A stretch of DNA of 35,227 nt, taken from Actibacterium sp. GTDB taxonomy: Bacteria > Pseudomonadota > Alphaproteobacteria > Rhodobacterales > Rhodobacteraceae. Positions within the stretch are counted from its first letter, which is position 1, and each line of letters starts with the position of its first letter. Shown here piece after piece: positions 1-35,227 of the stretch. The translations under genes were made by a program, and so were the position numbers. Below the pieces are notes generated by a model. It was not told the DNA's origin, made no database searches, and saw only the letters and a program-made list of their open reading frames with translations. The stretch lies in NCBI GenBank assembly GCA_016278285.1, contig JADQCD010000234.1:1-35227 (forward strand), in the 5' to 3' direction.

Positions 1-1
1 G

Positions 2-115
2 ATCCGCCGGATCCTGCCCAACACCGGCGGGCTGGACCTGGCGCCGCTGATCGTCCTGATCGGCATCTATGCGCTGCGGATCGTCATCGGAAACAACCTT
101 TACGCTTTCGCCTGA
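2..115 (+). CDS. YggT family membrane protein, 3' end only
   Basis: An open frame runs in from the left edge and ends at a TGA at 113-115. It gives 37 residues ending in a hydrophobic stretch (LAPLIVLIGIYALRIVIG) and the tail NNLYAFA. The pattern of an arginine-rich RRILPNTGGLDLAPLI segment followed by one last membrane helix matches the C-terminus of YggT/YlmG-like inner-membrane proteins, which are about 95 residues long with two membrane segments. The start and first half lie outside the window. YggT proteins are linked to membrane or cell-envelope organisation, but no biochemical activity can be claimed from this fragment. The frame is short and is missing from the ORF track, so the call rests on the motif alone. 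Confidence 0.7.
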   Translation: MRRILPNTGGLDLAPLIVLIGIYALRIVIGNNLYAFA

Positions 116-189
116 GGCCTTGCCCCCGGAATCGCGGCATGGGATGATCGTCGGCATAACGAGCAGACGATCAAACAGACGCAGGATCC

Positions 190-2229
190 ATGCCGCGCGC
201 AGATGAGCTGTTAGCCACCGTTTTCGGCTTCGATACGTTCCGTCCCGGACAGGAAGAGATCGTGGCCGCCGTCACCGCCGGGCGCAACACGCTGGCGATC
301 ATGCCCACGGGCGGGGGCAAGTCGCTTTGCTTTCAGCTTCCTGCGCTGTGCCGCGACGGCGTGACCATCGTGATTTCGCCGCTGATCGCGCTGATGCGCG
401 ATCAGGTGCGCGCCCTGCGCGAGGCCGGCGTGGCCGCAGGGGCGCTGACCTCGGGCAATACCGATGAGGAAACTGACGCCGTGTTCCGCGCCCTGGATGC
501 GGGTGAGCTCAAGTTGCTCTACATGGCGCCGGAACGGCTGGCTTCGGGCGGGACGATCAACCTGTTGCGCCGGGCGGGCGTCGGCCTGATCGCGGTGGAC
601 GAGGCACATTGCGTCAGCCAGTGGGGCCATGATTTCCGCCCCGACTATCTGCGCATCGGAGAGTTGCGGCGCAGCCTGGACGTGCCGCTGGCCGCCTTCA
701 CCGCCACCGCCGATGCCGAAACCCGGGCCGAGATCGTCACCCGCCTGTTCGACGGCACGGCGCCCGAAACCTTTCTGCACGGTTTTGACAGGCCCAACAT
801 CCACCTGTCCTTCGAAGCCAAGAATTCGCCCAGGCAGCAGATCCTGGACTTTGCCGGTGCCCGGAAGGGACAGTCAGGCATCGTCTATTGCGGCACGCGG
901 GCCAAGACCGAAACCCTGGCCGCCGCGCTGCGCGACGCCGGGCATGTCGCATGCCACTATCACGGCGGGATGGATGCCGCCGACCGGCGAGAGGTCGAAC
1001 GCCGCTTCCAGCAGGAGGATGACCTGATCGTGGTGGCAACCGTCGCCTTCGGGATGGGGGTGGACAAGCCCGATATCCGCTGGGTGGCGCATGCCGATCT
1101 GCCCAAGTCGATCGAGACCTATTACCAGGAGATCGGCCGCGCCGGCCGCGATGGGGCTGCGGCCGAGACGCTGACCCTGTTCGGCCCCGAAGATATCCGC
1201 CTGCGCCGCAGCCAGATCGACGAAAGCCTCGCCCCGCCCGAACGGCGCGACGCCGATCACGCCCGGCTGAACGCGCTTCTGGGTCTCGCCGAGGCGCTGC
1301 ATTGCCGCCGCCAGCACCTGCTGCGCTATTTTGACGAGACGGCCGCCCCCTGCGGAAATTGCGATCTGTGCGACAGCCCGCCCGAGCTGTTCGACGCCAC
1401 CGAGGCCGTGCAGAAAGCCCTGTCCGCCATGTTGCGCACCGGCGAAAGCTTCGGCGCAGGGCATCTTATCGACATCCTGACCGGCACCACGACCGACAGG
1501 ATCGGTGCGCGCGGGCACGACGCCCTGCCGACCTTTGGTGTCGGGCGCGAATTCGACAAGCGCGGCTGGCAGGCGGTCTATCGTCAGATGATGGGCCGCG
1601 ACCTCGTTCGGCCGGACCCGGAACGTCACGGCGCCCTGCGCATGACCGAAGCCGCGCGGCCGATCCTGCGGGGCGAGGCGCGCATCGAGCTTCGCCGCGA
1701 TTCGATCCGCAAGGCCCCCGCACGCCCGGCCGTGAAAACGCTGGTCAGTCCGGAGGACGCGCCGCTGCTGTCGGCGCTGAAGGCGCGGCGCCGTGCCTTC
1801 GCCGAAGAGGCCGGGTTGCCCGCCTATATGGTGTTCAACGACCGCACCCTGATCGAGATGGCCCAGACACGGCCCGAAACGCTGGACCAGATGGCGCGGA
1901 TCGGCGGTGTCGGGGCAAAAAAACTCGAACGTTACGGCACGGCGTTCCTTGAGGTCATTACCGGCGCGGACGTGGCACCGGTGCACCCAAGCCGCCGCAA
2001 GCTGGCCGGCCGCGCGGCGGGCGCGTTGTATGATCGCCTGCTCGAGGCCCAGACCGATCTGGCGCGCGGGTCCGCGGGCATCGACAAACCGCTCAGCTGC
2101 TCGGCGGCGCAGCTTGCGAAACTGGCCGAGCTGCGCCCGCGCGACATGGGCACCCTGACCCGCGTTCTGGGCGATCGGCGGGCCGAACGCTTTGGCGCGG
2201 CCTTCCTGCGGGTGCTTGAGACCGGATGA
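190..2229 (+). CDS. recQ: ATP-dependent DNA helicase RecQ
   Basis: A 3'-5' superfamily 2 helicase that unwinds recombination and stalled-fork intermediates in the RecF pathway. The 679-residue protein shows motif 0 (GFDTFRPGQ, about 13-21), Walker A (MPTGGGKS, Lys44), DEAH at 137-140 followed by the RecQ signature CVSQWGHDFRPDY, and motif VI (QEIGRAGRDG). The RQC zinc site carries four cysteines (CRRQHLLRYF then CGNCDLC). An HRDC domain lies near 515-595 (MARIGGVGAKKLERYG). A second HRDC-like repeat fills the last 70 residues (LRPRDMGTLTRVLGDRRAERFG), which makes the protein longer than the E. coli enzyme of about 610 residues. The ATG at 190 follows AGGA at short spacing. The gene is followed by yaaA on the same strand after 60 bases. 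The family assignment is secure. Confidence 0.97.
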   Translation: MPRADELLATVFGFDTFRPGQEEIVAAVTAGRNTLAIMPTGGGKSLCFQLPALCRDGVTIVISPLIALMRDQVRALREAGVAAGALTSGNTDEETDAVFRALDAGELKLLYMAPERLASGGTINLLRRAGVGLIAVDEAHCVSQWGHDFRPDYLRIGELRRSLDVPLAAFTATADAETRAEIVTRLFDGTAPETFLHGFDRPNIHLSFEAKNSPRQQILDFAGARKGQSGIVYCGTRAKTETLAAALRDAGHVACHYHGGMDAADRREVERRFQQEDDLIVVATVAFGMGVDKPDIRWVAHADLPKSIETYYQEIGRAGRDGAAAETLTLFGPEDIRLRRSQIDESLAPPERRDADHARLNALLGLAEALHCRRQHLLRYFDETAAPCGNCDLCDSPPELFDATEAVQKALSAMLRTGESFGAGHLIDILTGTTTDRIGARGHDALPTFGVGREFDKRGWQAVYRQMMGRDLVRPDPERHGALRMTEAARPILRGEARIELRRDSIRKAPARPAVKTLVSPEDAPLLSALKARRRAFAEEAGLPAYMVFNDRTLIEMAQTRPETLDQMARIGGVGAKKLERYGTAFLEVITGADVAPVHPSRRKLAGRAAGALYDRLLEAQTDLARGSAGIDKPLSCSAAQLAKLAELRPRDMGTLTRVLGDRRAERFGAAFLRVLETG

Positions 2230-2289
2230 AACTGGACGGTCCGGCGCGGGCTGCTAGGTTGCGGCCCGGAACCGGAATGAGGGGTGTTG

Positions 2290-3081
2290 ATGCTTGTCGT
2301 GATTTCACCTGCAAAACGTCTGGATGAAACGCCGCTTCCGGGGCTGCCGGCGACCCGCCCGGATTTCGCGGCCGACGCAGCGCATCTGGCCGGTCATGCC
2401 CGCCGGCTGGACCTGTGCCAGTTGCAGAAACTGATGGGGATCAGCCAGGCGCTCGCGCGCCTGAATGCAGATCGCTTCGCCGGCTTCGCGACCGACCCCG
2501 CGCCCGACGAAACCAAGCAGGCGGCGCTGCTCTTCGCCGGCGATACCTATGCCGGGCTGGAGGCACGCACGCTGTCCACGGACGATCTTCGCTGGGCGCA
2601 GTCGCATCTGCGGATTCTGTCCGGGCTCTACGGGCTGCTCCGCCCGCTGGACGCGGTCCAGCCTTACCGGCTTGAGATGGGCAGCCGCCTGAAAACCGAA
2701 CGTGGCGCCAACCTTTACGCGTATTGGGGCGACCGGCTGGCGCGCGCCCTGAACGCGGCCGCATCGGATTCCGGGGCGCAGGTGCTGGTGAACTGCGCCA
2801 GTCAGGAATATTTCGGCGCCGTTGACCGCGACACGCTGAGCTTGCGGGTCGTCACGCCGGTCTTCATGGAAGATAAGGCAGGCACGCCAAAGGTCGTGAG
2901 TTTCCATGCCAAGAAGGCGCGCGGGGCGATGGCCCGCTTCGTCGTCGAACACCGCCTGACCGATCCGGAAAGCCTGAAGGATTTCGATACCGGCGGCTAT
3001 CGGTTCGATGCCGGCCTGTCCGAGGGCGACCGCTGGGTGTTCCTGCGGGACGGGGCCGCAAGGCAGCCTGCCGCGTCATGA
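2290..3081 (+). CDS. yaaA: Peroxide stress protein YaaA (DUF328 / UPF0246)
   Basis: A cytoplasmic protein of the YaaA family, which in E. coli lowers free iron and protects DNA during hydrogen peroxide stress. The ORF track begins at a GTG at 2284, but the family N-terminus is MLVVISPAKRLDE. That begins at the ATG at 2290, which has AGGGG about five bases upstream, so 263 residues are expected. Conserved features are ISPAKRLD near the start, LVNCASQEYF mid-protein, and the basic motif SFHAKKARGAMARF near residue 210. The length is normal for the family. The 3' end overlaps the convergent histidine kinase gene by six bases (TCATGA). It may be co-transcribed with recQ. No OxyR-like site was recognised. 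Confidence 0.95.
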   Translation: MLVVISPAKRLDETPLPGLPATRPDFAADAAHLAGHARRLDLCQLQKLMGISQALARLNADRFAGFATDPAPDETKQAALLFAGDTYAGLEARTLSTDDLRWAQSHLRILSGLYGLLRPLDAVQPYRLEMGSRLKTERGANLYAYWGDRLARALNAAASDSGAQVLVNCASQEYFGAVDRDTLSLRVVTPVFMEDKAGTPKVVSFHAKKARGAMARFVVEHRLTDPESLKDFDTGGYRFDAGLSEGDRWVFLRDGAARQPAAS

Positions 3082-5628
3082 TCGCCTGGCCAGTTGCCGG
3101 GGTTCCTGTGCCGTCGCATCGGTCGTCGTGGCGTCCGGCGGCAGGCACCCGGGCGGGTGATACATGGCGATCATGTCCATGATCGCGTCCTTTTTCAGCG
3201 GCTTGGTCAGGTAATGGTCCAGCCCCGCGGCAAGGATGTCTTCCGCGTCGCCTTCCAGCGCATGCGCGGTCAGCGCGACGATGGGCACCGGTGCGGTGCC
3301 GGACCGCGCGTCCTGCGCGCGCAGGGCACGGGTGGCCTCTTTGCCGTCCATTTCGGGCATGGAGATATCCATGAAGATCAGATCGGGACGCTGTTGCCGC
3401 ACGGCCTCGATCGCCTCGGTGCCGTTTTCGGCAAAGGTCAGATCGATTTGCAGCCCTTTCAACATGCGTGAGAACACCAGGCGGTTGGTCGCATTGTCCT
3501 CGGCCGCAAGAATCCGCATCCGACGCGGCCGGTCATCCGGCGCGGCGTCGCCGGCCGGGCCGATCATCTCGAACACCGCGTGGTGCAGCGCCCGTCGCAG
3601 AACGGGCTTGCTCATCACCCTGTCGATCGCCGCCCCGTCTTCCAAGGCGGCATGGCCGGAACTCAGCAACAGGACCGGCGCCACGCAGCCCTGCTCGCGC
3701 AAGTTGGCGGCCAGCCCGACCCCGTCCATGCCCGGCATCCGATGATCGCAGATGACCAGATCGAAGGGACCCTGCGCCGTCAACCCGTCCAGGGCCGCAA
3801 CGCCGGAGTCATGCAAAATCACCTCCAGTCCGATCTGCCGCAACTGACGATCCAGGATCGTGCGGTTGATCTGCTGGTCGTCGACCACAAGAACCCGCCC
3901 CGCCCGCACCTTCAACTGCGGCGGGTTCAGGCGGGGCGCCTCGGCCAGGGGCAGTGTCAACCGGAAACCGAAGCATGATCCCGCACCCTTTTCGGAGTCC
4001 ACCCAGATTTCGCCGCCCAGCAACTGGACCAGTTGGCGGCTGATGGCCAGCCCCAGGCCAGTGCCCTCGAATTTGCGGTTTTGCTGATCTTCGACCTGAT
4101 TGAACTCTCCGAAAATATGGTCGCGCATTTCCGGGGCGATGCCGATTCCGGTATCCTCGATCGTGACATGCACTTGCTGGTGGCCGGGCCTTTCCGCCGG
4201 CAGGCCGACGACCCGGACCAGGACGTGACCGGTTTCGGTGAATTTCACCGCATTGCCGATCAGGTTTGTCAGGATCTGACGTATCCGGCCGCAATCGCCC
4301 TCGAACCGTGTGGGCTGGAACATGTCATAGTCGATGATCAGGTCCAGCGCCTTGCTTTGTGCCGAGGGTTGCAGCAGCATCGCGACCTCGTGGATTGTCC
4401 GTTCCAGGTCGAACGGCTCGGAGTGAAGGATCAGTTTTTCCGCCTCGATCTTCGAATAGTCCAGAACGTCGTTCAGCAGCGCCAGCAGTGCCTCGCCCGA
4501 ATTTCGCATGGTTTCGGCATATTGCCGCTGTTCTTCGTTCAGCGGGGTGTCGCACAGCAGCTCGGCCATGCCGACGACGCCGTTCATCGGTGTGCGCAAC
4601 TCGTGGCTCATGTTGGCCAGAAAGGCGGACTTGGCCCGGCTTGCGGACTCGGCGGCAAGGCGGGCCTCGTCCAGTGCCTTTTGCTGGCGCTTCTGTTCGG
4701 TGATGTCCACGCGCAAACCCACCACCCCGCCATCGGGGGTGCGCTGTTCCAACACGCGCAGCCAGCGCCCGCCACTCAGTTCCTGCTCGCTCACGCCATC
4801 GGCGCGTTGATGTCGGGTCAGCCGTTCGCTCAACCAGGCCGCCTCGCGGCCAGCGGCCTCGGGATATTGTCCATTCTCCAGGCCATGGCGCAGGATCTCC
4901 TCGAAACTGGCGCCGGGCAGGATGGCATCGGCCGACACGCCATAGATCTCGCGATAACGGTCGTTGCACATCAGCAGCCGGTCATCATGGTCGAACAGGA
5001 CGAAGCCGTCCGGCACCGCCTCGACCGCGGCCCACATGCGCATCATCTCGGTGATATTGATGTTCAGGCTGACGGTGTCGCCATCGGGAGTGCGCCGGTC
5101 GATCAGCTTGACATACTGCCCGTTCCACAGCCGGATCACCTTGTCCGGGATCGGATCGCTGGACCAGCGCGCCAGCATGTCGTCAATCCAGGCCTGCGGT
5201 TTCTTTCCCTCGGTATCGACGATTCCTTCCTCGGCGGTCAGCCGGACCACGTCGGCGTAACGCACACCCAGCGAAACGGCATCCAGCCCGTCGAAGATCG
5301 ACAGGAAGGCGCGGTTGGCGGCGATCATGCGGCTGTCGGTATCGAACACGGCGAAACCGTCGCGAATCGTTTCCAATGAGTTCCACAACCGGCGCTCGGC
5401 GATGGCGAAAGCCTGGCTCACCTCCTCCAGCTCTTCGCGCACCTGACTGTTCTGGCCGCGCAATGTCTCGGCCTCGTTGCGGGTCTCGACGATCTCATCC
5501 GACAGGGTCCGGGCATGGGCGGCCAGCTTGCGGTTGGCATCGAACAGTTCGCGGCTTTTTTGTTCGAGAAGGCGTTCGGCGGCCAGCCGCCCACGCCGTT
5601 CCTCGGCCAGTTTCTCGCTCAGGCTCAT
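3076..5628 (-). CDS. Soluble hybrid sensor histidine kinase (PAS-PAS-HisKA-HATPase-REC-REC)
   Basis: A multidomain hybrid kinase of 850 residues from the preferred start. An N-terminal coiled coil (about 10-80) is followed by two PAS domains of the PAS_7 kind (about 80-200 and 200-315). The dimerisation/phosphoacceptor domain has NMSHELRTPMNG with His342. The HATPase domain has NLIGNAVKFTE, EDTGIGIAPE and EGTGLGLAIS. Two receivers follow, REC1 (VLVVDDQQINR, Asp628) and REC2 (ILAAEDNATNR, Asp754 in FMDISMPEMDG). No membrane segment or Hpt domain is visible, so it should sense a cytoplasmic signal and pass phosphate to a separate Hpt or regulator. The track starts at 5658, but the ATG at 5628 (MSLSEKLAEE) has GGAG seven bases upstream, while the earlier ATG has no spaced ribosome site. 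No partner response regulator lies next to it. The signal is unknown. Confidence 0.93.
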   Translation of the reverse strand: MSLSEKLAEERRGRLAAERLLEQKSRELFDANRKLAAHARTLSDEIVETRNEAETLRGQNSQVREELEEVSQAFAIAERRLWNSLETIRDGFAVFDTDSRMIAANRAFLSIFDGLDAVSLGVRYADVVRLTAEEGIVDTEGKKPQAWIDDMLARWSSDPIPDKVIRLWNGQYVKLIDRRTPDGDTVSLNINITEMMRMWAAVEAVPDGFVLFDHDDRLLMCNDRYREIYGVSADAILPGASFEEILRHGLENGQYPEAAGREAAWLSERLTRHQRADGVSEQELSGGRWLRVLEQRTPDGGVVGLRVDITEQKRQQKALDEARLAAESASRAKSAFLANMSHELRTPMNGVVGMAELLCDTPLNEEQRQYAETMRNSGEALLALLNDVLDYSKIEAEKLILHSEPFDLERTIHEVAMLLQPSAQSKALDLIIDYDMFQPTRFEGDCGRIRQILTNLIGNAVKFTETGHVLVRVVGLPAERPGHQQVHVTIEDTGIGIAPEMRDHIFGEFNQVEDQQNRKFEGTGLGLAISRQLVQLLGGEIWVDSEKGAGSCFGFRLTLPLAEAPRLNPPQLKVRAGRVLVVDDQQINRTILDRQLRQIGLEVILHDSGVAALDGLTAQGPFDLVICDHRMPGMDGVGLAANLREQGCVAPVLLLSSGHAALEDGAAIDRVMSKPVLRRALHHAVFEMIGPAGDAAPDDRPRRMRILAAEDNATNRLVFSRMLKGLQIDLTFAENGTEAIEAVRQQRPDLIFMDISMPEMDGKEATRALRAQDARSGTAPVPIVALTAHALEGDAEDILAAGLDHYLTKPLKKDAIMDMIAMYHPPGCLPPDATTTDATAQEPRQLARRS

Positions 5629-5765
5629 GCAGTTCTCCGCACCGTCCGTCGCAAGCATCCTTTTCGTTCAGGGTGAAAACAGGGTTAACAGCGCTGAGGA
5701 ATCGTTGCGCTGGCGCGGCCCAACGTGGCACCATTGACGTGCCCGATTTCCGGAGACATTTTTTC

Positions 5766-8700
5766 ATGCGCCGCGTTCTGTTTTCCGCCCTGCTTGTCCT
5801 TTTGACACCCGTTGCCCCGACGATCGCGCAGCAGGCGCCCGACCCCGTCCCCGAGCGGCATATCGCCGTGTCGCGCGATATGGATTTTCCCGGTGGCGAC
5901 ATCCGTTCGATCTTCGACAGCAGCTTCGAGGCCTGCGAACGCGCCTGCCTGAGCGATGCGGCCTGCACTGCCTTCACCTTCAACACACGCTCGGGCAGCT
6001 GTTTTCCGAAATCCTCGGTCAACGGGCGCACGCCCTATCAGGGGGCTCTGTCGGCCATCGTGATTGCAGCAGATCCGGCCATGCTGGACCGCGTGCCGCA
6101 ACGGGTTGACGAACTGGGCTTTCTTGCCCTCCCGGATCTGCAAGCGGCGCGGGAATTGGCCAGGACGCTGCCGCGGCGTCATTATGTCAACGGCCGAAGC
6201 GCGGCAGACCTGATCGACGCCGCCCGTACCGCACGGGCACGGGGGGATCTGGCCACCGCGCTGCAATTCACCGGGGCGGCGTTGACATTGACCGATTCCG
6301 CGGCGGGCTGGCTGGATTATGCCGATCTGACCATGTCGATCCGGCATGACAACGACGACGCCCGGCGTGACGCGATCGCGCGTGCCCTGTCCGCCGCCAT
6401 CAACGGTTATCTGCGCGCGGACGATCCGCAGACCCGCGCCACCGCCTTGATATTCATGGCGCGCGCGCTGGAGCAGGTAGGTCGGGGGCGCGAGATGATC
6501 CCGGCGCTGCGGCTATCGCAAGCCCTGGCCCCGCGCGACGACACCGCGGCGATGCTGGATGACGCGATTGGCAAATTCGGCTTCCGCATCGTCGGCACCG
6601 AGGTCGAGAGCGATAGCGCCGAACCGCGCATCTGCGCCACCTTTTCCGAAGGTCTCGTGCCCGCCGGGGTGGATTACGCACCATATGTTCAACTTCCCGA
6701 ACCGGGGCTGGCCGTCATCCGGCAGGACCGTCAGCTTTGTGTTGCGGGGGTGCAGCATGGCCAGCGCTATCGCATCACTTTTCGCGAAGGCCTGCCCGCG
6801 GCAAGCGGCGAGCGGACGACGAAAGACGTGACCGTCATCCAGTATGTGCGCGACCGCGCCCCCGCGCTGCGGTTTCCCGGTCGCAACTATGTGCTGCCCA
6901 GGGGCGGCAAGACGGCGCTGCCGATCGTTACCGTGAATGTCGACGAAGTGGCGCTGACCCTGCGCCGCGTCCCGGAGCGCAACCTCCTGCGCGCCATGCA
7001 GGAGGATTTTTTCGGCCGTCCTCTGTCCCCCTGGCAGGAACGCGATTTCACCGACATGCTGGCCGAGCAGGTCTGGCAAGGCACCGCCACAGTCGAGCGC
7101 GACCTGAACCGCGAAGTGACGACGCGCCTGCCGATGGCGCAGGTCGTGGGCGATCTGCCGACCGGCATCTACGCGTTGCGGGCGGCGATCCCCGGCGCTG
7201 ACCCGTATCAAACGCCACCGGCGATGCAGTGGTTCGTGGTCAGCGATCTGGGCCTTGCGACGATGGGCGGTGTGGACGGGCTGCATGTTTTCGTCCGCTC
7301 GCTGAGCACGGCAGAGCCGAAGGCCGACGTCACCGCGACCCTTCTGTCGCAATCCAACCGGGTTCTGGGCACCGTCAAGACCGATGCGCAGGGCCATGCC
7401 ATCTTTGCCCCCGGACTGACGCGCGGCACGGGCGGGGCCGCACCGGCACTGGTCACCGTTCAGCAGGAAGAGCGGGACATCGCCTTTCTTTCCTTGACCG
7501 AGCCGGCCTTCGACCTGTCCGACCGTGGCGTCGAGGGGCGCGAACCCGCCCCGCCGATCGACGTGTTCCTGACCACGGATCGCGGCGCCTATCGCGCGGG
7601 CGAGACGGTTCACGCCACTGCCCTGACCCGTGATGCCGATATGCGGGCGATACACGATTTGCCGATCACCGCGATCCTGGCGCGGCCCGACGGGGTCGAG
7701 TATGCGCGCACGCTGTCACAGGACGCGGTGCAGGGCGGTCACGTCTTCCACCTGCCCCTTGCCGCGGGCGTTCCACGCGGGACCTGGACGCTGGATCTGC
7801 ATGCCGACCCGGGCGCGCCGCCGCTTGCCAGCACCCGGTTTCTGGTCGAGGATTTCCTGCCCGAGCGTATCGATTTCGATCTCGGCCTGCCCGACGGGCC
7901 GCTGCGTCCCACCGACCGCCCCGTGCTGAAGCTCTCGGCGCGTTACCTTTTCGGCGCCCCGGCCGGCCATCTGCCGGTCGAAGGCGAGGTTGCGTTGGAG
8001 GCCACCGAAACGCTGGAGGCTTTCCCCGGCTATCGCTTCGGGCGACATGACGCGCAGACCCCGCGCCGGGTGAACGTCTTGCAGGATGGCATCCGCACCG
8101 ACGGGGCCGGCAATGCCGCCGTGCCGGTGGTCTTTCCGGAAATCGAGGCCCCGTCAGGCCCGATTCGGGCGACCATCGCCGTGCGGGTGTCGGAAGGGTC
8201 CGGCCGTCCGGTCGAACGCAGCCTGACCCGAACCCTGGCCCCGGACGGTCCGTTGATCGGTATCCGCCCGCTCTTTGATGGCGTCGTGGACGAGGGCACC
8301 GAGGCCCGGTTCGACCTGCTGGCCGTCCGCCCCGACCTTCAGCCGCGTGAAATGCGCGTGCGCTGGACGCTGAACCGCATCAACACGCGTTATCAATGGT
8401 ACAGCCAGTACGGCAACTGGAACTGGGAACCGGTTACGACCCGCTCACGCATCGCCAGCGAAGAGGTGACCTTGCCGGACGGCCGTCTGTCGATCGCCGT
8501 GCCGGTCGACTGGGGCCATTACGAACTGGTCGTTGAACAGGTCGGCGGCGACCATGCCGCCGCATCGACCGATTTCGACGTCGGCTGGTATGCGCCTGCC
8601 GGAGCCGCGGATACGCCCGACATGCTGGAAATGTCTCTGGACAAGCCCGCCTATGTGCCCGGAGACACCGCAACGCTGCGGATCGTTCCGCGCTATGCGG

Positions 8701-11219
8701 GCAAGGCGCTGGTCACCGTCATGTCGAACCACCTGATCGAAATGAAGCCGGTCGATCTGTCCGAGGGCGAAAACATCCTGACCCTGCCGGTGACAGATGA
8801 CTGGGGCGCCGGCGCCTATGTCAGCGCCACGCTGATCCGTCCGATGGACGTGGCGGCGGGACACAACCCGGCGCGGGCGCTGGGGCTGGCCCATGCACAG
8901 GTCGATCCCGGCCCGCGGCAGCTGTCCGCCACGTTCGACACCCCGGCCGCAACCGACCCGCGCGGGCCCATGCCCGTGGCGCTGAAGGTGGAAGGCGTGC
9001 AGCCGGGCGAAACGGCCTTTGCCACCATCGCGGCAGTGGATGTCGGCATCCTGAACCTGACCGCCTTCGATGCGCCCGATCCGTCGGGCCATTATTTCGG
9101 ACAGCGCAAGCTGGGGATGCAGCTGCGCGACGTTTACGGCCGGCTGATCGACGGGATGAACGGCGCAATGGGACAGGTCCGCTCGGGCGGGGACGCGGCG
9201 GCGCGGATGCGGATGCAGGCGCCGCCACCGACCGAGGAGCTGGTCGCGTTCTTTTCCGGCCCCGTGAGGATCGGCGCGGATGGTTACGCACGGACCACCC
9301 TGGACCTGCCCGCTTTCAATGGCACGATCCGGCTGATGGCAGTGGCCTGGTCGGCCACCGGCGTCGGGCAAGCGCAGGCCGATGTCCTGGTCCGCGACCC
9401 GGTCGTTGTCAACGCATCGTTGCCGCGCTTCATGGCACCGGGAGACCGGTCGCGCCTGTTGCTGGAAATCACCCATGCCACCGGCCCTGCCGGGCGAATG
9501 GGCCTGGACGTGACCGCCGATGGCGTGGCGCTGGACCCGGCGGCAGTGCCCTCGGGCCTGACGCTGGAAAAGCAAGGCAAGGCCACGCTTTCGATCCCGC
9601 TGACAGCAGTTGCACCGGGCCAGCACCAGATCACCGTGGTGCTGACCACACCGGACGGGCGGCAACTGGACAAGCGCCTGACCCTGCCGGTGCAGCTCAA
9701 CGATCCCGAGGTGACACGGACAAGCCGCTTCACCCTTGCAACCGGCGACAGTTTCACGCTGGGACCGGATGTGTTTACCGATCTGCGGCCTGGCACCGGC
9801 AGCGCGACGCTGGCGATCGGCCCGATGGCGCGCTTTGATGTGCCGGGACTGTTGCAGGCGCTCGATCGCTATCCCTATGGCTGCACCGAGCAGGTCGCCA
9901 GCACGGCCATGCCGCTGCTCTATTTCGACCAGGTGGCGCAGGTGATGGGACTGGCCGAACGCCGGGGAATCGCCACGCGCATCGACCAGGCGATCACGCA
10001 GGTTCTGACTAACCAGTCGGCCAGCGGCGCCTTCGGCCTGTGGCAACCCGATGCGGGCGATTTCTGGCTGGACGCCTATGTGACCGACTTTCTCAGCCGT
10101 GCCCGTGCAAAGGGCTTCGCGGTGCCGCAGACGGCTTTCCGCTCAGCGCTGGACAACCTGCGAAATCAGGTCAACCATGCCCCCGATTTCGATCGCGGCG
10201 GCGAGGCGCTCGCTTATGCGCTGATGGTGCTGGCGCGCGAGGGCGCCGCCGCCATCGGCGATTTGCGATATTACGCTGACGTCAAGGCGGATGCTTTCGC
10301 CACGCCGCTGGCGCTGGCGCAGCTGGGTGCGGCGCTGGCCTCTTACGGCGACCAGCCGCGCGCGGACGCGATGTTTGCGCGCGCGGTCGCCATGTCAAAC
10401 GCCCGCATGAAACGCGCGGAAGCCCCGCTCTGGCGCAGCGATTACGGCACGGATCGCCGCGACGCGGCCGGGGTGCTGGCGCTGGCGACAGAGGCGGACT
10501 CGGCGGTTGCCGGCAACGTGCAGCTCTCCGGCCTGGCCGGAAACGCAGACCGCCCCGCATCGACGCAGGAAGCCGTCTGGACCCTGCTGGCCGCCAATGC
10601 GCTGATCGACAGCGCGGGCGGCGAAGGGTTCAGCGTGAACGGCAACCCGGTGGATGGCCCGCTTGTTCGGGTGATCGAGGATCAGGCCGGGACCGCGCCG
10701 CTGAAGATTGTCAACGGATCCGGCCGGGACGCACAGCTGACGCTGACGACCTTCGGCGTGCCCGCGACGCCGCTTCGGGCGGGCGGCAACGGCTTTGCCA
10801 TCACCCGCAGCTATTTCACCATGGAAGGCACGCCCGCGAATCCGGACCGCGTGGCCGCCGGAACCCGCCTCGTGACGGTGATCGAGGTTACACCGCTGGG
10901 TTCCGCCGAAGCGCGCCTGATGGTCCGTGACCCTCTGCCCGCCGGGTTCGAGATCGACAATCCCGATCTTTTGCGAGGCGGCGACATCCGCGCGCTGGAC
11001 TGGCTGGACGTGATCGAAGAGACACGCAGAGCCGAGTTCCGCCAGGACCGGTTCCTCGCTGCGGTGGACTGGACCAGGGACGCGCCTTTCCGGCTGGCCT
11101 ATATCGTGCGGGCGACGACGCCGGGCGCGTATCATCACCCGGCCGCCTCGGTCGAGGACATGTACCGGCCCGACAGACGGGCCTGGACCGGCGCGGGCCG
11201 CGTGACCGTGACGGAATGA
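5766..11219 (+). CDS. Bacterial alpha-2-macroglobulin with N-terminal PAN/Apple-like segment
   Basis: A large periplasmic protease-trapping protein of 1817 residues. The ORF track opens 390 bases upstream inside the antisense kinase gene. The real start is the ATG at 5766, giving a signal peptide (MRRVLFSALLVLLTPVAPTIAQQ) with a type I site after TIA and no lipobox cysteine. Residues about 30-85 contain a cysteine-bearing PAN/Apple-like pattern (FEACERACLSDAACTAFTF). Macroglobulin-type beta domains and the bait region follow. The thioester is intact as YGCTEQ (Cys1373 to Gln1376), next to the helical thioester domain. Such proteins trap attacking proteases covalently and are thought to guard the periplasm when the envelope is breached. 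The stop overlaps the pbpC start (ATGA), a classic bacterial pairing. GGAG lies ten bases before the start. Confidence 0.93.
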   Translation: MRRVLFSALLVLLTPVAPTIAQQAPDPVPERHIAVSRDMDFPGGDIRSIFDSSFEACERACLSDAACTAFTFNTRSGSCFPKSSVNGRTPYQGALSAIVIAADPAMLDRVPQRVDELGFLALPDLQAARELARTLPRRHYVNGRSAADLIDAARTARARGDLATALQFTGAALTLTDSAAGWLDYADLTMSIRHDNDDARRDAIARALSAAINGYLRADDPQTRATALIFMARALEQVGRGREMIPALRLSQALAPRDDTAAMLDDAIGKFGFRIVGTEVESDSAEPRICATFSEGLVPAGVDYAPYVQLPEPGLAVIRQDRQLCVAGVQHGQRYRITFREGLPAASGERTTKDVTVIQYVRDRAPALRFPGRNYVLPRGGKTALPIVTVNVDEVALTLRRVPERNLLRAMQEDFFGRPLSPWQERDFTDMLAEQVWQGTATVERDLNREVTTRLPMAQVVGDLPTGIYALRAAIPGADPYQTPPAMQWFVVSDLGLATMGGVDGLHVFVRSLSTAEPKADVTATLLSQSNRVLGTVKTDAQGHAIFAPGLTRGTGGAAPALVTVQQEERDIAFLSLTEPAFDLSDRGVEGREPAPPIDVFLTTDRGAYRAGETVHATALTRDADMRAIHDLPITAILARPDGVEYARTLSQDAVQGGHVFHLPLAAGVPRGTWTLDLHADPGAPPLASTRFLVEDFLPERIDFDLGLPDGPLRPTDRPVLKLSARYLFGAPAGHLPVEGEVALEATETLEAFPGYRFGRHDAQTPRRVNVLQDGIRTDGAGNAAVPVVFPEIEAPSGPIRATIAVRVSEGSGRPVERSLTRTLAPDGPLIGIRPLFDGVVDEGTEARFDLLAVRPDLQPREMRVRWTLNRINTRYQWYSQYGNWNWEPVTTRSRIASEEVTLPDGRLSIAVPVDWGHYELVVEQVGGDHAAASTDFDVGWYAPAGAADTPDMLEMSLDKPAYVPGDTATLRIVPRYAGKALVTVMSNHLIEMKPVDLSEGENILTLPVTDDWGAGAYVSATLIRPMDVAAGHNPARALGLAHAQVDPGPRQLSATFDTPAATDPRGPMPVALKVEGVQPGETAFATIAAVDVGILNLTAFDAPDPSGHYFGQRKLGMQLRDVYGRLIDGMNGAMGQVRSGGDAAARMRMQAPPPTEELVAFFSGPVRIGADGYARTTLDLPAFNGTIRLMAVAWSATGVGQAQADVLVRDPVVVNASLPRFMAPGDRSRLLLEITHATGPAGRMGLDVTADGVALDPAAVPSGLTLEKQGKATLSIPLTAVAPGQHQITVVLTTPDGRQLDKRLTLPVQLNDPEVTRTSRFTLATGDSFTLGPDVFTDLRPGTGSATLAIGPMARFDVPGLLQALDRYPYGCTEQVASTAMPLLYFDQVAQVMGLAERRGIATRIDQAITQVLTNQSASGAFGLWQPDAGDFWLDAYVTDFLSRARAKGFAVPQTAFRSALDNLRNQVNHAPDFDRGGEALAYALMVLAREGAAAIGDLRYYADVKADAFATPLALAQLGAALASYGDQPRADAMFARAVAMSNARMKRAEAPLWRSDYGTDRRDAAGVLALATEADSAVAGNVQLSGLAGNADRPASTQEAVWTLLAANALIDSAGGEGFSVNGNPVDGPLVRVIEDQAGTAPLKIVNGSGRDAQLTLTTFGVPATPLRAGGNGFAITRSYFTMEGTPANPDRVAAGTRLVTVIEVTPLGSAEARLMVRDPLPAGFEIDNPDLLRGGDIRALDWLDVIEETRRAEFRQDRFLAAVDWTRDAPFRLAYIVRATTPGAYHHPAASVEDMYRPDRRAWTGAGRVTVTE

Positions 11220-13264
11220 ACCGGTTCGCACTTTTCGCAGTGGTTGCACTGCTGTGGGGCGCGGCGGGGGCACGCGATGCGCTGGACGCCTGGGTGGCGG
11301 CGACGGATCTGCCCCCGTTGGTCACCGAAACCTCGACCGAGGTTCTGGCCCGCGACGGAACGCTGCTGCGCGCCTATACGGTCACCGAGGGGCGCTGGCG
11401 GCTGGCGACCTCGGTCGATGCGGTGGATCCAGCCTATGTTCGAATGCTCGTCGCCTATGAGGACAAGCGGTTCTTCCGCCACGCGGGCGTCGATCTTCCG
11501 GCGCTGGCGCGGGCAGCTGCGCAAGCCGCCTGGAACGGGCAAATCGTATCTGGCGGGTCGACCCTGACGATGCAGGTGGCGCGCCTGCTCGAAGACGGGC
11601 CGACCGGGCGTTGGCCCGGCAAACTGCGTCAGATCCGGGTTGCCCTGGCGCTGGAGCGTCGGCTGGACAAACAGGCGATTCTGAACCTTTACCTCAACCA
11701 TGCGCCTTTCGGCGGCAATCTCGAAGGGGTTCGCGCCGCGACCCGCGCCTGGTTTGGCAAGGTCCCGCGCCGCCTGACCGCCGCGCAGGCGGCACTGCTG
11801 GTTGCGCTGCCCCAATCGCCCGAAACCCGGCGCCCGGACCGCTTTCCAAACGCCGCGCGGGCGGCCCGCGACCGCGTTCTGGCCAGGCTGGCGAAAAACG
11901 GCGTGCTGGACCGTGCCAGCGCCCTTGCCGCCCGGCGCGAACCGGTCCCCAATGTCCGCCGCCCGTTTCCCGCCCTGGCGCCGCATCTTGCCGACCGGGC
12001 ACTTGCCGACCGGCCGCTGTCCGCGCGTCACCACCTGACCATCGACGCCCGCCTGCAGGCCCGTATGCAGGATCTCGCGCGGCGTGCGGTGCGCAACCGT
12101 GGCGATCGCCTGTCGGCCGCGCTCGTCGTGGCCGACCACCGGACCGGCGAGATCCTGGCTTCCGTCGGCTCTCCCGATTTTACTGATCAGGGTCGGCAGG
12201 GCTTCGTCGACATGACGCAGGCGTCACGCTCGCCCGGATCGACGCTGAAACCACTGATTTACGGCCTGGCCTTCGATCAGGGGCTTGGTCATCCGGATAC
12301 CCTGATCGCCGACCGGCCCACAGCCTTCGGAAACTACGCCCCGACAAATTTCGACGGGGCCTATCGCGGCGACATCCGGATGCGCGAGGCGTTGCAATTG
12401 TCGCTGAACATCCCCGCCGTGGCGCTGACCGAGGCGCTGGGGCCCGCCCGCCTCATGGCGCATATGCGTCGCGCCGGCATGCAGCCGGACCTGCCCGGCC
12501 AGGCGCCGCCGGGTCTGGCAATCGCGTTGGGGGGCCTGGGCGTGACGCTTGAGGACCTGGCGCGGCTCTATGCCACGTTCGGCAACGCGGGGCGCAAGGT
12601 GCCGCTTCACTGGCGCGCGGATACCGAACCGCCCGAGCCCGGGCCGGAGGTTCTGTCCGAAGTCGCGGCCTGGCAGGTCGCCGATATCCTTCGCGGCACG
12701 CCGCCACCGATTGCATCGGCACGGAGCGGGCTGGCCTTCAAGACCGGAACTTCCTACGGGCACCACGATGCCTGGGCCGCCGGCTTCGATGGACGGCACG
12801 TCATCGCGGTCTGGATCGGGCGCGCCGACGGCACGTCGGTTCCGGGCGCTTTCGGCGGCGACCTGGCAGCACCGGTCCTGTTCGAGGCTTTCGCGCGGTT
12901 GAAGCCGCAGTTGGACCCGTTGCCTCCGCCCCCGCCCGGCACGCTGCGCGTGACCAACGCAGAATTGCCGCCGCCCCTGCACCGCTTCCGCGCGCCGGGG
13001 GCGGCCCTTGCCGCGACGGCGCCTGACGCGCCGCAACTGATCTATCCGCCGGACGGGGTGAAGCTGGAGCTTGGCGGTCTGGGCCTGGTCGTCAAGCTGC
13101 GCGCGGGCGTCCCACCCTTTACCGTTCTGGCCAACGGCACAGCTCTGGCCACCGGCCAGCGGGCGCGCGAAATCACCCTGCCCGCACCCGGCACCGGTTT
13201 CGTGGCGCTTTCGGTGATCGATGCCAAGGGCCGCGCGGCACGGGCAGATCTGGACCTGCGATAG
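11216..13264 (+). CDS. pbpC: Penicillin-binding protein 1C (bifunctional class A PBP)
   Basis: A peptidoglycan glycosyltransferase/transpeptidase of 682 residues, held to the inner membrane by an N-terminal helix (about 4-18) and acting in the periplasm. The GT51 domain shows YEDKRFFRHAGVD with the catalytic-type Glu82, plus SGGSTLTMQVARLL. The transpeptidase has SPGSTLKP (Ser342, Lys345), SLN at 396-398 and KTGTS from Lys509. The last 90 residues match a PbpC-type C-terminal (BiPBP_C) domain of beta strands. The start ATG overlaps the macroglobulin stop by four bases, so the two are translationally coupled. PbpC is usually paired with alpha-2-macroglobulin and is proposed to repair wall damage at breach sites. 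All catalytic motifs are present. Confidence 0.96.
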   Translation: MNRFALFAVVALLWGAAGARDALDAWVAATDLPPLVTETSTEVLARDGTLLRAYTVTEGRWRLATSVDAVDPAYVRMLVAYEDKRFFRHAGVDLPALARAAAQAAWNGQIVSGGSTLTMQVARLLEDGPTGRWPGKLRQIRVALALERRLDKQAILNLYLNHAPFGGNLEGVRAATRAWFGKVPRRLTAAQAALLVALPQSPETRRPDRFPNAARAARDRVLARLAKNGVLDRASALAARREPVPNVRRPFPALAPHLADRALADRPLSARHHLTIDARLQARMQDLARRAVRNRGDRLSAALVVADHRTGEILASVGSPDFTDQGRQGFVDMTQASRSPGSTLKPLIYGLAFDQGLGHPDTLIADRPTAFGNYAPTNFDGAYRGDIRMREALQLSLNIPAVALTEALGPARLMAHMRRAGMQPDLPGQAPPGLAIALGGLGVTLEDLARLYATFGNAGRKVPLHWRADTEPPEPGPEVLSEVAAWQVADILRGTPPPIASARSGLAFKTGTSYGHHDAWAAGFDGRHVIAVWIGRADGTSVPGAFGGDLAAPVLFEAFARLKPQLDPLPPPPPGTLRVTNAELPPPLHRFRAPGAALAATAPDAPQLIYPPDGVKLELGGLGLVVKLRAGVPPFTVLANGTALATGQRAREITLPAPGTGFVALSVIDAKGRAARADLDLR

Positions 13265-13294
13265 CGCGGAACGCGGGCTGGAACGAATCCCGGC

Positions 13295-13325
13295 TTCATC
13301 TTGCCCAAATACTCCCGCCGGAGGC
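13295..13325. repeat. Candidate dispersed Rhodobacterales intergenic element
   Basis: In the gap between the convergent pbpC and thiolase genes lies TTCATCTTGCCCAAATACTC followed by CCGCCGGAGGC. It ends in a small inverted repeat (CTCC-CGCC-GGAG). From memory, similar CTTGCCCAAATACTCC strings with a GGAG-containing arm recur between genes in many Rhodobacterales genomes. That recollection was not checked here, and only one copy was seen in this window. It could be a transcript-end or processing element. Confidence 0.45.
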
Positions 13326-13376
13326 ATGCGATATGACGCGTGAAAACCGGGAATGCGTGTTGCCGAACGGCCGTTC

Positions 13377-14552
13377 TCAGATCCGTTCGATGGCGATCGC
13401 GATGCCCTGCCCGCCCCCGATGCACATTGTAATCAGCGCGGTCCTGCCACCCGCCCGTTCCAACTCGTACAGGGCCTTGACGGTCAGGATCGCGCCGGTG
13501 GCACCCACCGGATGCCCCAACGCAATGGCGCCGCCATTGGGATTGACCTTTGCCGGATCCAACCCCAGCTTCTTGTTCACGGCCAACGCCTGTGCCGCGA
13601 AAGCTTCGTTGCTTTCGATCACGTCGAAATCTTCCGCCTTCAGCCCGGTCTTCGCCATCAGCGCCTCGACGGCGGGCACCGGTCCGATGCCCATCACCTC
13701 GGGGCGAACGCCGGCGTGGGCGTAGCCCAGCACCCGGGCACGCGGCGTCAGGCCTGCGCCAGAGGCGGCCTCTTCGCGGGCGAACACCAGGGCCGCCGCC
13801 CCGTCATTGATGCCGCTGGCATTGCCTGCCGTCACGCTGCCATCCTTCTGGAACGCCGGGCGCAGCCCGGCCAGCGCCTCGGCCGAAGTCGCTTTCGGGT
13901 GTTCATCGGTGTCGAATGTCACGGTATCACGTTTCACGCGCAGTTCGATCGGCACGATCTGATCCTTGAACCGATCTTCGGCAATCGCGCGTGTGGCGCG
14001 GGTCTGGCTTTCCAGCGCAAAGGCGTCTTGTGCCGCGCGCGTGATCGAGTGCTCGGCGGCCACGTTCTCGGCGGTCACGCCCATGTGGCCCGTGCCGAAC
14101 GGGCAGCTGAGCGCGCCCAGCATCATGTCCTGCGCCCCCGCATCGCCCATCTTCTGGCCCCAGCGCGCGGCCGGCAGGATATGGGGCGACCGGCTCATGT
14201 TCTCGGCTCCGCCGGCCAGGCCGAACTCGGCGTCGCCCAGCATCAGCGATTGCACGACCGAAACGATCGCCTGTGCACCCGAACCGCACAGCCGGTTCAC
14301 GTTCATCGCAGGCGTCGTATCGGGGATTCCCGCCTGCATCGCCGCGACGCGCGACAGGTACATGTCGCGCGGTTCGGTATTGATGACATGGCCGAACGCA
14401 ACATGGCCGATCTGACGGCCCTCGACGCCTGCACGCCCGAGCGCGGCGCGGGCGACCACGGTCCCCAGTTCGATGGGCGGGGTCCCCGCCAGCGTCCCGC
14501 CGAACGTGCCGATAGCGGTGCGCGCACCGCCGAGAATGACGATTCCGGTCAT
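13377..14552 (-). CDS. Acetyl-CoA C-acetyltransferase (biosynthetic-type thiolase)
   Basis: A cytoplasmic thiolase that condenses or cleaves acyl-CoA and acetyl-CoA, as in acetoacetyl-CoA formation or beta-ketoacyl-CoA breakdown. The 391-residue form starts at the ATG at 14552 (MTGIVILGGARTAIG), which has GGAGGT five bases upstream. The 39 extra residues in the track are not thiolase-like. Visible catalytic groups are Cys89 (NRLCGSGAQAI), His347 (GGAIALGHPVGATG) and Cys377 (TMCIGGGQGIA), the standard triad. The length is normal. It resembles PhaA/AtoB/BktB enzymes, and the chain-length preference cannot be read from sequence. About 200 bases separate it from the upstream lyase gene and it has its own ribosome site, so it may not belong to that operon. 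Confidence 0.93.
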   Translation of the reverse strand: MTGIVILGGARTAIGTFGGTLAGTPPIELGTVVARAALGRAGVEGRQIGHVAFGHVINTEPRDMYLSRVAAMQAGIPDTTPAMNVNRLCGSGAQAIVSVVQSLMLGDAEFGLAGGAENMSRSPHILPAARWGQKMGDAGAQDMMLGALSCPFGTGHMGVTAENVAAEHSITRAAQDAFALESQTRATRAIAEDRFKDQIVPIELRVKRDTVTFDTDEHPKATSAEALAGLRPAFQKDGSVTAGNASGINDGAAALVFAREEAASGAGLTPRARVLGYAHAGVRPEVMGIGPVPAVEALMAKTGLKAEDFDVIESNEAFAAQALAVNKKLGLDPAKVNPNGGAIALGHPVGATGAILTVKALYELERAGGRTALITMCIGGGQGIAIAIERI

Positions 14553-14760
14553 GACAAACCTCCGTTGTGTCGGAACCGGCGGCGCCGACTCCGTCCGTGA
14601 AACCCGGATCTGTTTTCGCCCGGTTCGGGGTCGGAGCGCAATCGCCAAAGTCGGGCCGGGGCGCAGCAACGCGCATGTCCGGCATCGGGTGACCCCGGAA
14701 GGGGACCAGCCCGGGTCCGTTCCTGCCTTTCGGCAATGTTCCGGTCAATGCGGCCTTGTT

Positions 14761-15681
14761 TCAGTCGATATTACGTCGCCCCGGCATCGAAAAGCCCCGG
14801 CCTTCGAGCATTCGGACAAACCCTTTGCCCGTCTCGCCATCAAGCGGCATGAGCGGGGGCCTGACATTGCGCCAGGTTTCATCGCCCGTCGCCCACGCGA
14901 TCGCCGCCTTCAGCGCAGGGATCATCGGATAGGCTGAAACGGCCTCTCGGAAATCAGTGACGGCTGCCTGCTGCTTGTCCGCGTCCGGTGCCTGCCAGGA
15001 CTTGTAGAGCCGACTGATAGCCGCCGGGTTTATGTTCGCGGTCGCGCTGATACACCCGGCGCCACCCCCGCGCAGCGTGGACAACAGAAAGGTCTCGGAG
15101 CCGGCGAAGACATCGAAATTTTCGAAACGGTCGAGCATGGCGCTCGTGTTCGCCCAATCCCCCGAGCTGTCCTTTATGCCCGCAATCGTGTCGGGATAGG
15201 CTTTCAGAAGGCGTTCGATGAGATCAAGGCTGATCGGGACCTGGCTGACCGGAGGAATATGATAGAGATAGATGCGCAGCCTTGCATCGCCCACCGCCTG
15301 GATTACCCGATCGTAAAAGGCGAACAAACCGTCGTCGGAAACGCCCTTGTAATAGAACGGCGGGAGCATGAGAACACCGGCGCATCCGCCTTCCACCGCG
15401 CGGCGCGTCAGGGTCACCGCGTCGGGCAGCGCGCAAGCGCCCGTTCCCGGCATCATCCGGGCGGGATCGAGATCCGCCTCAAACGCGGCGTCCAGAAGCG
15501 TGAGCCGTTCGTCGAGCGAAAGCGAATTCGCCTCGCTGTTGGTGCCGAACACGGCCAGCCCGCAATCCTGCGACAGCAGCCACCGGCTATGCTCGATCCA
15601 GCGTTTCGTGTCGGGTTTCAAATCCGCATCAAAGGGCGTGACGACCGGTGAGAGGAGGCCACGAAGAGTTTTTTCTGTCAT
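14761..15681 (-). CDS. Dihydrodipicolinate synthase/N-acetylneuraminate lyase family aldolase
   Basis: A class I, Schiff-base-forming aldolase of the DapA/NanA superfamily, 306 residues from the ATG at 15681 (MTEKTLRGLLSPVVTPF; GGAAAG upstream). The track's 66 residues before this are out of family. The Schiff-base lysine is Lys170 (AGIKDSSGDW) and the catalytic tyrosine is Tyr140 (YLYHIPP). The usual GTTGE loop reads GTNSE here (47-50 region), so lysine biosynthesis is unlikely and a catabolic substrate is expected. The family cleaves or forms 2-oxo acids, usually releasing pyruvate and an aldehyde. It is the last gene of the minus-strand catabolic operon, 85 bases after the hydroxyacid dehydrogenase gene. 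A role in cleaving the 2-oxo acid made by that dehydrogenase is inference. Confidence 0.88.
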   Translation of the reverse strand: MTEKTLRGLLSPVVTPFDADLKPDTKRWIEHSRWLLSQDCGLAVFGTNSEANSLSLDERLTLLDAAFEADLDPARMMPGTGACALPDAVTLTRRAVEGGCAGVLMLPPFYYKGVSDDGLFAFYDRVIQAVGDARLRIYLYHIPPVSQVPISLDLIERLLKAYPDTIAGIKDSSGDWANTSAMLDRFENFDVFAGSETFLLSTLRGGGAGCISATANINPAAISRLYKSWQAPDADKQQAAVTDFREAVSAYPMIPALKAAIAWATGDETWRNVRPPLMPLDGETGKGFVRMLEGRGFSMPGRRNID

Positions 15682-15766
15682 CAGTCTTCTTTCCAAAAGC
15701 GGCGCGTTCGGATCGCGCCAGTCAGATCCGGCCCATGCGAGAGCGGGGCCGCGAATGGCCCCAAGG

Positions 15767-16705
15767 TCACCCGAATGGCGCCAGACGATTTTCCCAGGCA
15801 CCTTCGCCCCGGAACGCGCGCAGATTCTGCGCGAAGATCCTTCCCCATCGCTCGGCGAAATAGGGGCTTGCGCCGGCAAAGTGGGCGGTCAACACGACTT
15901 TTTCGCAGGACCAAAGGGCGGAATCTTCCGGCAAGGGCTCAATCTCGGTGACATCCAGACCGGCGCCGCGCAACTCGCCCTGCGTCAGGGCCGAAAGCAG
16001 CGCCTCACCATCCACGAGGCTGCCACGCCCGACATTCACCAACCAACCCGCACCGAGAAGATCGAGTTCCCTTGCCCCGACCAGCGGTGTGCCGTCGGCA
16101 TTTGCCGGCGCCGAGATCATCAGGATATCGGCCCAGTCACAGAGATCGTGAAGGTCGCTAGGGCCATGCACCTTGTCGAGGCAACCCGCATAGGTCTCGG
16201 GCCGGCGTTTGATGCCCGCGACGTCCATTCCCCAGCATTTTGCCCGCACGGCGATCTCTTCGCCGATCCGGCCCATGCCGACAATGGCGATCTTCTTGCC
16301 GGCAAGCTCTTCACCCGTCATCCGGACCCAGCGGTGTTCCGTCATGTGGCGCACCGCCTCACCGATTCGGCGGGTCAATGACAGCAGCAGGGCAAAGCCG
16401 TGCTCGGCGACGGTTGTCGAATGCACGCCGACGGCTGTGGTCAACGTCACGTCGTGTCCGTCCAGCAGATCAAGGGGGTATTGCTCTGCGCCGGCGCCCG
16501 TTCCCGCGATCCAGCGCAGCGAAGGCGTCAGGAATTCCTCACGCCAGGTCTGGGTCACCAGGACCTCGGCGCCGGATTGCAGCGCGGCCGCGACCCCTTC
16601 GTCGTCTTCCGGCCTTTCGAGGTCAATACCCGCCATCGAGTCCAGGACCTGATCGATACCGTCCGGGTGGACGGGATGAAGCACGACATGTGCAGGGGGG
16701 GGCAT
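15767..16705 (-). CDS. D-2-hydroxyacid dehydrogenase (NAD(P)-dependent)
   Basis: A cytoplasmic oxidoreductase of 312 residues that interconverts (R)-2-hydroxy acids and 2-oxo acids. The Rossmann motif is GMGRIG (143-148). The catalytic residues fit the family: Arg227 (NVGRGSLVDGEAL), Glu256 (DVTEIEPLPEDS) and His275 (LTAHFAGASP). The start at 16705 follows GGAGGG five bases upstream. It lies 31 bases after the ABC permease gene and before the DapA-like lyase, so it probably shares their transcript. The exact substrate (glycerate, phosphoglycerate-like, or another hydroxy acid) cannot be fixed. Context favours catabolism of an imported compound. Confidence 0.9.
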   Translation of the reverse strand: MPPPAHVVLHPVHPDGIDQVLDSMAGIDLERPEDDEGVAAALQSGAEVLVTQTWREEFLTPSLRWIAGTGAGAEQYPLDLLDGHDVTLTTAVGVHSTTVAEHGFALLLSLTRRIGEAVRHMTEHRWVRMTGEELAGKKIAIVGMGRIGEEIAVRAKCWGMDVAGIKRRPETYAGCLDKVHGPSDLHDLCDWADILMISAPANADGTPLVGARELDLLGAGWLVNVGRGSLVDGEALLSALTQGELRGAGLDVTEIEPLPEDSALWSCEKVVLTAHFAGASPYFAERWGRIFAQNLRAFRGEGAWENRLAPFG

Positions 16706-16736
16706 TGCGTCCCTCCGAAGGTTTCAAGGTGAAAGT

Positions 16737-17651
16737 TCAAAGAGTCTCCGGTGCCCGGCCGGAGCCGGTGTGGCGTGGATCCAGAACATCCCTGACGGCG
16801 TCGCCCAGAACATTGAAGGCGAGCATCAGCAGGACAAGGGCCGCGGCAGGGCATATCACCAGCCAAGGCGCGACGGTGATGAAATCGCGGGCCTTCGACA
16901 GCATGTTCCCCCAATCCGCCTGAGGGGGGCTGACCCCCAGCCCGAGAAAGGACAGGGAAGCATAGGCAAGCTGGGCCGTCGACATGCTGAGCGCCGCCAG
17001 GACGATCACGGGCGGCAACACGTTTGGCAGCATGTGCCGCACGAGGATTACCGGCGTGCCGACCCCGGCAAGACGGGCGGCATCGAAGTATTCATGGCTT
17101 TTGACACTTAGCGCGGTCGCGCGTGCCATTCGCGCAAAGCGCGGCGAATAGACGATGGCGATCGCAAGGGATGCATTGACCAGGCCGGGCCCCAGAACCG
17201 CGACCATGATGATGGCAAGCAGAAGCGTCGGAAACGCGAACAGGATGTCCTGGCTTCGGTTGAGAATGGAGTCGACGATACCACCGAAGTACCCGGCGAT
17301 GATCCCGATAACGACGCCGACGGCCATGCCCACCGATACAGAGATGAAAGCGACGCCGATCGCGATGCGGGATCCGTCGATCACACGGCTAAGCGTGTCA
17401 CGCCCCAGAACGTCGGTGCCGAACCAATGGGCCTCCGAGGGGGGCGAAAGAAGCGCCTTCATGTCGCTGGCATTCGGATCATACGGTGCGACCCAGTGTC
17501 CGAAGAGCGCCAGGAAGATGAAAAACGCCAGAACGGCAAGGCCGAATGCGCCGCCCTTGTGCCGAAACAGATCGCGCAGGAACGGAACGCGCGGAAGACG
17601 GAACCGCGCCGGGGCCTTGGAAACGACACCAATGTCGGGGCTTGTATTCAT
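16737..17651 (-). CDS. Peptide-type ABC transporter permease (DppC/OppC family)
   Basis: An inner-membrane permease of 304 residues and the second of the pair. It has an N-terminal membrane helix (GLAVLAFFIFLALFGHW), a periplasmic loop with HWFGTDVLGRDTLSR, typical of DppC/OppC, and then about five more helices. The EAA-type coupling loop is DAARLAGVGTP. Its ATG sits one base after the dppB stop (TGACATG), which shows tight coupling. It would form the import channel with the adjacent DppB-like permease. The substrate is not readable from the permease. Confidence 0.94.
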   Translation of the reverse strand: MNTSPDIGVVSKAPARFRLPRVPFLRDLFRHKGGAFGLAVLAFFIFLALFGHWVAPYDPNASDMKALLSPPSEAHWFGTDVLGRDTLSRVIDGSRIAIGVAFISVSVGMAVGVVIGIIAGYFGGIVDSILNRSQDILFAFPTLLLAIIMVAVLGPGLVNASLAIAIVYSPRFARMARATALSVKSHEYFDAARLAGVGTPVILVRHMLPNVLPPVIVLAALSMSTAQLAYASLSFLGLGVSPPQADWGNMLSKARDFITVAPWLVICPAAALVLLMLAFNVLGDAVRDVLDPRHTGSGRAPETL

Positions 17652-17652
17652 G

Positions 17653-18594
17653 TCAACGTTGCCTCGGGTCGAGCAGGGGATACAGTAGATCGACGATCAC
17701 GTTTATCGCAACGAATGCGAAGGCGAAGACCAGTGCCGTGGCTGTCACCATCGGGTAGTCGCGGGTGTTTATCGCGTCGAGCATCCCGCGCCCGAGGCCG
17801 GGCAGGCTGAAGATCTGTTCAACCACGATCAGCCCGCCCAGCAGAATGCCGAACTGAAAGCCGATGAACGTGACGATCGGCGGCAGGGCGCTGCGCAGGG
17901 CGTGGAGATATTCAACCCGCCTTTCGCGAACGCCGCCGGCGCGCGCCGTCGTGATGAACGGCTCATGCAGGACTTCCAGCATGGCCCCGCGCACCATCTG
18001 CATCGTCATCGCGGTGATCGGAAAGGCGATCGTGAGAAGCGGCATGATCATCGAGCGGATGTGCAGCATCGGATCTTCCGACCATGGGACATAGGACACC
18101 TGGAACATCCCCGGGAAATACCGTGACCCGACCAGCAGAAGCAGAATGCCGATGACGAAGATCGGCACCGAGAACGTGAACAGAAGAATGCCGCGCACGA
18201 TGAAATCGAGGCGGCGATTGGCGTGCACCGCGGCCAGGATTCCGGCCGGCAGACCCAGAATGGTCGAGAAAACCAGTGTCAGGGTTGCCAGTTCCAGTGA
18301 AACGGGAATCTGCTGTGCCAGGTCCGACGCAATTGCACGGCCCGTGATCGGCGAGGTGCCGAAATCCCCGGTCAGCGCGTTGCCCAGCCACGACACATAG
18401 CGGACGGGAAGCGGTCGATCGAGCCCCAGGCGGCGGCGCACTTCGGCAAACTGCTCGTCGGTGGCGCCTTCCTGCCCGACGATCACGCTGGTCAGATCGC
18501 CGGGGATCAGACTGCCCATTGCGAAGACAAGCGCCGAGACGGCGAGCAGGACGAAGACGGCCCCCATCAGCCGCTTCAGGATGAGCCTTGCCAT
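17653..18594 (-). CDS. Peptide-type ABC transporter permease (DppB/OppB family)
   Basis: An inner-membrane permease of 313 residues starting at the ATG at 18594 (MARLILKRLMGAVFVLLAVS). The 60 extra residues in the track belong to the overlapping upstream gene. The protein has the DppB layout: a first helix, a periplasmic segment with RRRLGLDRPLPVRYVSWLG and GDFGTS, and then five helices. The EAA loop region includes ARAGGVRERRVEYLHALR. Its start codon shares one base with the dppF stop (TAATG), and its stop is one base before dppC, so the three are coupled. It pairs with the DppC-like subunit to form the channel. Confidence 0.95.
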   Translation of the reverse strand: MARLILKRLMGAVFVLLAVSALVFAMGSLIPGDLTSVIVGQEGATDEQFAEVRRRLGLDRPLPVRYVSWLGNALTGDFGTSPITGRAIASDLAQQIPVSLELATLTLVFSTILGLPAGILAAVHANRRLDFIVRGILLFTFSVPIFVIGILLLLVGSRYFPGMFQVSYVPWSEDPMLHIRSMIMPLLTIAFPITAMTMQMVRGAMLEVLHEPFITTARAGGVRERRVEYLHALRSALPPIVTFIGFQFGILLGGLIVVEQIFSLPGLGRGMLDAINTRDYPMVTATALVFAFAFVAINVIVDLLYPLLDPRQR

Positions 18595-19625
18595 TACGCG
18601 GTCTCCGTTGCGTTTGCGCCCGTGCCCCGTGGACCGGGGACAGCCTCGGTTATCGTCGGTGTCCTTTCGGGGAAATGGCAGGCAACCATATGTGCATTCC
18701 CGATCTTGCGCAGCTGCGGCTTTTCGCGGGCGCAGATGTCGACCGCCAGCGGACAGCGGGTATGGAAACGGCACCCGGATGGCGGGTCGAGCGGGCTTGG
18801 CACATCCCCCTTCAGCAGGACATGCGGCCTGTTTCTTTCCCTCTTGGGGTCGGCGACCAATGTGGCCGACCGCAGCGAAACCGAATACGGGTGCAACGGC
18901 TGGCGCGAAAACTCTTCGACCGTTGTCGCCTCGACCACTTCGCCCAGATACATCACGACGATTCGGTGGCTGATCATTTGAACCGCTGCCAGGTCGTGAC
19001 TGATGAAGAGATAAGACGTTCCCATTTCCTGTTGCAGGTCCAGCAGGAGATTCAGGATCTGCGCCTGCAAGGAGATATCCAGAGAGGCGATCGATTCGTC
19101 ATGAACCACGAGGCTCGGGTTCGATATAAGGGCGCGGGCGATCGAGGCGCGTTGCTGCTGTCCGCCGGACAGCTGGTGCGGACGGCGCGCCGCAAAATCC
19201 GGATTGAGGCCGACCCGCTCCAGCATCGCGGCCACGGCCTGACGGGTTTTGCTCCCATCCCTGGCCCGCAGTGGTTCGGCAACACTCGCGCCGACAGATC
19301 GTCGCGGGTTCATCGAGCCCGAGGGGTTCTGAAAGACCATCTGAAAGGACGCGCGCCGCGTGCGGCCTGCCTTGCCCGGCGCCCAGATATCGCCGCCCTC
19401 GGTCAGAATCCGACCGTCGGTCGGACGTTCCAGCCCGACCACCATCCGCGCCAGAGTGGACTTTCCACAACCGGATTCGCCCACGATACCCAGCGTTTCA
19501 CCGTGGGCCAGATGAAGCGACACGCCATCCACCGCACGCAGCCTGGCTTTTTCGCCGCGCGACTCGACCTGGAATTCCTTCCTTACGCCCTCGACTTCGA
19601 GGAGCGGCCTGTTCTCAGACGGCAT
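18594..19625 (-). CDS. Peptide-type ABC transporter ATP-binding protein (DppF/OppF family)
   Basis: An ATPase subunit of 343 residues. The preferred start is the ATG at 19625 (MPSENRPLLEVEGVRKEF), overlapping the end of the dppD gene by 11 bases. Walker A is GESGCGKST, the signature is QLSGGQQQRASIARAL and Walker B is SLVVHDESIASLD. Asp-Glu is kept, but the usual DEP/DEA has Ser in the third position. The C-terminal oligopeptide-HPY extension has CRFHTRCPLAVDIC, a cysteine cluster typical of this subfamily. It energises import by the adjacent permeases together with the DppD-like subunit. Confidence 0.95.
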   Translation of the reverse strand: MPSENRPLLEVEGVRKEFQVESRGEKARLRAVDGVSLHLAHGETLGIVGESGCGKSTLARMVVGLERPTDGRILTEGGDIWAPGKAGRTRRASFQMVFQNPSGSMNPRRSVGASVAEPLRARDGSKTRQAVAAMLERVGLNPDFAARRPHQLSGGQQQRASIARALISNPSLVVHDESIASLDISLQAQILNLLLDLQQEMGTSYLFISHDLAAVQMISHRIVVMYLGEVVEATTVEEFSRQPLHPYSVSLRSATLVADPKRERNRPHVLLKGDVPSPLDPPSGCRFHTRCPLAVDICAREKPQLRKIGNAHMVACHFPERTPTITEAVPGPRGTGANATETA

Positions 19626-20685
19626 TCGCGGTCTCCGATCTGTTCCCGGCCGTGTCGAATGCCTCTCCGGCCTGCGCGGGCCAGCAGCGTGACTTGTGGC
19701 CGTTGCCGATTTCCAGCAGATCGGGATGTGTGGCGCATCTTTCGTCGGCAAAGGCGCAGCGGGGGCGGAAACGGCACCCGGTCTGGGGTTGGCTCATGTC
19801 GGGCGGCTCACCCGGCAATGTCGGCATCTTTTCGCGGGGCCGCGCCCCGTCGGGAACCGACCGCAACAGCCCGCGGGTATAGGGGTGCCGCGCATTCTCG
19901 AAAATCTCGTCGACCGGGGCCTCTTCGACGATCTCCCCGGCATACATCACTGCCACGCGATCGCACATGCGCGCGATGACCCCCATGTTGTGCGTAATGA
20001 GCAGAAGCGCCGCGCCCTTGTCGCGCGTCAGGTTCTTCATGAGTTCGAGAACCTGGGCCTGGATCGTCACGTCCAGCGCGGTGGTCGGCTCATCCGCGAT
20101 GAGGAGTTGCGGCTCGTTTATCAGCCCCATGGCGATCACCACGCGCTGTCGCATTCCGCCTGACATCTGATGCGGAAAGGACCTTGCCTGGCGATGCGGA
20201 TCCGGCATGCCGACGTCGCGAAGCGCGTTCTCTATGATCTTCTCGCGACCATGCGACCGGCCATGGGCCTTCAGGGCCTCCCCCATCTGCCAGCCGATGG
20301 AAAAGACGGGGTTGAGCGCGGTCATCGGATTCTGGAACACCATGCCGTATTCGGTGCCACGACGTTTTCGGATGTCGTCCTGGGAAAGCGGCAGGATGTC
20401 GACGCCGTTCAGTACGACCCGGCCACCTTCGATATGTCCGGGCCGTCCGACCAGGCGAAGAAGCGACATGGCCGTCGCACTTTTCCCCGAGCCGGATTCG
20501 CCGACCAGGCCGAGCGTCTCGCCGCGGCGGACGGAAAACGAAACATGATCGACCGCAATCAGCCCCTTTCCGGGGGGGCCGAAACGCGTGACCAGATCTT
20601 CCACTCTCAGAACGGGTATGTCCGACAATTGATCAGTTCCATCACAGGCAAGGGTTTCGGGCCGAATGGCGGCGGCCCGCCGCAT
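19615..20685 (-). CDS. Peptide-type ABC transporter ATP-binding protein (DppD/OppD family)
   Basis: An ATPase subunit of up to 356 residues. Walker A is GESGSGKSA (Lys68), the signature is QMSGGMRQRVVIAMGL and Walker B is QLLIADEPTTALD. The C-terminal cysteine cluster CRFRPRCAFADERC is standard for the subfamily. The start is not well defined: the ATG at 20685 has no clear ribosome site, and a TTG a little downstream (before the SDIPVLRVEDL segment) is an alternative that would remove about 19 residues. It lies 27 bases after the binding-protein gene. Together with the DppF-like subunit it forms an ATPase heterodimer. Confidence 0.93.
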   Translation of the reverse strand: MRRAAAIRPETLACDGTDQLSDIPVLRVEDLVTRFGPPGKGLIAVDHVSFSVRRGETLGLVGESGSGKSATAMSLLRLVGRPGHIEGGRVVLNGVDILPLSQDDIRKRRGTEYGMVFQNPMTALNPVFSIGWQMGEALKAHGRSHGREKIIENALRDVGMPDPHRQARSFPHQMSGGMRQRVVIAMGLINEPQLLIADEPTTALDVTIQAQVLELMKNLTRDKGAALLLITHNMGVIARMCDRVAVMYAGEIVEEAPVDEIFENARHPYTRGLLRSVPDGARPREKMPTLPGEPPDMSQPQTGCRFRPRCAFADERCATHPDLLEIGNGHKSRCWPAQAGEAFDTAGNRSETANAV

Positions 20686-20712
20686 GAACGGCAGGCCGAC
20701 TTTCAGTCGGAC

Positions 20713-22230
20713 TCAATCCAGCGCGACGTCTGCAAGGAAGGTCCGCGAAAGAATTGCGGTCGGGTTGACCGAATCCTCTGCGACAGCGTCCGAGAATGCG
20801 ACCCAGGCATTTCGCGATGCGACAGTGATGTCGGGAAATACCAGGTCGTCCTGCATGCGCTCCAGGTCGGCCAGGTTCGACGTGTAGTCTGCCGCCGGGC
20901 CCGTTTGCGCCTTTTCGATCAGGGCCTGCATTTCGGGCGGGGTCGGGCCCTGCCGGCCAGGGCGAGGCATCAGGTAGAACAGAGGGTCCGCCTGATACGC
21001 ATATTCATTCGTCATGATGTCGTAATTGGCGTTGTTCTGCTTGTCGAGCCATACGGCGGTCTGGTTGGCCTCGATGGTCACCCGGATTCCGGCCTCTGCC
21101 ATGTTCTGCTTGATGATGGCGGCAAACCGGTCCAGATAGCTGGCATAACCTGCCAGATGGTTGAGCGTGATGTCGACACCATCCGGATAGCCGGCCTTGG
21201 CCAACAGTTCCTTGGCCTTTTCGATATCCTGATGCTGGTATTTCAGCTCCGAGGGATCAGACCCCCAGGCATAGGCCGGAGGAACCGGCGCGCTCGGGGT
21301 GGCTTCGCCAAGAAACGCGCCGGAAACCACGTCTTCGCGGCTAAGCGCCAGCGACATTGCCCGGCGGAAATCCACATTGCTGAAAGGCTCCTTGTTGGTG
21401 TTGATGTTGATCCGCACCGTGTTCGTGGAGGCAACCGCTTTGGTCGAGATATTATCCATCCGCGAAAGTTGCAGCATGCTTTCCGAGCTGGGGAACATCA
21501 GGTCGATCTGCCCCGAGACGAGCCCGGCAATCTGGGCCGATTGCTCCGGCATGTAGCGGATAGTCATGTTTTCGACTTCCGCAGCCTCCTCGGCGTTCCA
21601 ATAGTTCTCGTTGCGTTTCAGGACCAGTTCCTGGTTCGGCACGTAAGAGACCATTTCGAACGGTCCGGTACCCATCATCGACGTCTTCGGGTCATTGTTT
21701 TCGAGCCATTCCTTGCTCATCACGGCCGATCCGACGACGAACGGGTTTCCGAGGTTCAGAAGGAACCCGGCGTCCGGGCTGGACAGGGTGAACCGCACCT
21801 TGCCGTTTTCGGTCGCCTCGACAGTTTCAACCGACTTGAAGCGGTCCTGTGCATAGGGCAGGCCATCCGCTTTCAGGCGCGTGAAGGATGCCACGACATC
21901 CTCTGCCGCAACCGGCGTTCCGTCGGAAAACTTGACGCCTTCGCGCAAGGTGAATTCGTATGTCAGCCCGTCGTCGCTTGCCGTCCAGCTCGTTGCAAGC
22001 ATCGGCTTGAGCGTCCCGTCGAGCTCGGCCCGCAGAAGACCCTCATATACCAGTTGCCACATGTACCATGTGCGGATCTGGGATGACTGGATCGGGTCGA
22101 AGGTTTGCGGCGGGACGTCCTCGGCGACGACCAATGTGTCCGCTTCCTGTGCCAATGCCGATGTTGGACCCGCGAACAGGAGCGCGCCGGCCAGGACGCT
22201 GCCCAACAGATCACGATAGTTCAGCTTCAT
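20713..22230 (-). CDS. Family 5 extracellular solute-binding protein of ABC importer
   Basis: A periplasmic substrate-binding protein of 505 residues, first of the five transporter genes. The signal peptide is MKLNYRDLLGSVLAGALLFAG with cleavage likely after SALA. Family 5 landmarks are DVPPQTFDPIQSSQ, the VYEGLLRAELDG segment, EFTLREGVKFSDGTPV and MMGTGPFEMVSY. The length is typical. Family 5 proteins bind dipeptides and oligopeptides but also nickel, opines and glycosylated compounds, so the ligand is open. The next genes encode D-acid and D-amino-acid enzymes, which hints at an acylated or peptide-like D-compound. AGGA sits very close to the ATG. Confidence 0.94.
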   Translation of the reverse strand: MKLNYRDLLGSVLAGALLFAGPTSALAQEADTLVVAEDVPPQTFDPIQSSQIRTWYMWQLVYEGLLRAELDGTLKPMLATSWTASDDGLTYEFTLREGVKFSDGTPVAAEDVVASFTRLKADGLPYAQDRFKSVETVEATENGKVRFTLSSPDAGFLLNLGNPFVVGSAVMSKEWLENNDPKTSMMGTGPFEMVSYVPNQELVLKRNENYWNAEEAAEVENMTIRYMPEQSAQIAGLVSGQIDLMFPSSESMLQLSRMDNISTKAVASTNTVRININTNKEPFSNVDFRRAMSLALSREDVVSGAFLGEATPSAPVPPAYAWGSDPSELKYQHQDIEKAKELLAKAGYPDGVDITLNHLAGYASYLDRFAAIIKQNMAEAGIRVTIEANQTAVWLDKQNNANYDIMTNEYAYQADPLFYLMPRPGRQGPTPPEMQALIEKAQTGPAADYTSNLADLERMQDDLVFPDITVASRNAWVAFSDAVAEDSVNPTAILSRTFLADVALD

Positions 22231-22275
22231 TTTCCTAATCCCTGTTGTTGTTTCTGATCGAGGCGCGACACTGCG

Positions 22276-22306
22276 CCGATGCGGTGCTGCAACCTGTGCG
22301 CATCGG
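22276..22306. other. 8-bp inverted repeat between aldehyde dehydrogenase and binding-protein genes
   Basis: CCGATGCG and CGCATCGG form a perfect 8-bp inverted repeat around a 15-base loop, in the 179-base gap ahead of the binding-protein gene. It could be a transcript-processing hairpin that sets different dosage for the binding protein, or a partial terminator. No T tract follows on either strand. Confidence 0.4.
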
Positions 22307-22409
22307 AGAACACGCCTTGTTCGCAGCGATCGCCTGCTCGGGGCCGGGCTGTTGCCGGCGCCCTGAATTCGAATGATCGGCGTGCATTTCCGGTTGACTC
22401 CGCCATGGC

Positions 22410-23867
22410 TCAGAAACCTTCGACCGGCACGGTCACTGTGGCGATCTCTGTCATGGCCTCGAGCGTGTGGCGCCCGCCGATTCGCCCCACGCCACTTTGC
22501 GTGCGACTGCCGCCCCCGAACGGAACATGAAGCTCCCAGAAATTGCTGCGCTCGTTGATATTGACGATACCGGCCCGAAGCTGGACAGCCATGGACATCG
22601 CCTTGCCCACGTCGTGGGAAAAGATGCCCATGCTCAGGCCATAATCGGTATCCTTGGCAACGCTCATCAGGGCCTCGTCGTCCTCCAGCGACAGGATTGG
22701 AACAACCGGGCCGAACGTCTCGTAACGTGCGATGTCCATGTCCGGTGTGATCCCGGACAGGACCGTGGGCTCGAAGAACAGCTCGCTGCCCAGGTCGGGG
22801 CGGCTCTTGCCGCCGGTGAGGCAGCGCGCCCCGGCCCGGATCGCATCCTCGACATGTGCGCGGGTCTTTTCGAGCACACCCTGATTGTTGAGCGGCCCCA
22901 TGGTGACACCCTGATGCAGGGGATTGCCCAGGACATGGGCCTCGGCCTTTTCCCGGACCCGCTCGGCCAGGGCTTCTGCGATACGCCTGTCGGCGAGAAC
23001 GCGCCCCGTCGCGGCGCAGATCTGCCCGGCATTGGCAAAGGCGCCGACCGCGGCCGCTTCCGCCGCTTTTTCGATATCCGCATCCGCGCGCACGATCAGG
23101 GGGCCGTTGCCGCCAAGTTCCAGAAGCAGCGGCTTGCCGGCGCCGCGCTCCGCGATCCGGCGCCCGGTCGCCGCGCTGCCGGTAAACCCGATCGCGGCCG
23201 TGCCCGGGTTGGAAACGATTTCGTCGCCAACGACCGCCCCCTCGCCCAGAACCAGATTGACAACGCCGTCAGGCAGGCCGGCCTCGGCAAGAACCGCCAT
23301 GAACTCGACCGCGATCAGCGAGGTGGACGGCGCAGGAACCCAGACCACCGCATTACCCGTTGCGATCGCCGGCGCCAGATATTCCACCGGAATGTTGACC
23401 GGAAAATTCCACGGGGTGATTACCGCATAGACTCCGCGCGGGCGGCGGTGCGTCACGACCAGGCGCCCGCGCGTTTCCGTCGGGATCGTCTCTCCGGTCA
23501 TGTATTTCCCGAGATCCGCCGCCAGCCTGAATCCATCGGCGGCCTTGCCGATTTCTCCGGCAGCCTGTGCGAGCGGTTTTCCCTGATCCACGCAAAGTAT
23601 GTACGCCAGGTGTTCCGAGGATGCGTCGATTGCATCAGCCAGTTTTCGACACATCTCCGCACGGCGCCAGGCGCCGGCGGCGTCCCAGGCGGGTTGCGCG
23701 TCCGCGGCGGCCGAGATCGCCCGCTGCGCCGTCTTGCGCGGGCTGTTTGGCACCTGCGCCAGAACCTCACCGGTCGCGGGGTTGATCACGGGCATCCAAT
23801 CGGCGGCATCGCATTCCCATGCACCACCAATGAAATTTCCCGGGGGGCGGCTCAAAAAATCCTTCAT
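22410..23867 (-). CDS. NAD(P)-dependent aldehyde dehydrogenase
   Basis: A cytoplasmic aldehyde dehydrogenase of 485 residues that oxidises an aldehyde to the acid. The start chosen is the ATG at 23867 (MKDFLSRPPGNFIGG), which has AGGAG eight bases upstream; the track start lies 16 residues earlier without such a site. Catalytic residues are Asn154 (TPWNFPVNIP), Glu250 (LLLELGGNGP) and Cys284 (GQICAATGRV). The coenzyme loop GFTGSAATGRRI is present. It resembles the lactaldehyde/succinate-semialdehyde group, but the substrate is not fixed. It opens the minus-strand operon ahead of the ABC importer. It would suit oxidising an aldehyde released by the DapA-like lyase or the D-threonine-aldolase-like enzyme, which is inference. 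Confidence 0.93.
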   Translation of the reverse strand: MKDFLSRPPGNFIGGAWECDAADWMPVINPATGEVLAQVPNSPRKTAQRAISAAADAQPAWDAAGAWRRAEMCRKLADAIDASSEHLAYILCVDQGKPLAQAAGEIGKAADGFRLAADLGKYMTGETIPTETRGRLVVTHRRPRGVYAVITPWNFPVNIPVEYLAPAIATGNAVVWVPAPSTSLIAVEFMAVLAEAGLPDGVVNLVLGEGAVVGDEIVSNPGTAAIGFTGSAATGRRIAERGAGKPLLLELGGNGPLIVRADADIEKAAEAAAVGAFANAGQICAATGRVLADRRIAEALAERVREKAEAHVLGNPLHQGVTMGPLNNQGVLEKTRAHVEDAIRAGARCLTGGKSRPDLGSELFFEPTVLSGITPDMDIARYETFGPVVPILSLEDDEALMSVAKDTDYGLSMGIFSHDVGKAMSMAVQLRAGIVNINERSNFWELHVPFGGGSRTQSGVGRIGGRHTLEAMTEIATVTVPVEGF

Positions 23868-24059
23868 GGCGCGGTTCTCCTGATTGCCGCAGATCACACC
23901 GCGCCGCCGCTGCAATCATGCGTCATCGGGGCGCCGGAACTTCCTTTTACGGATTGAAGACGACTCAGCATGGCGTTTCCGATGCCCGTCTCCTGGGTCG
24001 GCGCGATTCCAACCCTTCCAGAAACGCTACCATGACGCCTGACGCATGGTCAAAATTTT

Positions 24060-24075
24060 TTTAACTTTTATATCA
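24060..24075 (+). promoter_or_regulatory. Candidate operator copy 1 (TTTAACTTTNNTATCA)
   Basis: TTTAACTTTTATATCA sits in an AT-rich island upstream of the aldehyde dehydrogenase operon. It matches 14 of 16 bases with the reverse strand of 25115-25130, in front of the RpiR-family regulator gene. Such a match in otherwise GC-rich DNA suggests a binding site for the local regulator. It is in the opposite orientation to the gene it precedes, which argues for an operator rather than a core promoter. Confidence 0.5.
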
Positions 24076-24101
24076 TTTATTGAGCGATCCGCTTGATAAT
24101 G

Positions 24102-24117
24102 ATTTGCGTGTGCAAAT
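24102..24117. promoter_or_regulatory. Perfect inverted repeat ATTTGC-GTGT-GCAAAT
   Basis: ATTTGCGTGTGCAAAT is a 6-bp perfect inverted repeat with a four-base spacer. It lies 25 bases after the regulator stop codon and about 235 bases before the aldehyde dehydrogenase start. It may be an operator or a short stem at the regulator transcript end. There is no T tract to support a terminator. Confidence 0.35.
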
Positions 24118-24141
24118 TCCAGACCCTGCGTGACAGTGCCC

Positions 24142-25077
24142 TCAATCGCAAAGAGGGCGCGTCACGTCTTCGTCAAAATTCGAGACGAACTGCTGCTTCA
24201 GCCTGCGCAGTTTCTCCATTGCGTGATCGCGCGAACGGATCGCCGCCCCGAAGGCGAGAAGGTCGATCACCGCAAGATAGGAATATCGCATCGACGTCGG
24301 TCCGAGCACATCCCCGTCATTGCGCAGCACCGAAATCCCCAGCGCCAAATCCACGGCCTTGGCAAGCGGGCTGCCCTCCTGGGTCATGGCGATCGTTCTG
24401 GCGCCGTAGTTTCGCGCGATGCGCGCCGCAGTCACAAGCTCGTCGTTGACCCCGCCAAGCGAAAAGCAGAGCACCACGTCACCGCGGTCGAGTGACGCAG
24501 CCAACATTGCCTGCATCACGCCATCCCGGCACGGCACGACACGCACGCCAAGCCGGAAAAAGCGGTTCTGAACCTCCTCGACAAGCCAGCTCGACACGCC
24601 CCCGCTGCCGAAGGCATAAAGCGTTCCGCCACCCAGTATGTCATCGATTGCGCGCTCAAGCTTCTCGTCGGGGATGCGCACCGCCTCCGCGATCGCGCCA
24701 TGCGCCCGCATCGAGACCTGTTCGCGCACATTTTCAAGCGTTTGAGGCGGGTCCGGGGGCTCCAGATAGCGCGGCCCGACCCGCATCGCGCCCATCACCT
24801 GCAGCTTGAGGTCACGCAGTCCGCCACAGCCGGCAAACCGGCAAAAGCGGATGATCGTCGGCGCCGACACGCCGATCCAGTCGCAAAGATCCCTCACCGG
24901 CTTTTCGACAAACAGCCGCGGATAGCCAAGCACCGCTTGCGCGATCTTGTGTTGTGATCGCGACATCTCGGGTTCGAGGTCGCGGATCCGGGCAAGAATG
25001 TCGCCGGTTGCACCATCGCTTGGAATATCCTGCTCCGGGTCGCCCTCGGGTGTCGATTCAGAGGTCAATTCTTTCAT
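24142..25077 (-). CDS. RpiR/MurR family transcriptional regulator (HTH_6 plus SIS)
   Basis: A cytoplasmic DNA-binding regulator of up to 311 residues. An acidic, poorly conserved N-terminus is followed by the RpiR-type helix-turn-helix (about 30-105: EMSRSQHKIAQAVLGYP, GVSAPTIIRFCRFAGCGGL). A SIS domain follows (about 130-270), including GTLYAFGSGGVSSWLVEE and DVVLCFSLGGVNDELV. SIS domains of this family often bind phosphorylated sugars, but many RpiR members in amino-acid or peptide loci have other ligands. It lies between the two arms of the catabolic locus and probably controls both. The track ATG at 25077 has only a partial ribosome site (GGA), so the exact start is uncertain. The shared TTTAACTTTNNTATCA motif precedes it and is a candidate autoregulatory operator. 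Confidence 0.92.
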   Translation of the reverse strand: MKELTSESTPEGDPEQDIPSDGATGDILARIRDLEPEMSRSQHKIAQAVLGYPRLFVEKPVRDLCDWIGVSAPTIIRFCRFAGCGGLRDLKLQVMGAMRVGPRYLEPPDPPQTLENVREQVSMRAHGAIAEAVRIPDEKLERAIDDILGGGTLYAFGSGGVSSWLVEEVQNRFFRLGVRVVPCRDGVMQAMLAASLDRGDVVLCFSLGGVNDELVTAARIARNYGARTIAMTQEGSPLAKAVDLALGISVLRNDGDVLGPTSMRYSYLAVIDLLAFGAAIRSRDHAMEKLRRLKQQFVSNFDEDVTRPLCD

Positions 25078-25109
25078 CCCTGTCCGTCATTGCCTTTTAA
25101 TTGTAAATC

Positions 25110-25130
25110 ACTTTTGATACGAAAGTTAAA
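25110..25130 (-). promoter_or_regulatory. Candidate operator copy 2 and promoter of the RpiR-family gene
   Basis: On the minus strand TTTAACTTTCGTATCA (25115-25130) repeats the motif found at 24060. It overlaps an inverted repeat ACTTT-N7-AAAGT (25110-25126). Further along the same strand is TACAAT, a good -10 match, 18 bases after TTAACT, so a promoter for the regulator gene may overlap the operator. This layout fits autorepression. All of this is read by eye. Confidence 0.5.
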
Positions 25131-25338
25131 TATAGATGATCGTGATTCGCCGAAAACCCTATGCGCGCCGGTGCGGGGGCCCGGCGCCCATCCGCGGGAA
25201 ACTTGGTGCGAACGATCGTATATCGATTGACCATGGGGAGGTTGCCTGGCGCGCGCCCCGCATCCAGGCAGGGAGGAAGCGGCGCCAGCAACGCCCGTGA
25301 AAAATAATGGCTTCGATTGTATCGATCCTGTGTCCTCC

Positions 25339-25450
25339 CCTGCCGTGTCCCGGCGCTGTGCGTGCCACGAGCCTTCCGGTCACGGTTGGCGCGATCGGCG
25401 GAAACGCCGCGCCGTTTCCGGCCGATCATACGCGACCGGGACACGGCAGG
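25339..25450. repeat. Nested inverted repeat (15-bp perfect arms plus inner 14-bp hairpin)
   Basis: CCTGCCGTGTCCCGG (25339-25353) is repeated perfectly in inverted form as CCGGGACACGGCAGG (25436-25450). Inside lies a second stem: GATCGGCGGAAACG (25393-25406) pairs with CGTTTCCGGCCGATC (25413-25427) with one bulged base and a six-base loop. The whole could fold as a branched RNA structure or be a small MITE-like element with 15-bp terminal repeats. No target-site duplication or T tract was seen. The function is unknown. Confidence 0.65.
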
Positions 25451-25537
25451 CCATGAAGAAGCGGATCTTCGTCTATCCCCGGGTCATACATGACGAAGAG
25501 GCCACGGTTGTCGGTCAGCGGCTTTTCTCGGCCGGAA

Positions 25538-25678
25538 TTTCGTCTGTGGCCAACGCTGGAAACCCCCGAATCCTTGAAAATCGCGCTCGACGCTGCGCAT
25601 CAGAGCAACGCCGCGGCGGTCGGTTTCTACAATTATGGCCATCTGCACCTCAGCGCCCTCGACCGGATCGAAAGGCAG
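25538..25678 (+). pseudogene. Probable decayed 3' fragment of a protein gene
   Basis: In the frame of track ORF 25490..26932 the 47 residues from FRLWPTLETPESLK to AVGFYNYGHLHLSALDRIE read like a genuine protein C-terminus, with helix-forming ALDAAHQSNAAA and a strand AVGFYNYG as in TIM-barrel ends. Codon third positions here are GC-rich as in real genes. The sequence on either side does not continue in this frame as sensible protein. In another frame, an ATG at 25453 opens MKKRIFVYPRVIHDEE, which could be the matching N-terminus after an internal deletion. I could not name the family. It may be the remains of another enzyme of this catabolic locus. The alternative is a chance open frame fused to the amidohydrolase. 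Confidence 0.4.
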
Positions 25679-25786
25679 ACCGATCGAGAGCGCCGGCTGC
25701 GAAAAACCATCAACGGCACTTTGCGCAGCGGTGCAAAGAATTCGGGCGACAGGTTGTCGTCCCAAGGACACGAAGAGGAGACGGAA

Positions 25787-26932
25787 TTGTATGATCTCAT
25801 ATTGAAGGGCGGCCGGGTAATGGATCCGGCACAGAATCTGGATGCGCCACGCGACGTCGCGTTCACGAATGGGAAGGTCGCGGCGATCGGCGCCGACCTG
25901 CCGGTCGATAGCGCCAGGCAGACCCGCGATGTGCGCGGCAAGATCGTGACTCCCGGCCTGATTGACCTGCATACTCACGTCTACTGGGGGGGCACCTCGC
26001 TTGGCGTGGATGCCGATCCGATCGCCCGGCGCAGCGGAACCACGACATTTATCGATGCCGGAAGCGCCGGCGCCGGGAATTTCGCGGGGTTCCGAAAACA
26101 TGTGATCGAACGGTCCGTGCCGCGTATCCTGGCCTATATCAACGTGTCCTTCGCCGGGATCTATGCGTTCAGCAAACATGTCATGGTCGGGGAATGCGGT
26201 GACATGCGGCTTGTCCATCCGCATGAATGCCTGCGTGTCGCGCGTGACAATCTCGACGTTCTGGTTGGCGTCAAGGCACGGATCGGGGCAAAGGCCGGCG
26301 GCAACTCGGGCCTGGCACCGCTGCATCTGGCGATCGAAGTGGCCGATCAGCTTGGCCTTCCGGTCATGGCGCATATCGACATGCCGCCGCCCAGCCAGCG
26401 CGAGGTTCTGAATATCCTGCGCCCCGGCGATGTGCTTACGCACTGTTTCCGGCCTTTTCCCCTGGCGCCGGTGCATGCGGATCGCTCAATCCGGGAAGAG
26501 GTTCTTGCCGCGCGCGATCGTGGCGTCATTTTCGATATCGGGCATGGCTATGGCGGTTTCTCTTTCGACTCCTGCCGCGCCATGATGGAACAGGGAATCA
26601 TGGCCGATGCGATCAGCAGCGACGTTCATGCCCTTTGCGTCGACGGGCCGGCTCACGATCTGCTGTCGGTGATGTCGAAATTTCTCGCACTCGGGATGCC
26701 GTTGCCCGAAGTGATTCGCGCCACTACGCAGAATGTCGCAAAGGCGATCCGGCGCGAAGATCTCGGCACCTTCGCGGTCGGCGCGGCCGGTGATGCGACC
26801 ATTCTGGAAATGCGCAACGAAACCGTCGAGCATGTCGATGTGGTGGGCCAGGTCGTGCGATCCGACGAACAACTGGCCAGCAGCGGCATGGTCATCGCAG
26901 GCGAATGGTGGCCGGACCCGCAGGACGCGTGA
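25787..26932 (+). CDS. Amidohydrolase/deacetylase family metallohydrolase (COG3964-type)
   Basis: A cytoplasmic amidohydrolase-superfamily enzyme of 381 residues. The track ORF is 99 codons longer, but family homology begins at YDLILKGGRVMDPAQN. A TTG at 25787 directly precedes this and has GAGGAG six bases upstream, so TTG is the likely start. Metal ligands of a binuclear site are visible: His62 and His64 (DLHTHVYWG), the probable carboxylated Lys163 (GVKARIG), His196 (MAHIDMP), His219 (LTHCFRP) and Asp279 (SSDVHA). The family was often misannotated as dihydroorotase. As I recall, COG3964 members act on acetylated (R)-2-hydroxy acids or N-acetyl-D-amino acids. It heads the plus-strand arm, 50 bases before the D-threonine-aldolase-like gene, and could release the acid used by the D-2-hydroxyacid dehydrogenase. 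Substrate assignment is inference. Confidence 0.88.
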   Translation: MYDLILKGGRVMDPAQNLDAPRDVAFTNGKVAAIGADLPVDSARQTRDVRGKIVTPGLIDLHTHVYWGGTSLGVDADPIARRSGTTTFIDAGSAGAGNFAGFRKHVIERSVPRILAYINVSFAGIYAFSKHVMVGECGDMRLVHPHECLRVARDNLDVLVGVKARIGAKAGGNSGLAPLHLAIEVADQLGLPVMAHIDMPPPSQREVLNILRPGDVLTHCFRPFPLAPVHADRSIREEVLAARDRGVIFDIGHGYGGFSFDSCRAMMEQGIMADAISSDVHALCVDGPAHDLLSVMSKFLALGMPLPEVIRATTQNVAKAIRREDLGTFAVGAAGDATILEMRNETVEHVDVVGQVVRSDEQLASSGMVIAGEWWPDPQDA

Positions 26933-26982
26933 CGCCGCCTGCAAGGCACCATATCCGCATCGCCAATATCGGAGACTCGACC

Positions 26983-28068
26983 ATGGCCACCAACCGGACC
27001 CCGCAGCATCACCCCACCGGCCCCATCCCCGACGAGATCATCGAAACACCGGCTTTCGTCATCGATGAGGCTGCGGTTATCCGCAACCTTGAACGATCGC
27101 TTTCGGCGGCCGGCGGTGCCGCGCGCTTCATGCCACATGTAAAGACCCATCGCGCGCCATGGGTGACGCGTCTTTTGCGCGAAATGGGTGTCGAGACGTT
27201 CAAGACCGCGACGCTGGCCGAGGTCGAAATGGTGGCTTCCTGTGGCGCCCGAAGCGTCACGCTGGCCTATCCGACGGTCAACCCCGCCACCGTCGCCCGC
27301 TTCGCTCAATGTGCCCAGGCGAACCCGGCGACCGATTTTGTCGGCATGATCGACTCGCGTTTCGGTCTGGATGTATGGCAGGCTCAGCTCAAGGATGGTC
27401 CGGCCAATATCCGCATGCGGGTCGATCTTGACCCGGGCTTCGGACGGACCGGCGCACTCATGGGACAGGCCGCCATCGATCTGGCGCGCGCGCTTTACGA
27501 GGCGGGCCGTTTCGCCGGCTGGCACCTTTACGACGGGCATGTACATGGCGAACGCGCCGAGCGGCGCGCGACGGTCGATGAAGAGGTGCGGGCGGTCGAG
27601 CGCCTGAACCAGCGTCTGGCGGACGAAGGAATCGCCGGTGACCTGGTTGCCGGCGGCAGTTACACCTTCGACCTCTGGCCGCGGGACGTGGCGCAATATG
27701 TATCCCCGGGCAGCTGGACCTATTCCAGCGCTCAGCACGACATCGAGTTGCCGGAACTGAAGTGGGAACCGGCGGCATTCGTTCTTTCCACGGTGATTTC
27801 CGCACATGACGGGACGATCACTCTGGATGCGGGCGCAAAGGCGATCGCGCCGGACAAGCCCCTGAAAAAGCGGTTCCGGACCGACGGCGAGATCCTGCTG
27901 ATGAGTGAGGAACACTGCGTCGTTCGGACCGAGGGTCCGGCCGTTGGCGACAGGCTGCTGCTCATGCCCCAGCACGCCTGCACCACGGCGTATCTTCATG
28001 ACCGGGCTTGGGTGCATACGGCCTCCGGCACTTGGGAAATGCGCGAACAGCTGGGAAATACGCGCTAG
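26983..28068 (+). CDS. D-threonine aldolase/D-serine dehydratase-like PLP enzyme (D-TA family)
   Basis: A fold type III PLP enzyme of 361 residues with an alanine-racemase-like N-terminal barrel. The start is the ATG at 26983 with GGAG eight bases upstream; the track's 26 extra residues are not family-like. The PLP lysine is Lys54 (FMPHVKTHRAP). The C-terminal domain has the metal pair His331/Cys333 (MPQHACTTAYLHD), characteristic of zinc- or manganese-dependent D-serine dehydratase and D-threonine aldolase. It may cleave D-3-hydroxyamino acids to glycine and an aldehyde, or dehydrate them to an enamine and then a 2-oxo acid; sequence alone does not decide. It is followed by a RidA-family gene, which favours an enamine product. 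An aldehyde product would suit the aldehyde dehydrogenase in the other arm. Confidence 0.9.
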   Translation: MATNRTPQHHPTGPIPDEIIETPAFVIDEAAVIRNLERSLSAAGGAARFMPHVKTHRAPWVTRLLREMGVETFKTATLAEVEMVASCGARSVTLAYPTVNPATVARFAQCAQANPATDFVGMIDSRFGLDVWQAQLKDGPANIRMRVDLDPGFGRTGALMGQAAIDLARALYEAGRFAGWHLYDGHVHGERAERRATVDEEVRAVERLNQRLADEGIAGDLVAGGSYTFDLWPRDVAQYVSPGSWTYSSAQHDIELPELKWEPAAFVLSTVISAHDGTITLDAGAKAIAPDKPLKKRFRTDGEILLMSEEHCVVRTEGPAVGDRLLLMPQHACTTAYLHDRAWVHTASGTWEMREQLGNTR

Positions 28069-28126
28069 CAGCACGCCGAATTCCGCCATGATCGGGTCTC
28101 ATACTTCAGCAAGAAAGGACATCCGG

Positions 28127-28597
28127 ATGCCTCAGGACAAGACGAGCGAACAAAGACTGGCAGATCTCGGAATCGAACTTCCCGCGGCGCTCCCGCCCGG
28201 GGGAACCTATGTTCCCGTGCGCCGTGACGGAGACATGATCTACGTTTCCGGTCAAGGACCGCGCCGGCCGGACGGCAGTCGCCACACCGGCCAGCTCGGG
28301 CAGAATGTCACGGTCGAGGAAGGATACGAACATGCAAGGCTAGCCGGGCTTTCCATCCTGGGCCTTGCAAGGGCCGAGGCCGGCAGCCTCGATGCGTTGA
28401 GGGTCGTGAAGGTGTTCGGCATGGTTAACGCCGTGCCCGGTTTCGGCGATCAGGCCAAGGTCATCAATGGGTGCTCGGACCTTCTCGTCCAGGTTCTGGG
28501 CGAGGATGGTCAGCACGCGCGCTCTGCCGTCGGAATGGGGTCGCTGCCCGGAAACATGACGGTCGAGGTCGAGGCGATTTTTCGTATCAAGGGGTAG
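28127..28597 (+). CDS. RidA family protein (YjgF/YER057c/UK114)
   Basis: A small cytoplasmic protein of 156 residues, from the ATG at 28127 (MPQDKTSEQRLADLGIELP) with AAAGGA seven bases upstream. The track ORF begins much earlier, inside the preceding gene. The RidA fold is recognisable in YVSGQGPRRPDG, VVKVFGMVNAVPGF and the C-terminal HARSAVGMGSLPGNMTVEVEAIF. The arginine in ARSAVGMGSLP corresponds to the active-site Arg of enamine/imine deaminases. It is of the longer subgroup (about 150 residues) often found in catabolic operons. Placed right after the PLP enzyme gene, it would hydrolyse 2-aminoacrylate-like intermediates and so limit PLP-enzyme damage. This role is inferred from context. 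Confidence 0.92.
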   Translation: MPQDKTSEQRLADLGIELPAALPPGGTYVPVRRDGDMIYVSGQGPRRPDGSRHTGQLGQNVTVEEGYEHARLAGLSILGLARAEAGSLDALRVVKVFGMVNAVPGFGDQAKVINGCSDLLVQVLGEDGQHARSAVGMGSLPGNMTVEVEAIFRIKG

Positions 28598-28636
28598 AAC
28601 GCGGCCCCGTCGAAGCGTGACGGATCGATGGGGTGC

Positions 28637-28661
28637 CCCTCCCCCCCGGATCGGGGGAGGG
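28637..28661. repeat. GC-rich hairpin between RidA and hemC genes
   Basis: CCCTCCCCC and GGGGGAGGG pair as a 9-bp stem around a seven-base loop, followed by another G-rich run (GGCCGGGGAGGGGGG). It sits between the convergent RidA-family and hemC genes. Such C/G-rich stems are common dispersed elements in high-GC proteobacteria. It may help end both transcripts, but there is no T tract. Confidence 0.5.
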
Positions 28662-28709
28662 CCGGGGAGGGGGGTGATGCAAGGGAATGCGCGCCAGCGC
28701 GCCGTCAGG

Positions 28710-29669
28710 TCAGGCCTTGAAATCGAAAAACCCCGCCCCCGCCCGCGCCAGCAGCTGCGCACCCATTGCCCGGCCCATCTCTGCCCCGTCCTCGACCGGC
28801 GCCGTCGCCTCGTCGGACAATTGCTCGGACCCGTCCGGGCGCAGTATCTCGCCCCGCAAGCGCAGCGTGCCGCCTTCACGTTCGGCCAGCCCGCCGATCG
28901 GCGTCTCGCAGGACCCGTCCAGCGCTGCCAGAAAGGCCCGCTCCGCCGCCAGAAGCCGTGCCGTGGGCGCATCGTGGATGGCTTCCAGCATTCCGGCCAC
29001 GCGGTGATCGTCGGCGCGCCGCTCGATCCCGATCGCACCCTGGGCCACGGCGGGCAGCATGTCCTCGGTCGCCACGGCCGATTGCGCCACACCGGCCATT
29101 CCCAGCCGGTTCAGCCCCGCCATCGCAAGGAAGGTGGCCACCGCCACGCCGTCCTCCAGCTTGCGCAGCCGCGTCTGCACGTTGCCGCGAAACTCCACCA
29201 CCTTCAGGTCGGGGCGCCGCACCAGCAGCTGCGCGCGGCGGCGCAGGCTGGACGTGCCGACCACCGCGCCCGCGGGCAGATCCGGCAATCGGGTCACATG
29301 CGGCGACACGAAAGCGTCGCGCGGATCCTCGCGCGGGAGGTAACAGTCCAGCAACAGGCCCTCGGGCTGGACCACCGGCATGTCCTTCATCGAATGCACG
29401 GCGATGTCGATGCCGCCGGTCAGCAGTGCCGCCTCGATTTCCCGCACGAACAGCCCCTTGCCGCCGATCTCTTTCAGCGGGCGGTCCGCGTCGATCATCT
29501 TGCGGTTGTCGCCGGTGGTCTTGATGGCCACGACCTCGAATGCCTCTTGCGGCAGGTCGAAGGCGGCGGCCAGCCGGTCGCGCGTCTCATGCGCCTGCGC
29601 CAGCGCCAGCGGAGAGCCGCGCGTGCCGATCCTGAGGGGCGTGGCGGGGGTGGGAAGCGTCAGTGTCAT
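28710..29669 (-). CDS. hemC: Hydroxymethylbilane synthase (porphobilinogen deaminase)
   Basis: A cytoplasmic heme/tetrapyrrole enzyme of 319 residues that polymerises four porphobilinogen units into hydroxymethylbilane. Features are the N-terminal RIGTRGSPLALAQA, the catalytic aspartate in AVHSMKDMP (Asp96), the arginine-rich GTSSLRRRAQLL, and the dipyrromethane-binding Cys254 (DGSCETPIGG). The start MTLTLPTPATPLRIG at 29669 gives normal family length. It is divergent from hemE across a 104-base gap, a common Rhodobacterales arrangement. The shared region contains TTGACA at 29716-29721 on the plus strand, a possible -35 for hemE, without a convincing -10. Assignment is firm. Confidence 0.97.
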   Translation of the reverse strand: MTLTLPTPATPLRIGTRGSPLALAQAHETRDRLAAAFDLPQEAFEVVAIKTTGDNRKMIDADRPLKEIGGKGLFVREIEAALLTGGIDIAVHSMKDMPVVQPEGLLLDCYLPREDPRDAFVSPHVTRLPDLPAGAVVGTSSLRRRAQLLVRRPDLKVVEFRGNVQTRLRKLEDGVAVATFLAMAGLNRLGMAGVAQSAVATEDMLPAVAQGAIGIERRADDHRVAGMLEAIHDAPTARLLAAERAFLAALDGSCETPIGGLAEREGGTLRLRGEILRPDGSEQLSDEATAPVEDGAEMGRAMGAQLLARAGAGFFDFKA

Positions 29670-29773
29670 GGCCCGTCTCTATCCGGGCTTGGCGGGGCTG
29701 GCAATCCGCATGGTATTGACATGCCGACGCAGCCGGGTGACGAGGCCGCGGACGGTTCGGACGGGGAAAGACA

Positions 29774-30808
29774 ATGGCTGCGACCAAGAAGAAACTGATG
29801 CGTGCAATGGCGGGCGAGGTTCAGGCGGTTCCGCCGGTCTGGCTGATGCGGCAGGCCGGCCGCTATCTGCCGGAATACAAGGCCACGCGGGCCAGGGCCG
29901 GGGATTTCCTGACGCTGTGCTACACGCCGGAACTGGCGGCAGAGGTCACGCTGCAACCGATCCGCCGCTATGGTTTCGACGGGGCGATCCTGTTTGCCGA
30001 CATCCTGCTGGTGCCACAGGCCCTGGGGGCCGATCTGTGGTTCGTTGCCGGCGAGGGGCCGCGCCTGTCCACGATCACGTCGCAAGGCGATTTCGATGCC
30101 TTGCGGGGTGTCGAGGATATCCACGAAACGCTTTCTCCGGTCTATGAAACGCTAGGGCTGGTGAAACCCGAGCTTCCGTCGGACGTAACGCTGATCGGCT
30201 TTGCCGGGGCGCCCTGGACGGTGGCAACCTACATGATCGCCGGGCGCGGCACCAAGGACCAGGGTCCCGCCCATGCCTTGAAACACGAAAACCCGGCGAT
30301 ATTCGACGCGCTGATCGACCGCATCACCGCTGCCACGGTCGAATACCTGTCGGCCCAGATCGACGCAGGTGCCGAGGTGGTCAAGCTGTTCGACAGCTGG
30401 GCCGGATCGCTGAAGGGCGCGGATTTTCACCGTTATGCGCTTGAACCTGCGAAAAGGATCATTTCCGAACTGAAAGCACGCCACCCCGGCACTCCGGTCA
30501 TCGCCTTCCCGCGCGAGGCGGGCGAGAATTATGTCGGCTTTGCCCGGGCCACCGGCGCCGATTGCGTGGCGCTTGACAATTCGGTCAGCGCCGAGTGGGC
30601 GGCGGCCAGGGTGCAGGTGGACGGCTGTGTTCAGGGAAACCTCGACCCCAGACACATGGTCACCGGCGGACAAGCCATGATCGACGAGACCCGGCGCATC
30701 ATGCGGGCTTTCTCGGACGGGCCGCATATCTTCAACCTGGGCCATGGCATCACGCCGGATGCCGACCCGGATAATGTGTCGCGCATGCTGGAGGCGATTC
30801 GCGGCTGA
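29774..30808 (+). CDS. hemE: Uroporphyrinogen decarboxylase
   Basis: A cytoplasmic enzyme of 344 residues that decarboxylates the four acetate side chains of uroporphyrinogen III to give coproporphyrinogen III. The signature [15 protein letters not shown] contains Arg26 and Arg30, and the catalytic Asp76 lies in [28 protein letters not shown] and the C-terminal [13 protein letters not shown] are family hallmarks. A purine-rich GGGGAAAG precedes the ATG. It is divergent from hemC, with hemF nearby downstream on the other strand, so three steps of the pathway are clustered. Assignment is firm. Confidence 0.98.
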
Positions 30809-30847
30809 ACCACCGCGCATTCCGGACCCATGATGCCGAAAGGCACG

Positions 30848-30870
30848 ACCCGCTCGGCGTCTGCGGGTTT
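30848..30870 (+). terminator. Weak candidate terminator after hemE
   Basis: ACCCGC and GCGGGT form a 6-bp stem with a nine-base loop about 40 bases after the hemE stop, followed by only two more T's after the stem. It might end the hemE transcript, but the short T run makes this a low-confidence call. Confidence 0.3.
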
Positions 30871-30902
30871 CGCTGGACGCCTGTGACCTGCTGCGCTAGC
30901 CA

Positions 30903-30918
30903 TGATGGTATACCATCA
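30903..30918. promoter_or_regulatory. 16-bp perfect palindrome, GntR-type operator candidate
   Basis: TGATGGTATACCATCA is perfectly palindromic. The core TGGTATACCA resembles operators of FadR/FCD-type GntR regulators. It lies 25 bases before the possible ATT start (and 103 before the ATG) of the DMT transporter gene, where a repressor could block transcription. No GntR gene is in the window, so the regulator would be encoded elsewhere. Confidence 0.6.
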
Positions 30919-31021
30919 GGCAAGCGGCCAGGGGGGTTGAGTCATTCCATTAACAAGCGCCACGCCCGGGGTTTTCACGCCAGGGCAGCAATATGCGCAA
31001 AATCTGCGCGGGCTGATCTTC

Positions 31022-31861
31022 ATGGCCGCCGGGTTCTTTCTTTTTTCGGCGGTGGACACTCAGGCCAAGTTTCTGACCCAGACGCTCCACCCCATCCAGA
31101 TCGTATGGACGCGGCAGCTTGGCCTGCTGATCGGCGTGCTTTTCCTGTTGCGACTGCGCGGGCTGGCGGTGCTGAGGACCAAGACGCCGCTGTTGCAAAT
31201 GTCGCGCGGGGCATTGGCGGCGACATCGGCCACGCTGTTCATCGTCGGTGTCAGTTTCGTGCCGCTGGCCGATGCAGTGGCGATCAGCTTCGTCGCGCCG
31301 TTCTTCGTAACCATGCTGGGTGCGCTGATCCTGCGAGAGCCGGTGGGAATACGGCGATGGACCGCGATCATCGTGGGGTTCGGCGGCACGCTGATCGTGA
31401 TCCGGCCGGGACTGGGCGTGATCCATCCCGGCGCGCTGCTGGTGATGCTGGCGGCGTTTCTGTTCGCGCTGCGCCAGATCCTGTCGCGGATGCTCAGCGG
31501 CGGCGACCGGACCGAGACGACGGTGGCCTACACCGCGCTGACTGGCAGCGCGCTGCTGACGCTGCCACTGCCCTTTTTCTGGCACTGGCCGGAAACCTTG
31601 CTGGAGCTGGGCCTGCTGGCTGGCATCGCCCTGCTGGCGGCCCTGGGGGAGTTCCTTATCATTCGCGCGCTGGAGGTGGGACAGGCCGTGGTCGTCGCGC
31701 CAATGCAGTATTCGATGATGATCTGGGGCACCTTCTACGGGTTCGTCGTTTTCGGTGATTTCCCCGATTTCTGGACCTGGGTCGGCGCGGCGGTGATCGT
31801 GGCGTCGGGCATCTACACCTTCTACCGCGAACGGCAGGTCATGAAAAACGCCGAGACGTGA
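31022..31861 (+). CDS. EamA/DMT superfamily transporter (RhaT/YdcZ-like permease)
   Basis: An inner-membrane drug/metabolite transporter of 279 residues from the ATG, with about ten hydrophobic segments in two EamA repeats (for example GLLIGVLFLLRL, TLFIVGVSFVPLADAVAISF, ALLVMLAAFLFALRQILS, LGLLAGIALLAALGEFLII). The substrate is unknown; relatives export amino acids or metabolites. The start is doubtful. The ATG has no ribosome site and cuts into the first helix. The open frame continues 26 codons upstream (QQYAQNLRGLIF) to an ATT at 30944 that sits seven bases after AGGGGGG. The real N-terminus may therefore be an ATT-initiated, 26-residue-longer form. The 3' end overlaps the convergent pseudouridine synthase gene by 23 bases. 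A GntR-like palindrome lies upstream. Confidence 0.9.
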   Translation: MAAGFFLFSAVDTQAKFLTQTLHPIQIVWTRQLGLLIGVLFLLRLRGLAVLRTKTPLLQMSRGALAATSATLFIVGVSFVPLADAVAISFVAPFFVTMLGALILREPVGIRRWTAIIVGFGGTLIVIRPGLGVIHPGALLVMLAAFLFALRQILSRMLSGGDRTETTVAYTALTGSALLTLPLPFFWHWPETLLELGLLAGIALLAALGEFLIIRALEVGQAVVVAPMQYSMMIWGTFYGFVVFGDFPDFWTWVGAAVIVASGIYTFYRERQVMKNAET

Positions 31862-32411
31862 GGTCGACCTCGCGCCACGCCCCGCTGTCCAGCCCGTCCA
31901 GCGTCCATTCGCCGATGCGCCAGCGGATCAGCCGCAAGGTCGGATGACCCACCGTGGCGGTCATCCGGCGGATCTGGCGGTTACGCCCCTCGGTCACGGT
32001 GATTTCCAGCCAGCAGTCCGGCACGGTCTTGCGAAACCGCACCGGCGGGATGCGCGGCCACAAAGCGGACGGCGTGTCTATTCGGCGCACCTGCGCGGGC
32101 CGGGTCGGACCGTCCTTCAAGGTCACGCCATCACGCAGGCGTTGCAGGGCGGCATCGTCGGGCAGGCCCTCGACCTGCGCCAGATAGGTCTTGGGCATCT
32201 TGTGGCGCGGGTTCGAGATGCGGTGTTGCAGCTTGCCGTCATCGGTCAGCAGCAGCAGGCCTTCGCTGTCGCGGTCAAGCCGCCCGGCGGGATAGACGGC
32301 GGGCACGTCCAGGAAATCCGACAGGGTGGGCCGGCGGGTTCCAAGGGTGCCGCTGTCGGTAAACTGCGACAGCACATTGAATGGCTTGTTGAACAGGATC
32401 AGCCGGGTCAC
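31839..32411 (-). CDS. 23S rRNA/tRNA pseudouridine synthase (RluE-like, RsuA family)
   Basis: A cytoplasmic RNA-modifying enzyme of 190 residues of the RsuA/RluB/RluE/RluF family. It lacks the N-terminal S4 domain and so matches RluE, which modifies U2457 of 23S rRNA in E. coli. The catalytic aspartate is Asp46 in YPAGRLDRDSEGLLLLT, and the second motif is VTEGRNRQIRRM near residue 145. Start MTRLILFNKPFNVLSQF is typical. It lies seven bases after the hemF stop in the genome order but is transcribed in the same direction (hemF first), so the two may share a transcript. The precise target uridine is inferred from family similarity. Confidence 0.93.
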   Translation of the reverse strand: MTRLILFNKPFNVLSQFTDSGTLGTRRPTLSDFLDVPAVYPAGRLDRDSEGLLLLTDDGKLQHRISNPRHKMPKTYLAQVEGLPDDAALQRLRDGVTLKDGPTRPAQVRRIDTPSALWPRIPPVRFRKTVPDCWLEITVTEGRNRQIRRMTATVGHPTLRLIRWRIGEWTLDGLDSGAWREVDLTSRRFS

Positions 32412-32418
32412 GCGATGC

Positions 32419-33309
32419 TCAGGGCCACTTGGCCAGCGGTGGCAGGCTCATCAGCACGGCATTGGCATCGTGTCCGGTTTCCAGCCCGAATTTCGTACCC
32501 CGGTCATAGACCAGGTTGTATTCGGCATAGAGCCCGCGATGAATCAATTGCGTGTCGCGGTCGGCCTCGGTCCACTCGGTGTCGCGGCGTCTCTCGACGA
32601 TCGGGACGAAGGCCGGCAGGAAGGCGCGGCCGACATCCTGGATGAAGGCGAAATCCGCTTCCCAGTCTCCGGTGTTGTGATCGTCCAGGAAAATGCCGCC
32701 GACGCCGCGCGCCCGGTGGCGGTGCGGGATATAGAAATACGCGTCGGCCCAAGCCTTGAAGCGCGGATAAAAGACCGGGTCGTGACGATCACAATGCGCC
32801 TTCTGCTCGGCGTGGAAATGCGCGGTGTCCTCGGCATATTCGATGCACGGGTTCAGGTCCGAACCACCGCCGAACCACCAGGCATGCGGCGTCCAGAACA
32901 TCCGCGTGTTCATGTGCACCGCCGGGGTGTGCGGGTTCTGCATATGCGCCACCAGGCTGATACCCGAGGCCCAGAACCGCGGATCCTCGGCCATGCCCGG
33001 CACACCGCGCGCGGCCATCGCCTTTTGCGCCTTGTCGCCCAGCTGTCCGTAAACTTCAGAGATGTTGACGCCGACCTTCTCGAACACCCGGCCGCCCCGC
33101 ATCACGCTCATCAGTCCGCCGCCCGCATCAGAGCCGTCGTCGGATGTGCGGCTTGTCCGCGTCACCTCGAACCGACCGGCGGGGGCATCGGCGAACGGGC
33201 CAGTGGCCTGGCTGTCCTCCAGCGCCTCGAAGGCGGCCACGATCTCGTCGCGCAGCGCCCGGAACCAGTCGGCGGCGCGGGCTTTGCGTGTATCGAAATC
33301 ATCGCTCAT
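32419..33309 (-). CDS. hemF: Oxygen-dependent coproporphyrinogen III oxidase
   Basis: An enzyme of 296 residues that converts coproporphyrinogen III to protoporphyrinogen IX using molecular oxygen, so it serves heme synthesis under aerobic conditions. Hallmarks are VHMNTRMFWTPHAWWFGGG, the SDLNPCIEYAEDTAHFH region, YIPHRHRARGVGGIFLDDH and the C-terminal YNLVYDRGTKFGL. The length matches the family. The ATG at 33309 starts MSDDFDTRKARAADWF. With hemC and hemE it completes a local heme cluster. No oxygen-independent hemN is seen in the window. Confidence 0.97.
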   Translation of the reverse strand: MSDDFDTRKARAADWFRALRDEIVAAFEALEDSQATGPFADAPAGRFEVTRTSRTSDDGSDAGGGLMSVMRGGRVFEKVGVNISEVYGQLGDKAQKAMAARGVPGMAEDPRFWASGISLVAHMQNPHTPAVHMNTRMFWTPHAWWFGGGSDLNPCIEYAEDTAHFHAEQKAHCDRHDPVFYPRFKAWADAYFYIPHRHRARGVGGIFLDDHNTGDWEADFAFIQDVGRAFLPAFVPIVERRRDTEWTEADRDTQLIHRGLYAEYNLVYDRGTKFGLETGHDANAVLMSLPPLAKWP

Positions 33310-33431
33310 GGGCGTCCTCCTGCGACTGTCGCGCCGGGGTTAGCAGCTTTGAAACCCTGCCGCCAGTATGCGGATTGTCCGGCCTGCCGCGCGGGCGTAT
33401 ATTCATGGAATCCTGCTAACGGAGCCCGCCG

Positions 33432-33818
33432 ATGCGCCGCCTCGCCCTGATTCTTCTGATCCCGCTGGCCGCCTGCGCCACGCCGCGCCAGCAATGCGAA
33501 CGCGACGCCGTGCGCGAACTGACCACCGTCAGCAAGCTGATCGTCGAGCTGGAACAGAACATCGCCCGCGGCTATGCGATCGAACGCAGGGTGGAACCGC
33601 GGATCGTCAGCCGGTTCTGCTTTGGTGAGCGGGACAACGACAATCCGGGGTTTGTGTTCTGCCAGGAGGTCGAGCCGCGCGTGATCGAGCGCGCCGTGGC
33701 GATCGACATCGCCGCCGAAAGGGACAAGCTGGCCGCGCTGCGCGCGAAACAGTCGCAATTGCGGCGCAGCACCGCCGACGCGCTGGCGCGCTGCGCCGCG
33801 CTCTACCCCGCCTCCTGA
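33432..33818 (+). CDS. Small lipoprotein of unknown function
   Basis: A 128-residue protein with a lipoprotein signal (MRRLALILLIPLAAC; lipobox LAAC with Cys15) and GGAG eight bases before the ATG. The mature part is hydrophilic and mostly helical, with further cysteines at CERD, FCFGERDND, FCQEV and RCAAL, so disulfides in the periplasm are possible. It ends with a probable coiled coil (ERDKLAALRAKQSQLRRSTADALARC). I recognise similar short lipoproteins only as conserved unknowns in Rhodobacterales. It is transcribed in the same direction as imuB but 86 bases apart, and an SOS box lies between, so it is probably not part of the SOS unit. No function is assigned. Confidence 0.8.
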   Translation: MRRLALILLIPLAACATPRQQCERDAVRELTTVSKLIVELEQNIARGYAIERRVEPRIVSRFCFGERDNDNPGFVFCQEVEPRVIERAVAIDIAAERDKLAALRAKQSQLRRSTADALARCAALYPAS

Positions 33819-33873
33819 AACCTGGCCCGGACGAATGATGGGGCGGACTCGACTCCGCATTCCGACAAGACTA

Positions 33874-33888
33874 GAACAAAGAGCGAAC
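33874..33888 (+). promoter_or_regulatory. LexA (SOS) box, GAAC-N7-GAAC
   Basis: GAACAAAGAGCGAAC matches the alphaproteobacterial LexA operator (GTTC-N7-GTTC read on the other strand) exactly. It ends 16 bases before the imuB ATG, so LexA bound here would block the promoter or early transcription. This is strong evidence for DNA-damage control of imuB. Confidence 0.88.
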
Positions 33889-33904
33889 ACAAGGCACGCC
33901 GATC

Positions 33905-35227
33905 ATGCCCGCCCGCCGAATACTCTCGCTATGGTTTCCCCATCTCGACGCCGAAAGGTTGTTGCGCCGGGGGGTCGTTGCGCCCGACATCCCCTTTGCG
34001 GTGGTGCACGAAATGGGCCGGATGCAGCAGATCCGGTCGCTTTCGGCGGCCGCGCGGGAGGGTGGCCTGCGCCCCGGCCAGCCACTGCGCGATGCGCAGG
34101 CGATCTGCCCCGGGCTAGTGACACGCCAGCACGACCCGCAGGCCGAGGCGCTGTTCCTGAGCGGGTTGCGCCGCTGGGCCGGAAAGTTTTCTCCTTGGGT
34201 GGCCGAAGAGCCGCCGGCGGGGCTGATCATCGACCTGACCGGCTGTGCCCATCTGTTCGGTGGCGAAGAGCCGCTGCTGGAACAGGCGGTGCAGGATTGC
34301 GCCGACATGGGTTTGACGGTGCGGGCGGGGCTGGCCGATACGGTGGGCGCGGCCTGGGCGCTGGCACGCCACGCCGGGCAGACGGCCGGCAGTCCCCGCT
34401 CGGGCGACGACATAGCGCAGGAGGCCCGCGCCACCCGCTCGCGCGCTGTCAAGCGGCGCCACTGGGAACGGGGCGGCGCCGCGCCGCAGACCGGCCAGCA
34501 CCCTGTCGCCGCGCCGGGACAGACCCGGCAGGCCATCGCGCCGCTGCCGCTGGCCGCGCTGCGGCTATCGGACGATGCGATGAACGGGCTTGCGCGTCTC
34601 GGGCTGCGCCAGGTGGGCGATCTGATGGGGATTCCGCGCGCGGCGCTGGCCCGCCGGTTTGGCCGCGACGTGGTGCGGCGGCTGGATCAGGCCCTGGGGT
34701 TAGAGCCCGAGCCCGTCTCGCCCGCGCGCGTGCCGCTGCATTTCGCGGCACGGCTGAGCCTGCCCGATCCGATCGGGCTGGAAGCCGACATCATGGCAGG
34801 AATCGATCGCCTTCTGCCGCCGCTCTGTGCCCGGCTGAGCGAAAAGGGTCGCGTCGCGCGACGGGTGCGCCTGCACCTGTTTCGCGCCGATCACACGATG
34901 CAGAGCATCGAGGTCGGCCTCGCCCGCGCCAGCGCCGAGCCCGACCGCATCCGCCAGCTTCTGGCGATGAAGATGGAAGAGGTGGACGCGGGATTCGGCA
35001 TCGACCGCCTGCGGATCGAGGCGCATGTGACCGAGCCGGTCCATGCCCGCCAGTTCGCCGGCCACATGGACGCCGCCCGTGCCGCCAGCGACCGGCTGAC
35101 CCGCGACACAACGCTGGACGACCTGATCGGCCGGATCGGTGCGCGGGTGGGACTGGAGGCGATCACCCGACACCATCCCGGCGACAGCCATATCCCGGAA
35201 AAGGGGTTCCAGACGCTGGCCGCCGCC
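33905..35227 (+). CDS. imuB: ImuB-like Y-family DNA polymerase homologue, 3' truncated by the window
   Basis: An open frame of 441 codons runs from the ATG at 33905 to the window end without a stop; it is absent from the ORF track for that reason. It begins MPARRILSLWFPHLDAERLL, the ImuB-type N-terminus that lacks the DxD metal ligands of active Y-family polymerases. The palm segment reads LIIDLTGCAHLFGGEE, again without the usual SIDE motif. An SRAVKRRHWERGGAA linker (about 180) and a helix-hairpin-helix-like LARLGLRQVGDLMGIP (about 230) follow. ImuB is a non-catalytic adaptor that brings the error-prone polymerase DnaE2 (ImuC) to damage with ImuA. An SOS box precedes the start. imuA is not upstream, and dnaE2 would be expected just beyond the right edge. 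Confidence 0.92.
   Translation, partial: MPARRILSLWFPHLDAERLLRRGVVAPDIPFAVVHEMGRMQQIRSLSAAAREGGLRPGQPLRDAQAICPGLVTRQHDPQAEALFLSGLRRWAGKFSPWVAEEPPAGLIIDLTGCAHLFGGEEPLLEQAVQDCADMGLTVRAGLADTVGAAWALARHAGQTAGSPRSGDDIAQEARATRSRAVKRRHWERGGAAPQTGQHPVAAPGQTRQAIAPLPLAALRLSDDAMNGLARLGLRQVGDLMGIPRAALARRFGRDVVRRLDQALGLEPEPVSPARVPLHFAARLSLPDPIGLEADIMAGIDRLLPPLCARLSEKGRVARRVRLHLFRADHTMQSIEVGLARASAEPDRIRQLLAMKMEEVDAGFGIDRLRIEAHVTEPVHARQFAGHMDAARAASDRLTRDTTLDDLIGRIGARVGLEAITRHHPGDSHIPEKGFQTLAAA

Follow-up and report, generated by a model that had tools for sequence, protein, structure and literature searches.

The window analysed here, that is, the whole 35,227-nucleotide stretch of Actibacterium sp. contig JADQCD010000234.1, contains hemE (uroporphyrinogen decarboxylase; positions 29774-30808, plus strand), followed on the same strand by a gene for an EamA/DMT transporter (30944-31861). 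The membership of this transporter in the EamA/DMT family rests on a score of 72.9 bits with the Pfam EamA profile, against a curated cut-off of 28.2, with matches in two stretches of the protein. Between the two genes lies TGATGGTATACCATCA, which, read directly from the sequence, is a perfect palindrome of 16 bp occupying exactly positions 30903-30918, and the description of such a palindrome close upstream of a transporter in an earlier note on this DNA is hereby confirmed. The core discussed below is its inner 10 bp, TGGTATACCA (30906-30915).

The EamA gene probably begins with AUU (ATT, 30944-30946), because the reading frame is closed upstream by a TGA at 30938, no ATG, GTG or TTG is found ahead of 31022, the ATG of the orthologues falls at about the same residue in the N-terminal alignment, and the ATT preceded by AGGGGG is kept in the sister species. 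A probable ribosome-binding site, AGGGGGG, lies at 30930-30936 on the plus strand, and the AGGGGG of the sister species shows equal spacing. The palindrome ends 25 bp before this likely start, with its centre 33 bp upstream of it; the first in-frame ATG (31022) follows the palindrome at a distance of 103 bp. No sigma-70 promoter consensus was found near the palindrome, and no terminator-like site or hairpin was found at it.

As a generic feature, a perfect 16-bp palindrome is unremarkable given the length and base composition of the window: two were observed against 1.8 expected in first-order Markov sequences, which is not significant. The second one, the GC-rich GCGGTGCGCGCACCGC at 14515-14530, is consistent with chance. 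Since palindromes of this length are expected by chance, we took the counts of the core, its genomic context and its conservation as evidence instead. The full 16-mer occurs only once in the 3.11-Mb assembly, even when up to two mismatches are allowed. The core occurs seven times, against 0.96 copies expected from base composition and 0.12 under a Markov-1 model, and its letters in reversed order, used as a control, do not occur at all. The genome-wide enrichment of the core is significant.

Five of the six other copies of the core were found at genes of sugar-acid catabolism. Three of them are on a single contig (C100), in an idnD/SDR/IlvD-type cluster that, with gene names taken from orthologues, encodes a DHDPS-like protein, LysE, an L-idonate-5-dehydrogenase-like ADH, a gluconate-5-dehydrogenase-like SDR, a HIBADH-type dehydrogenase, PhyH, AzlCD and an IlvD/Edd-type dehydratase. 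Another copy stands ahead of a threonate-type operon, ltnD-otnK-otnC-otnI, and another between the genes for L-arabinonate dehydratase and an aldehyde dehydrogenase in an arabinonate cluster. The sixth lies within the coding sequence of a COQ9-family gene (C62:573; L084:573 in G000), as does one copy in the sister species (C54:118673; L083:5674 in G001). Being coding in both species, it was excluded from the targets and is taken as a coincidence preserved through conservation of the protein. The assignment of the core to a sugar-acid regulon comes from the present analysis and was not part of the earlier note.

Two genomes of the genus were compared, the sister species being represented by G001, an Actibacterium sp. 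MAG (JADQCB010000018), in which the core occurs nine times and its reversed control once. One of these copies is found in the same place as in the window, again behind hemE and before a transporter 90% identical to that of the window, where the two operator sequences read CTGCGCTAGCCATGgTGGTATACCA against CTGCGCTAGCCATGaTGGTATACCA. The 51 bp up to the right edge of the core (30865-30915, plus strand) are identical at 46 positions (about 90%), against about 60% in the rest of the intergenic alignment, so that this block looks like a conserved promoter-operator. The arms of the palindrome beyond the core differ between the two species, and only the core is preserved.

Another copy of the motif in G001, TTTGGTATACCAAA, has a TRAP transporter operon on one side and, on the other, a divergent gene for a regulator of 236 aa with GntR and FCD domains (Pfam). 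A near-duplicate segment with equal arrangement, whose regulator is 90% identical, was found on contig C20 of the same genome. The core directly precedes the gene in each of the 11 close orthologues of this TRAP-linked regulator that were examined, which are 52-100% identical and come from ten genomes. G001 contributes two of them, and G025, G026, G003, G027, G006, G028, G007, G046 and G057 contribute one each; besides the sister species, nine other genera of the family are represented. At the regulator genes of G025, G003, G028, G007 and G046 the motif extends to GATGGTATACCATC, the inner 14 bases of the window's site, and in G025, G003, G006 and G028 two copies of the core are placed 56 bp apart. 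Moreover, in four genera (G003, G025, G026 and G007) all copies in the genome fall within about 32 kb on the contig of the regulator. Among regulator homologues of less than 50% identity, the core was not found. Taken together, these comparisons point to a strong link between the motif and the regulator. Eight genomes, that of the sister species among them, have an EamA gene as a constant part of the regulator's cluster.

The arrangement TGGT-AT-ACCA also agrees with what is described for the FadR subfamily, in which operators are palindromes of TKGT and ACMA boxes with 2-3 nt between GT and AC (PMC4494728); a spacing of 2 nt is reported for UxuR, GntR, HpxS, HypR, MdcY and PrpR (PMC4494728). 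With the UxuR-type operators the window's site shares the boxes, the GT-2 nt-AC spacing and the palindromic structure, and the targets of UxuR (PMC4494728) are of the sugar-acid type, as are those of the motif described here. The linked regulator itself falls outside the UxuR and ExuR orthologous groups, since it scores far under the respective NCBIfam equivalog cut-offs (33.0 of 442 bits and 40.4 of 396 bits). The half-site TGGTATA and a regulator with GntR and FCD domains are also common to the NanR system, but the NanR sites are direct repeats, TGGTATAW (PMC4494728), whereas the site in the window is an inverted repeat. The palindrome is almost certainly the binding site of a GntR/FadR-type regulator, one that would control genes for the breakdown of sugar acids at other places in this bacterium and in its relatives, which supports the FadR/FCD-type operator proposed in the earlier note. 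As a check, that note had named a search for further copies, and for one next to a gntR gene; such copies do occur, at metabolic clusters in the window's genome and adjacent to gntR genes in the sister species and the nine other genera.

The earlier suggestion that the regulator is encoded elsewhere fits the motif-linked GntR/FCD gene, but a protein search did not find this gene in the window's own assembly, which is fragmented. In this assembly the sugar-acid cluster is split: C100 ends within the IlvD-type gene, and C186 carries the cluster on with SDR, EamA and HIBADH genes until it ends within a uxaA-type gene, before the position held in G001 by the TRAP operon and the regulator. The duplicate contig of G001 starts within the same uxaA gene, which makes a repeat-caused gap the likely reason for the absence of the regulator, and we infer that the gene is present in the genome. 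Another GntR protein, for instance one of the ten FCD proteins that are assembled, might bind the operator instead, as similar motifs are found among GntR/FadR regulators (PMC4494728). In G002, a genome without a close orthologue of the regulator, the single core stands 75 bp before a more distant GntR gene (L130:1501), so that this operator may be common to related GntR proteins. Nevertheless, none of the ten FCD genes has the motif nearby and none was retained as the cognate regulator, while every close orthologue of the TRAP-linked regulator has one and the cluster of the latter is present in the window's genome as far as the contig end; binding by a different GntR protein is in our view improbable.

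We consider it highly probable that a sugar-acid regulator of the FadR subfamily uses the palindrome as its operator and through it controls the EamA transporter, probably as a repressor. In Rhodobacteraceae, this GntR/FCD protein, about 236 aa long, would govern the uptake and breakdown of sugar acids; as a dimer it would bind the core, shortly before the ribosome-binding site of the EamA gene, and most likely repress that gene. The dimer would be freed by a sugar acid, or by an intermediate of the breakdown, imported by the TRAP transporter of the regulon, and the EamA transporter would then be made together with the sugar-acid pathway. That the effector is probably of this kind is suggested by the match to the published FadR-subfamily motifs, and a site centred 33 bp before the start codon suits a repressor. 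The neighbouring hemE is not thought to be a target.

Palindromic operators of the GntR/FadR family usually repress. This habit of the family, the placement just upstream of the ribosome-binding site and the conserved block upstream of it all argue against the sugar-acid regulator activating the transporter gene, or occupying a non-productive or decoy site without effect on it. Such outcomes would agree with the lack of a recognised promoter consensus nearby, but we regard them as rather unlikely. A functionless chance palindrome is less likely still: perfect palindromes of this length are to be expected in such a window and the core copy in the COQ9-family gene is probably incidental, but the site matches exactly the operator of the regulator itself, its core is enriched throughout the genome, and both core and location are conserved in the sister species. 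The position downstream of hemE, on the same strand, might point to a terminator or an RNA element at the end of that gene, but this is hardly credible for a palindrome without loop or T-run whose sequence recurs in the promoters of unrelated genes.

The EamA gene of the window and the EamA gene of the regulator's cluster are paralogues, about 36% identical, and the former is unlinked to the cluster; the orthologue of the latter in the window's genome is located on C186. With the operator behind hemE, the regulon would gain a second EamA transporter besides the one in its main cluster. The expectation that the site would also precede orthologous transporters holds for the other genome of the genus but fails outside it: in the stretches examined, the orthologues of other genera (52-69% identical) have neither the operator nor hemE beside them; this includes G003, G025 and G026, where the regulator is present. 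A degenerate site was sought before these orthologues and rejected: the best candidate reached at most 5.3 bits, and the two true sites score 25.8 and 22.6 bits. Its absence there suggests that the recruitment of the operator to this transporter is, as far as the data go, specific to the genus.

The site is new, but the kind of operator is already known, and an operator of this kind before a stray transporter gene is useful to know while being ordinary and unsurprising. Compared with the precedents in the FadR subfamily, it is the transporter target that is new. An orphan transporter thereby gains a testable role, as it may move sugar acids or their breakdown products and be switched with the pathway, and the outline emerges of a compact, conserved regulon of Rhodobacteraceae, whose operator also stands, in one genus, ahead of a gene that is not linked to it. 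More tentatively, an unnamed sugar-acid regulator of Rhodobacteraceae might run several unlinked pathways, of the aldonate, threonate and arabinonate types, and, in this genus, an EamA transporter carrying a sugar acid or intermediate that would be new as a substrate for such transporters; we see this as possible rather than probable.

A literature search by the letters of the motif returned unrelated papers, and the nearest solved TRAP binding protein, 4pe3, bears just the general name DctP and gives no substrate. The TRAP loci for L-fuconate/L-galactonate and L-gulonate with GntR regulators, mainly of Halomonas, resemble the regulator's cluster by gene types, in sharing a TRAP transporter, a uxaA-type dehydratase, an SDR and an FAH-family hydrolase; the L-gulonate locus is controlled by the GntR family, as is probable here, and, unlike in the regulator's cluster, EamA members are not described in the parts of that report consulted (PMC5507952). 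In G001, contigs C1 and C20 (L079 and L080) carry two uxaA-TRAP-GntR-FAH segments, with proteins about 90-95% identical, a duplication that may be the cause of the contig breaks in the two assemblies.
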